A stretch of 64,000 nt of DNA. Source: Echinicola sp. 20G (GTDB lineage: Bacteria; Bacteroidota; Bacteroidia; Cytophagales; Cyclobacteriaceae). The first letter of the stretch is position 1, and the number at the start of each line of letters is the position of its first letter. The position numbers and the translations under genes are program-made. The notes beneath the pieces are model-generated. The model searched no databases and was not told the DNA's origin. It saw only the letters and a program-made list of their open reading frames with translations. This document shows, piece after piece, positions 1 to 64,000 of this stretch. The stretch is from positions 1,553,001 through 1,617,000 of the forward strand of contig NZ_AP024154.1 of the NCBI RefSeq assembly GCF_015533855.1, in the 5' to 3' direction.

Positions 1-2
1 CA

Positions 3-665
3 GGAAAAAACACTTGGTTTAGGCATCCACTTGCCTTTTTGGTGGAGGCTGCTGATGACATTTGTTACAGCATTATTGACCTGGAAGATGGATGTACCTT
101 GGGCTTGGTCCAGCTGGAGGCTGTTGTGGATTTGTTGGCCCGGATAATCGGAGAGCGGTTTAATGAGGAAAAGCTTAACTCCCTTAAATCCAAATCGCAA
201 AAATTAGCGATTCTTCGCGCCATGGCCATTGGAAGGTTGGTGGATGAAACGGTGGCAGCTTTTCAGAAACATGAAGAGGAAATGTTGACAGGTGACTTTG
301 ATCAGGCATTGACTGATATCATTCCTTCTGCTCCAGTTTTGGAAGAAATCAGTCAACTGTCCGTGCAGAAGATATACCGATCCCAGCCAGTGTTGGAAAA
401 AGAAGCCGCAGGTTTTCAGGTGCTGGAAGGGCTTTTAGAGGTGTTTTCTAAGGCGCTATTCAATAAGTATTTTGATGCGGCGCAATTTTCTGGTAAAGAT
501 AAAAGTATCCTAAGATTACTGCCGGAAGAGTTCCAGCTGGACAAAGAAGTCCTGATGCCTTATTTACTTTTAAGAAATTTGATAGATTTTATTTCTGGCA
601 TGACTGACAAATATGCCTTGTCACTTTATCGCAAAGTGAAGGGGATATCTCTGCCAGGTGCCTAA
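3..665 (+). CDS. dgt: dGTP triphosphohydrolase (dGTPase), C-terminal part
   Basis: Hydrolyses dGTP to deoxyguanosine and triphosphate (HD-superfamily enzyme). The gene enters from outside the window: the frame is open from base 3, and the residues before the first possible start are conserved dGTPase sequence (RHPLAFLVEAADDICY, then DLEDG). That block matches the E. coli-type dGTPase motif, where the acidic residues belong to the active site. About 221 C-terminal residues are present, all helical in character as the family expects. The N-terminal HD motif lies outside. It ends just before a strong hairpin. Family assignment is firm; substrate range is not visible. Confidence 0.85.
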   Translation, partial: GKNTWFRHPLAFLVEAADDICYSIIDLEDGCTLGLVQLEAVVDLLARIIGERFNEEKLNSLKSKSQKLAILRAMAIGRLVDETVAAFQKHEEEMLTGDFDQALTDIIPSAPVLEEISQLSVQKIYRSQPVLEKEAAGFQVLEGLLEVFSKALFNKYFDAAQFSGKDKSILRLLPEEFQLDKEVLMPYLLLRNLIDFISGMTDKYALSLYRKVKGISLPGA

Positions 666-673
666 AAAAATAA

Positions 674-710
674 GCCAAGGGAGCTGACTTGATGTCAGCA
701 ACCCTTGGCC
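674..710 (+). terminator. Hairpin after dgt, likely terminator
   Basis: A long stem follows the dgt stop by 8 bases: gccaaggg pairs with cccttggc and, inside it, gctgac pairs with gtcagc around a 5-nt loop. There is no clear T tract after it, so termination is likely but not certain. Confidence 0.6.
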
Positions 711-1039
711 ATTGCGGTTGATTTAATCTTTTGGTTTAACAGCTATTTTTATGCCAAACTTTTTGTTTGATGGCTATATATCCTTGTTGTGACAAATTTT
801 CTTCTGTTTTTAAGAGGTGTTTGTGCAGCCTGCTCCTAAGTGCAAGCCAACACAAACACACTAACAACTAACCCTAACAATCTAATCTTTATATTCTTGA
901 CCTTCTGTTATATTTTTTTTCTAGATAACCTATTGTTCTAGTTCAATATTTTGATAAAACTTATTATTTGAATTAATCTTTTAAAAACTGATAATTGGAA
1001 GTGTTTTTTTAGCAATTTAGTTTGTTTCCTAGGCTTTAC

Positions 1040-1165
1040 TCTTCATTTCTTTTCCTTAGATGAAAAGAAACGAAGTAAACCTGCCTGCCGGCAGGCAGGG
1101 ATAAATCAAAACACAGCTAAAGCTTCTTCCCGCAAAGCCACCGCCGCCCCGCAGCTGTGTCGACC
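1040..1165 (+). repeat. Dispersed non-coding repeat with 20-bp perfect palindrome
   Basis: Bases 1080-1099 form a perfect 20-bp palindrome, cctgcctgcc/ggcaggcagg. GC-rich sequence follows (to about 1165) and an A/G-rich stretch precedes it. Read as protein, the palindrome gives PACRQAG, a string I recall from over-predicted proteins in Bacteroidota, which suggests a dispersed palindromic repeat. A decayed relative sits at 10101-10121. The repeat identity is from memory and a genome-wide count would settle it. Confidence 0.5.
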
Positions 1166-1824
1166 TCCCCGCCATAATAAGATTTCAAGCTGAATGACTT
1201 TAATTTACTAGCACAGCGTGTTCTAGATAAGCCTTCACTACATTCAGAAATTTCAATGATCATCAAAGCCTCAAAACTTGATAATGAGATCACAGATCAA
1301 TTCTCAATGACTTTTCATTTCATTCCTGAAGTTGTGGAAAGAATTGGCAGGTCAGAAAAAAAGTAAAGGAAATCTGACTTATTTATGTCAGAACCGGATA
1401 AAAATGGGCATGGTAAATCCTACTTTGTTATCGACAGTATAAGCGATAAAAGAAGTTTGAAGTTGTTTTTAATGATAAAAGTCCCCTTACAATACTAATT
1501 TAGTTTTGATGGACTTGGTTTTTGAGAAGGACGACTGACCCGTTGAGTTTCCCTTGGGCATTTGATTGAGAGACGTTGGCCAAATAATCTGTGAGCAGCG
1601 CCTGATCAAAGCCACAAAAAAGTAAAACCCTTGCGCCCAAAATTGAGTTTTTATGGATGAAATCAGGGGCAAAGCGAGTTTTTCTATTTTCACCATACAG
1701 AAACCCTAGTTTTCTATTAACTTTGTGCCTGCTTTTGAAAGGGTTAAACGGGTACATTTAAATCAAGCGTTCTCTACCCTTTGCAGCCAAAGAATTGAGT
1801 AAGAAGTAATAATATAGAGATATC
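1166..1824. other. Gene-poor stretch with decayed ORF fragments upstream of ileS
   Basis: No convincing gene here. A plus-strand frame is open from about 1184 to 1366 (some 60 codons, no good start; reads ...LDNEITDQFSMTF...EKK) and looks like a fragment of a lost gene that I do not recognise. On the minus strand 1500-1757 encodes an 85-codon frame (KNSILGARVLLFCGFDQ) resembling repeat-derived spurious proteins I recall from related genomes. Both are best treated as debris or repeat. The ileS promoter should lie in the last 100 bases but no strong box is clear. Confidence 0.4.
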
Positions 1825-4800
1825 GTGAAGAAATATCAGGAGTTCAAACAAGTAGATTATCCCGGAATAGGAGAAAGTGTACTGAGTTACTGGCAGGAAA
1901 ACAAGATTTTCGAAAAGTCTGTTGAAAATCGTGAAGGTGCAGAAACCTTTACTTTCTTTGAAGGCCCGCCTTCAGCAAATGGTACACCGGGTATTCACCA
2001 TGTGATGGCAAGGACCCTGAAGGATATTTTTTGCCGATACAAGACCCTCAAAGGATTTCAGGTAAAGCGTAAAGGTGGCTGGGATACCCATGGCCTGCCG
2101 GTTGAGCTTCAAGTGGAGAAGGAATTGGGCATCACTAAAGAGGATATCGGAAAGAAAATCTCTGTAGAAGAATACAATAAAAAATGCCGGGAGACGGTCA
2201 TGCGCTTTAAAAATGAGTGGGATGACCTTACCGAAAAGATCGGTTATTGGGTGGACTTGGACGATCCATACATCACCTTTGATCCAAAATACATTGAGTC
2301 TTTGTGGAGCTTGCTTAAGCGGCTGTATGAAAAAGACCTGCTTTACAAGGGCTATACTATCCAGCCTTATTCTCCTGCAGCAGGGACGGGCTTGTCCTCT
2401 CATGAGCTGAACCAGCCGGGTTGCTACAGGGATGTCAAGGATACTTCCATCACGGCACAGTTTAAAGTGAAGGGTCGGGAAAATGAATACATCATTGCCT
2501 GGACCACCACTCCTTGGACTTTACCTTCCAACTCTGCCTTGGCCATTGGAGAGAAACTGGATTATGTGAAAGTAAAAACCTTCAATCCTTATACCTATCA
2601 GGAGCAGACCGTTATTTTGGCCAAAGCCAGAATGGGGGTTTTGTTTAACAAAAAGGCTGAAGGGCTGAAAATAGAAGATTATAAACCTGGCGATAAGCTG
2701 ATTCCTTTTGAGGTGATAGAAGAGTTCAAAGGAAAAGACATGCTGGGCATGGAGTACGAGCCGCTTTTCCCAATTGAAGGAATAGCACTTCCTCATCCTG
2801 CATTCACGGTGATCTCAGCGGACTATGTCACTACTGAAGACGGTACAGGTATCGTTCACTTGGCCAAAGCCTTTGGTGCGGATGACTTTAGGGCCTTGGT
2901 ACAGGCGGGAGTTCCCGGGGTTTTTGTAAAAGATGACCAAGGAAATGAAATCCCCGTAGTGGACAAGCAAGGAAGATTCTTACCGGTAGTGGGAGAATAT
3001 TTGCTCGCCAAAATGAAGGAGCACCAAATCACTGCTCATAAGGAATATGGCGTGGATGATTTCTATGTAAAGAATTACTTGAAAGAAGATGAAAATGCAC
3101 CGGAGTATAAAAATACGGACGTGATCATTTCCATCATCTTGAAAAATGAAAATAAAGCTTTCAAAGTAGAGAAGTACGAGCACAGTTATCCACATTGCTG
3201 GAGAACTGACATGCCAGTGCTTTATTATCCATTGGAAAGCTGGTTTATCAAAACCACCGCTTGTAAGGATAGGCTGGTAGAACTGAACAAAACCATCAAC
3301 TGGAAGCCTGAGGCAACCGGGACAGGTCGTTTTGGCAACTGGCTGGAGAATTTGGTGGATTGGAACCTAAGCCGTTCCAGGTTCTGGGGAACGCCGCTTC
3401 CGGTTTGGAGAAATGAAGATGCTACCGAAACCAAATGTATTGGTTCCATCGCGGAACTGAATGAGGAAATTGAGCTGTCCATTGCCAAGGGATTTATGAC
3501 CGAGTCTCCTTTCAAAGGAGAGGAAGTGGATCTTCACCGACCTTATGTAGATGATGTGATCTTGGTGGATTCACAGGGTAATAAAATGTTCCGTGAGCCG
3601 GACTTGATCGATGTATGGTTTGACTCAGGAGCGATGCCATACGCGCAGTGGCATTATCCGTTTGAGAATGAAGACATCTTCAAGGCCAATTATCCTGCAG
3701 ATTATATTGCTGAGGGTGTTGACCAAACGCGTGGTTGGTTCTTTACCCTACATGCTATTGCTGTAATGTTATTTGACAGCGTTGCTTTCAAAAATGTGAT
3801 TGCCAATGGTTTGGTGCTGGACAAAAATGGAAACAAAATGTCCAAAAGATTGGGCAATGCAGTAGATCCATTTAAAACTTTGAAAGAGTATGGGCCGGAT
3901 GCATTGCGTTGGTACATGCTTTCCAATGCCAATCCATGGGACAACTTGAAATTTAACTTGGAAGGCGTTGCTGAGGTACAGCGGAGGTTCTTCGGTACCC
4001 TGCAAAATACTTATAACTTCTTTGCGTTATATGCCAACTTGGATCACTTCACCTATGATGCCAGCAAAATGGTGGCCGTCAGTGAAAGACCTGAATTGGA
4101 CAGATGGATCATTTCCAAATTGCAGTCACTTATCACGGAAGTAGAAAACTCCATGGACAATTATGATGCAACCAGGGCAACCAGGGCCATCATGAACTTC
4201 ACCGTGGACCAACTGTCCAACTGGTATGTGAGGTTGGCCAGAAAGCGTTTCTGGAGAGGTGACATGAACGAGGACAAGCAAGCTGCTTACGAGACATTGT
4301 ACGAATGCTTGACGACCCTTTGCCAGTTGATGTCCTCATTTGCTCCTTTCTATGCCGATTGGATGTACAAGAACTTGACCGGTGGAGCAAAAGAAGCAGG
4401 GCAGGAAATTGCAGAGTCAGTTCACTTGACAGATTGGCAAGCCGCTGATGAAGCTTTGATCAATACCGACCTAGAAGCGAGCATGCAATTGGCGCAGGAC
4501 ATTTCATCCTTGGTGCACAGCCTGCGTAAAAAGGATAAATTGAAAGTGCGTCAGCCACTTCAAAAGATTTTGATCCCGATCTTGAATGAAAAGACCAGAG
4601 AGCAGATTGAACATGTGGAGGAGCTGATCAAGTCGGAAGTAAATATCAAGGGGGTGGAATATATCGATGATGCCTCAGGCATTTTGGTGAAGAATGCCAA
4701 ACCAAACTTCCCGCTATTGGGCAAGCGTTTTGGTCCTAAAATGAAGTTGGTAGCTGCTGCAATCAATCAATGGGGGCAAGAAGACATCAGTGCCATTGAG

Positions 4801-5211
4801 CGAAATGGTGCTGTAGAGATCGACTTGGATGGAGAGAAAGCCACCCTTAATTTGGAGGAAGTGTTGATCACGTCCCAGGATATTCCAGGCTGGTCTGTAG
4901 CCAGTGACAATGGCATCACCGTGGCCTTGGATGTGACTTTGACAGATGAATTGAAGCAGGAAGGCATCGCCCGTGATTTGGTGAACAGGATCCAAAACCT
5001 GAGAAAGGATATGGGGCTGGAAGTGCAGGACAAGATTACCATCAAAGTGGCCAAATTGAATGAGCAAGTAGACCAAGCTTTGGTCAACTTCTCGGATTAT
5101 ATCCAAGCTGAAACGCAGGCCCTTTCGCTTTCCGTGAATGGAGATGTGAGCGAGGGTACGGTCTTGGACATGGATGAATTTGAATTAAAAGTAAAGGTAG
5201 AAAAAGTATAG
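1825..5211 (+). CDS. ileS: Isoleucyl-tRNA synthetase, type 2, with GIHH signature
   Basis: Charges tRNA-Ile with isoleucine in the cytoplasm. The 1128-residue length, N-terminal PPSANGTPG, the large editing insertion and the KMSKR loop (residues 671-675) mark it as a class I IleRS of the long, eukaryote-like type 2, which in bacteria is linked to mupirocin resistance. The start is GTG at 1825; no better upstream start exists. Odd point: where class I enzymes carry HIGH (HxGH), residues 56-59 read GIHH, i.e. first and third signature positions exchanged. A GxHH variant has been described in a subset of type 2 IleRS with very strong mupirocin resistance. lspA follows after 41 bases and may be cotranscribed. 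Confidence 0.97.
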   Translation: MKKYQEFKQVDYPGIGESVLSYWQENKIFEKSVENREGAETFTFFEGPPSANGTPGIHHVMARTLKDIFCRYKTLKGFQVKRKGGWDTHGLPVELQVEKELGITKEDIGKKISVEEYNKKCRETVMRFKNEWDDLTEKIGYWVDLDDPYITFDPKYIESLWSLLKRLYEKDLLYKGYTIQPYSPAAGTGLSSHELNQPGCYRDVKDTSITAQFKVKGRENEYIIAWTTTPWTLPSNSALAIGEKLDYVKVKTFNPYTYQEQTVILAKARMGVLFNKKAEGLKIEDYKPGDKLIPFEVIEEFKGKDMLGMEYEPLFPIEGIALPHPAFTVISADYVTTEDGTGIVHLAKAFGADDFRALVQAGVPGVFVKDDQGNEIPVVDKQGRFLPVVGEYLLAKMKEHQITAHKEYGVDDFYVKNYLKEDENAPEYKNTDVIISIILKNENKAFKVEKYEHSYPHCWRTDMPVLYYPLESWFIKTTACKDRLVELNKTINWKPEATGTGRFGNWLENLVDWNLSRSRFWGTPLPVWRNEDATETKCIGSIAELNEEIELSIAKGFMTESPFKGEEVDLHRPYVDDVILVDSQGNKMFREPDLIDVWFDSGAMPYAQWHYPFENEDIFKANYPADYIAEGVDQTRGWFFTLHAIAVMLFDSVAFKNVIANGLVLDKNGNKMSKRLGNAVDPFKTLKEYGPDALRWYMLSNANPWDNLKFNLEGVAEVQRRFFGTLQNTYNFFALYANLDHFTYDASKMVAVSERPELDRWIISKLQSLITEVENSMDNYDATRATRAIMNFTVDQLSNWYVRLARKRFWRGDMNEDKQAAYETLYECLTTLCQLMSSFAPFYADWMYKNLTGGAKEAGQEIAESVHLTDWQAADEALINTDLEASMQLAQDISSLVHSLRKKDKLKVRQPLQKILIPILNEKTREQIEHVEELIKSEVNIKGVEYIDDASGILVKNAKPNFPLLGKRFGPKMKLVAAAINQWGQEDISAIERNGAVEIDLDGEKATLNLEEVLITSQDIPGWSVASDNGITVALDVTLTDELKQEGIARDLVNRIQNLRKDMGLEVQDKITIKVAKLNEQVDQALVNFSDYIQAETQALSLSVNGDVSEGTVLDMDEFELKVKVEKV

Positions 5212-5252
5212 GAGGCTGCTTAGGCAGTCTTAGACTTCTGAAAAAATAGAAA

Positions 5253-5894
5253 ATGAAATATTTAAAGTACTTTGGCATTACCTTACTGGTCATCCTTATC
5301 GATCAGCTTGTGAAATTGGCCGTGGATTCCAATATGGCCATGGGCTCTGCCGGGCAAATCAAAATCTTTGGGGACTGGTTCAAACTCCATTATACCACCA
5401 ACCCCGGGATGGCTTTCGGGATGCAGTTGGGCTCTGAGTATGGAAAGCTGATCCTTACCTCTTTCAGGCTGGTGGCCATGGTAGGTATTGGCTATTACCT
5501 CTATTATTTGATCAGCAAAAAAGTCCATGCCGGGTATATTGTCTGCATTGCGATGATCCTTGGTGGTGCTATCGGAAACTTGGTGGACAGTGTGTTTTAT
5601 GGGGTTTGGTTAAACAATGCGCCCTATGATGCGAGTACGCCTTGGTTTCATGGTCAGGTAGTGGACATGTTCTACATCGATATTTGGGAAGGCTTTATTC
5701 CGGATTGGGTACCTTTGTGGGGAGGAAGTTATACCGCACTTTGGCCGATCTTCAATGTCGCTGATGCTTCGATCTTTATTGGTGTGGCCATTATCCTGCT
5801 CTTCCAAAAACGGTTCTTTGGTGAAACAACCAAAGAAGACAAAAAAGATGAAGAAGAAGATGAAATACAGAAGCAATTTATAGAAGAGAAATAA
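5253..5894 (+). CDS. lspA: Lipoprotein signal peptidase (signal peptidase II)
   Basis: Aspartyl protease of the inner membrane that cleaves prolipoprotein signal peptides before the lipidated Cys. Four membrane spans can be seen; conserved blocks are NPGMAFG, GNLVDS (first catalytic Asp) and FNVADASIF (second catalytic Asp). The 213 residues are longer than E. coli LspA because of an extra loop between spans 3 and 4 and a charged Lys/Glu-rich C-terminal tail, which I believe is common in Bacteroidota. It suits an organism with the many lipoproteins seen in this window. It follows ileS by 41 bases, a pairing also known in Proteobacteria. Confidence 0.95.
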   Translation: MKYLKYFGITLLVILIDQLVKLAVDSNMAMGSAGQIKIFGDWFKLHYTTNPGMAFGMQLGSEYGKLILTSFRLVAMVGIGYYLYYLISKKVHAGYIVCIAMILGGAIGNLVDSVFYGVWLNNAPYDASTPWFHGQVVDMFYIDIWEGFIPDWVPLWGGSYTALWPIFNVADASIFIGVAIILLFQKRFFGETTKEDKKDEEEDEIQKQFIEEK

Positions 5895-5910
5895 GATACA
5901 ATATCACAAG

Positions 5911-6047
5911 AGGCTGTCTCAAAAATTCACGTCATTGCGATTCCGATGGATATCGGAAGAAGCAATCTCCCTATATATACAATGTAAGTACTTCGAGATC
6001 ACTTCGCTTCACTCGTGATGACGTGTCTCAGACTTATGAGACAGCCT
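5911..6047. repeat. Nested inverted repeat, dispersed element downstream of lspA
   Basis: Outer arms aggctgtctca (5911-5921) and tgagacagcct (6037-6047) are perfect complements. Inside, cacgtcat (5928-5935) pairs with atgacgtg (6018-6025). A run of T follows the right arm, so it may also terminate lspA transcription. The inner sequence gagatcacttc...tcgtgatga recurs in altered form near 16602-16628, which points to a repeat family. No coding potential. Confidence 0.6.
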
Positions 6048-6171
6048 GTTTTTTTTGGATTCATCCAAGAACAATTCCAAAAAAGTCCACTGAGTGATCA
6101 GATAAGTACCTTGGCTTTCCTTATAATTGCCCTTTCCAAGCAACCATTCGTTCAATATTGCATTTATGTTC

Positions 6172-6195
6172 AAACCTGCCCAATTTGGCAGGTTT
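6172..6195. repeat. Short perfect hairpin
   Basis: aaacctgcc (6172-6180) and ggcaggttt (6187-6195) flank a 6-nt loop. It lies 53 bases beyond the stop of the minus-strand gene at 6248, so it may act as its terminator, though no T tract is present. Between it and that gene (6196-6247) is a GC-rich stretch with the look of a decayed cassette end. Confidence 0.35.
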
Positions 6196-6247
6196 GGTCG
6201 TTACGGCCAGGCGCATGCTTAGTTGCCACACGTTTTTCTTTTCGTAT

Positions 6248-6529
6248 TTAAGGCATTCGCATTAGACATACTTTAAGTCGGTTTTCAGTTTCTTTGGTAT
6301 TTAAACACTCTCTTGGTGATAAACCGTCCAAAATTGGAATACACTTGTTTATCCAATCAAGACTTGTTTTACCAATATAGCAGTCAATGACTTTAGCTAA
6401 ATCTAAACGATTTCCTAATTGTTCTAAAAGTCTATTTTGAAAATCCGAATATTCCCACTCGTCCCCAAAAACAGATGCGAAATTTTCCCAGCTCTCGTCG
6501 CCTTTATAATATTGTTCAAGCTTTATCAA
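6248..6529 (-). CDS. Small protein with ParS/MbcA antitoxin-like C-terminus
   Basis: 93 residues. The C-terminal half, ending LDGLSPRECLN...RLKVCLMRMP, follows the pattern of the toxin-binding domain shared by MbcA, ParS and Xre-type antitoxins (Trp, then a G-x-S/T-P-x-x-x-L turn, then a basic helix). No partner toxin is next to it. The start appears to be TTG at 6529, because an in-frame stop sits four codons upstream. It lies at the distal end of the island and resembles cassette-type accessory genes. I am unsure of the family; it could equally be an unrelated immunity-like protein. Confidence 0.5.
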   Translation of the reverse strand: MIKLEQYYKGDESWENFASVFGDEWEYSDFQNRLLEQLGNRLDLAKVIDCYIGKTSLDWINKCIPILDGLSPRECLNTKETENRLKVCLMRMP

Positions 6530-6841
6530 TTTAAATTTTGGTCAATTTGTTTTTGAGCTTTGCGTTCGGTCGGGTTTCTGAGCACAAAACTTCAATTTAT
6601 TACTAAAGCTCAATATAAGTACAAAATTTCAAGTTTACACGCCAGTCCGCCTGATGCAAAACTTGTATTATAAGCCTTTTTTCTGTCATTAGGTTAATCA
6701 TATGTCCTTTTGAAAGCTCCTTTCTATAACTACCAACTCTAGATATTATAATTTGTTCTTCGTATTGGGAATTACAAACTCCCAAGATTTGAAGGCGAAG
6801 TGACATACTTCGCTTAGAAAGGGGGTTATTGGCAATAGTTT
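6530..6841. other. Intergenic stretch, no supported gene
   Basis: 312 bases between two minus-strand genes. A 67-codon minus-strand frame (6603-6806) is open, but its composition and lack of any recognisable feature do not support a gene. A small hairpin gcgaag...cttcgc lies near 6794-6812 and the sequence toward 6841 is T-rich. The end of the preceding cassette may lie here but no clear half-site is visible. Confidence 0.4.
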
Positions 6842-7720
6842 TTATTTTTTTTGATAGGAGTCGTAAATCTCTTTGTTATCATAGTATATGTTTTCTGTTT
6901 TTCCGTTTTCTATAGAATGGATGAAATTGAGTTCAAAGTGATTTTTGAATTCTTCCGCAGAAACTGATTTACAATGTTTTATGTCATCTCTGTCAACTCC
7001 GCCAAACAGTTTGCCCGTGATGTAGCCATACAAAATCTTGTTAAGCTTTATTTTGGTTTTATTCGTGTCGGTAGCAATTATTGTTGATAAAGCCATAATG
7101 TTTATTCTGCTTTCATCTATGATGTCAAAGTGTAGGTAAAAAAGACTATCTGATAGATTCTTATCTAATGTGTAGCTATATCCATGCCCTGCCTGAATTG
7201 AATTAAAGATGTCAGCTTTGCTCAATTCCATTTCATATTCTGCGTTTACAACTAAGTTCAAATCAACTTTTTCTCTTGGTAAGGCCGTTGCCCATATTGA
7301 AAATAGAGTAGCGAGCCCAAGAGGAACAGTCAAGTGCTTATTAATTTTTTGTTCGGTAGAAAGTTGTTTTTGAAAGTACCTGTATGAAATTGGAAGGATG
7401 ATTAAAGCGAATAAATCCGTGAAGTCAATTACTCTATTGAAGCCAATTCCTAAAGATTGTGCCCAATTGATTAGGTCTTGTGAAAAATGAGATTTCCAAA
7501 ATATGAATAGCACAGCAGTTCCTAAATAGATGGATTTATTCCATTTAACTAGAAGACTTGACAAAAAATAGGGAAACAGAAAAAGTCCTGCTATGTCTGA
7601 TAGTATTCCAGTCAAAAAATTTGAGAACTCATATTTTAGATAGAAGTCATTAAACAGCAATAGCCCTAAAGCTAAAATGAACAGAGGTCTGGATAAAATG
7701 TCAGGTCTAGTGGGTCTCAT
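6842..7720 (-). CDS. Hypothetical integral membrane protein
   Basis: 292 residues. The N-terminal half holds about four hydrophobic segments (roughly residues 12-28, 34-56, 64-80 and 95-112, with a further one near 130-148). The C-terminal half is hydrophilic and probably forms a separate soluble domain. I do not recognise a family. It sits alone, in the same direction as the other island genes, with an AT-rich 141-base gap to the next gene. Low GC content compared with the flanking core genes fits an acquired gene. Confidence 0.6.
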   Translation of the reverse strand: MRPTRPDILSRPLFILALGLLLFNDFYLKYEFSNFLTGILSDIAGLFLFPYFLSSLLVKWNKSIYLGTAVLFIFWKSHFSQDLINWAQSLGIGFNRVIDFTDLFALIILPISYRYFQKQLSTEQKINKHLTVPLGLATLFSIWATALPREKVDLNLVVNAEYEMELSKADIFNSIQAGHGYSYTLDKNLSDSLFYLHFDIIDESRINIMALSTIIATDTNKTKIKLNKILYGYITGKLFGGVDRDDIKHCKSVSAEEFKNHFELNFIHSIENGKTENIYYDNKEIYDSYQKK

Positions 7721-7861
7721 TTTAAATTCTGACTAGCGTAAAGAAAAATACAATTAATTACCTTTTAAAATCACAATTCCTCAAAACTGTTCCTAAGCTA
7801 TAATAGGCTTTCAACCGTTAAGCCTTGAAAGTAAATGTTTATATATAGTACCTTTTATTTT

Positions 7862-8293
7862 TTAAATTACCCATTTTACGATTGTCACTATTCCTACGAT
7901 TGCTGAAATAATTGCTATCAGTATTGCACTAATACAGCCAAACTTCATTGTCTTGTCTTTCCAAGTTTCCATATAAGGCTCTTGTTTGACATTAGTTCTA
8001 ATTACGTCTATAGGCTCAACGTACTGTATGTATGTGGAGCAATCATCGTCAATCCAATCTTCATCAAATCCTAAAGGAAAAACTGACTCTTCCTTTTCAC
8101 TCTTTAATAGTTCCTCCGAGTCTCGCGCAGCTTTTAGAATTTCTAAAGCAAAAAGTTCAAGTCCTTCTTTGCTTGCTTTTATAAAGCTTTCGTCTGGTCC
8201 ACCACCATATTCGAAGATACCGAAATAAGCTTTTTCTTTTCGATCTTCTTTTTCAAGCTTGTCAATAATATTTTGAAGGTTCTTTTTATTCAC
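7862..8293 (-). CDS. Hypothetical protein with C-terminal membrane anchor
   Basis: 143 residues from a GTG start at 8293. The first 110 residues are soluble and acidic (IDDDCSTYIQYVEP); the last 25 form one transmembrane helix (GCISAILIAIISAIVGIVTI). The segment ESFIKASKEGLELFALEIL loosely recalls small immunity proteins that carry an N/KEGL...A..L helix, but this is only a resemblance. It is the fourth cassette gene: the site half before it (aatggtggccaacgtc on the plus strand, 8309-8324) closes the hairpin element at 8311-8435. No matching half-site is found after it. Confidence 0.55.
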   Translation of the reverse strand: MNKKNLQNIIDKLEKEDRKEKAYFGIFEYGGGPDESFIKASKEGLELFALEILKAARDSEELLKSEKEESVFPLGFDEDWIDDDCSTYIQYVEPIDVIRTNVKQEPYMETWKDKTMKFGCISAILIAIISAIVGIVTIVKWVI

Positions 8294-8310
8294 TAATAGC
8301 GTTTTTCAAA

Positions 8311-8435
8311 TGGTGGCCAACGTCAAGCGAGCAGGAGTGAGCTGGACTTTTCAATTTCTATAAAAGTATCTCATCGCACTAGCCTTTGCAAATAGCTCAT
8401 TTAGCTTATGGATGATAGTGTCTGTTGTGTGCTGC
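8311..8435 (-). repeat. attC-like recombination site between island cassettes
   Basis: Imperfect 125-nt hairpin filling the gap between two island genes. In gene direction (minus) it opens with AGCACACAAC directly after the preceding gene's stop and closes with GACGTTGGCCACC just before the next gene. The opening half-site is complementary to the half-site that precedes the upstream gene pair (ccgttgtgtgcc), as expected for an integron cassette carrying its own R'' and R' halves. Inner pairing involves agcgagca...gtgagct against agctaaatgagct. Confidence 0.55.
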
Positions 8436-8438
8436 ATC

Positions 8439-9467
8439 TTATTGATAAGGATTGAAATATTCGAATTCTTTTATGCGCTTGATCAGTTCAGGAATTAGCC
8501 AAAGTTTTCCGTCCGATACGTTTTGAAAGAAGGGCAAACTATCGGATTCATAGTAGTACGCATATATGACGGCCGAAGCGTTTCTCGAATGAATAGGTAA
8601 GTTTTCATCTAGAATGAATTCCTGTAAATATTCCCTTATTCCATTCACTTTTGATAGAATAGCCTCAATCGACTGGCCAATTGTTCCTCTCTGAATTCCT
8701 TCTTCTTCTGTTATTTCAGAAATCAATCTTAGCACTACCTCCTTGGGAAGAGTATTAAGCTTATCTAGGACATATTCTTTGATATCTGTATTTATCATCT
8801 CACCAGAGTAAAAAATATCTGGATGCCAAGGTATATGTGACAAATAATGAATTATTCGTCTTGAAGGCACTTCTTCGTTTTTCAAATGTTTTAAAAAACA
8901 GTTCCAAGTTTCAAGGGAATTAACGAACCTTCTAAAAAGGACTACCGAACCTAAAACGAATTCGTTTTCGTGATCTGAATTAAACAAAGAAATCGCAGTA
9001 GCCTGATCGAGTTCAGGGGTTTCGTTAAGAACATTAGGAACAAATAATCGCTTAAAATTCAATGCATCAAATTGGTTACTTCGGTTACCAATAAACTTGA
9101 TAATTTTTGCTTCTTTATTGTCTTTTAAATAGGCTTTTATATTGATCCAATAACCTAACCCAAGCTCGGGTATAAATACGATCCCACACACAGGTAATGG
9201 ATGATTTAACCAGTATTCGAAATGATATTCAACAGGGATTAAACATTCATTTTTCTTTGAGTTGAAATACGATGGTCCTGATTTTATTTGAACTGCCAAA
9301 CTCTTGTGTGTTGGTGTTTCACCCTTGAGTAATTCAACAATTCCATCAATACCAAGGTCATTTTCTTGTTCAATCTTGTGGAATAGACACCCTGAATCTT
9401 CAACAATTCCACGAACAAAGTTTATTCCTTTTTTTGCGGTAATATTCGTCCCTTTATACTTGACCAT
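8439..9467 (-). CDS. DUF4365 domain protein, predicted PD-(D/E)XK nuclease fold
   Basis: 342 residues. The first 125 residues match the DUF4365 pattern: an ENDLGIDGIVE segment with Asp41, followed by SLAVQIKSG where Gln60-x-Lys62 would complete a PD-(D/E)XK-type active site. The remaining 200 residues are helical, without a clear family, and may be a HEAT-like or regulatory part. DUF4365 proteins are frequent in defence-type accessory regions, so a role in restriction of foreign DNA is possible but not shown. The start overlaps the end of the upstream gene by 14 bases, implying translational coupling. Both genes sit in one cassette. Confidence 0.7.
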   Translation of the reverse strand: MVKYKGTNITAKKGINFVRGIVEDSGCLFHKIEQENDLGIDGIVELLKGETPTHKSLAVQIKSGPSYFNSKKNECLIPVEYHFEYWLNHPLPVCGIVFIPELGLGYWINIKAYLKDNKEAKIIKFIGNRSNQFDALNFKRLFVPNVLNETPELDQATAISLFNSDHENEFVLGSVVLFRRFVNSLETWNCFLKHLKNEEVPSRRIIHYLSHIPWHPDIFYSGEMINTDIKEYVLDKLNTLPKEVVLRLISEITEEEGIQRGTIGQSIEAILSKVNGIREYLQEFILDENLPIHSRNASAVIYAYYYESDSLPFFQNVSDGKLWLIPELIKRIKEFEYFNPYQ

Positions 9468-9780
9468 TGGCTGAATTGATTAGCTGAATTTTTGCGTAGG
9501 GTTTGTCATAAGGAATATCCTCACCGTTTGCTGAAAAGTAGCCAATTTCGGTATTCGAGTTAATAAGTTGTCCCTTCTGAAGTTTAGTATTTATGGATGA
9601 TGGAAAGCAAGGACAGTTACTATATATGGCAGCCTGTTGTCCGTTAAAAATTACTTTTGCAATCTTCACTTTTTCCTGATGAAATTCTCCAAATGATGAT
9701 TCAATGAAATGTTCAAATATCACTTCATCTGTTGGCTGCAATTCACCGTTGTTCAATTGAAATTTACATGAAAATGGCAT
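9454..9780 (-). CDS. Hypothetical protein coupled to the DUF4365 gene
   Basis: 108 residues, beta-rich by eye, soluble, no signal peptide. The region KGQLINSNTEIGYFSANGED faintly recalls a half barrel of biotinyl/lipoyl-like domains, but no lysine attachment motif is present. Its last codons overlap the start of the nuclease-like gene by 14 bases, so the two are likely translated together and act together. Immediately upstream is the half-site ttggcacacaacgg that starts their cassette. Function unknown. Confidence 0.6.
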   Translation of the reverse strand: MPFSCKFQLNNGELQPTDEVIFEHFIESSFGEFHQEKVKIAKVIFNGQQAAIYSNCPCFPSSINTKLQKGQLINSNTEIGYFSANGEDIPYDKPYAKIQLINSANGQV

Positions 9781-9803
9781 GGTTCTTTTTTAGAAGCACA
9801 ATT

Positions 9804-10203
9804 GGCACACAACGGTCTCGCATAAGAGCAGTGGTGGATTTAAGACCAAAGTCTTTTCCACCAAGACCGACTTTTATTATTAGTACTATCGTTTGATTTA
9901 TAGCTATCACCTCCATTGCTTTTATGCATTGTGTGTGCCCAGCATGGGCATCTGGTATCGAAGATACCAAATTATTCCAGAGGGTGAAAGTCCCTTACAG
10001 GCGGGTTCGATTTCGAGCCTTTGCGTAGCCTTATATTAGAAGTATCGGAAAGGGGTGTTGGTGTAAAGATCAGCACCCCAGTGCTTTACGAATAGCCGTA
10101 CCTGCCTTGTCAGCAGACAGGTAAGAGACCCGTACATACGGTGGTGTGAGAGCCTCAATCTGAGCCAATTGGCTCAGGTCGGGCTACTCGATTACCCAAC
10201 GTT
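9804..10203 (-). repeat. attC-like site, interrupted by a group II intron relic
   Basis: The arms 9804-9837 (ggcacacaac...gcataagagcagtggtgg) and 9907-9932 (tcacctccattgcttttatgc, then attgt) pair over some 17 bases with a few mismatches. Removing the intron (9933-10192) joins attgt to tacccaacg, restoring a site of about 140 nt like its two neighbours. The restored end gttacccaac is complementary to gttgggtaac at the other end of the same gene (10783-10792), while ggcacacaac is complementary to the end of the next cassette. This is the cassette pattern of integrons. Confidence 0.6.
9933..10192 (+). mobile_element. Internally deleted, ORF-less group II intron
   Basis: Starts with gtgtg (consensus GUGYG) and a 5' hairpin tgccc-agcat-gggca, followed by gagggtgaaagtccc, a typical domain I segment. 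Near the 3' end agccgta (10094-10100) and tacggt (10137-10142) are the outer strands of domain V, followed by ggtgtgagag, a domain VI hairpin (ctgagccaattggctcag) and the 3' end ctactcgat. Only 260 nt remain, so most of the ribozyme and any reverse transcriptase gene are gone. A 21-nt palindrome-like insert (10101-10121) splits domain V. It lies antisense to the cassette genes, directly after TTGT. Splicing ability is very unlikely. Confidence 0.72.
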
Positions 10204-10773
10204 TTTTATCTCACGTTTTTCAAGTTCCAATTCTAATTCAATTCGGTCTTTTCTAATCATTCTTCTACCTTTATTATACTTGGCGTTTTTCTCGTCATCA
10301 ATTAATTCCTCAATCAAAAATTCAAGCTCCGAATTCGTTAATTCCTTTGGTGTTTTTTCATAAATACTATGGTCAACTTCCGATTTGTCTAATCGAGTAT
10401 TTTCCAATTCATTTATTCGTTCCGTTGGTTTTTGTGTTTCCACTGCAACCAATTCGTATTCCGACTTTGGTAAATCCAATTTGCCAATTATTTTCAAGTA
10501 GTCATTTAAAATCCTTTTTTCCACATAGATTTTCCCTCCACCAAATTTGTGTCGGTCAGACATATCTCTTTTAACACCTGAAATCCAATATTCATTTCCG
10601 CTTTCAATGTCAAAATAGTTAGCTGAAATTCCTGTTCCGTTTAGACTTTGAAACGCTTTTCCGTCAAAGTAGATTGTCTTTCCGCTTTTTGAAAAAGAAA
10701 CCATTCCAATCCAAGCTGGTCCATTATCCGAAAATCCACTTTTCAGTTCTAAATATTTAATTTCAGTTCGCAT
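10192..10773 (-). CDS. Conserved hypothetical cassette protein
   Basis: 193 residues. The first 100 residues (NGPAWIGMVSFSKSGKTIYF, then ISANYFDIESGNEYWISGVK, RHKFGGGKI) form a compact, beta-rich domain that I recognise as a widespread uncharacterised family; some database members carry misleading enzyme names. The second half is charged and helical, ending in Lys/Glu-rich sequence. Its stop codon TAA straddles the 3' end of the intron, and the intron-free sequence would give the same stop. Flanked by complementary half-sites gttacccaac and gttgggtaac, it is the clearest single-gene cassette in the island. Function unknown. Confidence 0.65.
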   Translation of the reverse strand: MRTEIKYLELKSGFSDNGPAWIGMVSFSKSGKTIYFDGKAFQSLNGTGISANYFDIESGNEYWISGVKRDMSDRHKFGGGKIYVEKRILNDYLKIIGKLDLPKSEYELVAVETQKPTERINELENTRLDKSEVDHSIYEKTPKELTNSELEFLIEELIDDEKNAKYNKGRRMIRKDRIELELELEKREIKNVG

Positions 10774-10782
10774 TTCTCAAAT

Positions 10783-10920
10783 GTTGGGTAACGGTTTTGC
10801 GGTATGAAACGGTTGGGTTTTCGGAGCGCGTTCGTATCCACCGTGGAAAAAGTTGATGCGAGAACAAACGCTCGCAAACCACTGAACCCCAAATGTTTTA
10901 TGACAGCATGTTGTGTGGCG
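10783..10920 (-). repeat. attC-like recombination site
   Basis: 138-nt imperfect hairpin that fills the gap between two genes. Ends on the plus strand: gttgggtaacgg (10783-10794) and gcatgttgtgtggcg (10906-10920). Inner arms tatgaaac/gttttatga and gagcgcgttcgt/acaaacgctc pair. A long frame that reads through it on the minus strand (10749-10952) is not a gene. Confidence 0.6.
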
Positions 10921-10948
10921 TTTTTATTTTTCACCTTTTTATTATTAA

Positions 10949-11353
10949 TCATAAATTACTAAATATCCAATCATTGTTTTTATACATACCAGCAATTAGC
11001 ATAATAAAGAAACTTATCACATAATAAATAATAATTATTAAAATTGGATGAACCTGTAATCCGTTTTTACTTCTCTCTGAATATTTTGCAACAATCCTTT
11101 TATATCTCCCTTTATACAGATAGTAAAAAAGTAATATTCCAATCAAGCCGAAAGAAAAAGGATATTTGTACTTTTCTTTAAAATCTACATTAATCAAACC
11201 AACTCCTTCAAGAACAAAGCTAATCGCAAAAATATTGAACATTACACAAGCAGCCACGAATATCAAACCGCCTAAAGCAGGAATGTCATCGAAGTTTCTT
11301 GACCTCTTTGCAAGTAAATATGATTTATAAAATAAGTAATTATAAATTCTCAT
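10949..11353 (-). CDS. Hypothetical small membrane protein
   Basis: 134 residues with three likely transmembrane helices (about residues 27-50, 66-82 and 102-122) and basic loops. No family recognised. It is the first cassette after the broken recombinase: upstream lies ttgtgtgcc (minus strand, 11461-11469) and directly downstream cgccacacaac, which are near-complementary half-sites. Confidence 0.55.
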   Translation of the reverse strand: MRIYNYLFYKSYLLAKRSRNFDDIPALGGLIFVAACVMFNIFAISFVLEGVGLINVDFKEKYKYPFSFGLIGILLFYYLYKGRYKRIVAKYSERSKNGLQVHPILIIIIYYVISFFIMLIAGMYKNNDWIFSNL

Positions 11354-11460
11354 TATTTGTTTAATAATCCGTTTTTTTAATTATTAATATCTAGATATTA
11401 TATTCCTCAAACTCTTATCTTTTACATCGATAATTAAAGTGTCGATTCTCTGTTTTTAAA

Positions 11461-11500
11461 TGGCACACAATGAGTGGCTAAACGCATTGCGTTTATATCT
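11461..11500 (-). other. attI-like half-site next to the recombinase remnant
   Basis: On the minus strand, between the recombinase remnant and the first cassette, the sequence acgcaatgcgt...cattgtgtgcc appears. ttgtgtgcc matches the half-site expected before the first cassette (complement of its own downstream half cacacaac, one base different). aacgcaatgcgtt is a short imperfect palindrome. Position and half-site suggest the primary attachment site of a former integron; a single half-site is weak evidence alone. Confidence 0.4.
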
Positions 11501-11535
11501 CTTATATTTTGATCTGAAAACCTACAACTAATAAT

Positions 11536-11808
11536 TTAAATATCCAATCCTTCTAAAGGGCTTTTAATAGAAGAAAAACCCTTAGTCGTCACATGTGTAT
11601 GAATTTGGGTGGTTTTCGGACTTTCATGGCCTAGCGAACTTTGGATATACCTATTATCTGTCCCGTTTTCCAGTAAATGGGTAGCAAAGGAATGCCTTAG
11701 TGTGTGTGCGGTTACCTGCTTTTTGATCCCCCTTTTATTTACAATCTTCTTTACAACGTGCTGAATATTCCACCAACTTTTGGCGTCCTTAAATAAGGAT
11801 AAAGTCAT
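11536..11808 (-). pseudogene. C-terminal remnant of a tyrosine recombinase (integron/Xer type)
   Basis: 90 codons remain of a recombinase normally about 300-320 residues long. [13 protein letters not shown] supplies the HxxR box and [10 protein letters not shown] the second His. The place of the catalytic Tyr, normally IYTHV, reads IHTHV, so the nucleophile is lost. The C-terminus KSPLEGL fits the Xer/IntI-like branch (IntI proteins end in a similar RSPLD). An in-frame TAG two codons before the first Met shows that the N-terminal part was removed. It sits beside the cassette array and points the same way as the cassettes. Confidence 0.8.
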
Positions 11809-12232
11809 GACTTGCTAACAATAAGTCTCAATAAGTTATGCCGTTTCCCTACACCATTCAGGTATCAACCTTACCCTTCCTAGGGATTGATTAGGGAACA
11901 ATTCCAAATTATCTTCGGATTCCACTCGGATAATACCGAGCTTGATCCGAAGGTAATCCGAAGGGGATCCGGGAGTGATCCGAAGAATATTCTGTTTTAC
12001 CCTAAATGGAAGTAAAAGCAGTGTAAGGACTATAAGGGAGTTGGGGGTAATAAGACGGGAGGATTAGGAGGGGCGTGTGGGTATTCCTCTGTAAAAAAGG
12101 ATCAAAATCACTCAGCATTGCATTTATACCAGCATTTCGTGGAGGTTCACCTGCCTAAAGGTTAGGCTTGCCCACCTTATAAGGTTTATCCGCTATGGTC
12201 AACTTGACTGTTTCAGCTGTCAGAACGCTTAG
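11809..12232. other. Non-coding gap between recombinase remnant and WYL regulator
   Basis: 424 bases without a gene. It contains the 11-bp repeat block and, near the WYL gene end, hairpin gcctaa-agg-ttaggc (12153-12167) and the perfect palindrome accttataaggt (12174-12185), which could terminate the WYL transcript. The rest (12000-12140) is G-rich on the plus strand and shows nothing I recognise; it probably holds the island edge. Confidence 0.45.
11944..11987. repeat. Four tandem 11-bp repeats (GATCCGAAGGT-like)
   Basis: gatccgaaggt, aatccgaaggg, gatccgggagt and gatccgaagaa follow one another with an exact 11-base period, about one helical turn. An inverted copy cttcggat lies at 11913-11920 and ctcggataataccgag (11925-11940) is an interrupted palindrome. 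Such phased direct repeats next to a recombinase or replication gene are usual for protein binding arrays. Confidence 0.65.
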
Positions 12233-13261
12233 CTATTGTAGGTAGTTTTCATTTTTATGGATCTTGTATGCCCGTTCAAATTTTTCTTTCAAACGAGTTC
12301 GCAAAGATGTTGGTTTGATTACTTCGATTGAGTCTGCAAACCCAATCAATACGCGCTCAATTTCAAAGTTATGATGAACATGTAGGTTGATTTTGATACT
12401 TCCATCCTCATACTGTTCTATCAGGCTTTGGGAGTTATGGAATGGTTTTGTGAGTACATATGGGGCATTGTATTTGTCAACCTTTAGTATAATATTAATT
12501 AGTTGTTCATCATTCATTACTGTGATTCCATAGGTGTTTTTGTAATAAGTATCAGGATCAAAGTCATCGATTTGATAATCTGCAGTTAGATCAACATCAA
12601 TATTTAGTATTCTATCCAAAGCAAGTGTTCGGATTTTGGTCAGTCCTTCTCCCCTACCAACGAGAAACCATCTGTTATTGAACTCTTTTAGGATATATCC
12701 ATTGAAGTTGAACGTGTTAGGTGATTTCGCAGAAAAAGATTGATAGGTGATTTTAAGAACGATTTTCTTTAAGATAGCCTGATATAAGAAGTCAATGTGT
12801 TGCAACCCTTTCAAGCTTTCATTTTTATCAATATGAATGATGGGTTTTCGATTGGCCGATTCATTATAAATCTTATCTTCGAGCTTTTGAATCACACCAT
12901 TGAGTTCATCAAACAATGAAAATTTCTTGAACTGTTTCAGCATTTCCATAGATTCAGTCAGTACATCCATATCTAATTTCGTCAATGGGATGTTTGTAAT
13001 GGAGAAATCAGGATCTGAGTAGGTGTAGTACTTTTTTTCTTGAACTATGATTGGGGCATTATAGCCTAACTTATCACTTCGCATAAATTGAATATCAAGT
13101 TGAATAGTTCGTTTGCCGACATTCATTTCCTTTCCTTCAAATTCATAAAGTGCTTCCGAACATGCTTTGATTAGGTCCTCAAGTGTCCATTTTCTAGACT
13201 GGTTTTGTAGACATATATCAATTGTTCGATACCTAAGTAATGCGTTTTTGTTCCATGCCAT
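12233..13261 (-). CDS. WYL-domain transcriptional regulator
   Basis: 342 residues. The N-terminus (about 1-75) is a winged HTH-like segment (GKRTIQLDIQFMR). A WYL domain follows around residues 160-245, with the characteristic NRWFLVGRGEG and alternating strand pattern, and a WCX-like C-terminus ends the protein. WYL regulators bind nucleic acid-type ligands and often control RNA or DNA repair and defence genes. It is divergent from rtcB with only 84 bases between the two starts and a perfect palindrome in the gap, so it very likely controls rtcB and itself. Start ATG at 13261. Confidence 0.85.
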   Translation of the reverse strand: MAWNKNALLRYRTIDICLQNQSRKWTLEDLIKACSEALYEFEGKEMNVGKRTIQLDIQFMRSDKLGYNAPIIVQEKKYYTYSDPDFSITNIPLTKLDMDVLTESMEMLKQFKKFSLFDELNGVIQKLEDKIYNESANRKPIIHIDKNESLKGLQHIDFLYQAILKKIVLKITYQSFSAKSPNTFNFNGYILKEFNNRWFLVGRGEGLTKIRTLALDRILNIDVDLTADYQIDDFDPDTYYKNTYGITVMNDEQLINIILKVDKYNAPYVLTKPFHNSQSLIEQYEDGSIKINLHVHHNFEIERVLIGFADSIEVIKPTSLRTRLKEKFERAYKIHKNENYLQ

Positions 13262-13288
13262 ATGATGAATTTAGATAATCCACCTAAC

Positions 13289-14746
<1,458 letters not shown>

Positions 14747-15091
14747 GCGCTACAATAGGTGGGGGAAAGCAAAGTCAAAGCAGTATAATAGTTTAGAGAA
14801 GTTATAATTTCTTATTCAAAAACCCTATAACTGGGAATTGGGATATAAATTAGACTAATCCAATGGAGCAGGTCGAAATGAAGCGGTACTTTCACTAAGT
14901 GCACAAAAAAATCTTTGAGGTCTCTGTGTCCTCTGTGGTTTAAAAATATTAACCTCCAAGGACACTAGGGCTTCAACATGGCCGCAAGGGTGTTTTATTT
15001 TGCTTCAGAATTGCACACTAGTTTTTTTGGTAGTATCATTGGTTAAGAAAATACCCTGACCTTCCTATTTTAAATTTTCATTGTATCGAGG
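14747..15091. other. Intergenic stretch with a Bacteroidota-type repeat
   Basis: 345 bases with no gene. 14903-14941 reads aaatctttgaggtctctgtgtcctctgtggttt, close to a short tract that I recall as common in Bacteroidota intergenic DNA. The last 60 bases should carry the sulfatase promoter; no strong -7 box is clear. Confidence 0.4.
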
Positions 15092-16525
15092 ATGAAGTTC
15101 AAGTCTCTTTTTGGCCTGGTATTGCCATTGTTATGCTTATTTTCTTGTGAAAGTCAGCAGCCAAGTGCTCCTAATTTTGTGTTTATTTTGGTAGATGACC
15201 TGGGCTGGGCGGATTTGGCTTGCTATGGCAGTGAGTTTTATGAAACACCAAATATCGATAAGCTGGCCGCCCAAGGAATGCGTTTTACCCAGGCCTATGC
15301 AGCCTCTCCTGTCTGTTCTCCCACCAGAGCGTCCATATTGACGGGAAAGTACCCCAGTAGGCTGAATATTACGGATTGGATTCCTGGAGATGACCCTCAG
15401 AATAGGTCATTGCTGGGACCAAACGATCTTGATGCGTTGCCTTTGGAAGAAGTGACGATGGCAGAAATGTTAAAGTCAAAAGGCTACAAGACCTTTTTTG
15501 CGGGGAAATGGCATTTGGGGGATGAGGGTTTTTTCCCGGAGGACCAGGGTTTTGATATCAATATTGGTGGTTATCACAAGGGAAGCCCGGTGAGTTATTA
15601 TGCCCCTTACCATAATCCCAAATTGAAGGACGGGCCGGAAGGGGAATACCTCAGTGATAGGTTGGTGGATGAATCCATCCAGTTTTTAAATGCGCACAAA
15701 GAAGATCCTTTTCTGCTTTACCTTTCTTTTTATAATGTCCATACGCCCATTCAAGCCAATAGAAAGCATGTGGAGCATTTTAAGCAAAAAGCGGAGCGTT
15801 TGCCAGATATTGGAGAGGCTGGCTATCGGGTAGAGGGCGATGGATTGACCAAGCTAAGACAGGACAATTATGCCTATGCATCCATGGTGGCGGCCATGGA
15901 TGAGAATGTGGGCCGACTTATGGCGCACTTGGATCAGTTGGGCCTCTCTGAAAACACAGTGGTGATTTTCACCTCAGATAATGGAGGTCTTTCCACCTTG
16001 GAAAAGAACCGCAAGGCGCCTACTTCCAATGAGCCTTTGAGGGCTGGTAAAGGTTGGTGCTTTGAAGGAGGAATTAGGGTTCCCTTGATTGTCAAAGGTC
16101 CAAATGTTCCTGCTCAGACGACTTCAGATGTGCCTGTGATAAGCATCGATTATCTGGATACCATGGCCGATTTGGCGGGAATTGATCAAGAGGAAATCCC
16201 AAGCAATGACGGGGAGTCTTTGGTCCCTTTATTGCACCAAAAAGGTGACTGGAACAGGGAGGCTGTTTATTTCCATTATCCCCATTACCATGGCAGTGCC
16301 TGGAAGCCTGGTTCGGCGGTGCGAAAAGGTGACTGGATGTACATTGATTTTTGGGATGAGCAAAAGGCAGCGCTTTATAATCTGGAAAATGATCCTTCCG
16401 AAACGGATGATTTGTTGGAAAAGAATCCGAAAAAGGCCCAAGAGCTGAAAGGAGCTTTGGAGGAATTCCATAAAAACACACATGCAAAACTTCCCCGTGT
16501 AAACCCAAATTTTAAAAAGGAATAA
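15092..16525 (+). CDS. Arylsulfatase-type lipoprotein (family S1)
   Basis: 477 residues. A signal peptide ends in LCLFSC, a lipobox, so the enzyme is anchored in the periplasm or outer membrane. NFVFILVDDLGWADL gives the metal-binding Asp pair; CSPTRASILTG (from about residue 73) is the sulfatase signature whose Cys is converted to formylglycine; GKWHLG and FTSDNGG are further conserved active-site blocks. It removes sulfate esters, probably from algal or animal polysaccharide; the substrate cannot be read from the sequence. No sulfatase-maturing enzyme or glycosidase is adjacent, and SusC/SusD partners are not next to it. Confidence 0.92.
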   Translation: MKFKSLFGLVLPLLCLFSCESQQPSAPNFVFILVDDLGWADLACYGSEFYETPNIDKLAAQGMRFTQAYAASPVCSPTRASILTGKYPSRLNITDWIPGDDPQNRSLLGPNDLDALPLEEVTMAEMLKSKGYKTFFAGKWHLGDEGFFPEDQGFDINIGGYHKGSPVSYYAPYHNPKLKDGPEGEYLSDRLVDESIQFLNAHKEDPFLLYLSFYNVHTPIQANRKHVEHFKQKAERLPDIGEAGYRVEGDGLTKLRQDNYAYASMVAAMDENVGRLMAHLDQLGLSENTVVIFTSDNGGLSTLEKNRKAPTSNEPLRAGKGWCFEGGIRVPLIVKGPNVPAQTTSDVPVISIDYLDTMADLAGIDQEEIPSNDGESLVPLLHQKGDWNREAVYFHYPHYHGSAWKPGSAVRKGDWMYIDFWDEQKAALYNLENDPSETDDLLEKNPKKAQELKGALEEFHKNTHAKLPRVNPNFKKE

Positions 16526-16640
16526 GAGGCTTTTTCATAGTGAAAGTGATTGTGATCCGGTACAATAGTCGGGAGAAGCCATCCCATGGAAAACATGCTG
16601 AGATCACTTCACTTGGCTCGTGATGAAGTAATTGCCTTTT

Positions 16641-16755
16641 TTCAAACAGTTTCCTAGTAGCAACTTCATCCTCAGTGATGTTATTGCCTTTGACATCGTA
16701 TTACTTGGTGATGGCCTCTTCTTTATTGTCAAATGTGACTTTATAGAGAAATGGG
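16641..16755 (-). pseudogene. Decayed partial copy of the neighbouring small exported protein
   Basis: The bases match the last third of the gene at 16892-17233 (for example agtagcaacttcatcctc against ggtagcaacttcatcctc, then ttggtgatggcctcttctt in both). Translation gives ITEDEVATRKLF as in the intact gene, but a stop (TAA) replaces the Lys codon in ITKKYD. So a tandem duplication has lost its N-terminus and decayed. Confidence 0.8.
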
Positions 16756-16801
16756 ATCTTTTAAGGCTACGGGAGGATCCAATGGTTTGGTTGAAAATAT
16801 A

Positions 16802-16881
16802 AACCACAGATGAAAAGGATGAACACAGATATATGATGATCTATAAATCATATCTGTGTTCATTTGTATTTATCTGTGAAT
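16802..16881. repeat. Inverted repeat with CACAGAT motifs
   Basis: atgaacacagatat (16818-16831) and atatctgtgttcat (16849-16862) are perfect 14-bp complements; outer cacagat (16804-16810) and atctgtg (16871-16877) add a second layer. It lies 3' of the small exported protein gene on the minus strand and could act as a terminator. CACAGAT-rich spacers recur in many Bacteroidota genomes (recalled). Confidence 0.6.
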
Positions 16882-16891
16882 CAATAAATTA

Positions 16892-17233
16892 TTACTTCAG
16901 AAACAGCCTCTTGGTAGCAACTTCATCCTCGGTGATGTCATTACCTTTGAAATCATACTTCTTGGTGATGGCCTCTTCTTCAATGCCAAATGTGACTTCA
17001 TAGTGCACTTTGCCCTTGGTGTCGGTTACTTCGTAGGCCTTGGATATTGGGGAGGACTTGGTTTCTTCACTTTCCAAAATGGTGTCCTTCACATCTTCGG
17101 GAAGGTCCATTGGTTTGATTTCTACCCGGTCCAAAACACTTTGTGTGATCACCGTATTTTCAATAGAAGTGCTAGCTTGTGCACCTGCGAAAGCGAAAAT
17201 ACTTAATGCGAATACTAATGCTAACTTTTTCAT
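16892..17233 (-). CDS. Small exported protein of unknown function
   Basis: 113 residues from ATG 17233: MKKLALVFALSIFAFAGAQA is a standard Sec signal peptide. A start 36 bases further up would place 12 odd residues before it. The mature part of about 92 residues is acidic, with KVHYEVTFGIEEEAITKKYD, a pattern like small beta-sheet periplasmic proteins (PepSY-like or beta-lactamase-inhibitor-like), which is only a guess. A broken duplicate follows it downstream. Confidence 0.7.
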   Translation of the reverse strand: MKKLALVFALSIFAFAGAQASTSIENTVITQSVLDRVEIKPMDLPEDVKDTILESEETKSSPISKAYEVTDTKGKVHYEVTFGIEEEAITKKYDFKGNDITEDEVATKRLFLK

Positions 17234-17472
17234 GGTAATTAGTTTTTGTTGGTTAAATTCTATTTTCATTGCTAGCGGAAATGATTTAACATTTCAGATA
17301 GGTCTAACTAATTTCACTAACTATGCCATAGGCCCAGAAGGCTCAATCAGGCCGTTTGCAAGGGCTTATAAACTGGAAATTGCTGTTTTTATGGTCAAAA
17401 TGTGGAAGGTTTGTAATAGGATTTTTGAAATGCAAGACATCATGCTACCTTGTTATGGATGTAATTTGTAAC

Positions 17473-18048
17473 ATGAAGGAGCTTTTAAAAGAAATAAGGA
17501 ATTGTACCGTATGTGCCGAAAGTCTTCCCTTTGGCCCCAACCCGGTGGTAAGGGCAAGTGCCAAAAGCCAAATCCTGATCATTGGCCAGGCACCGGGAAA
17601 GAAGGTTCATGAAAGCAGTATCCCTTGGAATGATCAAAGCGGCGACAATTTGAGGAGATGGTTAGGGGTGGACGAAGAAACTTTTTATGATGCCAGTAAA
17701 ATTGCATTGGTTCCCATGGGCTTCTGTTACCCGGGGACAGGAAAATCAGGAGACTTGCCTCCCAGACCTGAATGTGCTCCACTATGGCATGAGCGATTAT
17801 TGAAGCTCATGCCCCATTTGGAACTGACCATCCTGGTAGGTAATTATGCGCAAGCTTATTATCTAAAAGGCAACATTAGAAAAACACTGACAGAAACGGT
17901 GAAGAATTATGAAAGCTACTTACCTACATATTGGCCTTTACCGCACCCTTCTCCCAGAAATAACATCTGGCAGGCGAAGAACCCCTGGTTTGCCAAGGAG
18001 GTCTTGCCCGGTTTGAAAAGTAGGATGGAGGGAATATTGAAGTTGTGA
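17473..18048 (+). CDS. Uracil-DNA glycosylase family protein
   Basis: 191 residues from ATG 17473. The N-terminus has CTVCAESL, recalling the Cys pattern of Fe-S UDGs, but only two Cys are close together. Motif A appears as IIGQAPGKKVHES and the C-terminal motif as HPSPRN. The spacing fits the UDG superfamily with G-Q-A-P-G rather than the GQDPY of family 1. It would remove uracil from DNA or bind damaged DNA; related proteins are poorly characterised. The upstream frame extends to 17356 but lacks conserved sequence. Confidence 0.8.
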   Translation: MKELLKEIRNCTVCAESLPFGPNPVVRASAKSQILIIGQAPGKKVHESSIPWNDQSGDNLRRWLGVDEETFYDASKIALVPMGFCYPGTGKSGDLPPRPECAPLWHERLLKLMPHLELTILVGNYAQAYYLKGNIRKTLTETVKNYESYLPTYWPLPHPSPRNNIWQAKNPWFAKEVLPGLKSRMEGILKL

Positions 18049-18276
18049 ATTTTAAATCTAAAGGGATTGAGAGAAAGTATTTAATATCCTCAATTGTACC
18101 AGTATAGATTAACTGCGGGTCCAAATATTTGTCTTAGTTAAGATATTGACTACTTCAATCTTCAGACTTCTGACCATTTTAACAAATTGTTTAAGGTTAC
18201 TGCCAGCATTGCGCATAATCAGATAATATATTACCATACTTTTCCGATTAATTGATTTTTACCTTTATTTCGGGAC

Positions 18277-18897
18277 ATGGATTGGCAATGGATCATGGAT
18301 GGCTTTGTCGCTGGGCTCCAACAAATGAGCTGGCTGGAAGCAATAGCGGTAATTTTTGGAATATTGAGCGTATTCTTTTCCATGCGCGAAAATATTTGGG
18401 TCTATCCCACTGGGATCATCAGCACCTTGATCTATGTTTGGATTTGTCTGGAGGTGAAGCTTTATGCGGACATGGGGATCAATGCCTATTATTTCTCTAT
18501 GTCGATCTTTGGCTGGTACGTTTGGACTCATCCCAAGGAAGACAAAGCGGTGCTTCCGGTTACCTGGCTGAAATGGAAAGGTTGGGTTTATGTCATTGTC
18601 CTTTTACTGGTTTCGTATGGCGTGCTCTATTTTGTGCTTTCCAAGTTCACCGACAGTGATGTTCCCTATTGGGATTCATTTACGACTTCCTCTGCATTTG
18701 TGGGCATGTACCTGATGGCCAAAAAGAAAGTGGAAAACTGGATCGCCTGGATCATCACCGACTTGGTGTCTGTTCCGCTGTATTTTTACAAAGGTTTGGT
18801 ATTGACTTCTTTCCAATTCTTTTTCTTCACCATCCTGGCCACATTGGGTTTGATTGCCTGGATAAAATCAGCAAAGCGCTATGCAACTGGAGCTTAA
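18277..18897 (+). CDS. pnuC: Nicotinamide riboside transporter PnuC
   Basis: 206 residues with about seven hydrophobic segments. The conserved W-rich pattern (ENIWVYPTGIIS, FGWYVWTHP, ENWIAWIITD) is that of PnuC, a facilitator for nicotinamide riboside in the inner membrane. The next gene, encoding the matching kinase, overlaps its last 17 bases, so uptake and trapping by phosphorylation are coupled. Together they are an NAD salvage unit. Start ATG 18277. Confidence 0.93.
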   Translation: MDWQWIMDGFVAGLQQMSWLEAIAVIFGILSVFFSMRENIWVYPTGIISTLIYVWICLEVKLYADMGINAYYFSMSIFGWYVWTHPKEDKAVLPVTWLKWKGWVYVIVLLLVSYGVLYFVLSKFTDSDVPYWDSFTTSSAFVGMYLMAKKKVENWIAWIITDLVSVPLYFYKGLVLTSFQFFFFTILATLGLIAWIKSAKRYATGA

Positions 18898-19411
18898 GAA
18901 AGTGGTGGTCATTGGTCCTGAATCCACGGGCAAGAGCACACTTGCCGAGACTTTGGCATCTCATTATGGGGTGCCCTGGGCGAAGGAATATGCACGTGAG
19001 TACATTGAAAACCTGAACCGTGAATATACTTATGAGGATCTGCTGGAAATTGCCAAAGGGCAGATTGAGGGGGAAGAGCTGGCAGCAAAAGAAGCCAATG
19101 AATTGCTCATTTGTGATACAGATCTTCATGTGATTCAAATCTGGAGCGAGCACAAATACCGGAAGACGGATCCATGGATTTTGGCACAAATCCAGCAAAG
19201 AAAATATGACCTGTATCTCTTATTGGATATTGATATCCCTTGGGAAGAGGATTCCCAGCGGGAATATCCGGATTTGGGCATGCGTCAGTTTTTCTATGAT
19301 TGGTTTGAGCGATTGTTGTTGGGAAGTGGAGTTTCGGTAGTGAAAGTATCGGGAGATTCTGCCCAGAGAAAGGCGATGTCTATTGAGGCCATAGATCGCC
19401 TGTTGTCTTAA
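18881..19411 (+). CDS. NadR-like ribosylnicotinamide kinase
   Basis: 176 residues, P-loop kinase: GPESTGKST (residues 12-20) is Walker A, and EYAREYIE and LLICDTDLH are the further blocks typical of the kinase domain of NadR. Unlike enterobacterial NadR it has neither the DNA-binding nor the NMN adenylyltransferase domain, so it would only make nicotinamide mononucleotide from the riboside, leaving adenylylation to another enzyme. It overlaps pnuC by 17 bases, which supports this role. Confidence 0.88.
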   Translation: MQLELKKVVVIGPESTGKSTLAETLASHYGVPWAKEYAREYIENLNREYTYEDLLEIAKGQIEGEELAAKEANELLICDTDLHVIQIWSEHKYRKTDPWILAQIQQRKYDLYLLLDIDIPWEEDSQREYPDLGMRQFFYDWFERLLLGSGVSVVKVSGDSAQRKAMSIEAIDRLLS

Positions 19412-19647
19412 AGAATGTTAAAATCGTATTAAGTTTTTTGAACTGATTTGATGCCAATCAGCCCCTAAATAAAAATAGGCCAATTTATCCATGGGGTAAA
19501 TAAGCAACATGACCAAACTCATGTTTGACTTAACTTGGCAGACAGGGAGAATCCCCTTTAATTATCGTACCTTTAGCACAGGTGTCTTGAATTGTTCCGT
19601 AAGGTCCTACTCAATTTCCCCGAATATTAATCATCAAAAATAACATT

Positions 19648-20715
19648 ATGGCTACGCCAAAATTTTCAAGACCTGATATTTCATTTCATCTTGAACTCAA
19701 AAAAAGAATCAGCGATTACTTCAAGGAAGTTGGCTATTCTCAAACAGGAAATTCACAACTATTTATAAAAGCAACTATTCTCGTTGTTGCTTTCTTGGCA
19801 TTTTATGTCCACCTCATTTTCTTTACCCCTCACTGGGCCTTTGCACTTTTGGAGTGTGTGATTCTAGGTGCCCTGACTGCTTCCATTGGCTTTAATGTCA
19901 TGCACGATGGAGCGCATGGGAGTTTTAGCCGATACCAATGGCTCAACAAAGCGGCTGGCCTGTCCATCAATTTCCTTGGCGCCAATGTATTTATGTGGAA
20001 AACCAAGCACAATGTGGTACATCATTCTTATACCAATGTGGAAGGGGTGGATGATGATATGAATGCCCGGCCTTTTCTAAGGCTTTGTCCGGCCCAAAAG
20101 CGCTACAAGATCCATAGGTTCCAGCACTACTATTTTCTGCTTACCTACTCCTTGTTGTATTTGTATTGGGTGTTTTTTACAGATTACAAAAAGTATGTCA
20201 CCCAAAGGGTTGGCTTGGTTCCTATCCAGAAAATGAAGGTGATGGACCATATTTCTTTTTGGGGTTTTAAGTTGATCCATGCTGCATTGTTTATTGCATT
20301 GCCTATTTATTTGGTTGGCTTTTTGCCATGGCTCGTGGGCTTCACCGTATATGGTCTATTTGCCGGGTTGATGTTGACAGTAGTGTTCCAGTTGGCACAT
20401 AGCTTGGAAGAGACGGCTTTTCCTTTGCCGGATGTCCAAACCAATAAGTTGGAAGATGAATGGGCGATTCACCAACTGAAAACAACCGCTAATTTTGCCA
20501 CCAACAATAAGGTCATTTCGTGGGTTTTGGGAGGCTTAAACTTTCAAGTGGAGCATCATTTGTTTCCTAAGATTTCCCATGTCCACTATCCCGCTATCAG
20601 CAAGATTATCAAAGAGGCCTGTTCTGAATACAATATTCCTTACTTGGAACATGCCAAGATGAGGTTGGCTTTTTGGTCCCATGTAAAGCACCTTAAGATG
20701 TTGGGTAGGGCATAA
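19648..20715 (+). CDS. Membrane fatty acid desaturase (acyl-CoA/acyl-lipid type)
   Basis: 355 residues, four to six hydrophobic spans. The three His boxes of the di-iron desaturases are complete: HDGAHGS (HxxxH), HNVVHHSY (HxxHH) and QVEHHLFP (QxxHH). The Gln in the third box is typical of front-end (delta-5/delta-6) type desaturases, though no fused cytochrome b5 is present. It adds double bonds to membrane acyl chains, useful for cold adaptation. It stands alone between the NAD salvage pair and the thiamine receptor. Confidence 0.92.
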   Translation: MATPKFSRPDISFHLELKKRISDYFKEVGYSQTGNSQLFIKATILVVAFLAFYVHLIFFTPHWAFALLECVILGALTASIGFNVMHDGAHGSFSRYQWLNKAAGLSINFLGANVFMWKTKHNVVHHSYTNVEGVDDDMNARPFLRLCPAQKRYKIHRFQHYYFLLTYSLLYLYWVFFTDYKKYVTQRVGLVPIQKMKVMDHISFWGFKLIHAALFIALPIYLVGFLPWLVGFTVYGLFAGLMLTVVFQLAHSLEETAFPLPDVQTNKLEDEWAIHQLKTTANFATNNKVISWVLGGLNFQVEHHLFPKISHVHYPAISKIIKEACSEYNIPYLEHAKMRLAFWSHVKHLKMLGRA

Positions 20716-20760
20716 ACTGGGACTGAATTTCAATAGTTTTTCTTTCTAAGATAATCCTTC

Positions 20761-20768
20761 TACATTTG
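20761..20768 (+). promoter_or_regulatory. Promoter -7 box (TACATTTG) ahead of TPP riboswitch
   Basis: tacatttg matches the Bacteroidota -7 consensus TAnnTTTG exactly. Transcription would begin near 20775, about 10 bases before the riboswitch aptamer, a sensible distance. A -33 TTG is not clear; the region is T-rich. Confidence 0.5.
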
Positions 20769-20784
20769 CATTAGCAAAAAGATC

Positions 20785-20862
20785 AAATAAGGGGTGCCCT
20801 AAAGAAACGGGCTGAGATCATACCCATACTACCTGATCCGGGTAATGCCGGCGAAGGGAAAT
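20785..20862 (+). promoter_or_regulatory. TPP riboswitch (THI element)
   Basis: The conserved THI-box blocks are present in order: ggggtgccc, ggctgagatcatacc, acctgatccgggtaatgcc and ggcgaaggga. Spacing is that of a compact aptamer. It binds thiamine pyrophosphate and should lower expression of the downstream TonB receptor when thiamine is plentiful. The start codon of the receptor is about 97 bases further on. Confidence 0.95.
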
Positions 20863-20888
20863 GCGATTTCCGACAAAAGGAAAGTTAC

Positions 20889-20925
20889 GGGTGAACAATA
20901 AACAGGGTAGTCACCCCTAGACTAC
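20889..20925 (+). promoter_or_regulatory. Possible expression platform of the TPP riboswitch
   Basis: Two hairpins exclude each other: gggtga (20889-20894) with tcaccc (20911-20916), and gtagtc (20907-20912) with gactac (20920-20925). The second is followed by tttgatgttt and could be a weak terminator. This is inference from base pairing only. Confidence 0.4.
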
Positions 20926-20958
20926 TTTGATGTTTAACCAAATTAAATTCATTGCATA

Positions 20959-23346
20959 ATGAAACGCTTGTTGATGACCGCAGTTTGTCTGCTGGTCGGG
21001 TTTGGTGCTATGGCACAAAATCAAGTTAATGGCCGCATAAAGGATGCGGAAACAGGAGAAGTACTAATTGGCGCCAATGTAATATTGGAAGGTACTGGTA
21101 GAGGAAGTACAGCCGATGTGGAGGGAAATTTCTCTATCAAAAATGTACCTAATGGTGCATTTACGCTTAAAGTCTCTTTTGTGGGTTACGAAACTTTTAA
21201 CCGGGAAATCCAGGTGCCTGTAGGTCAGCTGGATATTTCTTTGGAGAGGAATAGCCTGCTGACGGAAGAATTTATTGTGTCGGCTACCAGGGCCTCGGAA
21301 ACAACTCCAACTACCTTCCAGACCATTACCAAAGAGGAGCTGGCCAAAAATAATTTGGGGCAGGATATTCCGATTTTGCTTAATTATACTCCTTCTGTGG
21401 TTACCCATTCGGATGCTGGAGCAGGCATTGGCTATACAGGAATGAGAATCAGGGGTTCTGACCAGACCCGTATTAATGTGACGGTGAATGGAATTCCTAT
21501 GAATGATGCGGAATCCCACGGGGTATTTTGGGTAAATATGCCTGACTTTGCCAGCTCGGTGGACAACATCCAGATCCAACGCGGGGTAGGAACTTCTACC
21601 AATGGAGCAGCTACTTTTGGAGCCAGTATGAATATTCAGACCGACACCAAAAAAGAAGAACCCTATGCGGAAATAGCCAATTCTTATGGCTCTTTTAACT
21701 CATGGAAGCACACGGTACAAGCAGGGACAGGCTTACTCAACAATCGGTGGGCAGTAGATGCAAGGCTCTCCCAGATCAGCTCCGATGGTTATGTAGACAG
21801 GGCTTTTTCTGACTTGAAATCTTATTTTGTTTCTGGTGGATACTATGGTGATGACCATGTTTTTAAAGTAAATGTATTTTCAGGAAAAGAGCAGACTTAT
21901 CAGTCTTGGTATGGCTTGCCAGCATCCAAACTGGAGGATGACCGGACTTTCAATTATTATACCTATGATAATGAAACCGACAATTATCAGCAAGACCACT
22001 ACCAGTTCATTTATACAGGTAAGTTAGGCCAAAACTGGAAAGCCAACGTGGCATTGCATTATACTTACGGCCGAGGCTACTATGAGCAATACCGTGCGGA
22101 TGATGATTTTGCCAGTTATGGTTTGGATCCTGTAGTGATTGGAGACGAGACCATCGAAAGCACTGATATCATTAGAAGAAGGTGGCTGGACAATGATTTT
22201 TACGGAGGGGTGTTCTCTTTGAGTTATGTGTCAGATGATGGAAGATGGGATGCTATTTTAGGTGGTGGTGCCAATCGCTATGATGGGGATCATTTTGGAG
22301 AAATCATCTGGGCCAGGATAGCTGGTGATACTGAAATCAGGGATCGCTATTATGATAATAATGCGGTCAAAGACGATCGAAATGTTTATGCTAAGGCCAC
22401 CTATGAAGTAGCAGAGCGATTGTATCTTTTTGGAGACCTCCAGTTTAGACAGATTGATTACCAATTTCAAGGTGTAAATGATGATCAACGGGTAGTGGAT
22501 GGTCAGCAGCACTATGATTTCTTTAATCCAAAAGTGGGCGTCAGTTATGAATCAGGTAATGGCAAAACATGGTATGCCTCTTATGCAGTAGCCAATAGGG
22601 AGCCTGTAAGAAGTGATTTTACAGATAATCCTATTACGGAAATTCCAAGGCCGGAAAGGCTTAATAACGTGGAGGCCGGTGTTAGGGTGAAGCAAGGTAA
22701 TTTCAGCTACAATGCGAACTTCTACTACATGGGCTATCATGACCAGTTGATCCTGACAGGGCAGATCAACGATGTCGGGGCATATATCCGCGAAAATGTG
22801 AAAAACTCCTATCGAGCGGGGATTGAATTGGATGGTGCTGTAAGGTTATCCCCTATGTGGACTTTAGGGGGGAATATTGCTTTCAGTAAAAATAAGATTG
22901 ACGAGTTTACGGAATATGTGGATGATTATGCGGCTGAGGAGTTTCAGCAGGAGTCTTTTAGTTATACTGATACAGATATTGCCTTTTCACCAAATATGGT
23001 TGGCTCGGTGATGATTGACTTCAGGCCCATCAAAAACATGGAGATCAGCTGGATGACCAAATATGTGGATGACCAGTATTTGGACAATACCCAAAACGAG
23101 GGTCGAAAGCTAGATGCTTACCTCACCAATGATGTGAGGCTAGTTTATACGCTTCGTCCAAGGTTTGTGAAAGCATTGGAGTTCAATGTTAAAGTGAACA
23201 ATATTTTCAATAAAATGTATGAGCCCAATGGCTATACTTTTAGCTATTTCATTCCTGGTGGCAATGGTCGAGAGTTGGTCACTGAGAATTATTACTATCC
23301 TATGGCCGGAACCAATTTTATGGCCGGGGTAAATATTAAGTTTTAA
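20959..23346 (+). CDS. TonB-dependent outer membrane receptor, thiamine-regulated
   Basis: 795 residues. Signal peptide (ends GAMAQ), then a carboxypeptidase-regulatory-like domain (about 22-95), a TonB-dependent plug (about 105-225: RGSDQTRINVTVNGIPMNDA) and a 22-strand type barrel ending in an aromatic-rich strand with final Phe. The TPP riboswitch upstream strongly suggests that it imports thiamine or a thiamine precursor or phosphate across the outer membrane; riboswitch-controlled TonB receptors of this kind are known in Bacteroidetes. No thiamine biosynthesis or inner membrane transport gene follows; a terminator ends the unit. Confidence 0.92.
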   Translation: MKRLLMTAVCLLVGFGAMAQNQVNGRIKDAETGEVLIGANVILEGTGRGSTADVEGNFSIKNVPNGAFTLKVSFVGYETFNREIQVPVGQLDISLERNSLLTEEFIVSATRASETTPTTFQTITKEELAKNNLGQDIPILLNYTPSVVTHSDAGAGIGYTGMRIRGSDQTRINVTVNGIPMNDAESHGVFWVNMPDFASSVDNIQIQRGVGTSTNGAATFGASMNIQTDTKKEEPYAEIANSYGSFNSWKHTVQAGTGLLNNRWAVDARLSQISSDGYVDRAFSDLKSYFVSGGYYGDDHVFKVNVFSGKEQTYQSWYGLPASKLEDDRTFNYYTYDNETDNYQQDHYQFIYTGKLGQNWKANVALHYTYGRGYYEQYRADDDFASYGLDPVVIGDETIESTDIIRRRWLDNDFYGGVFSLSYVSDDGRWDAILGGGANRYDGDHFGEIIWARIAGDTEIRDRYYDNNAVKDDRNVYAKATYEVAERLYLFGDLQFRQIDYQFQGVNDDQRVVDGQQHYDFFNPKVGVSYESGNGKTWYASYAVANREPVRSDFTDNPITEIPRPERLNNVEAGVRVKQGNFSYNANFYYMGYHDQLILTGQINDVGAYIRENVKNSYRAGIELDGAVRLSPMWTLGGNIAFSKNKIDEFTEYVDDYAAEEFQQESFSYTDTDIAFSPNMVGSVMIDFRPIKNMEISWMTKYVDDQYLDNTQNEGRKLDAYLTNDVRLVYTLRPRFVKALEFNVKVNNIFNKMYEPNGYTFSYFIPGGNGRELVTENYYYPMAGTNFMAGVNIKF

Positions 23347-23359
23347 GCGTAGATACAAG

Positions 23360-23390
23360 AAAAGCCCATGGCAATTCGCCATGGGCTTTT
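23360..23390. terminator. Bidirectional terminator
   Basis: aaaagcccatggc and gccatgggctttt form a perfect 13-bp stem with a 5-nt loop between two convergent genes, with A/T tails on both sides. Confidence 0.85.
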
Positions 23391-23409
23391 GAATTTCAAA
23401 TTCACTTGA

Positions 23410-24174
23410 TTATGCTTGAAGAAACTCTTTGATCATTTGTAGGGTCTCTAGTTCCTGTTCGAACATACCCATGTGACCAGCATTGGGAAGTTCATGATAA
23501 TAATCCACATAAGATTGATGTTTTCGGCTGGCTTCAATTTTGACAGCCCCATCCAAAACTCCGGCAATCATCAGTTTTTTGCCCCGGAAATCCCGAAGTA
23601 TATTCATCCGGTCTTTTCTGTCCCGCATGGCCCGCGTAAATGAAACCAGGCCTTGGAAGGTAGTGGTTTTGGCGATTTTTACGACTTCTTGTATACTATC
23701 CTTCATGGTCTCGCGGTGTTCCTCAGTGAAAAGGGGAGGCACAAAGGAATCGATGAAAGTATTCACCCCATGTTTTTCCACAAAGGTAATGGTTCGGTTT
23801 CTGACTCCTTTTTTTTCTTCATCATCAGCAAAAGCCGTGGAATGGAATAAGCCTATTCCGCCAAGTTCATCACCCATCAATTCTGCAAGGGCTAAGCTTA
23901 CATATCCCCCTAAAGAATGACCAATGACAATTGGCTTTTCTAAGTTGAGCTTATTGATCCAATCCTTTAGTAACTCTGCCGTATACTCCAAGCTGATACT
24001 TTCTTCAAACCATTTGGTTTCTCCACAACCTGGAAGGTCTGGACAAAGTACTCGATAATAGGGTGAAAATTCCGTTTCAAATCTTTTCCACATCTCTTTG
24101 GCTTCGCAAAAGCCGTGGATAAAAATAACGGGCGTACCATGACCTTGGTCGGTATATTCAATAGAAGTTGTCAT
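23410..24174 (-). CDS. Alpha/beta hydrolase
   Basis: 254 residues, cytoplasmic, no signal peptide. FIHGFCEAK is the oxyanion-hole region, GHSLGG (about residues 86-91) carries the nucleophile Ser, and NAGHMGMFEQ the catalytic His. The cap region is helical. Substrate unknown; members include esterases, haloperoxidase-like and C-C bond hydrolases. It lies downstream of dxs in the same direction, but a terminator separates them, so it is probably transcribed alone. Confidence 0.85.
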   Translation of the reverse strand: MTTSIEYTDQGHGTPVIFIHGFCEAKEMWKRFETEFSPYYRVLCPDLPGCGETKWFEESISLEYTAELLKDWINKLNLEKPIVIGHSLGGYVSLALAELMGDELGGIGLFHSTAFADDEEKKGVRNRTITFVEKHGVNTFIDSFVPPLFTEEHRETMKDSIQEVVKIAKTTTFQGLVSFTRAMRDRKDRMNILRDFRGKKLMIAGVLDGAVKIEASRKHQSYVDYYHELPNAGHMGMFEQELETLQMIKEFLQA

Positions 24175-24235
24175 GAAGTGAAGTTAACTTTTAAAAAGAG
24201 TTTTGCCAAAAAGGAATGGCAGAGGGAAAAAATAT

Positions 24236-24273
24236 AAATTCCTGACATGATGCTCAATCATGCCAGGAATTTT
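24236..24273 (-). terminator. Terminator after dxs
   Basis: aaattcctg...catga and tcatg...caggaattt form a long stem (one bulge) with a 7-nt loop; on the minus strand an AT-rich tail follows. It lies 10 bases past the dxs stop. Confidence 0.8.
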
Positions 24274-24282
24274 TTTAATATA

Positions 24283-26205
24283 TTATGAGTGTTGTCCAGC
24301 AGAGACTGGTTCAGCTAACTTTTTTACCGCAGTAGCGATTCCGTCTGGGTCAAAGCCACACTCTCTATGTAGTTCCAATTGGGTACCATGTTCGATAATA
24401 TCATCTGGGATACCCAAACGCTTCACCTGAGCTTGGTAATCATGGTCCATCATCCATTCCAGGACAGCGCTACCAAATCCTCCCATCAGGCAACCATCTT
24501 CCACAGTGATTACTTTCTTGAATTTGCCAAACACTTCATGGAGTAGTGATTCATCCAATGGTTTAACAAAACGCATATCGTAGTGAGCTGGATTTAACCC
24601 TTCTTTTTCTAATTGTTCACAAGCTTCAATGGCATAGTTGCCGATGTGCCCAATGGTCAAGATGGCTACTTCTTCACCTTCTTTGATGATTCTGCCCTGT
24701 CCAGTTGGGATTTCGCGCATAGGTGTTCTCCAGTCAGGCATGACACCTTGCCCTCTAGGGTATCTAATGGAATATGGCCCATCAAATTTGGAAGCAGAAT
24801 ACATCATGTTTCGAAGTTCTTCTTCATTCATAGGGGCACTTACCACTAGGTTAGGCACACATCTGAAATATGCCAAATCATAGGCACCGTGGTGTGTAGG
24901 TCCATCTGCACCCGCAAAACCTGCGCGGTCCAGACAAAAGACTACAGGGAGATTTTGCAGGCATACATCATGTACTACTTGGTCATAAGCACGCTGCATA
25001 AAGGTACTGTAGATGTTACAGAATGGTTTTAGGCCTTGGGTGGCCAAACCTGCTGAGAAGGTGACCGCATGCTGTTCGGCAATGCCCACATCAAATGCCC
25101 TATGAGGCATTTCCTTCATCATGATGTTCATGGATGAACCTGAAGGCATAGCAGGTGTGATGCCCATGATGGTTTCATCTTCTTCAGCCAGCTCTACCAA
25201 AGTATGTCCAAAGACATCCTGATACTTGGGAGGCTGAGGTGTGTCATGTATCTTTTTGGCGATTTCGCCTGTGATTTTATCAAATTTACCGGGAGCGTGC
25301 CACTTGGTTTGGTCTTTTTCAGCCAAGTCATAGCCCTTTCCTTTCACCGTTAGGCAATGAAGGATTTTAGGCCCTGGGATTTTCTTTAAATCATTGAGCA
25401 CTTCTACCAAGTGGTTGACATCATGGCCATCGACAGGGCCGAAGTAGCGAAGATTTAAGGATTGAAAAAGGTTGCTTTGTTTGAGCAAAGCTGATTTGAC
25501 AGCTCCTTCTACTTTGGAGATGATTTCTTGGGCACTGGATCCAAACTTGCTGAACTTGCCTAATATCCTCCAAAGATCATCTTTGAACCTGTTATAAGTC
25601 TGGGAAGTGGTAATGTCCGTAAGGTAATCTCTTAATGCACCGACATTGGGATCTATGGACATGCAGTTGTCATTAAGGATGATGATCATGTTGGTGTCCG
25701 ATACTCCTGCATGGTTCATGGCCTCAAAAGCCATCCCTCCTGTCATGGAGCCATCACCGATCACAGCAACATGCTGTTTTAAATCATCCCCTTTATACTT
25801 GGAAGCCATGGCCATTCCCAGTGCGGCAGAAATGGAAGTGCTGGAGTGACCCACTCCAAAACTGTCATATTCACTTTCCTTTCGCTTAGGGAAACCCGAG
25901 ATACCTTTGTAAAGTCTGTTCGTGTGGAATTTTTCCCTTCTTCCTGTCAAAATTTTATGGCCGTATGCCTGATGGCCTACGTCCCAGATTAACTGGTCTG
26001 AAGGGGTGTTAAGCACATAGTGCAATGCAACAGTTAGTTCAACTACCCCTAAGCTGGCTCCGAAATGTCCTCCATAGACAGACACACTGTCAATGATATA
26101 CTGACGCAACTCTTCGCATATTTGTACGAGTTGATCCTTCCTGAACTTTTTCAGTTCATCAGGAGAGTTGATTTGTGCGAGTAGTTTTCCTGGTTCTATT
26201 AGCAT
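24283..26205 (-). CDS. dxs: 1-deoxy-D-xylulose-5-phosphate synthase
   Basis: Condenses pyruvate and glyceraldehyde 3-phosphate using thiamine diphosphate, the first step of the MEP isoprenoid pathway. 640 residues, family length. GDGSMTGGMAFEAMN is the ThDP/Mg-binding motif, and DRAGFAGADGPTHHG the conserved transketolase segment in the pyrimidine domain; the C-terminal domain (about 510-625) completes the fold. It is monocistronic by appearance. Divergent to scpA, with a 22-bp perfect palindrome in the gap. Its cofactor is the ligand of the riboswitch 3.5 kb away, which may be coincidence. Confidence 0.97.
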   Translation of the reverse strand: MLIEPGKLLAQINSPDELKKFRKDQLVQICEELRQYIIDSVSVYGGHFGASLGVVELTVALHYVLNTPSDQLIWDVGHQAYGHKILTGRREKFHTNRLYKGISGFPKRKESEYDSFGVGHSSTSISAALGMAMASKYKGDDLKQHVAVIGDGSMTGGMAFEAMNHAGVSDTNMIIILNDNCMSIDPNVGALRDYLTDITTSQTYNRFKDDLWRILGKFSKFGSSAQEIISKVEGAVKSALLKQSNLFQSLNLRYFGPVDGHDVNHLVEVLNDLKKIPGPKILHCLTVKGKGYDLAEKDQTKWHAPGKFDKITGEIAKKIHDTPQPPKYQDVFGHTLVELAEEDETIMGITPAMPSGSSMNIMMKEMPHRAFDVGIAEQHAVTFSAGLATQGLKPFCNIYSTFMQRAYDQVVHDVCLQNLPVVFCLDRAGFAGADGPTHHGAYDLAYFRCVPNLVVSAPMNEEELRNMMYSASKFDGPYSIRYPRGQGVMPDWRTPMREIPTGQGRIIKEGEEVAILTIGHIGNYAIEACEQLEKEGLNPAHYDMRFVKPLDESLLHEVFGKFKKVITVEDGCLMGGFGSAVLEWMMDHDYQAQVKRLGIPDDIIEHGTQLELHRECGFDPDGIATAVKKLAEPVSAGQHS

Positions 26206-26286
26206 TGCAAGTTAGTCCCGTGTGCAATAATAACTGAGACTTGATTCTATTGTTTTCAATATAGCCAAAATTTAGCCAATCTTTTT

Positions 26287-26308
26287 ATCAATAAGAATTC
26301 TTATTGAT
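26287..26308. promoter_or_regulatory. 22-bp perfect palindrome between dxs and scpA
   Basis: atcaataagaa/ttcttattgat, with no spacer. It lies 82 bases before the dxs start and just upstream of the scpA promoter. It may be an operator for an unknown dimeric regulator. Confidence 0.55.
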
Positions 26309-26324
26309 TTTGAACGGTCTCATG

Positions 26325-26353
26325 TTGATTTTTGTATATATGTAATATCTTTG
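26325..26353 (+). promoter_or_regulatory. Promoter of scpA (TTG-N18-TATCTTTG)
   Basis: TTG at 26325-26327 and tatctttg at 26346-26353, 18 bases apart, match the Bacteroidota -33/-7 pattern. Transcription would start near 26360, leaving a leader of about 40 bases before the GTG start at 26399. Confidence 0.6.
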
Positions 26354-26398
26354 ATATTCAATTCGATCGCAAAATTAAGAGAAATTTAATAGTATCCA

Positions 26399-27145
26399 GT
26401 GAGTTTCGAGATCAAATTACCGCTTTTTGAAGGACCATTCGATTTGCTCCTGTTCTTTATTGAGCGGGATGAGTTGGATATTTATGACATTCCGATCTCA
26501 AAAATCACCCATGATTTCCTCGATTACCTGCAGCATTTGGAGAAAATGGAGATAGAAGTGGCCAGCGAATTTATACTTGTGGCAGCTACTTTGATGAAAA
26601 TTAAATCCAAGATGTTGATCCCGCGACCGGAGCTGGATGAGAACGGAGAGGAGATTGATCCACGTGAGGAATTGATCAAGCATTTATTGGAATATAAAAA
26701 ATACAAGTCTGTCATTTCTGATTTGTCAGAAATGGAGGCGGAGAGAATGACCAAAGAAAAACGTGGCAACATTGCGACAGAACTCAAGGAACTTAGCAAG
26801 ATTGACAATGTAGAGAGTGAAATCCAGGATTTGGATTTATATAAAATTCTTAAGGTTTTTCAAAAGGTCATGGCGAAGTATGTCGCCCGAACCGATGAAA
26901 CCACGCATACAGTCATTCAGTACCCCTATACTATAGATCAGCAAAAAAACTTTGTACTAGATAAAATAAGCTTTAAGAAACGAATGCCCTTTTCTGAGTT
27001 TATTGAATATAAACCTGATAAAATATTCGTGATCTACACCTTTTTGGCAATTTTGGAGCTCTTGCAACTTTCCATGGTGACTATCAAGTTGGGAGAAGGG
27101 TTTAATAATTTTTGGGTAGAGAAAACAGAAGAAATTCCGGCCTAG
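26399..27145 (+). CDS. scpA: Segregation and condensation protein A
   Basis: Kleisin subunit of the SMC-ScpAB condensin, which bridges the SMC heads in chromosome segregation. 248 residues, GTG start. The N-terminal kleisin motif LPLFEGPFDLLLFFIERDEL and the helix DIYDIPISKI are diagnostic; the C-terminal winged helix ends near FVIYTFLAILELLQL. scpB and smc are not adjacent. The next gene begins 5 bases after its stop and is probably cotranscribed. Confidence 0.95.
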   Translation: MSFEIKLPLFEGPFDLLLFFIERDELDIYDIPISKITHDFLDYLQHLEKMEIEVASEFILVAATLMKIKSKMLIPRPELDENGEEIDPREELIKHLLEYKKYKSVISDLSEMEAERMTKEKRGNIATELKELSKIDNVESEIQDLDLYKILKVFQKVMAKYVARTDETTHTVIQYPYTIDQQKNFVLDKISFKKRMPFSEFIEYKPDKIFVIYTFLAILELLQLSMVTIKLGEGFNNFWVEKTEEIPA

Positions 27146-27150
27146 TATTT

Positions 27151-28200
27151 ATGAAGTTAGACAACAAAGAGATTTTCAAAACACTTAACCCGAATAAGGT
27201 TTGGATTCCCGTGCTGATAGGTATTGGAATAGTCTTTTTGATGTTCTATACCGACCCGTCTATCACCAGGGAAAATTTGGAAAGTGTATTTGATGCTTCC
27301 TTGCTTAGCTTAGGGATAGCCTTTTTGGTAATAGCCATGAGAGATGCGGGTTATGTATTTCGAATCCGGGAAATTACCGACAAGAAATTGACTTGGACCA
27401 GAGCGATCTATGTCATTATCCTCTGGGAATTTGCTTCCGCGGTAACGCCATCTATTGTAGGAGGAACAGCTGTAGCGGTATTTATATTGCACAAAGAAGG
27501 GATCAAGCTAGGTAAAGCCATTGCTTATGTGATGATCACTGCTATTTTAGACAACCTGTTTTTTGTGATTGGAGCTCCTATTGTTTTGTACTTGGCCCAA
27601 GGAAGTATTTTTCCGGAAAGCAGGGTGCTAGAACTGCGTTTGGGTAAGAGCTTGAATTTGATCTTTTGGCTGAGCTATTCCTTGTATGCGGTTTATTCCT
27701 TGATTATGGCTTTGGCTTTATTTTATCGTCCGAGAGTTTTTAAGTGGGTACTTCTAAAAATCTTTAGCATCAAATGGATCAGGAAATGGAAGCATAATGC
27801 GAGTGAATATGGGGATCAAATCATAGAATCAAGCAAAGAGCTTCAAGGTAAGAAATTAGGATATTGGCTGACCATTATACTTGCGACGATCTTTATTTGG
27901 TCTTCGCGGTACTTGATGCTGAATGCACTGATAACAGCTTATGTGGACCTGAGTTTATCACAACACATTATCGTATTTGCAAGGCAAATTATCATGTGGA
28001 TCGTGATGATGATTTCTCCAACACCAGGCAGTAGTGGTACGGCAGAGTTCTTCTTTGCCCAGTTCTTTTATGAGTTTTTGTCCAATTACACCTTTGTAAC
28101 CAGCATCCTGTGGAGGATGTTGTCCTATTATCCTTATTTACTTCTGGGAGCGATCTTTTTGCCAAGGTGGATCAGGCAGGTTTTTTTCAAAAAGAAATAA
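27151..28200 (+). CDS. Lysylphosphatidylglycerol synthase-like flippase (UPF0104)
   Basis: 349 residues from ATG 27151 (the open frame extends back over scpA, but the gap fixes the start). Eight or so transmembrane segments, with the signature SIVGGTAVAVFIL and SPTPGSSGTAEFFF typical of the AglD/UPF0104 membrane domain. It lacks the soluble aminoacyl-transferase domain of MprF, so a lipid flippase or regulatory role is more likely than lipid aminoacylation. Cotranscribed with scpA by spacing. Confidence 0.85.
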   Translation: MKLDNKEIFKTLNPNKVWIPVLIGIGIVFLMFYTDPSITRENLESVFDASLLSLGIAFLVIAMRDAGYVFRIREITDKKLTWTRAIYVIILWEFASAVTPSIVGGTAVAVFILHKEGIKLGKAIAYVMITAILDNLFFVIGAPIVLYLAQGSIFPESRVLELRLGKSLNLIFWLSYSLYAVYSLIMALALFYRPRVFKWVLLKIFSIKWIRKWKHNASEYGDQIIESSKELQGKKLGYWLTIILATIFIWSSRYLMLNALITAYVDLSLSQHIIVFARQIIMWIVMMISPTPGSSGTAEFFFAQFFYEFLSNYTFVTSILWRMLSYYPYLLLGAIFLPRWIRQVFFKKK

Positions 28201-28304
28201 GCAAAGGCCTTCTGAGGGCATACATATAACTAACCCCAATTGAGTTTTCAGTGTATCAGTTTTTGACAGACTTGCGTCTAGGAAGGAACAATAAAGATTT
28301 AAAG

Positions 28305-28538
28305 ATGAAAAAGCTTTCTTTAATCGCTGGAGTCATGTTGCTATTGGCCTTTCAGTGTGAAGACAATGAACCTGGTTCAGGAAAGAATTGCATTGATCCG
28401 GATAAAATTAATCCCAATGCTGCTTGCTATGAAATCTATGCGCCAGTTTGTGGATGCGACGGAAAGACCTACGCAAATGACTGCTATGCTGCTGCTGCTG
28501 GAGTGAAGTCTTGGACAGAAGGAGCCTGTGAAAAGTAA
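28305..28538 (+). CDS. Kazal-type protease inhibitor lipoprotein
   Basis: 77 residues from ATG 28305. The signal peptide ends LLLAFQC, a usable lipobox with Cys, followed by a short linker and one Kazal domain: CIDPDKI...CYEIYAPVCGCDGKTYANDCYAAAAGV...GAC, six Cys in the expected order with the core VCGCDGKTYANDCY. It probably sits at the outer membrane and inhibits serine proteases from predators, hosts or the cell itself. Earlier start at 28251 would spoil the signal peptide. Confidence 0.88.
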   Translation: MKKLSLIAGVMLLLAFQCEDNEPGSGKNCIDPDKINPNAACYEIYAPVCGCDGKTYANDCYAAAAGVKSWTEGACEK

Positions 28539-28565
28539 AACTCCCCTGGTTTTCCAGAGGAGTTT
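28538..28565. terminator. Bidirectional terminator
   Basis: aaactcccctgg and ccagaggagttt form a 12-bp stem with one mismatch and a tttt loop between convergent genes. Confidence 0.8.
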
Positions 28566-28574
28566 AGTGTGATA

Positions 28575-28997
28575 TTATAGTACTCTTTCGAATTGGCTGA
28601 AGTAAAAGTTTCCTTCGATTTCAGCATTTTCGTCAGAATCAGAGCCGTGAACGGCATTTGCTTCGATAGACTTGGCAAACAACTTACGGATGGTTCCCTC
28701 AGCTGCATCAGCAGGGTTGGTAGCACCGATCAATTTTCTAAAGTCTTCCACTGCATTGTCTTTTTCAAGGATGGCAGCGATGATAGGGCCTGAAGACATG
28801 TAGTTGCAAAGGTCATTGTAAAAAGGACGCTCCTTATGTACAGCGTAGAATTTACCTGCTAGCTCAGCAGTAAGCTGAGTGGCTTTGATCGCTACAATTT
28901 TAAATCCTGCCTCTTCGATCATTTTAAGGATCGCACCTGAATTACCTGCGCCGAAAGCATCAGGCTTGATCATAGTGAATGTTCTGTTACTTGCCAT
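28575..28997 (-). CDS. ndk: Nucleoside diphosphate kinase
   Basis: Transfers the gamma phosphate of ATP to NDPs through a phospho-His. 140 residues, family length. [10 protein letters not shown] opens the fold, and NAVHGSDS carries the catalytic His and the Ser/Asp that follow it. [15 protein letters not shown] is the conserved nucleotide-binding part. It stands alone, convergent with the Kazal gene and divergent from the DHH phosphoesterase gene. Confidence 0.97.
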
Positions 28998-29190
28998 TTG
29001 TATTTATTTAGAATATAAGGTTTATATTTCGGCTGCAAAAATAGTGTTTTTAATGGAAAGTCATGGTATATGACATTATTTGTAGGTTATCTTATTCATT
29101 TTTAGCGGCTTATATAAATTGGGATTTTTAAAAAATTATAATGACCTTTGCATCTTGTGTACTGTGAAAAGTGCTACTAAAATAATGTAG

Positions 29191-30231
29191 ATGCTAGAGT
29201 TAGAGTCATTTAAAAAACTACTGTCCTCACCAAAGAAAATCGTAATCACCACACATCACAAGCCCGATGCAGATGCTTTGGGATCATCCCTGGGGATGGC
29301 CAATTACCTCAAGAAAAAAGATCATGAGGTAGCTGTGATTACGCCTTCTGATTATCCTTCCTTTTTGTATTGGATGAAAGGTAATGATGAAGTACTGAAC
29401 TTTGAGGAGAAGGGCCACGCGAAGGAAATCAATGAGAAAATGACAGCTGCTGAAATGGTCATTTGCCTTGATTTTTCCTGCCTTGGCAGGATCAATGAAC
29501 TGGGTGAAATGGTCAAGCAGTCTACTGCTGTCAAAGTAAATATCGATCATCACCTAGACCCGGAAGATTTTGCGGATTTTAGGTATTGGAGCACTGAGGC
29601 AGCTGCTACCTGTGAGTTGGTTTTTGACCTGATTGTTAAATTGGGGGATAAAGATCTTATTGATGCTGATATTGCAGATTGCCTGTACTCGGGTATTATG
29701 ACCGATACAGGAGGCTTTCGTCATCCAAATACCACCAAACATGTGCATATGGTCACTGCTGAGTTGATTGGCTTGGGTGCTGACAATGCAAAAATTTCCC
29801 GTTTGATATACGATACCAATTCTGTAAACCGTCTAAAATTTATAGGTTTTGCCTTAAGTAGAAGGTTGATCATTCACAATGATCTTCATACCGCATATTT
29901 TTGGATTTCTAAAAGAGATCTTAAGAAATATGATTCCCGTACGGGTGATACAGAAGGGTTGGTAAATTATGCTCTTTCACTGGATGGGATAAAAATAGCC
30001 GCTTTGTTTACCGAGCGCAAAGATGGTGTCAAGATTTCCTTCAGGTCTGTAGAAGATATCGCTGTAAACAAGTTTGCAGCAAAATATTTCAATGGTGGAG
30101 GGCACAAAAATGCTGCTGGTGGCAAATCAGACTTGCCACTTAAGGAGACAATTGAGAAATTTGAAAAATTAATAAAAGAAAATCAGGAAAGATTATTAAA
30201 TCAACTAGAGTTAGTCAATGAAAAACATTAA
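29191..30231 (+). CDS. DHH-family phosphoesterase (NrnA-like)
   Basis: 346 residues. The motifs TTHHKPDADALGSS, LDFSCLGR, NIDHHLD and TDTGGFRH coordinate two Mn ions; the C-terminal DHHA1 domain ends with FNGGGHKNAAGG. This is the architecture of NrnA, which degrades short oligoribonucleotides and pAp. pAp is a byproduct of sulfate activation through PAPS; the sulfate cluster in this window uses APS instead, so oligonucleotide or c-di-nucleotide product breakdown is the likelier job. The following FKBP gene overlaps its end by 14 bases. Confidence 0.93.
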   Translation: MLELESFKKLLSSPKKIVITTHHKPDADALGSSLGMANYLKKKDHEVAVITPSDYPSFLYWMKGNDEVLNFEEKGHAKEINEKMTAAEMVICLDFSCLGRINELGEMVKQSTAVKVNIDHHLDPEDFADFRYWSTEAAATCELVFDLIVKLGDKDLIDADIADCLYSGIMTDTGGFRHPNTTKHVHMVTAELIGLGADNAKISRLIYDTNSVNRLKFIGFALSRRLIIHNDLHTAYFWISKRDLKKYDSRTGDTEGLVNYALSLDGIKIAALFTERKDGVKISFRSVEDIAVNKFAAKYFNGGGHKNAAGGKSDLPLKETIEKFEKLIKENQERLLNQLELVNEKH

Positions 30232-31162
30232 AAGTTTGATGTTGTCAGCAGGTGTGTTGGCAACATGTTTCGGCGTAGTATCTTGTCAAAAAAGCAAGAC
30301 CACTGAAGATGGGACAGAATATACTTACATCGAAGAGGGTACTGTAAAGCCAGAAAATGGCCAGTTTGTAATTTATGAATTTACAGCAAAGAATAGTAAG
30401 GACTCCGTCTTTATCTCAAGTATAGAAAATGGCGCGCCGGCTTATATGGTTCACAATGATTCTATCAAAAGGTATGATACCACTAAGGTAAGACCAGGGA
30501 TCGATGAGATTTTTTCCAATCTTTGTAAAGGAGACAGTATTCAGTTTTCTTCTACTGCTTCGAAGATTTTTGGTGAAATGAACACACCTCCATTCCTGAC
30601 TGCTGATGAAACAGTTACCTTGAACATAGGTGTGGTTGATATCTTGGATGAATCTGAGATGCAGGATTTCATGACCAAAGTGCAGGAGAAGCAACGTGCC
30701 AAAATGGAGCAAAAATCTGAAGAGCAATTGGCGACAGATATCAAAATGATTCAGGACTATATGGCGGAAAATAGCTTAAATGCTACTAAGACAGAGTCTG
30801 GTCTTTTCTATATCATAGAGGAAGAAGGTAATGGAGAATCTGTAGAGGAAGGAAATACCGTTTCTGTAAACTATACAGGTTATGTTCTGGACGGAACAGT
30901 ATTCGATACTAGTGTAGAAGAAGTGGCCAAAGAAAATGATATCTTCAATGAAGGTCGTCCATATGAGCCTTTCAGTGTGATGGTAGGCCAAGGAAGAGTG
31001 ATTCCTGGTTGGGATGAAGGTTTACAGTTATTGAAAGGTGGAAGTAAGGCAAAATTGTTGATCCCTTCTACTTTAGCTTATGGCCCTAGACAGGCTGGAG
31101 AAGTCATTAAGCCAAACTCTATTTTGGTTTTCGACGTTGAAGTAGTAGATGTTCAGAAATAA
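30218..31162 (+). CDS. FKBP-type prolyl isomerase lipoprotein (copy 1)
   Basis: 314 residues, signal peptide with lipobox GVVSC. Residues 30-185 form an N-terminal part with a divergent FKBP-like fold (PGIDEIFSNLCKGDSIQF). A complete FKBP domain follows (about 200-314): VSVNYTGYVLDGTVFDTS, then VIPGWDEGLQLLKGGSKAK and LAYGPRQ, with the hydrophobic active-site residues Tyr, Phe-Asp, Trp and Tyr in place. It carries an insert of about 20 residues after FDTS. It folds exported proteins in the envelope; such lipoproteins in Bacteroidota include the gliding protein GldI. First of three tandem copies. Confidence 0.92.
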   Translation: MKNIKSLMLSAGVLATCFGVVSCQKSKTTEDGTEYTYIEEGTVKPENGQFVIYEFTAKNSKDSVFISSIENGAPAYMVHNDSIKRYDTTKVRPGIDEIFSNLCKGDSIQFSSTASKIFGEMNTPPFLTADETVTLNIGVVDILDESEMQDFMTKVQEKQRAKMEQKSEEQLATDIKMIQDYMAENSLNATKTESGLFYIIEEEGNGESVEEGNTVSVNYTGYVLDGTVFDTSVEEVAKENDIFNEGRPYEPFSVMVGQGRVIPGWDEGLQLLKGGSKAKLLIPSTLAYGPRQAGEVIKPNSILVFDVEVVDVQK

Positions 31163-31166
31163 TTGA

Positions 31167-31709
31167 ATGAAAAATCTTATTATAATATTTGCAGCAGCCC
31201 TTATTTCAGGGCTGTTTGCTTCTTGTATTTCTGATCAGGAAACTGCCCAAGAAATATATCAAAAAGACCTGGCAAAAATCGATGCCTACTTAGATCAGAC
31301 AGACTATCAATTTGTTGATTTCTACCAAGATGAAGCAACAGGTATAGTGATTTTGTGGGAGTACCTTTCTTATTCCGGAGTTGTTCCTGAAAATGATGAC
31401 AGCTTATATGTGGACTATACAGGAATGCTTTTGGATGAGAGTGTATTTGATACTTCTGTTGAGGCAGTAGCCAGGGAAAATGGCATTTACTCCTCTGAAA
31501 GGGATTACGAGCCTTTAGAGTATATTTATGGGTATAACACTTTGATTTCTGGAGTAATCATCGGTCTTTCAAAAATGGAAGAGGGTGATCGGGCAAGAGT
31601 GATTATGCCTTCTTATTATGGCTATGGTAATACAGAGATTTCTAGTCAGATACCGGCCAATTCAGTATTGATCTTTGATTTAGATCTAAAGGAAATTGAT
31701 AAAGACTAG
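31167..31709 (+). CDS. FKBP-type lipoprotein (copy 2), active site altered
   Basis: 180 residues, lipobox LFASC. One FKBP domain (about 75-180) with VDYTGMLLDESVFDTS, the same insert (AVARENGIYSSERDYEP) as copy 1, and YYGYG. At the place of the active-site Trp (GWDEGL in copy 1) it reads GVIIGL, so isomerase activity is probably reduced and a chaperone or binding role is possible. It starts 4 bases after copy 1 and is cotranscribed. Confidence 0.85.
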   Translation: MKNLIIIFAAALISGLFASCISDQETAQEIYQKDLAKIDAYLDQTDYQFVDFYQDEATGIVILWEYLSYSGVVPENDDSLYVDYTGMLLDESVFDTSVEAVARENGIYSSERDYEPLEYIYGYNTLISGVIIGLSKMEEGDRARVIMPSYYGYGNTEISSQIPANSVLIFDLDLKEIDKD

Positions 31710-31726
31710 TACAACTTTAAAGTAAT

Positions 31727-32293
31727 ATGAAGCAGTATATTTTTGGGATATTAGGTTTGATGGTGATAGCAGGGATGATTTCTTGTGAGCCCAATAATCC
31801 TTATGATTTAGGTCCGGTTTATGACGTGGCGGGAAATTTGGAGAAAGACAGTGTGAAGATCGCTGAATACTTGGAGACTGCTGAATACGATAGTCTGTAC
31901 AGGATTCATGACCCTAGTGGTGTGGTGATTATTGTACAGGAGGAAGGGACTGGCTCAAGACCTTTTAATGGTAATTTGGTTTATACCAATTATGTTGGCA
32001 AGTTGACCGATGGGTCGGTTTTTGATACCAATATTCAATCAGTAGCGGAGGAAAATGGTCTGCACGAAGATGGAGATGAGTACAATCCTTTTCCTTTCTA
32101 TGTCGTTAGTGCTTCCAATTCAACTTCTTCTGGAGCCATTTATGGGTTTAGTTTAGGCTTCAAAAGGCTTAGAAGCGGTTCCAAAGGAGTGATCATTATT
32201 CCTTCTCCTTATGCATATAGGGACGTGGATCGTGAAACTATTCCTGCCAATTCAGTATTGGTATTCGAAGTGGATTTTCTTGGAATGGATTGA
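31727..32293 (+). CDS. FKBP-like lipoprotein (copy 3), degenerate active site
   Basis: 188 residues, lipobox AGMISC. FKBP domain about 75-188: TNYVGKLTDGSVFDTN, insert with SVAEENGLHEDGDEYNPF, and YAYRDVD. The Trp position reads AIYGFSLGF, so the catalytic pocket is further changed than in copy 2. Seventeen bases separate it from copy 2. The three share the insert, which shows that they arose by duplication. A double terminator follows. Confidence 0.82.
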   Translation: MKQYIFGILGLMVIAGMISCEPNNPYDLGPVYDVAGNLEKDSVKIAEYLETAEYDSLYRIHDPSGVVIIVQEEGTGSRPFNGNLVYTNYVGKLTDGSVFDTNIQSVAEENGLHEDGDEYNPFPFYVVSASNSTSSGAIYGFSLGFKRLRSGSKGVIIIPSPYAYRDVDRETIPANSVLVFEVDFLGMD

Positions 32294-32312
32294 TCAGTCA
32301 AGTCAGATAAGA

Positions 32313-32360
32313 TAAATAAAAAAAAGAGCTCACTGTAGATTGAGCTCTTTTTTTATTTAT
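32313..32360 (+). terminator. Terminator of the FKBP operon
   Basis: agagctca and tgagctct form the GC core, extended by A and T runs on both sides; loop of 8 bases, followed by a T-rich tail. Confidence 0.9.
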
Positions 32361-32385
32361 GTATAAGCTGATTTCGGAATGATTG

Positions 32386-32424
32386 AAAAAGCAAAGGCGA
32401 TCCAACTGGATCGCCTTTGCTTTT
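32386..32424 (-). terminator. Terminator of guaB
   Basis: aaaagcaaaggcgatcca and tggatcgcctttgctttt form a near-perfect 18-bp stem, with A/T tails usable in both directions; it lies 19 bases past the guaB stop. Confidence 0.9.
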
Positions 32425-32442
32425 ATGAAGTTACTTTTCTTC

Positions 32443-33942
<1,500 letters not shown>

Positions 33943-33954
33943 CTATTTGCCCGT

Positions 33955-33986
33955 CAAAGATACAAACAAATTTGAATGTGAATCAA
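33955..33986 (-). promoter_or_regulatory. Promoter of guaB (TTG-N21-TATCTTTG)
   Basis: On the minus strand TTG (33986-33984) and tatctttg (33962-33955) are 21 bases apart, matching the Bacteroidota pattern. The start codon at 33921 lies about 34 bases beyond the -7 box. Confidence 0.7.
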
Positions 33987-34127
33987 CGATAGTTAAAAAA
34001 TAATTTAAATTTTTGGCTAAAAAATAAGTCTTGAAGGAATATTCTTTGGAAAGTAAACAGGGAGGTTGTGGGTGTATAAACTAGGGAAATGCTTGATATT
34101 AAAAGTCATTTCCCTAGCAAGCCAAAT

Positions 34128-35315
34128 TTACTTTCGTTGAAGCTTGGCGATGTAAAATCCATCAAAACCACTTTCATGAGCCAAAACTTTTTGATCTTCA
34201 AGTAGTTTGAAGTTTTGGCCTTTGTCACTTTGAAGAAATTGCTCTACCTGCATTTGGTTTTCGGTAGGTAAAATACTACAAGTAGCGTAGATCATTACTC
34301 CCCCAGATTTGACCATGGAGCTGTAGCCTTGTAGAATGTCTTGCTGAATTAGTCGGACATTTGAAATGGATTCTGGGCTAAGTTTCCACTTGGTATCAGG
34401 GTTTCTTCTTAAAACACCCATGCCAGAACAAGGGACGTCCAATAGCAATCTATCAGCGGAATCCTTTAATCTTTTAATCGTTTTGCTGCCTTCGATCGTC
34501 TTGGTTTCGATTATGCTGATGCCGTTTCTCCTGGCTCTTAGTTTGGTGTTTTTGAGTTTCCACTCTTCTACGTCCATCGAGAGTATTTTGCCTTTGTTTT
34601 GCATTAGTGCGGCCAAGTGTAAGGATTTACCTCCAGCTCCCGCACAGGCATCGATTACCCGCATTCCTGGCTGTACATCCAAAGCATCGGCTACTAATTG
34701 GGAAGAGGCGTCCTGCACTTCGAAGAGTCCTTCCTTAAATGCAGGGTTTCTGAATATATTTTGTCTTTTTGCAAGGACCAGGGCATCCCGGTATCCTTTG
34801 GGTGCAAAAGTTTCGATATTATCTTCTTTCAGGCGATTGGCTAAATCCTCGCGGGTTATTTTTAATGAATTGGCTCTGATGACCACTTGGGCTTGCTCAT
34901 TGAGGGCATTGATTTCATCATCCCATTTATCACCCAGCAATTCGGAGCCCATTTCGTCCATCCAATCAGGAATGGATTGCAATATCGCTCTGCTGGAAAT
35001 AGCTTCATAACGCTGCTTGACTTTATCGACATCTATACCATCAAATTCCCTCCAAGGAGGCACTTCGTTTCCCTGCATTAACCAATAAGTGGCAAAAAGA
35101 TGGAACAAGTCATCTGTAGGACTGACCTCATTGATCAAACGCCACCATCTCACCATTTCATAGGCAGATTCGGCGATAAACCCTCTGTCCCTTGAGCCCC
35201 ATTTAGGATTGGATTTTAGCGTTCTTTCTATCACCTTGTCAGCATATTGCTGATTGTTGAAAATTTCGTCTATGGCATTGACAACTCCGTATACGGTATT
35301 GGAATGAAGCCTCAT
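34128..35315 (-). CDS. RsmB-type rRNA cytosine-C5 methyltransferase
   Basis: 395 residues. N-terminal helical NusB-like RNA-binding part (about 1-130), then the SAM methyltransferase: DACAGAGGKSLHL is the SAM loop, DVPCSGMGVLRR the motif IV Cys and ATCSILPTENQMQVE the motif VI nucleophile Cys. Both Cys are present, so it should be active on RNA, most likely a cytosine of 16S rRNA as in RsmB (C967 in E. coli). Exact target cannot be read from the sequence. A hairpin agggaaatg...catttccct at 34083-34114 may terminate it. Confidence 0.9.
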   Translation of the reverse strand: MRLHSNTVYGVVNAIDEIFNNQQYADKVIERTLKSNPKWGSRDRGFIAESAYEMVRWWRLINEVSPTDDLFHLFATYWLMQGNEVPPWREFDGIDVDKVKQRYEAISSRAILQSIPDWMDEMGSELLGDKWDDEINALNEQAQVVIRANSLKITREDLANRLKEDNIETFAPKGYRDALVLAKRQNIFRNPAFKEGLFEVQDASSQLVADALDVQPGMRVIDACAGAGGKSLHLAALMQNKGKILSMDVEEWKLKNTKLRARRNGISIIETKTIEGSKTIKRLKDSADRLLLDVPCSGMGVLRRNPDTKWKLSPESISNVRLIQQDILQGYSSMVKSGGVMIYATCSILPTENQMQVEQFLQSDKGQNFKLLEDQKVLAHESGFDGFYIAKLQRK

Positions 35316-35412
35316 GTGTCTTTAATTGATTTGAATCTGCAAAGATAGGGAAATTAAAAGCAAGGCTGGGGAAAGCAGCCAGAAAGATACAAGGCTTTCA
35401 AAGTTGAATAGG

Positions 35413-36576
35413 CTATTCAGACCAACTCATAGGGTAGTTTTTGTCCACAAATCTCAAAGCATCTTGGGTAAGGTAAAGCGATTTGAAAGTATCCAGCATG
35501 ACAGCTGTTTCCTCCGTTTTTTTCTTTCCAATGCTTTTTTCAACGGTTCCGGGATGTGGTCCATGGGGTAAACCTCCCATATGCAAGGTGAATGAGCCTC
35601 TATTGATGCCTTTTCTGCTCATAAACTCTCCATCCACATAATACAATACTTCATCAGAGTCTATGTTGGAATGGTTGTAAGGAGCAGGAATGGATAAAGG
35701 ATGATAGTCAAACAGCCTTGGAACAAAGGAACAAATGACAAAGCCGGCTGATTGAAAAGTTTGGTGGACTGGAGGTGGTTGATGTATCCGTCCTGTGATA
35801 GGTTCAAAATCATGGATGGAAAGGGCATAAGGGAATAAGTATCCGTCCCAGCCAACTATATCTAAAGGGCTGTGTTCGTAAGTATATTGATGTAATTGCC
35901 CCTGCTTTTTGATTTGAACTAGGTAGTCGCCTTCTTCTTTTTCTAAAACTAGTTTGTCAGGAACTCTGATATCCCTTTCGCAGTAAGGGGAGTGTTCTAG
36001 GAGTTGGCCTACTTCATTCCGATATCTTCTGACGGTTTCTATTGGGCTGACAGATTCGATCACTAATAATTTTACCTTACCTTTTTTCCATTCAAACTTA
36101 TAAATCGTGGTTCTAGGTATTACGATATAGTCGCCTGATTTTACCTGCAAGCGGCCAAATTGAGAAATTAAGCTGCCATTCCCTTCATGGACAAATATCA
36201 CTTCATCTCCATCTGCATTTTTGAAGAAATAATCCATTTTTCGGTCTTCGGGAATACAAATACCCATCATTACATCACTGTTTTTTAACAGTATTTTTCT
36301 GGCATGGAGATAATCTTTCCCCGTAGTGCTTACTTCAGAAGTGTTTAGGTGTGTTTGTTTTAATCCATATTCTTTCGCTATCTCCCAGTCAAAGGCCTTG
36401 GGTTTACCAATGGATTTTACTTGATTGGGGTTATGGATATGATATAAAATGGAATAAATTCCAGAAAAACCTTTTGAACTTACCAGTTCTTCCTTGTACA
36501 AGCTTCCGTCAGCTTGTTCAAATTGGGTATGTCTTTTAGGCGGAATGTTGCCTAGTTTATGATAAAATGCCATTCT
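35413..36576 (-). CDS. hmgA: Homogentisate 1,2-dioxygenase
   Basis: Opens the ring of homogentisate to maleylacetoacetate with Fe(II) and O2, in tyrosine and phenylalanine breakdown. The Fe ligands appear as APYNHSNIDSDEVLYYVDG (His and Glu) and GGLPHGPHPG (His). I place the start at MAFYHKLG (ATG 36576, 387 residues) because family members begin close to YHKLG; upstream ATG or GTG-like starts at 36597 and 36621 are possible. No other pathway gene (hppD, fahA) is adjacent. Confidence 0.92.
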   Translation of the reverse strand, partial: RMAFYHKLGNIPPKRHTQFEQADGSLYKEELVSSKGFSGIYSILYHIHNPNQVKSIGKPKAFDWEIAKEYGLKQTHLNTSEVSTTGKDYLHARKILLKNSDVMMGICIPEDRKMDYFFKNADGDEVIFVHEGNGSLISQFGRLQVKSGDYIVIPRTTIYKFEWKKGKVKLLVIESVSPIETVRRYRNEVGQLLEHSPYCERDIRVPDKLVLEKEEGDYLVQIKKQGQLHQYTYEHSPLDIVGWDGYLFPYALSIHDFEPITGRIHQPPPVHQTFQSAGFVICSFVPRLFDYHPLSIPAPYNHSNIDSDEVLYYVDGEFMSRKGINRGSFTLHMGGLPHGPHPGTVEKSIGKKKTEETAVMLDTFKSLYLTQDALRFVDKNYPMSWSE

Positions 36577-36667
36577 TTTTTTGGGTTTATATGCCATACA
36601 ATTTAATAAATTATATGGCATAATCGAATGGCGGTGAAACTATCTTGTAGGAAAGGCTAGGAAGGCT

Positions 36668-37462
36668 TTAAGCAAAAATACTAATACTTTCTTCTTCAAA
36701 GTGCGTGACTACTTTTTCTGGTCGATTAGGTATTTGCTGTTTGCCTGCTATTTCTCTAAAGATTAGCCTAAGGCTCTTCCGGATCGTGCGGTCATTTTTT
36801 CTATAATTTTTACCCTTGTCAAGCTGCTTGATGCCGGGTATAGTCCGGCGACTTATCTCAAGTTTTCGGATATATTTTACTAGGGTTTCGCCGAGGAGTT
36901 CAGAAGTTTTAATGTCAATGCTAGTTTCAGTATCCTCTTTATTTAAAGCAGGATAGACCTCCGCCAATATATTACCCGTATCCACACCTTTATTAAGAAG
37001 ATGAAGGCATCCACCTATGTAGTCGAAATCTTTGAAAAGCAATGGCCAAAATAAGGTGTCATTACCACGATATTTGGGTGAGATTCCATAATGGACATTC
37101 ACGGCAGCCATTGACGGTATGTTGATTATTTCCTCCTTGAGTAAAGGGGCTCTACAAGTAATTAAAAGGTCAGGAGAAAGTCTTTTTAAGAAATTAATTC
37201 CCTCAGTTGAATTGATTTGTTTTACGTCAAACGGAACCCTATTCACTATTTCAGTATTCTTCTCGCTACTATAAAGGATCCTTTTCAATTTGCCATACCT
37301 TGCTTTGACAAGGATTCTTTTTAAAATGCCTTTCCAATTTCTTTTCTTGTTGTTATTAGAGAAAGTGGGTTGAATTACTACTGCCCTAGGGTATTGAAGT
37401 AATATTTTCTCCAAAACGAGCATTTCCCTAGCTTTGCATTCACTGATAATTACTATTTTCAT
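36668..37462 (-). CDS. Formyltransferase-like protein (Fmt/PurN superfamily)
   Basis: 264 residues from ATG 37462. NVHYGISPKYRGNDTLFWPLL contains the catalytic Asn and His of the 10-formyl-tetrahydrofolate transferase fold, and CLHLLNKGVDTGNILAE the following Asp and Gly-rich loop. It is shorter than Met-tRNA formyltransferase and lacks its C-terminal tRNA-binding domain. Similar stand-alone enzymes formylate amino sugars or small molecules in surface polysaccharide or antibiotic synthesis. No sugar genes are nearby, so the substrate is open. The rich Lys/Arg middle (KKRNWKGILKRILVKARYG) is unusual. Confidence 0.8.
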   Translation of the reverse strand: MKIVIISECKAREMLVLEKILLQYPRAVVIQPTFSNNNKKRNWKGILKRILVKARYGKLKRILYSSEKNTEIVNRVPFDVKQINSTEGINFLKRLSPDLLITCRAPLLKEEIINIPSMAAVNVHYGISPKYRGNDTLFWPLLFKDFDYIGGCLHLLNKGVDTGNILAEVYPALNKEDTETSIDIKTSELLGETLVKYIRKLEISRRTIPGIKQLDKGKNYRKNDRTIRKSLRLIFREIAGKQQIPNRPEKVVTHFEEESISIFA

Positions 37463-37489
37463 ATGGTGTAAAAATTGACATGAAACCAA

Positions 37490-37793
37490 TAAGCGTCACT
37501 GATCTTCTCAGCCGCGTGCAAGTTGTGGATATTTGGGTTAATAATTCTTTAGTATTCTAAATATAAGTTATTTTAATACTAAAAAAATGTATTTTAAGTA
37601 TAAATATTTACTTTTTGTACTTAACGCTTATTTTAAGCAAATTGTTTATTTCAACTGAATGATTTTTACTAGTGGTATTTTTTTACTGTCACTGGTTATG
37701 TTAATTTCTGTCAATTTGACACAGAAATAGGATTGGAACAAGGCTTGTTATGAGGGAAATAACTAAATCGAATAATTCAAAATCTATATAATT
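37490..37793. other. AT-rich divergent intergenic region upstream of htpG
   Basis: 304 bases, very A/T-rich at 37540-37680. An inverted repeat tttctgt (37705-37711) and acagaaa (37721-37727) encloses ttgac; the inner tgtcaa-t-ttgaca is also a perfect palindrome. This may be the binding site of a heat-shock or other regulator for htpG. No ORF of interest. Confidence 0.45.
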
Positions 37794-39677
37794 ATGCAGG
37801 AGAAAGGCACAATCTCGATCCATACCGAGAACATATTTCCGATCATTAAGAAGTTTCTGTACTCAGATAATGAGATTTTTTTGAGAGAGTTGGTATCCAA
37901 TGCAGTGGATGCTACACAGAAGATCAAAAGATTGGCGCAGCTTGGACAGTATTCCGGAGAGCTGGGAGATATTACCGTAGAGGTTAGCTTTGATAAGGAG
38001 AAGAAGACCATTACTATTTCCGACAAAGGTTTAGGGATGACCGCTGAGGAGATTAAGAAATACATTAATCAGATTGCATTTTCTGGTGCGACTGAATTTG
38101 TGGAGAAATTCAAGGATGCCAAAGATGCCAATGAGATCATTGGTAAATTTGGACTGGGCTTTTACTCCGCCTTTATGGTGGCTCATCGAGTGGATATTCA
38201 CTCTTTGTCTTATCAAGAAGGTGCTGAGCCTGCCAAATGGACATGTGATGGAAGTACCTCGTTTGAAATTTCTGCAGGGGACAGAACAGAAAGAGGTACA
38301 GAGATAACGCTCCACATCAATGAGGAGTCTGAGGAATTTTTGGACAAATGGAAGCTACAGGAAATCCTCGACAAGTATTGTAAGTTTTTGCCAGTTCCTA
38401 TCAAGTTTGAGACCAAGACGGAAAGTGTAGAAGATGGCAAAGATGATGAAGGTAAGACTAAGTACAAGTCAGTGGAGGTTGATAATATTATCAATACCAC
38501 TGAGCCTATTTGGACCAAGTCCCCAAGTGATTTAAAAGATGAGGATTACTTGTCCTTTTATAAGGAACTTTATCCAATGAGTGAAGATCCACTTTTCTGG
38601 ATTCACCTAAATGTGGATTATCCATTTAACCTGACAGGGGTCCTTTATTTTCCTAAGGTCAAGAATGAATTTGAGTTGCAGAGGAACAAGATCAAGCTAT
38701 TCTCTCGTCAGGTATTCATTACTGACGAAGTAAAGGATATTGTGCCTGAATTTTTAATGTTGTTACATGGGGTTATTGATTCTCCAGATATTCCATTGAA
38801 CGTATCCAGAAGCTTTTTGCAAGCGGATGGTAATGTGAAGAAAATCAATAGCTACATCACCAAAAAAGTGGCAGACAAGCTGGCTGAACTGTTTAAGAAA
38901 GACAGAACATCTTATGAATCCAAATGGAGTGATATCGGGCTATTTGTTAAATATGGGATGATCAGTGAGGATAAGTTCTATGAAAAAGGAAAAGACTTTG
39001 CTTTACTGACGAACACCAAAGGAGAGCATTTTACTATTGCTGAATACCAGGAGAAGGTAAAAGCCAATCAAACCGATAAGGATGGCCAGGCCATTATCTT
39101 GTACAGCACAGATGCTGAGAAGCAGGATGCCTTTATTCAGTCAGCTGACAAGAAGGATTATGATGTTTTGGTGTTGGATTCGCCTATTGATAGTCACTTT
39201 ATCAATAATCTGGAACAAAAGCTAGAGAAGACATCCTTGAAGCGTGTGGATGCTGATGTAGTGGATAAGTTGATTAAAAAAGATGATGCCACTGCGAATG
39301 TCCTTACCGAAGACCAAAGTAAATCGGTCAAGGAAATCTTTGAAAAGGCAATAGGCAATCCAAGCTATGCGGTTGAAGTGGAAGGCTTAAGCCCAGAAGA
39401 ACTTCCCGTAACGATTACCATGGAAGAGTTTATGAGAAGGATGAAGGATATGGCTCAAACTGGAGGAGGAATGGGCTTCTATGGTGCGATGCCTGATAGC
39501 TATAAAGTGGCCATCAATGGAAACCATAAGGTGATTGATAAAATCCTTAAGGCTGAAGGTAAAGAGGAGCAGTCAAAATTGGCCAAGCAAGCCTTTGACC
39601 TGGCCATGCTTTCTCAAGGTATGCTTTCTGGAAAAGATCTTACAGAGTTTGTAAAAAGAAGTGTAGATATGATTTAG
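37794..39677 (+). CDS. htpG: Chaperone HtpG (Hsp90)
   Basis: ATP-dependent cytoplasmic chaperone. 627 residues with the three Hsp90 domains: N-terminal GHKL ATPase (ELVSNAVDA, DKGLGMT, IGKFGLGFYSAF), middle domain (LYFPKVKNEFELQRNKIKLF, VSRSFLQAD) and C-terminal dimerisation domain. Start ATG 37794. Ends with a strong terminator, so it is monocistronic. Regulation probably involves the inverted repeat upstream. Confidence 0.97.
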   Translation: MQEKGTISIHTENIFPIIKKFLYSDNEIFLRELVSNAVDATQKIKRLAQLGQYSGELGDITVEVSFDKEKKTITISDKGLGMTAEEIKKYINQIAFSGATEFVEKFKDAKDANEIIGKFGLGFYSAFMVAHRVDIHSLSYQEGAEPAKWTCDGSTSFEISAGDRTERGTEITLHINEESEEFLDKWKLQEILDKYCKFLPVPIKFETKTESVEDGKDDEGKTKYKSVEVDNIINTTEPIWTKSPSDLKDEDYLSFYKELYPMSEDPLFWIHLNVDYPFNLTGVLYFPKVKNEFELQRNKIKLFSRQVFITDEVKDIVPEFLMLLHGVIDSPDIPLNVSRSFLQADGNVKKINSYITKKVADKLAELFKKDRTSYESKWSDIGLFVKYGMISEDKFYEKGKDFALLTNTKGEHFTIAEYQEKVKANQTDKDGQAIILYSTDAEKQDAFIQSADKKDYDVLVLDSPIDSHFINNLEQKLEKTSLKRVDADVVDKLIKKDDATANVLTEDQSKSVKEIFEKAIGNPSYAVEVEGLSPEELPVTITMEEFMRRMKDMAQTGGGMGFYGAMPDSYKVAINGNHKVIDKILKAEGKEEQSKLAKQAFDLAMLSQGMLSGKDLTEFVKRSVDMI

Positions 39678-39696
39678 TCAGTCGTAATGCTATAGA

Positions 39697-39733
39697 AGGC
39701 CCCCGTGGATATGATTCTTTGGGGGCTTTTTCT
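39697..39733 (+). terminator. Terminator of htpG
   Basis: gccccc and gggggc form a GC stem with a 16-base loop, followed by tttttctt. Confidence 0.85.
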
Positions 39734-39817
39734 TTGATTCAAAGTTCGTTCTGAAAAAGATTTTATTAAAAAAAATCAGAAATGGGCTGGTTTCAGGAAT
39801 TATTTTATTTTTGTAAG

Positions 39818-40234
39818 ATGTTATCCAAAAAAACCAAATATGCTTTCCATGCTTTGACCTATCTTGGTAAGCATAAAGATGAAGGGTCTGTGCTGATCCA
39901 GGACATAGCTACTGAGCACGGTATTTCGCATAAGTTTCTAGAAAATATCTTGCTTGAATTGAAAAAGGCAGGCTTTCTAGGGAGCAAAAAAGGAAAAGGT
40001 GGTGGATACTATCTTATCAAAGAGCCAAAGGAAATCCCTTTGTCCAGAATTATTAGGCTTTTGGATGGGCCTATAGCTTTGCTCCCATGTGTAAGTTTAA
40101 ACTACTACGAAGCATGCGAGGAATGTAAAGATCAAGTGAAATGTGGATTAAATAAAGTCATGATACAAGTACGTGATGAGACACTTAACATATTGGAAAA
40201 CAAGACATTGGCTGATATTTTAGATAAGGAGTAA
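39818..40234 (+). CDS. Rrf2-family regulator of sulfur assimilation
   Basis: 138 residues from ATG 39818 (MLSKKTKYAFHAL is the usual Rrf2 start; the frame opens further up). Winged HTH: ISHKFLENILLELKKAGFL, then KGKGGGYYL. Four Cys in CVSLNYYEACEECKDQVKC could hold an Fe-S cluster, as in IscR and related sensors. It stands immediately before the sulfate-assimilation genes, so it probably senses Fe-S status or a sulfur metabolite and controls them. A 12-bp inverted repeat overlapping the promoter of the next gene is the best operator candidate. Confidence 0.88.
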   Translation: MLSKKTKYAFHALTYLGKHKDEGSVLIQDIATEHGISHKFLENILLELKKAGFLGSKKGKGGGYYLIKEPKEIPLSRIIRLLDGPIALLPCVSLNYYEACEECKDQVKCGLNKVMIQVRDETLNILENKTLADILDKE

Positions 40235-40264
40235 AAAAATTTTCCTACAAACCCTACTTTTTTT

Positions 40265-40309
40265 ATAGGTTTTATATACTTTTGTGTTTCAACAAATTAT
40301 AAAACCTAT
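40265..40309 (+). promoter_or_regulatory. Promoter and operator candidate of the sulfate cluster
   Basis: ataggttttata (40265-40276) and tataaaacctat (40298-40309) are a perfect 12-bp inverted repeat with a 21-base spacer. The spacer begins with tacttttg (40277-40284), an exact TAnnTTTG -7 box. The right arm runs into the start codon at 40308. A regulator bound here would block transcription or translation; a hairpin in the leader RNA is the alternative. Confidence 0.65.
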
Positions 40310-40550
40310 GATTTTTGATCAACCTATCAAAAAATGGTTTGTAGATGAAAAGGGAAAGGATAGCAACATTAAGAGTGTGATGAAATCTATTTCCTGGAGA
40401 TTGGTGGGAACCATTGACACCATGGTTATTTCATATTTAATAACCGGTCAAATTAAAACAGCCCTGTCAATTGGCTCAATTGAAGTAGTGAGCAAAATGA
40501 TTCTTTATTATTTTCACGAAAGAGCTTGGGCTAAAATCTCAGAAAGATAA
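40308..40550 (+). CDS. DUF2061 small membrane protein
   Basis: 80 residues from ATG 40308; the frame is open back to GTG 40284, but that codon lies within the -7 box. SVMKSISWRLVGTIDTMVISYLITG and ALSIGSIEVVSKMILYYFHERAWAKI are the two membrane helices of the DUF2061 family. These proteins are often next to sulfate-assimilation genes in Bacteroidota (recalled), and a role in sulfate or sulfite passage is possible but unproven. First gene of the cluster. Confidence 0.85.
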   Translation: MIFDQPIKKWFVDEKGKDSNIKSVMKSISWRLVGTIDTMVISYLITGQIKTALSIGSIEVVSKMILYYFHERAWAKISER

Positions 40551-40561
40551 TATTATTGAAG

Positions 40562-41263
40562 ATGAAGAAGAACTTATTAAAAGACTTGTCCATTCGCGTT
40601 GATAACCTTCCCATTGCAGATGCTATTGCTCAGCTTTGTGAATTGTTCCCAGGTAAAGTGGTTTTTTCCACTTCTCTTGGACAGGAAGATCAGGTCATTA
40701 CTGAAATTATCTCAAAAAATAATCTGCCAGTAAAGATATTTACTTTGGATACCGGAAGACTATTTTATGAGACTTATGAGCTTCTTTCAAAAACTGAAAG
40801 TAAATATAATATCAAGATCAAGACTTATTACCCCAATACTGGTTCAGTGGAAAAACTGGTGAGTGATATAGGGATCAACGGTTTTTATGAGTCTCCTGAA
40901 AACCGCAAAAGTTGTTGTTATATCCGAAAAGTGGAGCCTTTAAAAAGGGCCTTGGCTGGAAATAGCATCTGGATTACTGGCCTTAGGTCCGAACAAAGTG
41001 AGAATAGAAGTGAGATGAGGAAGCTCGAATGGGATCAAGGCAACCAAATCATGAAATTCAATCCACTATTGTATTGGAATATGGATGAAATGCTACAATA
41101 CATCAGTGACAATAAAATACCCTATAACCCACTTCATGACAAGGGCTATATCAGCATTGGCTGTGCCCCTTGTACCCGGGCGATTGAGCCTGGAGAAGAC
41201 CCACGAGCCGGCAGATGGTGGTGGGAAAGTTCGAAAAAAGAATGTGGTTTACATATAAAATAG
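40562..41263 (+). CDS. cysH: Adenylyl-sulfate (APS) reductase, Fe-S type
   Basis: Reduces APS to sulfite and AMP using thioredoxin. 233 residues. STSLGQEDQ is the PAPS-reductase-family nucleotide motif. The cluster-binding pattern CC (SCCYIRK) and CxxC (GCAPCTRA) marks the [4Fe-4S] APS-type, not the PAPS type of E. coli; KKECGLH carries the catalytic Cys near the C-terminus. Consistently, no APS kinase (cysC) is present in the cluster. Start ATG 40562, 11 bases after the previous stop. Confidence 0.93.
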   Translation: MKKNLLKDLSIRVDNLPIADAIAQLCELFPGKVVFSTSLGQEDQVITEIISKNNLPVKIFTLDTGRLFYETYELLSKTESKYNIKIKTYYPNTGSVEKLVSDIGINGFYESPENRKSCCYIRKVEPLKRALAGNSIWITGLRSEQSENRSEMRKLEWDQGNQIMKFNPLLYWNMDEMLQYISDNKIPYNPLHDKGYISIGCAPCTRAIEPGEDPRAGRWWWESSKKECGLHIK

Positions 41264-41272
41264 ATTTTAAGT

Positions 41273-42172
41273 ATGAAGAATATATTTGTTCCAAATCCTA
41301 AAGAAGCCGAATCCATCCAGATTATCAGAGAAGTGGCAGCACAGTTTGAAAGACCTGTATTATTATTTTCTGGAGGAAAGGACTCGATCACCTTGGTGAG
41401 ATTGGCTCAAAAAGCTTTTTATCCCGCAAAAATCCCTTTCCCTTTGTTGCATGTGGATACGGGACATAACTTCCCTGAAACCATCCAATTCAGAGACCAA
41501 TTGGTAGCGGAATTGGGGCTAGAATTGATCGTTAGGAATGTGCAGGATGCCATTGATCAAGGAAAAGTACAGGAAGAGAAAGGTCGTTATTCCAGTAGAA
41601 ATTCACTTCAGACTACCACGTTGTTGGATGCTATTGAAGAGTTCAAATTTGATGCCTGTATCGGTGGGGCAAGAAGAGATGAGGAAAAGGCAAGGGCCAA
41701 AGAGCGCGTTTTTTCCGTTCGAGATGATTTTGGGCAGTGGGATGAGAAAAACCAAAGGCCAGAGCTTTTTGACATGTTAAACGGAAAAGTTCATCAGGGG
41801 CAAAATGTAAGGGCTTTCCCTATTTCCAACTGGACTGAACTGGATGTTTGGGAATATATTAAGACAGAAAATATCCAAATTCCTTCCATCTATTTTGCAC
41901 ATAGGAGAGAGACTTTTGTGAGAGATGGCATGATTTGGACAGCGTCTGAACATGTTTATCGTGAGGAGCATGAAGAGGTGGAAGAAAGAATGGTTCGATT
42001 TAGAACCGTAGGAGATATGACCTGTACTGCTGCTGTATTGTCAGAAGCGGAAACCTTGGAAGAAGTTGTGGATGAAATCAGGGCCAGTACGATCTCTGAA
42101 CGTGGAGCAAGAATTGATGATAAACGCTCTGAAGCAGCCATGGAAAGCAGGAAAAAAGTAGGTTATTTTTAG
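41273..42172 (+). CDS. cysD: Sulfate adenylyltransferase subunit 2
   Basis: Makes APS from sulfate and ATP with CysN. 299 residues. LLFSGGKDSITLVRLA is the PP-loop; HVDTGHNFPE and IGGARRDEEKARAKER are conserved, as is the C-terminal RFRTVGDMTCTAAV. Nine bases separate it from cysH. Start ATG 41273. Confidence 0.96.
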   Translation: MKNIFVPNPKEAESIQIIREVAAQFERPVLLFSGGKDSITLVRLAQKAFYPAKIPFPLLHVDTGHNFPETIQFRDQLVAELGLELIVRNVQDAIDQGKVQEEKGRYSSRNSLQTTTLLDAIEEFKFDACIGGARRDEEKARAKERVFSVRDDFGQWDEKNQRPELFDMLNGKVHQGQNVRAFPISNWTELDVWEYIKTENIQIPSIYFAHRRETFVRDGMIWTASEHVYREEHEEVEERMVRFRTVGDMTCTAAVLSEAETLEEVVDEIRASTISERGARIDDKRSEAAMESRKKVGYF

Positions 42173-42252
42173 AATGACCAACGCTTGACCTCAGGGGCAT
42201 TTCATTTAAGTTGACCCTTTTGCCACATTTCAAATTCCCTAAAAAGAAAACA

Positions 42253-43512
42253 ATGAGTACTGAAAATAGAAAACTGATTAATATAGCGACGGCCGGTAGT
42301 GTAGATGATGGAAAGAGCACACTTATCGGTCGATTGCTTTATGATACCAAATCCTTGACAACCGATAAACTGGAAGCCATTGAGCGGAACAGTAAGCAAA
42401 AAGGATTTGATTACCTTGATTTTTCCTTGGCTACTGATGGATTGGTGGCTGAGAGGGAGCAAGGCATTACCATTGATGTAGCACATATTTACTTCAATAC
42501 ACAAAAGACAAATTACATTATCGCGGATACCCCAGGTCACGTGGAGTATACCAGAAATATGGTTACGGGAGCCTCTACTTCTCAAGTGGCTATAATTCTG
42601 ATTGATGCCAGAAAAGGGGTGATAGAGCAAACTTACCGTCACTTTTTTATCAATAATTTACTTCGGGTAGGCCATGTCATTGTGGCAATCAACAAAATGG
42701 ATTTGGTGGACTTTGACCAACAGGTTTTTGAAGAGATCAAAGCGGATTTTGAAGGGCTGATAGAAAAGAGTGATTACAATGATGACCAGGTGACATTTAT
42801 CCCGGTAAGTGCGCTTCATGGAGATAATATCGCTACCGGATCAGATAAAATGGATTGGTATCAAGGCCCATCCTTGTTGGATTATCTGGAAGATTTAGAG
42901 ATTGACGAGCTAGAAGACCACAGTGCGGCGCGTTTTTCCGTACAATATGTAGTAAGGCCAAAGACAGACTCCCATCATGATTTCAGAGGATTTGCGGGTA
43001 AGCTTTATGGAGGAAACATAGCTGTAGGAGATGAAGTAACTGTTTTGCCAACGTTTACCACGACTAAAGTCAAAGCCATTCATTTCTTTGATCAGGAGTT
43101 TGATGAAGCCGTACCTGGAAGCTCCATTACGATTACTTTGGAAGACGAAGTAAATGTAAGCAGAGGGGACATGTTGGTAAAATCCAGCGAACTTCCAAAA
43201 TCTGAAAAGCAGTTGTCAGCAACCATTTGTCAGGTGAATAGCAAACCATTAAGAATTGGTGCAAAATATATTCTTCAACATGGTGTGAACCAAGTTTTAG
43301 CCAAAGTGGACAGCATAGAGGGCTTGGTACACACAGATTTCTCCGGGGGGGAAACAGCAGATCAGTTGAAGTTAAATGATATCGGTAAAGTGAATTTTAG
43401 GTTGAGTAAGCCTATTCACTTTGACCCTTACAAAGAAAGCAAGTCTAACGGAAGCTTTATTTTGATCGATGAAGGTTCCTATGATACGACCAGTGTAGGG
43501 TTCATTCAGTAG
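42253..43512 (+). CDS. cysN: Sulfate adenylyltransferase subunit 1 (GTPase)
   Basis: GTPase partner that drives APS formation. 419 residues, compared with about 475 in E. coli CysN; the short form is usual in this phylum. Motifs: AGSVDDGKSTLIGRLL (P-loop), REQGITIDVAH (G2), DTPGH (G3), NKMD (G4). Beta-barrel domains II and III follow. No fused APS kinase. The ATG at 42253 is chosen because the family starts shortly before the P-loop; the frame is open to 42211. Confidence 0.95.
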   Translation: MSTENRKLINIATAGSVDDGKSTLIGRLLYDTKSLTTDKLEAIERNSKQKGFDYLDFSLATDGLVAEREQGITIDVAHIYFNTQKTNYIIADTPGHVEYTRNMVTGASTSQVAIILIDARKGVIEQTYRHFFINNLLRVGHVIVAINKMDLVDFDQQVFEEIKADFEGLIEKSDYNDDQVTFIPVSALHGDNIATGSDKMDWYQGPSLLDYLEDLEIDELEDHSAARFSVQYVVRPKTDSHHDFRGFAGKLYGGNIAVGDEVTVLPTFTTTKVKAIHFFDQEFDEAVPGSSITITLEDEVNVSRGDMLVKSSELPKSEKQLSATICQVNSKPLRIGAKYILQHGVNQVLAKVDSIEGLVHTDFSGGETADQLKLNDIGKVNFRLSKPIHFDPYKESKSNGSFILIDEGSYDTTSVGFIQ

Positions 43513-43579
43513 AAAGATCCAGAGGACAAGATAATGTCTCCTTAGATCATTCAACAACAACCAAAACACAACAACCACT

Positions 43580-45682
43580 ATGCAAAGTTTTAGAACAGAA
43601 ATTGAAAATCCACTCGTGGAAAAAGATATTATTGAACTTGAAAAGAAGATTGCACTTTTCAAGGATGGTAAGATAGATGAAGAAAAATTCAGAAGCCTAA
43701 GACTGGCAAGAGGCGTTTATGGCCAGCGTCAGCAAGGTGTGCAGATGATTCGGATCAAGTTGCCATATGGTAAAGTGACAGGTAAGCAGCTGCATAGAAT
43801 CTGTAAGGTATCTGATGAATATTCCACGGGAAGATTGCACATCACTACACGTCAAGATATCCAAATTCACTATGTCAGCTTGGACAGGACCCCTGAACTA
43901 TGGGCTGAACTGGAAAAGGATGATGTTACTTTGAGGGAAGCTTGTGGAAACACCGTGAGAAATGTTACGGCTTCAGAAACCGCAGGTGTTGATCCTAAGG
44001 AAGCATTTGATGTGACGCCATATGCAGATGCTACTTTTAGGTATATGCTGAGAAATCCAATTTCTCAAGAAATGGGAAGGAAGTTTAAAATGGCTTTTTC
44101 TTCCAGTGAAGAGGATACTGCTTTGACCTATCTTCATGACTTGGGTTTTATTCCTAAAATCAAAACTGTCAATGGTGAAGAAGTAAGAGGCTTTAAGGTA
44201 ATGCTTGGAGGTGGACTTGGCTCGCAGCCAAGAAATGCCGACATCATCACTGATTTTCTAGAAACTGATAAACTGATTCCTTTTATTGAAGGAGTTGTAA
44301 GGATCTTTGACCGTCATGGAGAAAGAGCCAAAAGGATGAAAGCGAGAATGAAATTCCTCATCAAGGAAATTGGTGTGGAGGCATTCTTACAATTAGTGGA
44401 GGAAGAGCAAAAAGCTCTTCAGTTCCAATCATATCCGATTGATTATAAAAGCTACGAGGAAAAGCAACAATTGCCTAACCTTGAAATTCCAGAGGTAGAC
44501 ACACCTCAAGGAGAAGCCTATGAGAGATGGTTGCAAACCAACGTGATTCCTCAGAAGCAAGCGGGTTACGTGTCTATTGGCATCAAAGTTCACTTGGGGG
44601 ATTTTTATACGGACAAAGCCAGAAAATTGGCAGATTTGGTGAGTCAATACGCCAATGATGAAATCCGTTTGACGCTTCGACAAAATATCCTGATCAGGGA
44701 TGTCAAGGAGGAAGCATTGCCATTTTTCTATAGGGAATTGGAGCAATTGGATTTTGTAGCTTATGGATACAATACCCTAGCAGATTTGACAGCTTGCCCC
44801 GGTACAGATACTTGTAATTTGGGAATTGCAAGCAGCACAGGCGCTGCCCATATCTTGGAAGAAGTCATTTTCAAAGAGTATCCTCAGCATCTGTTCAATA
44901 AGGATTTGACGATTAAGATTTCAGGCTGTATGAATGCCTGCGGTCAGCACAATATGGCATCTATTGGTTTCCAAGGGATGTCCATCAAAGTAGGTAAGTC
45001 TGTGATCCCGGCATTGCAAGTGCTATTGGGTGGAGCTACCTTAGGCGATGGTGAAGGAAGGTTTGCTGATAAGGTTATCAAAATTCCTAGCAAGAGGGCT
45101 CCTCAGGCATTGAGGATTATTTTGGATGATTTTGACAAGAATGCTGAAAAAGGAGAAGCTTTTGTGGATTATTATGACCGACAAGGCCAGATGTATTTCT
45201 ATGAGAACCTTAAGCCTTTAACCACTACAGATGATATTGTGGATGCCGATTTTATAGACTGGGGCAACGAACAACCTTATGTAAAAGCAGTAGGTGTGGG
45301 AGAGTGTGCCGGTGTAGTGATTGACTTGGTAGCAACTTTACTCTTAGAAGCGCGTGAGAAATTGGCCAATGCAGAAGACAGTATCAATGACCAGAAGTGG
45401 TCTGATAGTATCTATCATACTTATGCAACCTTGGTAAATACTGCAAAAGCCATTTTGGTTTCTGAAGGGAAGAAAACCAATTCCTATGCAGATATTGTCA
45501 ACCAATTTGATGAGACATTTGTCGCTACAGGTAAGATTGATTTGGGAAGTAGTTTCGCCGATGTAGTTTATGAAATCCAAAGAAATGAGCCTACAGAGGA
45601 GTTTGCCAAAGCCTATTATAAAAAAGCAGAAAAAGTATATCATTTGATCAGTGATTTCAGAGCGAAGGAGGTAGAAGCATGA
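43580..45682 (+). CDS. Sulfite reductase (siroheme, Fe-S) with C-terminal HEPN-like domain
   Basis: Reduces sulfite to sulfide. 700 residues. Two ferredoxin-like half-domains and siroheme domains occupy about 1-575; ACPGTDTCNLG and SGCMNACGQHNMA give the C-x5-C and C-x3-C that bind the 4Fe-4S/siroheme centre, and RLHITTRQDIQIHY is the siroheme-binding segment. After about residue 590 comes an extra all-helical tail (LEAREKLANAEDSIND...YHTYATLVNTAKAIL) with the shape of a HEPN domain, but no RxxxxH RNase motif. The electron donor is probably ferredoxin, as no flavoprotein is encoded. Its end overlaps cobA by 4 bases. Confidence 0.92.
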   Translation: MQSFRTEIENPLVEKDIIELEKKIALFKDGKIDEEKFRSLRLARGVYGQRQQGVQMIRIKLPYGKVTGKQLHRICKVSDEYSTGRLHITTRQDIQIHYVSLDRTPELWAELEKDDVTLREACGNTVRNVTASETAGVDPKEAFDVTPYADATFRYMLRNPISQEMGRKFKMAFSSSEEDTALTYLHDLGFIPKIKTVNGEEVRGFKVMLGGGLGSQPRNADIITDFLETDKLIPFIEGVVRIFDRHGERAKRMKARMKFLIKEIGVEAFLQLVEEEQKALQFQSYPIDYKSYEEKQQLPNLEIPEVDTPQGEAYERWLQTNVIPQKQAGYVSIGIKVHLGDFYTDKARKLADLVSQYANDEIRLTLRQNILIRDVKEEALPFFYRELEQLDFVAYGYNTLADLTACPGTDTCNLGIASSTGAAHILEEVIFKEYPQHLFNKDLTIKISGCMNACGQHNMASIGFQGMSIKVGKSVIPALQVLLGGATLGDGEGRFADKVIKIPSKRAPQALRIILDDFDKNAEKGEAFVDYYDRQGQMYFYENLKPLTTTDDIVDADFIDWGNEQPYVKAVGVGECAGVVIDLVATLLLEAREKLANAEDSINDQKWSDSIYHTYATLVNTAKAILVSEGKKTNSYADIVNQFDETFVATGKIDLGSSFADVVYEIQRNEPTEEFAKAYYKKAEKVYHLISDFRAKEVEA

Positions 45683-46443
45683 TAGGAGAAATCAAGCCAA
45701 AGCTTACGCTTGTTGGTGCTGGTCCTGGAGATCCAGAATTGATTACCTTGAAAGGAATTTTAGCCCTGGGCAAGGCGGATGTTGTGTTGTACGATGCCTT
45801 GGTGGATAAGTCTTTATTGAAGCATGCCACAGAAAATGCCATTAAAGTTTTTGTGGGCAAGCGTCATGGGAGCAAAATGAACCCTCAAGAGGAAACCAAC
45901 AAGTTGATTGTTGAATATGCTCTTAAATACGGGCATGTTGTTCGGTTAAAAGGCGGTGACCCATTTGTCTTTGGGCGTGGAGCCGAAGAGATCGACTATG
46001 TTCAGCAGTTTGGAATAGAAACAGAACTAGTTCCAGGGATAACTTCCAGTGTGGCAGTTCCTGCTTACCAAGGAATCCCCGTTACCAAAAGAGGTGTTTC
46101 GGAGAGTTTTTGGGTGATTACGGGTACCACTTCATCGGGACAGCTATCCAGGGATATTAGGATTGCTGCTCAATCTACCGCGACAGTTGTGATTTTGATG
46201 GGCACTAGAAAACTTAGGGAAATTGTCCATGAATTTAGCCTAAATGGCAAAGAAGACACGCCAATTGCTTTGATTCAAAATGGCACAACAGATACTGAAA
46301 GAATTGTAGCAGGCCATATTTGTAATATTGAAGAAAAAGTACAAAATTCTGGAATTGGGGCTCCTGCTGTTATCATTGTAGGAGATGTTGTGCGAGAAAG
46401 TCCTAAATTGATGGAAATTTATAGAGAAGCCATTCGTGTGTGA
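45679..46443 (+). CDS. cobA: Uroporphyrinogen-III C-methyltransferase
   Basis: Methylates uroporphyrinogen III twice to precorrin-2, first step to siroheme. 254 residues. VGAGPGDPELITLKG, VRLKGGDPFVFGRG and VVPGITS-like PGITSSVAVPAY are the SUMT signatures. ATG overlaps the sulfite reductase stop (atga), so the cofactor enzyme is coupled to the enzyme that needs it. Confidence 0.96.
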   Translation: MIGEIKPKLTLVGAGPGDPELITLKGILALGKADVVLYDALVDKSLLKHATENAIKVFVGKRHGSKMNPQEETNKLIVEYALKYGHVVRLKGGDPFVFGRGAEEIDYVQQFGIETELVPGITSSVAVPAYQGIPVTKRGVSESFWVITGTTSSGQLSRDIRIAAQSTATVVILMGTRKLREIVHEFSLNGKEDTPIALIQNGTTDTERIVAGHICNIEEKVQNSGIGAPAVIIVGDVVRESPKLMEIYREAIRV

Positions 46444-46521
46444 TGCCGTGCATTCTCACATACTGATGTCAGGATAAAAACTTATCCTGACATTATTTTA
46501 ACCACTAAATAGCATACAATA

Positions 46522-47097
46522 ATGAATGAACTTTACCCTGTGTTCCTCAAGGTGGCGCAACTAAACACGCTGATTGTAGGAGCAGGAAATGTTGGATTAG
46601 AAAAGCTGTCTTTCTTGTTGAAGTCAAGTCCCAATGCGCAAGTAACGATTGTGGCTAAAGAGATTTCTGCTGAAATCAAGAAGATCGCAGATCAGAATGA
46701 AGCCATTGCATTGGTAGAAGACAGCTATAAGGAGAAATATTTGAATGGAAGGCATATTGTGATCGGTGCTACTGATGACAAAGATGTGAACAAACAGATT
46801 CATTTGGGTGCCAAGGCCAGGAACCTTTTGGTGAACATTGCCGATACCCCAGCGCTTTGTGACTTTTACTTGGGAGGAATTGTAACCAAAGGTAATGTCA
46901 AGATAGCCATCAGTACCAATGGCAAATCACCAACAACTGCGAAACGATTAAGGCAGCTTTTAGAGGAAATCATTCCTGAGGATATTAATGAAATGGTGGA
47001 GAACATTCATTTGTACAGGGATACTTTAAAAGGTGATTTTGAATATAAAGTGGAAGCTTTGAATAAACTGACCAAAGAGTTATTGGTGAAAAACTAA
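46522..47097 (+). CDS. Precorrin-2 dehydrogenase / sirohydrochlorin ferrochelatase
   Basis: 191 residues, homologous to the N-terminal part of CysG and to yeast Met8p. LIVGAGNVGLEKLSFLL is the NAD-binding motif; DTPALCDFYLGGIVTKGN and AISTNGKSPTTAKRLR are the conserved middle blocks (Asp and Ser). It oxidises precorrin-2 to sirohydrochlorin and probably inserts Fe to give siroheme. No separate chelatase is in the cluster. Last gene before a terminator. Confidence 0.93.
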   Translation: MNELYPVFLKVAQLNTLIVGAGNVGLEKLSFLLKSSPNAQVTIVAKEISAEIKKIADQNEAIALVEDSYKEKYLNGRHIVIGATDDKDVNKQIHLGAKARNLLVNIADTPALCDFYLGGIVTKGNVKIAISTNGKSPTTAKRLRQLLEEIIPEDINEMVENIHLYRDTLKGDFEYKVEALNKLTKELLVKN

Positions 47098-47146
47098 GAT
47101 AAAAGTCAGAGAGATTTTAAATATGCGGTTGATTTAATTTGAAAAT

Positions 47147-47173
47147 GCAGGTGGCGGTCTACCTGCTTTTTTT
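47147..47173 (+). terminator. Terminator of the sulfate cluster
   Basis: gcaggt and acctgc stem with an 8-base loop, then a run of seven T. Confidence 0.85.
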
Positions 47174-47568
47174 ATATAGAAGTAAAAGTTTACAAATATT
47201 AATTTTTTTATTTATTGGGAATTCACTTTTTGCCATATCCTTTCCAGATTTTAATTTTTAATTAATATAAATTTGCATTTTAATTTATTTTTATAATGTG
47301 ATATAGTGTTTAAAATTTAATTTTTTCAATTATTAATGTTGTTTTATTTTTTGTGGTGTGACACCTTTATAAAGACCACTGATTTACTGTTAATTTTTAC
47401 TTAAGGATTTAAAATTCAATTAAAGAATTGATAATTGATCAATTCACTCTTCTGGAATTCAGATTTCTAATTTTGCGATCAAATACTCCCAAGATGCCTT
47501 TTAACCGCTATCAAATAGCTGAATTTCAACAATTTATATTTTATAATCTCAAACAAACGTATTAACGT
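47174..47568. other. Long AT-rich leader/promoter region of the susC operon
   Basis: 395 bases without a gene. taattttg at 47468-47475 matches TAnnTTTG, but no TTG is found at the usual distance, so this promoter is tentative. If used, the leader is about 90 bases. No riboswitch fold or anti-sigma/sigma gene is recognisable. Confidence 0.4.
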
Positions 47569-50500
47569 ATGAAACAGGTTTTTACAATCTTAATTTTACT
47601 CTTGATGAGCTGTCCCTTTATAGCAATGGGGCAGGATCAGGTAAAAGGTCAAATCACGGATGTATCCGGACTTGGGCTTCCTGGTGTCACGGTAATGATC
47701 AAAGGAACTACCACAGGTACTGTGGCCGATTTTGATGGTAATTATACCATTAATGCTGCTGGAAATGATGTGTTACAGTTTAGTTTTATTGGTTTTTCCG
47801 CTCAGGAAGTAGCCGTAAACGGACGTTCCGTAATCAATGTAGTATTAGAAGAAGATCAGCAGAGTCTTGATGAGGTAGTGGTAACAGCTATCGGGATCAA
47901 GCAGCAAAAGAAGAAATTGGGTTATGCCACTCAAGAAGTAAACACTGATGTTTTGGGCGAAGCTAGAACCATGAATTTGGGAAATGCCCTTTCTGGTCAG
48001 GTGGCGGGTTTGACTGTAAACAACCCAACTGGTATTTTCCAGTCCCCTTCATTTAAGTTGAGAGGTAAGACACCTTTGATTGTATTGGACGGGATTCCAG
48101 TGGAAACAGATTTCTTTGATATTTCTCCAGAAGATATTGAAGGAATCAACGTACTAAAAGGTGGAGCTGCTTCAGCCCTATATGGTGCAAGAGGAAAAAA
48201 TGGTGCGATTTTGATTACCAGAAAAAATGCAGCCAAAGAAGGTTTGACTGTAACCGCTACAACTAGTAACATGGTTACGGCTGGTTTTACCGTTTTTCCA
48301 GAGACTCAAACCCAATATGGTAATGGATCCAATGGAAAGTATGAATTTTGGGATGGTGCTGATGGTGGTATTTCAGATGGTGATATGATCTGGGGTCCTA
48401 AGTTTGAGCCAGGTGTAGAAATCGCACAGTGGAACAGCCCAATCAGGGATAAGCAGACTGGTGAAGTAATAGAATGGTATGGTAATGTAGCAGGAACTGT
48501 TTATGATGATAAGTCCAGGTATGAGCGTGTACCAATTGCTTGGGAAAGACATGACAACCTGAAGGATTTCCTCAATACAGGTGTAGTAAGCAAAAATGAT
48601 TTCTCTATTGCCTATCAAGGTGATAAATCAAGATTTTACCTTTCTGGAAATTACTCTTACCAGAGCGGCCAAGTCCCAAATACTTCTCTTAGCACGGGTG
48701 GCTTGAATTTCAATAGTTCAACTGAATTAACAGATAAACTTCAGTTAGATGCTTCCTTAAGCTACAACAAGGTATATTCTCCTAACTATCCTCGTTATGG
48801 TTACGGACCGAAAAACCACATGTACACCATCTTGATTTGGATGGGAGATGACGTCAATGGACAAGACCTAAAAGACCATATGTATGTGCCTGGATTGGAA
48901 GGCTACCGTCAGGCAAACTATAACTATGCTTGGTATAACAATGTTTACTTTGCAGCATATGAGCTGAACCAAAAGCACAATAGAAATACTCTGGATGGTA
49001 AGATGAAATTAAAGTACCAAATTACTCCAGACCTATATGTCCAAGGTAGGATTTCGGCTAGGGAAAAGCGATTGTTCGAAGACATGCAGAGCCCTAAATC
49101 TTATATGAACTATGGAGATTCCAGAAATGGTGATTACAAAATGTGGAATGACAACCAGCTGAATTTGGATACTGATTTCTTGGCTTCTTACACCAAGTCT
49201 CTTAATGAAAATGTTGGTTTGACTGTGAATGCGGGTGCTTCAAGCTTTTATAGAACTTACCAGCAAGAATATGCATCCTCAGACGGTTTGATCGTGCCTT
49301 GGGTTTATAGTTTAAGCAATACCCAAGGACCGGTTCAAGCGAGTAACTACTTTGAAGAAAAAGCGATCCGAAGTGCTTACGGTTCAGCTAACTTGGATTT
49401 ATGGAATTCAATTTTCCTGAACTTCTCAGCTAGAAATGACTGGTCTTCCACCCTTCCGACTAGCACGAACTCCTACTTCTACCCTTCTGCTTCAGTAAGT
49501 GCCATGCTCTCTGAATTTATCAAATTGCCAAAAGCAATGGATTACTTGAAAGTATATGGATCATGGTCTCAGGTGTCCAGCGATTTAAGTCCATACAGCA
49601 TTTATGCAGCCTATAACAAAGGGGTAACCTATGGCTCTACTCCTTCTGTTTATTATCCTTCAGGTTTGGTGAATTCTGAGATTATGCCAGAAAAATCGAC
49701 TTCATTTGAAGCTGGTTTCTCCACCTCGTTTGCCCAGAAACGTTTGACTTTTGAAGGTACCTATTACAGAATTCTGGATGAAAATCAGATTATTGACTTG
49801 AATGTATCTGAAGCTTCAGGCTTTAACTCCAGAAAAGTAAATGGAAACGAGTATACCACACATGGTTTTGAAGCCATGGTGAACTTTGCTGCCATTGACC
49901 ATAATAAATTCTCTTGGGATATTGGGATGAACTGGACAAGGTATGTGAAAAAGATCACCGACATCTATGGGGACAATGAGAAATTCGGTAACCTCAAAGT
50001 AGGTGATCGTGCTGATGCCTATTATGCTACAGTTTGGCAGAAAAGTGCAGACGGACAGGTGATCCTAGATGCCAATACAGGCCTTCCAACAAGAGACCCT
50101 TATCCTACTAAAATTGGTCACTTGGATCCTTCTTGGAGGTTAGGAATCCAAAATAGATTCAAAGTTGGAGATTTCAGAGTGGATATGGATGTTGATGGTG
50201 CTTGGGGAGGCTTGATCCGTTCTTTGACTATCGAAAAAATGTGGTGGGGTGGAAAGCATCCAAACTCTGTTCTTTATAGAGATGAGGAATATGCTGCAGG
50301 ACAGCCTGTTTATGTACCGGATGGTGTAGTGGTGACTGGTGGCGAATTGGTAAGGGATGTAGATGGAAATGTGATTTCTGATACACGTGAATACACCCAA
50401 AACACTACAGCAGTGAGCTGGCAGACTTGGTCTCAGATCTACCCTTATCGTGCTCAGGTGACTGAAGACGAAAGTGAGCTTTTCGCCAATGTATATGATA

Positions 50501-50715
50501 GGTCGTACTTTAAGTTAAGAAGACTTTCTGTGACGTATGATCTGATGAATATCATGACTTCGCAAAAGATCAAGAAGCTGGACCTATCAGTTTATGGTTA
50601 CAACCTGGCTGTATGGAAGAAACTTCCTTTGCTCGACCCCGACTATGGTAATGATGATAACCTTCAGGATCCATCTTCCAGGTATATTGGTTTCACGCTT
50701 CGAGCCATGTTTTAA
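47569..50715 (+). CDS. SusC-like TonB-dependent outer membrane transporter
   Basis: 1048 residues. Signal peptide, carboxypeptidase-regulatory-like domain (about 25-100: VKGQITDVSGLGLPGVTV), linker with VVVTAIGIKQQ, plug (about 120-225: PLIVLDGIPVETDFFDISPE, VLKGGAASALYGARGKNGAI) and barrel with terminal GFTLRAMF. Such proteins import oligomers too large for porins, together with their SusD lid, encoded 33 bases downstream. The substrate is likely linked to the phospholipase that follows, i.e. phospholipid-derived or phosphorylated compounds, but this is inferred from neighbourhood. Confidence 0.95.
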   Translation: MKQVFTILILLLMSCPFIAMGQDQVKGQITDVSGLGLPGVTVMIKGTTTGTVADFDGNYTINAAGNDVLQFSFIGFSAQEVAVNGRSVINVVLEEDQQSLDEVVVTAIGIKQQKKKLGYATQEVNTDVLGEARTMNLGNALSGQVAGLTVNNPTGIFQSPSFKLRGKTPLIVLDGIPVETDFFDISPEDIEGINVLKGGAASALYGARGKNGAILITRKNAAKEGLTVTATTSNMVTAGFTVFPETQTQYGNGSNGKYEFWDGADGGISDGDMIWGPKFEPGVEIAQWNSPIRDKQTGEVIEWYGNVAGTVYDDKSRYERVPIAWERHDNLKDFLNTGVVSKNDFSIAYQGDKSRFYLSGNYSYQSGQVPNTSLSTGGLNFNSSTELTDKLQLDASLSYNKVYSPNYPRYGYGPKNHMYTILIWMGDDVNGQDLKDHMYVPGLEGYRQANYNYAWYNNVYFAAYELNQKHNRNTLDGKMKLKYQITPDLYVQGRISAREKRLFEDMQSPKSYMNYGDSRNGDYKMWNDNQLNLDTDFLASYTKSLNENVGLTVNAGASSFYRTYQQEYASSDGLIVPWVYSLSNTQGPVQASNYFEEKAIRSAYGSANLDLWNSIFLNFSARNDWSSTLPTSTNSYFYPSASVSAMLSEFIKLPKAMDYLKVYGSWSQVSSDLSPYSIYAAYNKGVTYGSTPSVYYPSGLVNSEIMPEKSTSFEAGFSTSFAQKRLTFEGTYYRILDENQIIDLNVSEASGFNSRKVNGNEYTTHGFEAMVNFAAIDHNKFSWDIGMNWTRYVKKITDIYGDNEKFGNLKVGDRADAYYATVWQKSADGQVILDANTGLPTRDPYPTKIGHLDPSWRLGIQNRFKVGDFRVDMDVDGAWGGLIRSLTIEKMWWGGKHPNSVLYRDEEYAAGQPVYVPDGVVVTGGELVRDVDGNVISDTREYTQNTTAVSWQTWSQIYPYRAQVTEDESELFANVYDRSYFKLRRLSVTYDLMNIMTSQKIKKLDLSVYGYNLAVWKKLPLLDPDYGNDDNLQDPSSRYIGFTLRAMF

Positions 50716-50748
50716 TTGATTTTCTAGCCTAAGAAAAAAGAAATAAAG

Positions 50749-52221
50749 ATGAAAAATATATTAGGTATTCTTTTATTAGTCGTTGGGTTGGCCTCTTGTC
50801 AGAACCTAGAGGAGATGAACATCAATCCCAACTTGCCTACAGAAACGCACCCGCAGCTTTTGCTGACCAATATCGAATGGGATGCCTTTAGGGCTTACCG
50901 CGGAACTTCTCCTTTGTACGCATTAAAAATGTTGGTGCAGACGGATGGTGAAAATACCAACCAATATTATAAGTGGGACAGAGGTAGTTATGGTGACTAT
51001 GGTGTGCTCAGAAATGTGACCAAGATGATAGAGGAAGGAGAGAGAATCAATGATCCTTCTTATGTGGCTTTGGGTAAATTCTTTAGAGCTTACTATTTCT
51101 ATAACCTGACTTTGACCTTTGGTGATGTTCCATATTCATCTGCTCTTCAAGGTGAAACTGCTGAAAACTATGCTCCAGTGTACGATGACCAGAAGACGGT
51201 TTTTGAAGGGATCTTGGCTGAATTAAAAGAAGCCAATGCTATTCTGGAAGCTAATAATAACATTATAGCCGGTGATATTATTTACGGCGGTGATATGTTG
51301 AGCTGGAGAAAGTTGATCAACGCTTTCAGATTGAAAGTATTACAAACACTATCTGAGAAAGAAGGTGAGGTTAATCTAAGTGAATTTGCTTCCATCTACC
51401 AGAATCAGCCTTTGATGGAGAATGTGGAAGAAAGCGGCCAGTTGGTTTTCTTGGATCAGCAAAGCAACCGTTATCCTACTTTTAACAGTAGTGGATTTAG
51501 CTCTGGGATGTATATGGATTCCACTTTCGTCCAAAGATTGCAAGAGAGAGAAGATCCAAGATTGTTTATCTATTGTACGCAGACAAAATCAGCTAAGGAA
51601 GCTGGCAAAGCCATTGATGATTTCAGTGCTTATGAGGGCGGAGATCCAGCAGCTCCATATGCTGAAGTAAATGAAAAAGCTACCCAAGGAAATGTTTCCA
51701 AAGTAAATGATCGCTACCATAGAGATCCTGTAAATGAGCCATACATGCTTTTAGGTTATTCTGAGCAGCAGTTGATCTTAGCAGAGGCAGCAGTGAAAGG
51801 ATGGATTTCGGCAGACCCGCAAGCATTATATGAGTCTGCGGTAAAAGCTTCCTTTAAGTTTTATGAGATGTACTCTGAAAACTACGGTTCTTACGTGACT
51901 GAAGAAGCTGCAAATAACTATTTGGCCAAGCCGATCAATAATTTTGCTTCAGCGATGAGTGAGGAAGAGCAGGTTCAGTTGATCATTATGCAGAAGTATT
52001 TGCAGTCTTTCTTCCAGTTGGGGTGGACCTCATTCTATGATCATCATAGGACAGGAGGCTATCCTAGCTTCAGAAGACCTGCAGGGGTTGAAATCCCTTA
52101 CAGATGGATTTACCCACAATCTGAATACAACTATAATGCTGAAAATGTAACTGCAGCAATTACCAGACAGTTTGGAGAAGGTAATGACCAAATTGATGAG
52201 ATGACTTGGTGGCTGGAGTAG
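50749..52221 (+). CDS. SusD/RagB-like substrate-binding lipoprotein
   Basis: 490 residues, lipobox VGLASC. Helical TPR-like organisation: GKFFRAYYFYNLTLTFGDVPY is the conserved SusD segment, and YMLLGYSEQQLILAEAAVKG the later one. It caps the SusC transporter on the cell surface and captures the substrate. The sequence start NLEEMNINPNLP fits the SusD-like subgroup that pairs with SusC proteins carrying VVVTAIGI. Confidence 0.93.
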   Translation: MKNILGILLLVVGLASCQNLEEMNINPNLPTETHPQLLLTNIEWDAFRAYRGTSPLYALKMLVQTDGENTNQYYKWDRGSYGDYGVLRNVTKMIEEGERINDPSYVALGKFFRAYYFYNLTLTFGDVPYSSALQGETAENYAPVYDDQKTVFEGILAELKEANAILEANNNIIAGDIIYGGDMLSWRKLINAFRLKVLQTLSEKEGEVNLSEFASIYQNQPLMENVEESGQLVFLDQQSNRYPTFNSSGFSSGMYMDSTFVQRLQEREDPRLFIYCTQTKSAKEAGKAIDDFSAYEGGDPAAPYAEVNEKATQGNVSKVNDRYHRDPVNEPYMLLGYSEQQLILAEAAVKGWISADPQALYESAVKASFKFYEMYSENYGSYVTEEAANNYLAKPINNFASAMSEEEQVQLIIMQKYLQSFFQLGWTSFYDHHRTGGYPSFRRPAGVEIPYRWIYPQSEYNYNAENVTAAITRQFGEGNDQIDEMTWWLE

Positions 52222-52242
52222 CAACTCCTTGACCCAATGATA

Positions 52243-52292
52243 AAATAGTGGAATTGTTGCCGTTCAAACCGGCAATGTTCCACTATTTTTAT
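52243..52292 (+). terminator. Terminator or attenuator after susD
   Basis: aaatagtggaa...gttgccg pairs with ccggcaa...gttccactattt, then a T-rich tail. It separates susCD from the phospholipase gene, whose expression may depend on read-through or on a promoter at 52290-52350. Confidence 0.88.
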
Positions 52293-52352
52293 TTAATATC
52301 GGAAGCCATTTCAAGTTGAATTATTTTAAGAGATTGGAAGTATATAGAAAAT

Positions 52353-54881
52353 ATGAAGGATTCAAGAAGAGACTTTCTTAAGAAAGCAGCACTTTTAACT
52401 GGAGGAGCAGGCATTTGGAGTGTTTTGCCGGCATCAATAGAAAAAGCCATGGCGATTTCACCTGACCCTGGCACTACTTTTTACAATGCAGAGCACGTTG
52501 TGCTTTTGATGCAAGAAAACAGGTCGTTTGACCATTGTTTTGGAACCCTCAAAGGGGTTAGGGGCTATAACGACCCTAGGGCTATTTCCTTGCCAGACAA
52601 GAACCCTGTCTGGTTGCAGCCAGATAAAAATGGCAATCGCTTTGCACCATTTAGATTTGATATCAAAGACACCAAAGCCACATGGATGAGGGATATTCCT
52701 CACTCGTGGGAAAACCAGGTGGATGCCCGCAATGAAGGCAAATATAATGGCTGGATAGAAGCCAAAAGATCCGGCCGAAAGGAATTCAGGGATGTGCCTA
52801 TGACCATGGGGTATTATAGCCGAGAGGATATTCCTTTTTATTATGCCTTGGCAGATGCGTTTACGGTTTGTGATCAGCATTTTTGCGCTTCTTTGACTGG
52901 TACCACAACTAACAGAAATTATTTTTGGACAGGAAAAACGCACGCTGATGGTGAAAAGGCAAAAGTAAGAAATGGAGAAATGGGCTATCGAGAAGAAGTT
53001 AACTGGGCTACATTTCCAGATAGATTGGAGGATAACGGCATTTCTTGGAAAGTTTATCAAAATGAGGTGAGCGTAGGTGCGGATGTAGAGGACAGTTCAC
53101 TATTGGCCAATTTTACAGATAATAACCTAGAGTGGTTTACCCAGTTTGGTGTTCGCTTTACTCCTGGCCATTATGATTACCTGAAGAAAAGGCAAAAAGC
53201 CCTTCCTAAAGAGCTAAAGGAATTGGAAAAGGAATTGAAAAATCCGGAGGCCAATCAAGAGGAACTTCAGAAAAAGATTGCAGAGAAAAAGGAGGACATC
53301 ACTCAGCTAAAAACTTATTTGGCCAAATGGAATCCAAAACAGTTTAAGAAGCTATCCGAAAGAGAGCAAAGCCTGCATCAGAAGGCATTTACTACCAATA
53401 TAGGCGATCCTAATTACCATAAAGTAGAGACTTTGGCTTATACCGATAATGGAGAAGCCAGAGAAACCAAAATACCAAAGGGAGATATTCTCCATCAGTT
53501 CAGGAAGGATGTCAAAGAAGGTAAATTGCCTGCGGTCTCTTGGGTTGTGGCACCGCAAAAATTTTCCGATCATCCAAGCGCTCCTTGGTATGGCGCATGG
53601 TACGTGTCGGAAGTGATGGATATTTTAACCCAAAATCCTGAGGTTTGGAAGAAGACCATTTTCATTTTAAACTATGATGAAAATGATGGTTACTTTGATC
53701 ATGTTCCTCCTTTTGTGGCTCCAAATCCCAATGATCCTGACGACGGAAAGGCTTCATCTGGCCTTGATGTAACCGGCGAATTTGTAACCAAAGAAGAGGA
53801 GTTGAAGGTTGGTTTTAAGGAACGAGATGCCAGGACCAGTCCAGTAGGCTTAGGGTACAGGGTACCATTAGTGATTGCTTCCCCATGGAGCAGAGGAGGT
53901 TGGGTAAACTCACAAGTTTGTGATATTACTTCCACCATCAAATTCATGGAGAAATGGTTGTCGCATAAGACAGGAAAAAATATTCATGAGCCCAATATCA
54001 GTGCTTGGAGAAGAGAAATAAGTGGTGATTTGACATCAGCATTTCGACCTTATAATGGTGAGGAGATTGACTTACCGGAATGGGTAGATCGTAACCAACA
54101 TGTTCAGCAGATTTATAATGCGCAGTTTAAAGAATTGCCAACCAACTTTACAGCCCTTTCTGCTGATGAGGCCAAGGATATTGGTTTGAACCCAAAGAGT
54201 TCGAATGTCCTTCCCCAGCAAGAACCAGGTACGAAGCCTTCGAATGCATTAAAGTATGAGTTGTATGCTGATGGCCATGTCAGTGCTGACGGAAAATATT
54301 TTACGATCAAGTTCAAGGCTGGCCAAGACATTTTTGGTGAAGAAGCTTTTGGAGCACCATTTAATGTGTATGCACCTGGCAATTATTGGAATAAGGAGAA
54401 ATCGATTTTCGAACCGGTGAAAACCTGGGCTTTTGCGGTTAAATCAGGAGATGAGTTGGCGTATCAATGGCCATTAGAAGCTTTTGAAGATGGACAATAT
54501 CATTTGAGGGTATATGGACCTAATGGATATTTCAGGGAATTTATGGGCAATGCCCAGGGGCCAAGGGTTGAGGTCAATACAGAAGTATTAAAGAAGAAAG
54601 GTGATTTTACCAACAGCCTGAAAATTACCATTTCTAATGCCAGTAATTTACAGGCCGTGAATTTACGCTTGGCCGATGATACATATCAGCAACTGGAGAA
54701 GACGTTTACCGTTCAGTCAGGTTCTTCAGAAAGCTTTACTTTGGATGTGAGCAAGAATCACGGATGGTATGACTTTAAGTTGCAATCTCCCGGGGTGGAG
54801 AATTTTGAAGTACGTTACGCTGGAAGGTTGGAAATTGGGAAAGACAGCATTTCTGATCCGTTTATGGGAAGAGAAATATAG
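52353..54881 (+). CDS. Phosphocholine-specific phospholipase C, Tat-exported
   Basis: 842 residues. RRDFLKKAALLTGGAG is a twin-arginine signal. The phosphoesterase domain begins NAEHVVLLMQENRSFDHCFG (conserved Glu-Asn metal/catalytic site) and continues to FILNYDENDGYFDHVPP. Residues about 275-345 form a charged coiled-coil insert. Two DUF756-type beta domains complete the protein (about 640-840). It hydrolyses phosphatidylcholine or similar lipids to diacylglycerol and phosphocholine, releasing phosphate and choline. It lies next to a SusC/SusD pair, suggesting a phospholipid-use locus. Longer than Pseudomonas PlcH mainly because of the insert. Confidence 0.93.
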   Translation: MKDSRRDFLKKAALLTGGAGIWSVLPASIEKAMAISPDPGTTFYNAEHVVLLMQENRSFDHCFGTLKGVRGYNDPRAISLPDKNPVWLQPDKNGNRFAPFRFDIKDTKATWMRDIPHSWENQVDARNEGKYNGWIEAKRSGRKEFRDVPMTMGYYSREDIPFYYALADAFTVCDQHFCASLTGTTTNRNYFWTGKTHADGEKAKVRNGEMGYREEVNWATFPDRLEDNGISWKVYQNEVSVGADVEDSSLLANFTDNNLEWFTQFGVRFTPGHYDYLKKRQKALPKELKELEKELKNPEANQEELQKKIAEKKEDITQLKTYLAKWNPKQFKKLSEREQSLHQKAFTTNIGDPNYHKVETLAYTDNGEARETKIPKGDILHQFRKDVKEGKLPAVSWVVAPQKFSDHPSAPWYGAWYVSEVMDILTQNPEVWKKTIFILNYDENDGYFDHVPPFVAPNPNDPDDGKASSGLDVTGEFVTKEEELKVGFKERDARTSPVGLGYRVPLVIASPWSRGGWVNSQVCDITSTIKFMEKWLSHKTGKNIHEPNISAWRREISGDLTSAFRPYNGEEIDLPEWVDRNQHVQQIYNAQFKELPTNFTALSADEAKDIGLNPKSSNVLPQQEPGTKPSNALKYELYADGHVSADGKYFTIKFKAGQDIFGEEAFGAPFNVYAPGNYWNKEKSIFEPVKTWAFAVKSGDELAYQWPLEAFEDGQYHLRVYGPNGYFREFMGNAQGPRVEVNTEVLKKKGDFTNSLKITISNASNLQAVNLRLADDTYQQLEKTFTVQSGSSESFTLDVSKNHGWYDFKLQSPGVENFEVRYAGRLEIGKDSISDPFMGREI

Positions 54882-54901
54882 ATTTGGGTTATAGGAATTA
54901 T

Positions 54902-54969
54902 GTATTGAGTCGTGAGGATGAGATGTTTGTTAAAGCATTCCATGCTCACGACTCAATACTTTCTACTTC
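54902..54969. repeat. 15-bp perfect inverted repeat after the phospholipase gene
   Basis: gtattgagtcgtgag (54902-54916) and ctcacgactcaatac (54955-54969) with a 38-base loop. It could terminate transcription, although only a weak T-rich tail follows. The unit tattgagtcgtgag is one I recall as recurring in intergenic DNA of related bacteria. Confidence 0.65.
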
Positions 54970-55010
54970 AAGTGAGCAAAATTCCCTACATTTGGATAAA
55001 ATTTTAGAAA

Positions 55011-55394
55011 ATGGCAAACAGTATTATTTATTCAAAGGATGCACCAGCTCCTATTGGTCCTTATAGCCAAGCGGTGCAAGCTGGAAATACACTTTTCGTT
55101 TCAGGTCAGATAGCTTTGGATTCCGAAAGTGGTGAGTTGATCAATGAAAACATTACGGAAGAAACCCATGCTGTAATGAAAAATTTGGATGCAATTTTGA
55201 CAGAAGCAGGATATAGTTTTGGTGATGTCGTAAAATGTTCTATTTTTATTAAAAACATGGATGATTTCGGGACCATTAACGAAGCTTATGGTCAATACTT
55301 CAAGTCTAACCCACCTGCAAGGGAGACTGTGGAGGTAAGCAGATTACCAAAAGATGTACAGGTAGAAATTTCCTGCATCGCAATAAAAGCCTAA
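55011..55394 (+). CDS. ridA: RidA-family enamine/imine deaminase
   Basis: 127 residues, RidA length. PIGPYSQAVQAGNTLFVSGQIA, SRLPKDVQVEISCIA and the catalytic Arg (PPARETVEV) are all present. It hydrolyses reactive 2-aminoacrylate and related imines released by PLP enzymes. The ATG at 55011 is the family start. A membrane protein gene follows after 23 bases. Confidence 0.96.
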   Translation: MANSIIYSKDAPAPIGPYSQAVQAGNTLFVSGQIALDSESGELINENITEETHAVMKNLDAILTEAGYSFGDVVKCSIFIKNMDDFGTINEAYGQYFKSNPPARETVEVSRLPKDVQVEISCIAIKA

Positions 55395-55417
55395 TTAACC
55401 TGTGGAGGCAGGATTAA

Positions 55418-55909
55418 ATGGTCAAGTACTTGCCCCATCATACTGAAGTGTTGGTTTCCTCGATGACTTGCGAGGAAGTCATCACTCGTCTCTATCATGT
55501 CACTCAGGAAGTGGATTACCTCTCCCATCCCTCCAGTCAATCTGACAATGAACAACTTTTCAATGGCAAGGTAGAAGAAACTACTTTTAGACTTTCCAAA
55601 GTAGTTACCCGTGCCGATAGTTTTTTGCCTTTGATCAAGGGGAATATTGAGCCTACACGAACGGGCTGTATCATATTTTTGGATTACAGCCTTTTTCCAG
55701 GGTCAGCATTTTTTATGATCTTTTGGTCGGTGATAACATTGGCCATGGGGATATTTTTCTTTTTTGCAGCAGGGCAGCCTGTTTTTGGACTTGTGAGTTT
55801 AGCGGTAGGAGTGGGAAATGTGCTCTTTGCTTGGTCTCATTTTAAGCGTAAAGTCAAGCAGTCCCAGCATATTTTTCATGAAATGTTAAGTCTTCAAAAA
55901 AACCGTTGA
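55418..55909 (+). CDS. Hypothetical membrane protein
   Basis: 163 residues. A soluble N-terminus of about 85 residues is followed by two membrane helices (ALFPGSAFF-like region near 92-118 and 120-140) and a basic tail. No family recognised. It is 23 bases behind ridA and in the same direction, so it is probably cotranscribed. Start ATG 55418. Confidence 0.6.
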   Translation: MVKYLPHHTEVLVSSMTCEEVITRLYHVTQEVDYLSHPSSQSDNEQLFNGKVEETTFRLSKVVTRADSFLPLIKGNIEPTRTGCIIFLDYSLFPGSAFFMIFWSVITLAMGIFFFFAAGQPVFGLVSLAVGVGNVLFAWSHFKRKVKQSQHIFHEMLSLQKNR

Positions 55910-56138
55910 TTTTAAAGGACAAAATTACCCTTCATTTATGGATTGTGCCCCTCAGGTAGTAATTTAGTGCCGCCATTGATAGCCAGTGCCTTGATATGAG
56001 GATCCGTTGGCTCTCAGACAAATTTTGATTAAATCAATATTAATTGTACGATGAAACCGAGCATTACAAGAATGTAATTCATAAGGATGATTATGAAGTG
56101 GCAGGTTTCATGTGACAGTTGAAACAAATTATTAACAC

Positions 56139-57539
56139 ATGAAATATAGAATAGAAAAAGACACCATGGGTCCGGTAGAAGTCCCTGCGGACAAATACTG
56201 GGGTGCCCAAACCCAAAGATCCATCAACAACTTTAAGATTGGTGGTGAACGTAACCGAATGCCTTTGGAGATCACCCATGCTTTTGCCATTTTGAAAAAA
56301 TCTGCGGCCTTGACCAATGCTTCTTTGGGAGTTCTGGCACAAGAAAAAGCCGATACCATTGCCAAAGTTTGTGATGAGATTTTGGAAGGTAAGCTGGATG
56401 ATCAATTCCCATTGGTGATCTGGCAGACGGGTTCTGGAACCCAATCCAATATGAATGCCAATGAAGTGATTGCCTACAGAGGTCATGTGCTGAATGGCGG
56501 TACTTTGGAAGACGAGAAGAAAACCATCCACCCAAATGATGATGTGAACAAATCTCAGTCTTCTAATGATACTTTCCCTACTGCCATGCATATTGCTGCC
56601 TATAAAATGGTGGTGGAGACTACCATTCCGGGAGTGGAAAAGTTGAGAGATACCCTGAAGAGCAAATCAGCGCAATTCATGGATGTAGTGAAAATTGGTA
56701 GGACCCACTTTATGGATGCGACTCCTTTGACCTTAGGGCAAGAGTTTTCCGGGTATGTTGCCCAGCTTGATCATGGGGTTAGAGCCTTGAAAAATACTTT
56801 GGCCCACCTTTCTGAGCTGGCTTTGGGAGGTACTGCTGTAGGTACCGGCCTGAATACTCCAAAGGGCTATGCAGAGATGGTCGCTGAAAAGATTGCAGAA
56901 TTTTCAGGTCAACCATTTATCACTGCTCCAAACAAATTTGAATCATTGGCAGCGCATGATGCCATTGTGGAAACTCACGGAGCATTGAAGCAATTGGCCG
57001 TTAGCTTGATGAAGATTGCCAATGACATTAGGATGCTTTCTTCTGGTCCTAGGTCTGGAATCGGTGAAATTCTTATTCCAGAAAATGAGCCGGGTTCTTC
57101 TATCATGCCAGGTAAGGTAAACCCAACCCAAGCGGAAGCCATGACCATGGTTTGTGCCCAGGTGATAGGGAACGATACGGCAGTTTCTGTAGGTGGTTCT
57201 AATGGTCATTTTGAACTGAATGTGTTCAAACCGATGATGATCCACAACCTATTGACTTCTGCTAGATTGTTGGGTGATGCATGTGTTTCTTTCCATGATA
57301 ATTGTGTGATTGGTATTGAGCCAAACAGGCCATTTATCAAGAAACATTTGGAGAATTCTTTGATGTTGGTGACAGCCTTGAACACACATATCGGTTATGA
57401 AAATGCTGCAGCAATCGCCAAGAAAGCCCATAAAGAGGGCACTAGCCTTCGTGAAGCCGCCATTGCTTTAGGTTTGTTGACTGATGAGCAGTTTGATGAG
57501 TGGGTAAAGCCGGAAGATATGATTGGGAGCTTAAAGTAA
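56139..57539 (+). CDS. fumC: Fumarate hydratase, class II
   Basis: Interconverts fumarate and malate in the TCA cycle, without Fe-S cluster. 466 residues. [13 protein letters not shown] is the fumarase/aspartase signature; [14 protein letters not shown] and the catalytic His region [16 protein letters not shown] are intact. Aspartase shares this fold, but the residues around the signature and the length fit FumC. A terminator follows. The 229-base upstream gap contains no visible gene. Confidence 0.96.
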
Positions 57540-57612
57540 TCCTAAAGTTTTAGGATTGAATATAATCTCCAAAGACGGATATTTTAACTTTATTTTATCC
57601 AAATTTTAAAAG

Positions 57613-57659
57613 GGGAAGTATATTTCGTATTTTACACGGGATATGCTTCTCTTTTTTTG
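57613..57659 (+). terminator. Terminator after fumC
   Basis: gaagtatat and atatgcttc (one G-T pair) flank a 17-base loop and are followed by tctttttttg. A smaller hairpin aatccta/taggatt lies just at the fumC stop. Confidence 0.6.
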
Positions 57660-57685
57660 TTTAAACTAAAATATAACTGGAGAAT

Positions 57686-58309
57686 ATGATTTCGAAATAC
57701 CTTGTAGGATCATGCTTGATGGTGGCACTGATGGTGTCTGGAATGAACGCAGCTTGGGCACAACTTTCCAAAGATGAAAAGAAGGCCTTGAAAAAAGAAC
57801 TTAAACGCATGACCCCAGAGCAGTTGCGCCAAATGCAGGAAATGCAGCAGTCTCAAAAGGTGAGTATCATGGAGCTGGAAAAGGAAAACAAGCAGCTCCA
57901 AGAGGAAGTGATCAGCAAGTCAGAAGATCTGGAAATTCTTCAAAAACGTCATGAGGAGTTGGAAGAAAAATATACCAGCGCCATGATGGAAGATGCCCAT
58001 GAAGAATTGCATGGTGAAGCTCCTGCCAAGCTTACGGGCAAATGGAGTGAAGGAGTTGTTTTTCGGGTACAGATAGGTGCCTTGACGAAGGAGGAATACG
58101 GTCAGGAAATTCCCTCAGGATTTAGCATGGACGTAGAGGAAAAGGACAATCTGAAAAGAATGCTCTTGGGATATTATCGCGACTATGACGAGGCAAATAC
58201 TTTTAAAAAGCTAATGAGAAAGCTTGGAATCCGTACCGCTTGGATTGTCCCTTATAAAGATGGCAAAAGAGTGCCGCTCAAAGAAGTTTTGGGTACCGTA
58301 GTGGATTGA
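57686..58309 (+). CDS. Exported coiled-coil protein with SPOR-like C-terminus
   Basis: 207 residues, start ATG 57686 with ggagaat in front. Signal peptide ending AAWAQ, a Lys/Glu-rich coiled coil (about residues 28-105: MQEMQQSQKVSIMELEKENK) and a C-terminal domain of about 85 residues beginning VVFRVQIGALTKEEYG. That start and the repeated alpha/beta pattern to AWIVPYKDGKRVPLKEVL resemble a SPOR domain, which binds denuded peptidoglycan. The role may be in cell envelope division or structure. Assignment is by pattern only. Confidence 0.7.
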   Translation: MISKYLVGSCLMVALMVSGMNAAWAQLSKDEKKALKKELKRMTPEQLRQMQEMQQSQKVSIMELEKENKQLQEEVISKSEDLEILQKRHEELEEKYTSAMMEDAHEELHGEAPAKLTGKWSEGVVFRVQIGALTKEEYGQEIPSGFSMDVEEKDNLKRMLLGYYRDYDEANTFKKLMRKLGIRTAWIVPYKDGKRVPLKEVLGTVVD

Positions 58310-58324
58310 TTTTCCTGCTTTTAT

Positions 58325-58912
58325 TTATTCTTTTACTTCATAGCCGTTTTCTTTCAATTCTTGGGCTGTCATTTCGATCAGGTTCACCTGCATGGTGATA
58401 TCTGCGAAAGGCGTGTCCGTAGAGTCGGTTGGGACATGGGCGATAGCATCCAAGACATCCAGTCCCTTAAAAACCTGCCCGAAAATAGTGTAATTCCCAT
58501 CAAGCCTTTCAATGCCATTTTTGTCATGGACAATATATAGCTGACAACCGGCAGATAGTTTTTCCGGGTTATCATCACGACCTGCCCCCACTGCTCCATA
58601 AACGTGCTTGATGTTATTGACAAACTCAGGTTGCAGCAAATAAGGAGAGTCGCTAAAACCTTCAGGTGTATCAGGGCAACCTCCCTGGATAACAAACCCT
58701 TCGATCACCCGATTAAAAGTCAAGGAGTCCCAATAATGGGCATTGGCCAATTCGATAAAGCTTTCTTTGTGAATAGGAGTTTCTTCATAAAGCCAAAAAA
58801 GCATCTCACCCTTGGGCGTGATGATCTGTCCAATGGGGTAGGTTTTGTCTGTCCTGATATGACAAGAAGCCACAGAAAAGACCAACGTGAGAAGGATGAG
58901 AAGCTTTTTCAT
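58325..58912 (-). CDS. Cyclophilin-type prolyl isomerase lipoprotein
   Basis: 195 residues, lipobox VASC. Cyclophilin fold: HYWDSLTFNRVIEGFVIQGG, SAGCQLYIV and YTIFGQVFKGLDVLDAIA are the conserved blocks, although the typical QFF segment is altered to QLY. It isomerises prolines in envelope proteins. It points away from the SPOR-like gene and converges with it with a short 15-base gap. Confidence 0.92.
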   Translation of the reverse strand: MKKLLILLTLVFSVASCHIRTDKTYPIGQIITPKGEMLFWLYEETPIHKESFIELANAHYWDSLTFNRVIEGFVIQGGCPDTPEGFSDSPYLLQPEFVNNIKHVYGAVGAGRDDNPEKLSAGCQLYIVHDKNGIERLDGNYTIFGQVFKGLDVLDAIAHVPTDSTDTPFADITMQVNLIEMTAQELKENGYEVKE

Positions 58913-58991
58913 AGAATAAAGAGTTTGTTAACTTAATGGTAAATTAATCACTCTTAATGAAATAAAAACAATTAGTTAATGGTAGATCTCA

Positions 58992-59873
58992 TTATTCGCC
59001 AGAACCGAAGATTTTTTTCCTAAATGCTGTAAAAAAGCCTCCGACAGCCAAAGCAATTACTTTCCAGAATTTTAACAATAAGACAAAAAAACCAGTTTTT
59101 GCCAACATTTTTCCAGCGATAAGCCCACCGATGCCATAAGCTGCAATTTCATCCACTTCTGGATTGAAATCACCATAACGATAACCATCGTTAAATTCCA
59201 CGCTTGCCAAAATATCATTGATGTCTTGCTTCACGATGGGGAGAGCCTCCATATTACTGATAGCATTCATATTTAGGTATCCTTTTCTGCCTAAGATCCT
59301 GATGTTATAATTGAGTGTATTTATTTCTTGCTCACCAAACTTCAGTTCTTTTGCCCAATGAAGCTTTTTTGATTTATAATCATAAAATGGCTCGGAAGCC
59401 CATCCCACCAGTTCAATTTTTTCATATCCTTCTTCAATTCTGTAAGAATTGGCTTCATCAGTGTCCGATTGCATTTCTTCCAGCAAGTCATCGTAATCAA
59501 TTTCTTGGGCATCTTCATCATCAATATAACCTTCTTCGGCATAATTGATCTCTACGGCATAGGTAAAATCGTCACTCATTGGACCAATATCTTCAGGAAA
59601 TAATAGCCCTAAAACTTCTTCTGGTGGATTTCCCCACAGCTCTGTCAATACGTAGCTACTTTGTTCCGTATCAAGGTATTTGTATCCCTCAGGAACCTGC
59701 AAAGTGGCAATATTATCGCCCAATATAATTGTGCCGTATTGGTAGGTAAATGAACTGTTTATGCTGTCAACCAAGGCGAAGTATTCTTCATCACTAAGTT
59801 CCTCTTCTTGAGCGTGTATTTGGCCAATAATACCAATAAGAAATAAATGGAAAACGAGTAATTTCTTAATCAT
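58992..59873 (-). CDS. DUF2167 membrane-anchored protein
   Basis: 293 residues. Signal peptide, then an exported acidic domain (GTIILGDNIATLQVPEGYKYL, LTELWGNPP, VGWASEPFYDYKSKKLHWAKEL) that fits DUF2167, and a C-terminal membrane helix (FFVLLLKFWKVIALAVGGFF). Function unknown; members often occur near stress and envelope genes. The start ATG at 59873 is followed by a normal signal sequence. The 280-base gap to recJ holds no gene. Confidence 0.8.
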   Translation of the reverse strand: MIKKLLVFHLFLIGIIGQIHAQEEELSDEEYFALVDSINSSFTYQYGTIILGDNIATLQVPEGYKYLDTEQSSYVLTELWGNPPEEVLGLLFPEDIGPMSDDFTYAVEINYAEEGYIDDEDAQEIDYDDLLEEMQSDTDEANSYRIEEGYEKIELVGWASEPFYDYKSKKLHWAKELKFGEQEINTLNYNIRILGRKGYLNMNAISNMEALPIVKQDINDILASVEFNDGYRYGDFNPEVDEIAAYGIGGLIAGKMLAKTGFFVLLLKFWKVIALAVGGFFTAFRKKIFGSGE

Positions 59874-60153
59874 AATAAGTAGTGTGAAATAAAAATTTGT
59901 AAAAATGAACAGGCAATTATATGAAAAATTAGGTTGATAAATAGTGACAAACAGTAAAATTATGGCATAAAGTAACGATAATGAAGAGTATTTGATGTGG
60001 GTAATGCCCTTTAAAGTATAAATCTTTACATCATTTTAAGATGGTAAGTTCATAGCCTTAAACACAACCACTTAGAGCTTTTGGGTAAGTAAGGGTTAAA
60101 TAATTGCAAATTTTTTTAATAAAGAAGCGGTTTAGTTTAGTAATTTAGGCGGC

Positions 60154-61923
60154 ATGGAGTTTAGGTGGGAAATAAAAAGTAAAGCAGATCAAGAAACCGT
60201 TCAATCCCTTAGCAGCGAAATCAATGTAAATCCAACATTGGCCAATTTGTTGGCCAATCGGGAAGTGGGTGATTTTCAGCAGGCCAAAGATTTTTTTAGG
60301 CCCGATTTGGATAAGATCCATTCGCCATTCCTGATGAAGGACATGGACAAAGCGGTTGACAGGCTTGTGGAGGCAGTGAATAATGAGGAGAAAATCTTGG
60401 TCTACGGAGATTATGATGTTGATGGGACTACTTCTGTGGCACTTTTTTATGGGTTTTTAAAGGAATTTTATCCCTACGTGGATTTTTATATTCCTGATCG
60501 ATACCAAGAAGGTTATGGTGTATCGGAGAAAGGAGTACTTTTTGCTGCCGAAAATGATTTTAAGTTGATCGTTTCATTGGATTGTGGCATCAAGGCTTTA
60601 GAAAAAATTGATTTGGCCAATAGCCTCGGACTGGACTTTATCATTTGTGATCACCATACTCCAGGAGAGGTGCTTCCAGCGGCTTTGGCTGTTTTAGATC
60701 CCAAAAGACTGGATTGTGAGTATCCTTATAAAGAACTCAGTGGATGTGGCGTAGGTTTTAAATTGATTCAAGCTTTTACAGAGCGTACAGGTAAAAATGC
60801 CAGTCACCTTTTTGGCTTGTTGGATCTGGTGGCAGTAAGTATAGCGGCGGATATTGTTCCCATTACTGGTGAAAATAGGATTTTGGCGCATTATGGTCTG
60901 GAGCGTTTGAACAATAATCCAAGACCGGGCTTGATGGCATTGATCCTCGCAGGCAAAGGCCAAAGAAGTCTCAATGAATTACAGGAAAACCGACAATTGC
61001 TCCAAAGGGAAATGTTGCAGCTGAAGTCGGATAAGGACATTGAAATTTCTGATATTGTTTTTCGGATAGGCCCTAGGATCAATGCTTCTGGAAGACTGGA
61101 GCATGCAAAAGCGTCTGTAGAGCTGTTGATCTCCAAAGATATCATGGATGCCCTCCAGCGGGCAGAGCTGGTGGAAGATGTCAATGCAGCCAGAAAAAAC
61201 TTTGATGAGAATATCACCAAAGAAGCAATTCAGATGATTGAGGACCGGGAACAGTTGAAGCCTTATAAAAGCACGGTGCTGTACAAGGAAGATTGGCACA
61301 AAGGGGTCATCGGGATTGTGGCATCACGCTGTATTGAGCAGTTTTACCGGCCCACAATCATTTTGACAGAATCCAACAATAAAGCAACCGGCAGTGCAAG
61401 GTCAGTTTATGATTTTGACATCTATGAAGCGATAAGCGAATGCAGTGACTTGCTGGAGCAATTTGGGGGACATAAGTATGCTGCAGGCTTAACCATGGAG
61501 TTGGATAAAGTGCCAGCCTTTCAAGATAAATTTGAAGAAGTGGTGAGTCGGAGAATTTCTGAGATCCATACCAAGCCCGTGTTGGAGATTGACGATGAGT
61601 TGGAGCTGGATCAGATTAATTATAAATTTTATAATATTTTGCGCCAAATGGCGCCTTTTGGTCCTGGGAATCCAGAGCCTATCTTTTGTGCCAATCAAGT
61701 TTACGCACAAAATATCAAAGTACTAAAAGATAAACACCTGAAGTTTGAAATCGTACAAGATGGTCAAGTGACTACTCCAGTATGTATTGCTTTTGGCTTT
61801 GCTACTTACTATGAAATGTTGAGAAGCAAAATGCGTTTCAATATTGCATTTGAAGTAAGGGAAAATACCTTCCGCAATACCAGTAGTTTACAGTTGTACG
61901 TAAAGGATATAAAATTCGATTGA
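60154..61923 (+). CDS. recJ: Single-stranded-DNA-specific exonuclease RecJ
   Basis: 5'-3' exonuclease on ssDNA in recombination and mismatch repair. 589 residues. [27 protein letters not shown] and [11 protein letters not shown] with [11 protein letters not shown] are the DHH and DHHA1 motifs; the OB-fold C-terminus ends near [11 protein letters not shown] at 60154. lptB starts 1 base after its stop, so the two are cotranscribed. Confidence 0.95.
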
Positions 61924-61924
61924 G

Positions 61925-62656
61925 ATGAAACTTAGAGGAGAAAACCTGATCAAAATATACAAAGGCCGAAAAGTAGTTAATAATATTTCTGTAGAGGTAG
62001 AGCAGGGGGAGATTGTAGGGCTCTTGGGGCCCAACGGAGCGGGAAAGACAACTTCATTTTATATGATCGTAGGTTTGATCAAACCCAACAGTGGAACGGT
62101 ATTTTTAGATCAGGAGGACATTACTCCTTTACCAATGTATCGAAGGGCAAAGCGTGGAATTGGTTATTTGGCTCAGGAAGCTTCCGTGTTCAGGAAATTG
62201 TCTGTGGAAGAAAATATCATGGCTGTGCTGGAGATGACCAAGCTTTCGAAAGTTGCCCAAAGGGAAAAAATGGAAGAGCTTTTGGAGGAATTTAGCCTTA
62301 CGCATGTCCGCAAAAACCTTGGCATGGTTCTTTCTGGTGGAGAAAGAAGGAGAACCGAAATAGCTAGGGCTTTGGCTGTGGATCCCAAATTTGTGTTATT
62401 GGATGAACCCTTTGCAGGGGTAGACCCCATTGCAGTGGAAGAAATCCAAACCATTGTAGCGAAATTAAAAAATAAAAATATTGGTATCTTGATTACCGAC
62501 CACAACGTAAACGAAACCCTTTCAATAACCGACCGTGCTTACCTGATGTTTGAAGGTAAGTTGCTCAAAGCGGGAACTGCAGAAGAACTAGCAGCCGATG
62601 AGCAGGTTCGGAAGGTTTACCTTGGTAAACACTTTGAGCTGAAACGCAAGATTTAA
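61925..62656 (+). CDS. lptB: LPS export ABC transporter ATP-binding protein
   Basis: ATPase of the LptB2FG complex, which extracts lipopolysaccharide from the inner membrane. 243 residues. GPNGAGKTT (Walker A), [15 protein letters not shown] (signature), [13 protein letters not shown] (Walker B) and ITDHNV (switch His) are typical of LptB. It begins 1 base after recJ and the GH3-type gene begins 4 bases after it. Confidence 0.95.
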
Positions 62657-62660
62657 ATTT

Positions 62661-64000
62661 ATGGACGTACTGAATACTTTTATGACCTGGATTTTCAAAA
62701 TCCGGATCGGTCAGATTGATAACTTCAAGGAAAACCCAATTGAAGTTCAGCAAGACATTTTTTTTGACCTTATAAAAACAGCAAGAAAAACCCAGTTTGG
62801 AAAGAAATATGGGTTTTCTGATATCAAGTCTCATAGGGATTTTATTAATCAAGTTCCCATCCATAATTATGAGCAAATGCAGCCTTATATCGAACAGACG
62901 ATGAGAGGTGAGCAGAATGTGATATGGCCCACGGACATCAATTGGTTTTCCAAGTCTTCAGGTACCACGGGCAGTAGGAGTAAATTCATCCCTGTTTCTC
63001 AAGAGTCACTGGAAGATTGTCACTTCAAAGGAGGCAAGGATATGCTCTCACTTTATGTAAATAATTATCCTGATAGTAAGCTCTTTACTGGGAAAAGTTT
63101 GGCCATAGGAGGGAGTAGTGAGGTGAATAAGTTGGATGTGAACCAGAATAGTTATTATGGAGATGTATCAGCGGTGATTATGCGGAATCTGCCCATGTGG
63201 GCTCAACTCGCCAAAACACCAAGCTTGGAGACAGCGCTGATGAGTGAGTGGGAAGAAAAAATCGAGAAGATGGCCCATGAAACAATGGACGAAAATGTAG
63301 TCAGTATCTCGGGTGTTCCTACTTGGACCATTGTTTTGTTGCAGCGGATTATGGAATTGACGAATTCGAAGAACATTCTTGAAGTGTGGCCGAATTTGGA
63401 GGTTTTCTTCCATGGCGCAGTGGCTTTTGGTCCTTACAGGAAATTGTTTCAGGAGCTGATTCCTTCTGATAAGATGCATTACATGGAAACGTATAATGCC
63501 TCAGAGGGATTTTTTGGGATTCAGGATCAAAAGAATTCTGATGAGCTTTTGTTGATGTTGGATTATGGGATTTATTATGAGTTTATCCCCATGGAAGAGT
63601 GGGATCGGTCAGATCCCAAAGTGATTCCTTTGGAAGATGTTGAGTTGGGTAAAAACTATGCGTTGTTGATCAGCACCAATGGAGGGCTGTGGCGCTACAA
63701 GATTGGCGATACAGTAAAATTCACTTCTATCAGGCCATATCGCATCAAAATCTCTGGAAGGACAAAACACTTTATCAATGCATTTGGGGAAGAAGTGATT
63801 GTGGAGAATGCCGAAAAAGCGATTGAGGTAGCTGCTGATGCCACAAACTCCATCATTGTCAACTTTACAGCTGCTCCTGTTTATTTTGATAGCTCGGATA
63901 GCAAAGGGGCACATGAGTGGGTGATTGAATTCAGTAAGCAACCTGATGACAAGACGCTATTTGTAGAAAAGCTGGATGCAACCTTGCGCGAGATCAATTC
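62661..64000 (+). CDS. GH3-family acyl-adenylate synthetase-like protein, N-terminal part
   Basis: The frame runs from ATG 62661 off the end of the window (446 codons so far). FSKSSGTTGSRSKFIPVS is the P-loop-like motif of the ANL/GH3 acyl-adenylate enzymes, YNASEGFFG the adenine-binding segment and RYKIGDTVKF the hinge region. In plants GH3 proteins conjugate amino acids to jasmonate or auxin; bacterial members are largely uncharacterised. The gene follows lptB after 4 bases, in one operon with recJ, a neighbourhood that may hint at an envelope-lipid role. Confidence 0.88.
   Translation, partial: MDVLNTFMTWIFKIRIGQIDNFKENPIEVQQDIFFDLIKTARKTQFGKKYGFSDIKSHRDFINQVPIHNYEQMQPYIEQTMRGEQNVIWPTDINWFSKSSGTTGSRSKFIPVSQESLEDCHFKGGKDMLSLYVNNYPDSKLFTGKSLAIGGSSEVNKLDVNQNSYYGDVSAVIMRNLPMWAQLAKTPSLETALMSEWEEKIEKMAHETMDENVVSISGVPTWTIVLLQRIMELTNSKNILEVWPNLEVFFHGAVAFGPYRKLFQELIPSDKMHYMETYNASEGFFGIQDQKNSDELLLMLDYGIYYEFIPMEEWDRSDPKVIPLEDVELGKNYALLISTNGGLWRYKIGDTVKFTSIRPYRIKISGRTKHFINAFGEEVIVENAEKAIEVAADATNSIIVNFTAAPVYFDSSDSKGAHEWVIEFSKQPDDKTLFVEKLDATLREIN

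Follow-up and report, generated by a model that had tools for sequence, protein, structure and literature searches.

Organization of the locus

In the window, i.e., the whole 64 kb stretch of Echinicola DNA analysed, a truncated tyrosine recombinase is followed by an attI-like junction and by cassettes, all in one direction. The attC elements were searched for with a model (R1) trained on 41 sites from other genera, without window sequence, which gave four matches on the two strands of the 64 kb, all on the minus strand. The following features were distinguished:

11536–11808, minus strand: truncated recombinase, C-terminal part of the catalytic domain (last 77 codons at 11539–11769)
11472–11535, minus strand: attI-like segment that carries the inverted repeat AACGCAATGCGTTT and runs up to the cassette junction; it lies within the match to locus L012
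10910–11471, minus strand: cassette 1; mutated R' ATTGTGTGCC (11471–11462), gene 10949–11353, R'' GCCACACAAC (10919–10910)
10779–10923, minus strand: attC-a, between cassettes 1 and 2 (R1 53.8 bits, E 7.8e-11)
10192–10792, minus strand: cassette 2; R' GTTACCCAAC (10792–10783), gene 10192–10773, R'' GTTGGGTAA(C), into which the intron is inserted
9933–10193, plus strand: probable group II intron remnant without ORF, antisense to the cassettes, in R'' at TTGT/T
9800–10200, minus strand: attC-b, lying between cassettes 2 and 3 and containing the intron (R1 match 9800–9945, 53 bits, E 1.2e-10)
8424–9813, minus strand: cassette 3; R' GTTGTGTGCC (9813–9804), genes 9454–9780 and 8439–9467, R'' AGCACACAAC (8433–8424)
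8308–8437, minus strand: attC-c, decayed (weak R1 match, 16.9 bits, E 0.036)
6681–8321, minus strand: cassette region 4; R' GTTGGCCACC (8321–8312), genes 7862–8293 and 6842–7720
6533–6680, minus strand: attC-d, decayed, missed in the initial annotation (R1 36.4 bits, E 9.3e-7)

The three gap elements of the initial annotation (attC-a, attC-b and attC-c) kept the positions given there. The distance from R'' to the next R' is 117 nt in attC-a, 117 nt in attC-b with the intron out and 102 nt in attC-c. The bottom strand of attC-a folds at -24.7 (z -2.8) and that of attC-b, with the intron removed, at -21.0 (z -3.0); the bottom-strand fold of attC-c (-16.0, z -0.1) is no better than those of shuffles. 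At least two attC less than 4 kb apart were found in the window (four model matches, one of them weak), in L012, L109, L127, L199 and L212, and in other loci. An Rfam search of the window recognised neither attC nor the intron. A DNA search of the Echinicola genome with one window element returned the element itself and two short chance matches only, because the attCs of this class have too little common sequence for BLAST.

It had been proposed that the half-sites on the two sides of each gene are complementary, and this holds for cassettes 2 and 3 but not for cassette 1. The half-sites of cassette 2 are paired at 9/10 positions as is and at 10/10 once the intron flanks are joined, and those of cassette 3 at 9/10. 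The pair proposed for cassette 1 reaches 8/10, a value also attained in 867/3000 shuffles and hence within chance. Single-cassette pairing is modest, being equalled in 95 (cassette 2 as is) and 79 (cassette 3) of 1500 shuffles, and in 1/1500 for cassette 2 with the flanks joined. The pairing summed over the three cassettes, in which the cassette 1 term is an AT-rich pair differing from the one proposed, was equalled in 2/1500 shuffles as is and in 0/1500 with the flanks joined. In cassette region 4, between the third and fourth elements, a matching R'' was sought and none was found. Gene 8439–9467 of cassette 3 encodes a DUF4365 protein (3.2e-22). When the window cassette ORFs were compared with the other fetched arrays, a single match was obtained, for ORF 6842–7720, at the end of L109.

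Recombinase remnant and its intact counterpart

The remnant matches PF00589 (3.6e-18) and is 84% identical to codons 386–462 of an intact recombinase of the same genome; the remaining recombinase sequence was looked for upstream of it and none was found. A tyrosine recombinase does lie beside the first cassette, as had been noted, but it lacks the IntI-specific domain and so does not count as an IntI. An intact copy with cassettes is present in the same genome (L012). The remnant together with attI is identical to L012 in 258/276 nt (93%); the identity stops at the cassette boundary, and the match ends inside the first cassettes. The half-sites of the L012 cassettes are fully complementary. 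Two intact recombinases of the class are present at other places in the Echinicola genome, so that the inactivation assumed in the initial annotation applies to the window locus, which is dead, but not to these copies.

A recombinase class without the IntI-specific domain

Relatives of this recombinase were found in 201/395 Bacteroidia genomes and canonical IntI in 1/395; the surveys scored the best 4 candidates per genome for class relatives, 5 for canonical IntI and 10 for the attC model. The class also occurs on some plasmids. Its recombinase lacks the IntI-specific domain: the distance from a KGKKDR-like motif to HxLRHS is 64–69 aa in 77/80 class members (79/80 with a wider motif), and in IntI it is 106 in 7/29 proteins (25/29 with the wider motif). 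About 28 residues are skipped in the alignment to 2a3v, and the score on TIGR02249 (232 bits) is below the cut-off of 265. In sequence and fold, the class recombinase is near Xer/XerA enzymes. The proteins of L002 and L003 exceed the cut-off of NF040815 (227 and 230 bits, cut-off 220), described as 'site-specific tyrosine recombinase/integron integrase'. Also close to the class is the 'integron-like' tyrosine recombinase subgroup, in which the insertion is reported as not fully conserved, yet is called essential for integron function (PMC8138268). In the accessible part of that paper, no cassette array, attI or attC is tied to members without the insertion.

An extra N-terminal arm is usual among the class members modelled or aligned. 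In the L013 model it is predicted with confidence (pLDDT blocks of 87–95, residues 1–70), and among the PDB matches listed for this model the alignments start from residue 87, except in one lambda integrase row, which starts at 5. Support for a HARP-like arm is weak and does not extend to all members: PF07443 matches 2/31 members at E<=0.01 (one other protein passes the cut-off). The origin of IntI inside the class, indicated by a first tree, was dropped, as a topology in which the class forms a single clade was not rejected (p 0.65); the recombinase trees contained one or two Xer outgroups only. The 269-aa relatives L038b, L040b and L044, which apparently lie ahead of IS91-like transposase genes, were set aside.

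Cassette arrays and their exchange in relatives

Arrays were parsed downstream of the recombinase, and upstream as a control, with AAC/GTT required. An array score of at least 4 was reached behind the recombinase in 52/78 loci vs. 130/3120 shuffles (4%), and in 1/43 of the upstream opposite-strand controls; the score was below 4 in 26/78 loci. L200, which repeats L096 (same contig), was counted among the 78 loci and left out of the cassette-direction, spacing and fold counts. Among 20 checked genomes, hand-picked across the relative ranking with long contigs favoured, 15 scored at least 4, and the scores of three of these 15 (L206, L214 and L216) were equalled by 5–12.5% of their own shuffles. 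With 7 cassettes longer than 3 kb left out, 138/149 ORF-bearing cassettes are co-directional with the recombinase. The commonest R''-R' spacing in the relatives is 116–119 (59/119).

Rearranged cassettes, proposed earlier as a check, were found: cassettes behind near-identical attI sites differ. In L120 and L124, the recombinase and attI are 100% identical over 1028 nt and the first cassettes differ from GTT on; the same is seen behind the near-identical recombinase and attI of L042/L043 and of L069/L070. These three pairs, like the comparison of the window with L012, place attI beside the recombinase and fix the insertion at G|TT. The cassette that comes first in L042 stands, together with its attC, in second place in L043 (93%). 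The third cassette of L118 and the sixth of L199 are identical over 897 nt, the attC beyond diverging after 6 nt; simple cassette movement does not explain this case.

Shape of the attC sites

RNAalifold on a MAFFT alignment of the 41 sites gave 6 pairs only, because the variable middles disturb the alignment; therefore, single-site folding was used. Class sites spaced 46–55 or 114–123 were folded, together with 68 canonical sites, unfiltered by spacing, from the same phylum (Bacteroidota outside the class Bacteroidia). The 20 canonical loci were hand-picked in the same manner as the 20 checked genomes, and 3 gave no integrase to the search pattern. The bottom strand is stabler than the top in 61/66 training and 20/26 sampled attCs of the class (canonical, 52/68), and the class hairpin beats inner shuffles with a mean z of -3.6. 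In predicted minimum-energy folds under identical settings, a 1-nt bulge on the L'' side occurs in 7/92 class sites (5/66 + 2/26) vs. 50/68 canonical ones, 14/68 canonical sites being without a loop by the rule used; other settings gave 4–7/66 and 2–4/26. A 1x1 mismatch takes this place in 60/92 class vs. 4/68 canonical sites. A first loop of 4+0 is the commonest in both, and class sites retain, like canonical attCs, an asymmetric spacer beside the R stem.

The deviation of the window half-sites from the consensus, noted earlier, is real but largely a habit of the class rather than decay, because R' has the form GTT-N7-A in 120/130 sites; its 11th base is A in 8/68 canonical sites. The full GTTRRRY was present in R' of 19/130 class and 11/68 canonical sites (same count; AAC/GTT required by the parser).

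Interpretation and comparison with known integrons

Based on the above results, region 6533–11808 of the window (genus Echinicola) is very probably a decayed chromosomal integron, belonging to a class whose intact relatives most likely work as integrons. The earlier reading of an inactivated integron with co-directional recombinase and cassettes is borne out by homologous sites and bottom-strand folds, which are abundant in other genomes. Sequence comparison establishes the position of attI, the cassette boundaries, the change of the first cassette behind a constant attI, the presence of one cassette at different places, the bottom-strand fold bias and the absence of the IntI domain. We suggest that the class recombinase is the catalyst and that its substrate is a folded single strand. 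The recombinase, whose gene is read toward attI, would join attI at G|TT to the attC of a cassette, present as a folded single bottom strand, and new cassettes would thereby enter beside the recombinase and co-directional with it. Site recognition, canonically the task of the bulged base and the IntI-specific domain, may here fall to the N-terminal arm and the L-stem mismatch.

The locus represents an unusual integron class, with another enzyme and differently shaped sites compared with textbook integrons. As in IntI chromosomal integrons, attI adjoins the recombinase, insertion occurs at G|TT, a cassette consists of R', gene, R'' and attC, many attCs are near 110–120 nt, and the bottom strand folds with an asymmetric spacer by the R stem. 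Unlike in these integrons, the recombinase lacks the IntI-specific domain, the array is read with the recombinase (canonical arrays diverge in 12/15), and the sites mostly carry a mismatch instead of a bulged base, with A as the 11th base of R'. In Treponema integrons, for which intI is described, the integrase and cassettes are co-directional (PMC3607928); the likeness to Treponema proposed in the initial annotation extends to this orientation and not beyond it, the IntI domain being absent in the class. This domain is reported to separate integron integrases from other tyrosine recombinases and is what IntegronFinder detects them by (PMC9668308). For Bacteroidetes, the accessible part of the IntegronFinder 2 paper gives one complete integron (Salinibacter), besides an earlier In0 (PMC9024848). 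We read the class as a widespread one that searches based on the IntI domain would miss.

The locus could also be a canonical IntI integron that has lost its IntI (a CALIN), adjoined by chance by an unrelated Xer-like remnant. The elements do resemble attC, and attC clusters without integrase are reported to be common (PMC9024848). However, the remnant and attI form one block in common with L012, arrays lie behind such recombinases in 52/78 loci, and canonical IntI is nearly missing from Bacteroidia. Across 31 canonical IntI loci (112 kb, short flanks), the attC model had no significant match either (best E 0.18), and the bulged base is mostly missing from the class sites, which makes this origin very improbable. 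Repeated intergenic elements, such as terminators or a dispersed repeat between ordinary genes, without recombination, would account for intergenic hairpins of uniform length and for the matches of the attC model in genomes where the class recombinase was not detected at the threshold used. They can hardly be the explanation, since the half-sites belong to the cassette and not to the element, first cassettes switch exactly at GTT behind a constant attI, one cassette has moved with its attC and the ORFs are overwhelmingly co-directional.

Cassette capture via double-stranded core sites or Xer-type modules, without a folded single strand, is unlikely as well, though less so than these two. Modules of this type include the pdif modules. 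A recombinase near Xer/XerA and without the IntI domain would suit such a process, but some 117 nt separate R'' from R', and the two meet only in the hairpin, which is stabler on the bottom strand and keeps the asymmetric spacer of canonical sites.

Returning to the integron reading, Bacteroidia may well have a second integron type, which we consider somewhat favoured, with a domain-less recombinase, attCs in which an L-stem mismatch replaces the strand-selecting bulge, and the arm as the likely substitute reader. If so, the enzyme would have changed jointly with its site, and about half of the Bacteroidia genomes, as well as some plasmids, would have the means to capture cassettes. If the class is active, cassette capture would be common in a large environmental and host-associated bacterial class in which it was thought nearly absent, and part of it would sit on plasmids. 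The class also offers a way of testing why integrons need the IntI domain and the bulge, and whether integron recombination had a single origin or was built anew on another Xer-like enzyme.

Probable group II intron remnant

The intron remnant in attC-b is about 261 nt long, without reverse transcriptase, and had zero Rfam matches at E<=1. Group IIC-attC introns are described as lying antisense to the cassettes and inserting in R'' at TTGT/T (PMC7923331). The window intron resembles them in orientation and site but differs in its length and in having neither reverse transcriptase nor an Rfam match. Partial blastn matches to the remnant were obtained on 10 plasmid records, and a Chryseobacterium plasmid array has the same intron junction as the window.

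Organization of the cassette array in the window

Between 11808 and 6533, read along the minus strand, a 273-nt ORF is followed by an attI-like segment and by genes parted by elements of about 130–150 nt. The initial annotation had placed a truncated tyrosine recombinase beside the first cassette, and the ORF agrees with this: it keeps the last 77 codons of such a gene and, together with attI, is identical in 258 of 276 nt to L012, an intact locus of the same genome. The rest of the gene was not found upstream of the remnant. The elements are as follows:

10779-10923, minus strand, attC-a
9800-10200, minus strand, attC-b, interrupted by an intron remnant
8308-8437, minus strand, attC-c
6533-6680, minus strand, attC-d

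A covariance model was built from 41 attCs, none of them from the genus of the window, taken from arrays that had been parsed downstream of recombinases in named genomes. It gave four matches in the 64 kb, all within the array and one of them weak. R'' and the next R' lie 117 apart in attC-a, and likewise in attC-b once the intron is removed.

In cis the system is dead, as the proposed inactivated integron implied: the recombinase is cut, attC-c has decayed and the first R' is mutated. Of the elements, attC-a and, intron apart, attC-b still look foldable, and attC-c does not share in this. The enzyme of L012, having nearly the same attI, could in principle use these two sites in trans. Past attC-d, at 6217-6235 (minus strand), AAACGTGTGGCAAC is shaped like a further R'' (wAAC-N7-AAC), and no R' that pairs with it was found.

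Between cassettes 2 and 3 lie about 261 nt on the plus strand which, from group II motifs, we take to be an intron remnant. Its junction, GCATTGT/TACCC, reads TTGT/T and is antisense to the cassettes. Rfam did not recognize the remnant, and no second full copy was present in the Echinicola genome. In an array of the same class on a Chryseobacterium plasmid, a group II intron that has a reverse transcriptase occupies a like junction and runs in the same direction. According to PMC7923331, group IIC-attC introns are inserted in R'' at TTGT/T, antisense to the cassettes; the window remnant has both position and orientation in common with them.

Intact relatives in the same genome

A full-length recombinase beside cassettes was present at L012 (G000:C1:1413000-1432000), where a 462-aa enzyme is followed by an attI-like segment and cassettes, all in one direction and with half-site pairs complementary throughout (GTTGGGCACA/TGTGCCCAAC, GTTAGGCACA/TGTGCCTAAC and GTTGTAGCGC/GCGCTACAAC). 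Its identity with the window fades at CACTC[G/A]TTG, the start of the first cassettes. A third recombinase of the class, L013 (372 aa), has a cassette behind it with half-sites GTTACCACAC/GTGTGGTAAC, and its locus gave three attC-model matches. IS1111 elements targeting attC are a known kind of insertion; IS110-family copies were found inside the following class arrays, those of L012 having ORFs identical to each other:

L012, 10426-11790, IS110-family copy
L012, 13003-14367, IS110-family copy
L219, 13254-14255, IS110-family copy
L220, 15920-16978, IS110-family copy

Recombinases of the class

A search with the recombinase alignment A1 returned at least 561 relatives, of which the best 80 were kept. 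The KGKKDR-like motif lies 64–69 residues from HxLRHS in 77 of 80 class members, and 106 residues from it in IntI (in the 7 of 29 proteins where the motif was found); with a wider motif, the same two spacings were obtained for 79 of 80 class members and 25 of 29 IntI. Aligned to the IntI structure 2a3v, the class recombinase omits about 28 residues between the two motifs. It scored 232 bits with the NCBIfam integron integrase model (TIGR02249), below the cut-off of 265.

In the AlphaFold2 model, residues 1-70 are predicted to fold into an N-terminal arm (pLDDT blocks 87-95), followed by core-binding and catalytic domains that match Xer and IntI structures. PF07443 (HARP) was found at E ≤ 0.01 in 2 of 31 class members and also, above the cut-off, in one other protein; "HARP-like" is therefore only a lead for the arm. 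Two trees were built, and IntI came out as a single group in each (SH-aLRT 98 and 100). The first tree puts this group amid the array recombinases. In the second, which had fewer rows, these recombinases make up one side of a branch, and grouping them was not rejected (p 0.65).

Cassette arrays behind the recombinases

Among 19 other loci, the attC model gave matches at E ≤ 0.1 in 13 and none in 6; at this threshold none was found at L014 (beside the window), L015 (past the L012 array) or four loci of other integrases (L001, L004, L006, L007). The commonest R''-R' spacing elsewhere was 116-119 (59 of 119, search range 35-210).

Arrays were also scored as chains of paired half-sites beginning no more than 260 nt past the recombinase stop codon, at 78 loci where the sequence past the recombinase ran for at least 800 nt (77 distinct loci, since L200 repeats L096). 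A score of at least 4 was reached by 52 of 78 loci, against 130 of 3120 shuffles and 1 of 43 upstream regions on the opposite strand; for a score of at least 8 the figures were 27 of 78, 0.1% and 0 of 43. In 44 of the 52 loci, none of the locus's own 40 shuffles matched the score. Fifteen of 20 sampled class genomes reached a score of 4, L206, L214 and L216 among them being unconvincing. The longest chain had 14 links (L109, Rufibacter sp.). Cassettes had a median length of 751 nt, and the longest ORF ran in the recombinase direction in 138 of the 149 with an ORF of at least 60 aa. In R', the 11th base was A in 120 of 130 cases, usually opposite C, with pairing resumed behind it; this conserved mismatch flanking the R stem was present too in window cassettes 2, 3 and 4.

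Comparison with canonical integrons

The same pipeline was applied to 20 IntI loci of the phylum; the integrase pattern was found in 17 and an array in 15, of which 12 were divergent from the integrase and 3 in the same direction. Folds were compared under identical settings, counting loops after at least 6 pairs and up to pair 28. In these predicted minimum-energy folds, a single L''-side bulged base occurred in 50 of 68 canonical attCs versus 5 of 66 and 2 of 26 class attCs, and a 1x1 mismatch in 4 of 68 versus 45 of 66 and 15 of 26; in both, 4+0 was the commonest spacer, and the bottom strand had the greater stability in 52 of 68 canonical and in 61 of 66 and 20 of 26 class sites. In the Vibrio attC, the strand is selected by the extrahelical G of L'' (PMC2727003). 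Most telling of these results is that two features, the bulged base and the IntI domain, are both missing from the class; we infer that the two losses may be causally tied.

Integrons in Bacteroidota as such are already known, and PMC8138268 calls the insertion "not fully conserved" in its "integron-like" recombinase subgroup. This remark and the NCBI family name indicate that the kinship of the class protein with IntI had been noticed. The open-access listings and paper passages searched held no account of Bacteroidia cassette arrays with a domain-less recombinase.

Cassette movement

Between L120 and L124, the recombinase and attI show no difference over 1028 nt, and the sequences diverge from GTTG on. 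The pairs L042/L043 (96%) and L069/L070 (83%) behave likewise. In L043, the second cassette corresponds to the first of L042, attC included (93%), and the match stops 4 nt into the next R'. An identical 897-nt cassette occupies the third place in a Pedobacter MAG (L118, 12695-13591) and the sixth in a member of the window's family (L199, 7508-8404); their attCs diverge 6 nt past R'', which may reflect an attC swap, a chimeric assembly or another insertion.

At four loci (L038, L040, L060, L112), GTTGAAC was seen at attI, just past the recombinase stop. In L038 and L040 it is followed by a 269-aa recombinase gene and IS91-like transposase sequence; elements of this kind may home to attI or attC.

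Distribution

Canonical IntI (TIGR02249 above cut-off) was found in 105 of 395 genomes sampled phylum-wide versus 1 of 395 sampled from Bacteroidia. The A1 profile at E ≤ 1e-60 matched 201 of 395 Bacteroidia genomes, a count of recombinases and not of arrays. Homologous sites do exist elsewhere: with the best ten candidates per genome scored, the attC model matched in 217 of 295 genomes at E ≤ 0.001. Plasmids bear the class as well (39 records matched at E ≤ 1e-50, and 6 of these had at least 80% query coverage), and arrays of three cassettes and of one were parsed on two of them.

A class-type recombinase with paired half-sites behind it was also seen in MAGs labeled Nitrospinae, Nitrospirae and Micrarchaeota (L079, L087, L114) and Rhodobacteraceae (L085); these labels outside Bacteroidota may be binning errors.

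Apart from the array, the window contains a TPP riboswitch at 20780-20876 (plus strand; 62 bits, gathering score 54.3), ahead of an ORF (20959-23346) resembling a TonB-dependent receptor gene.
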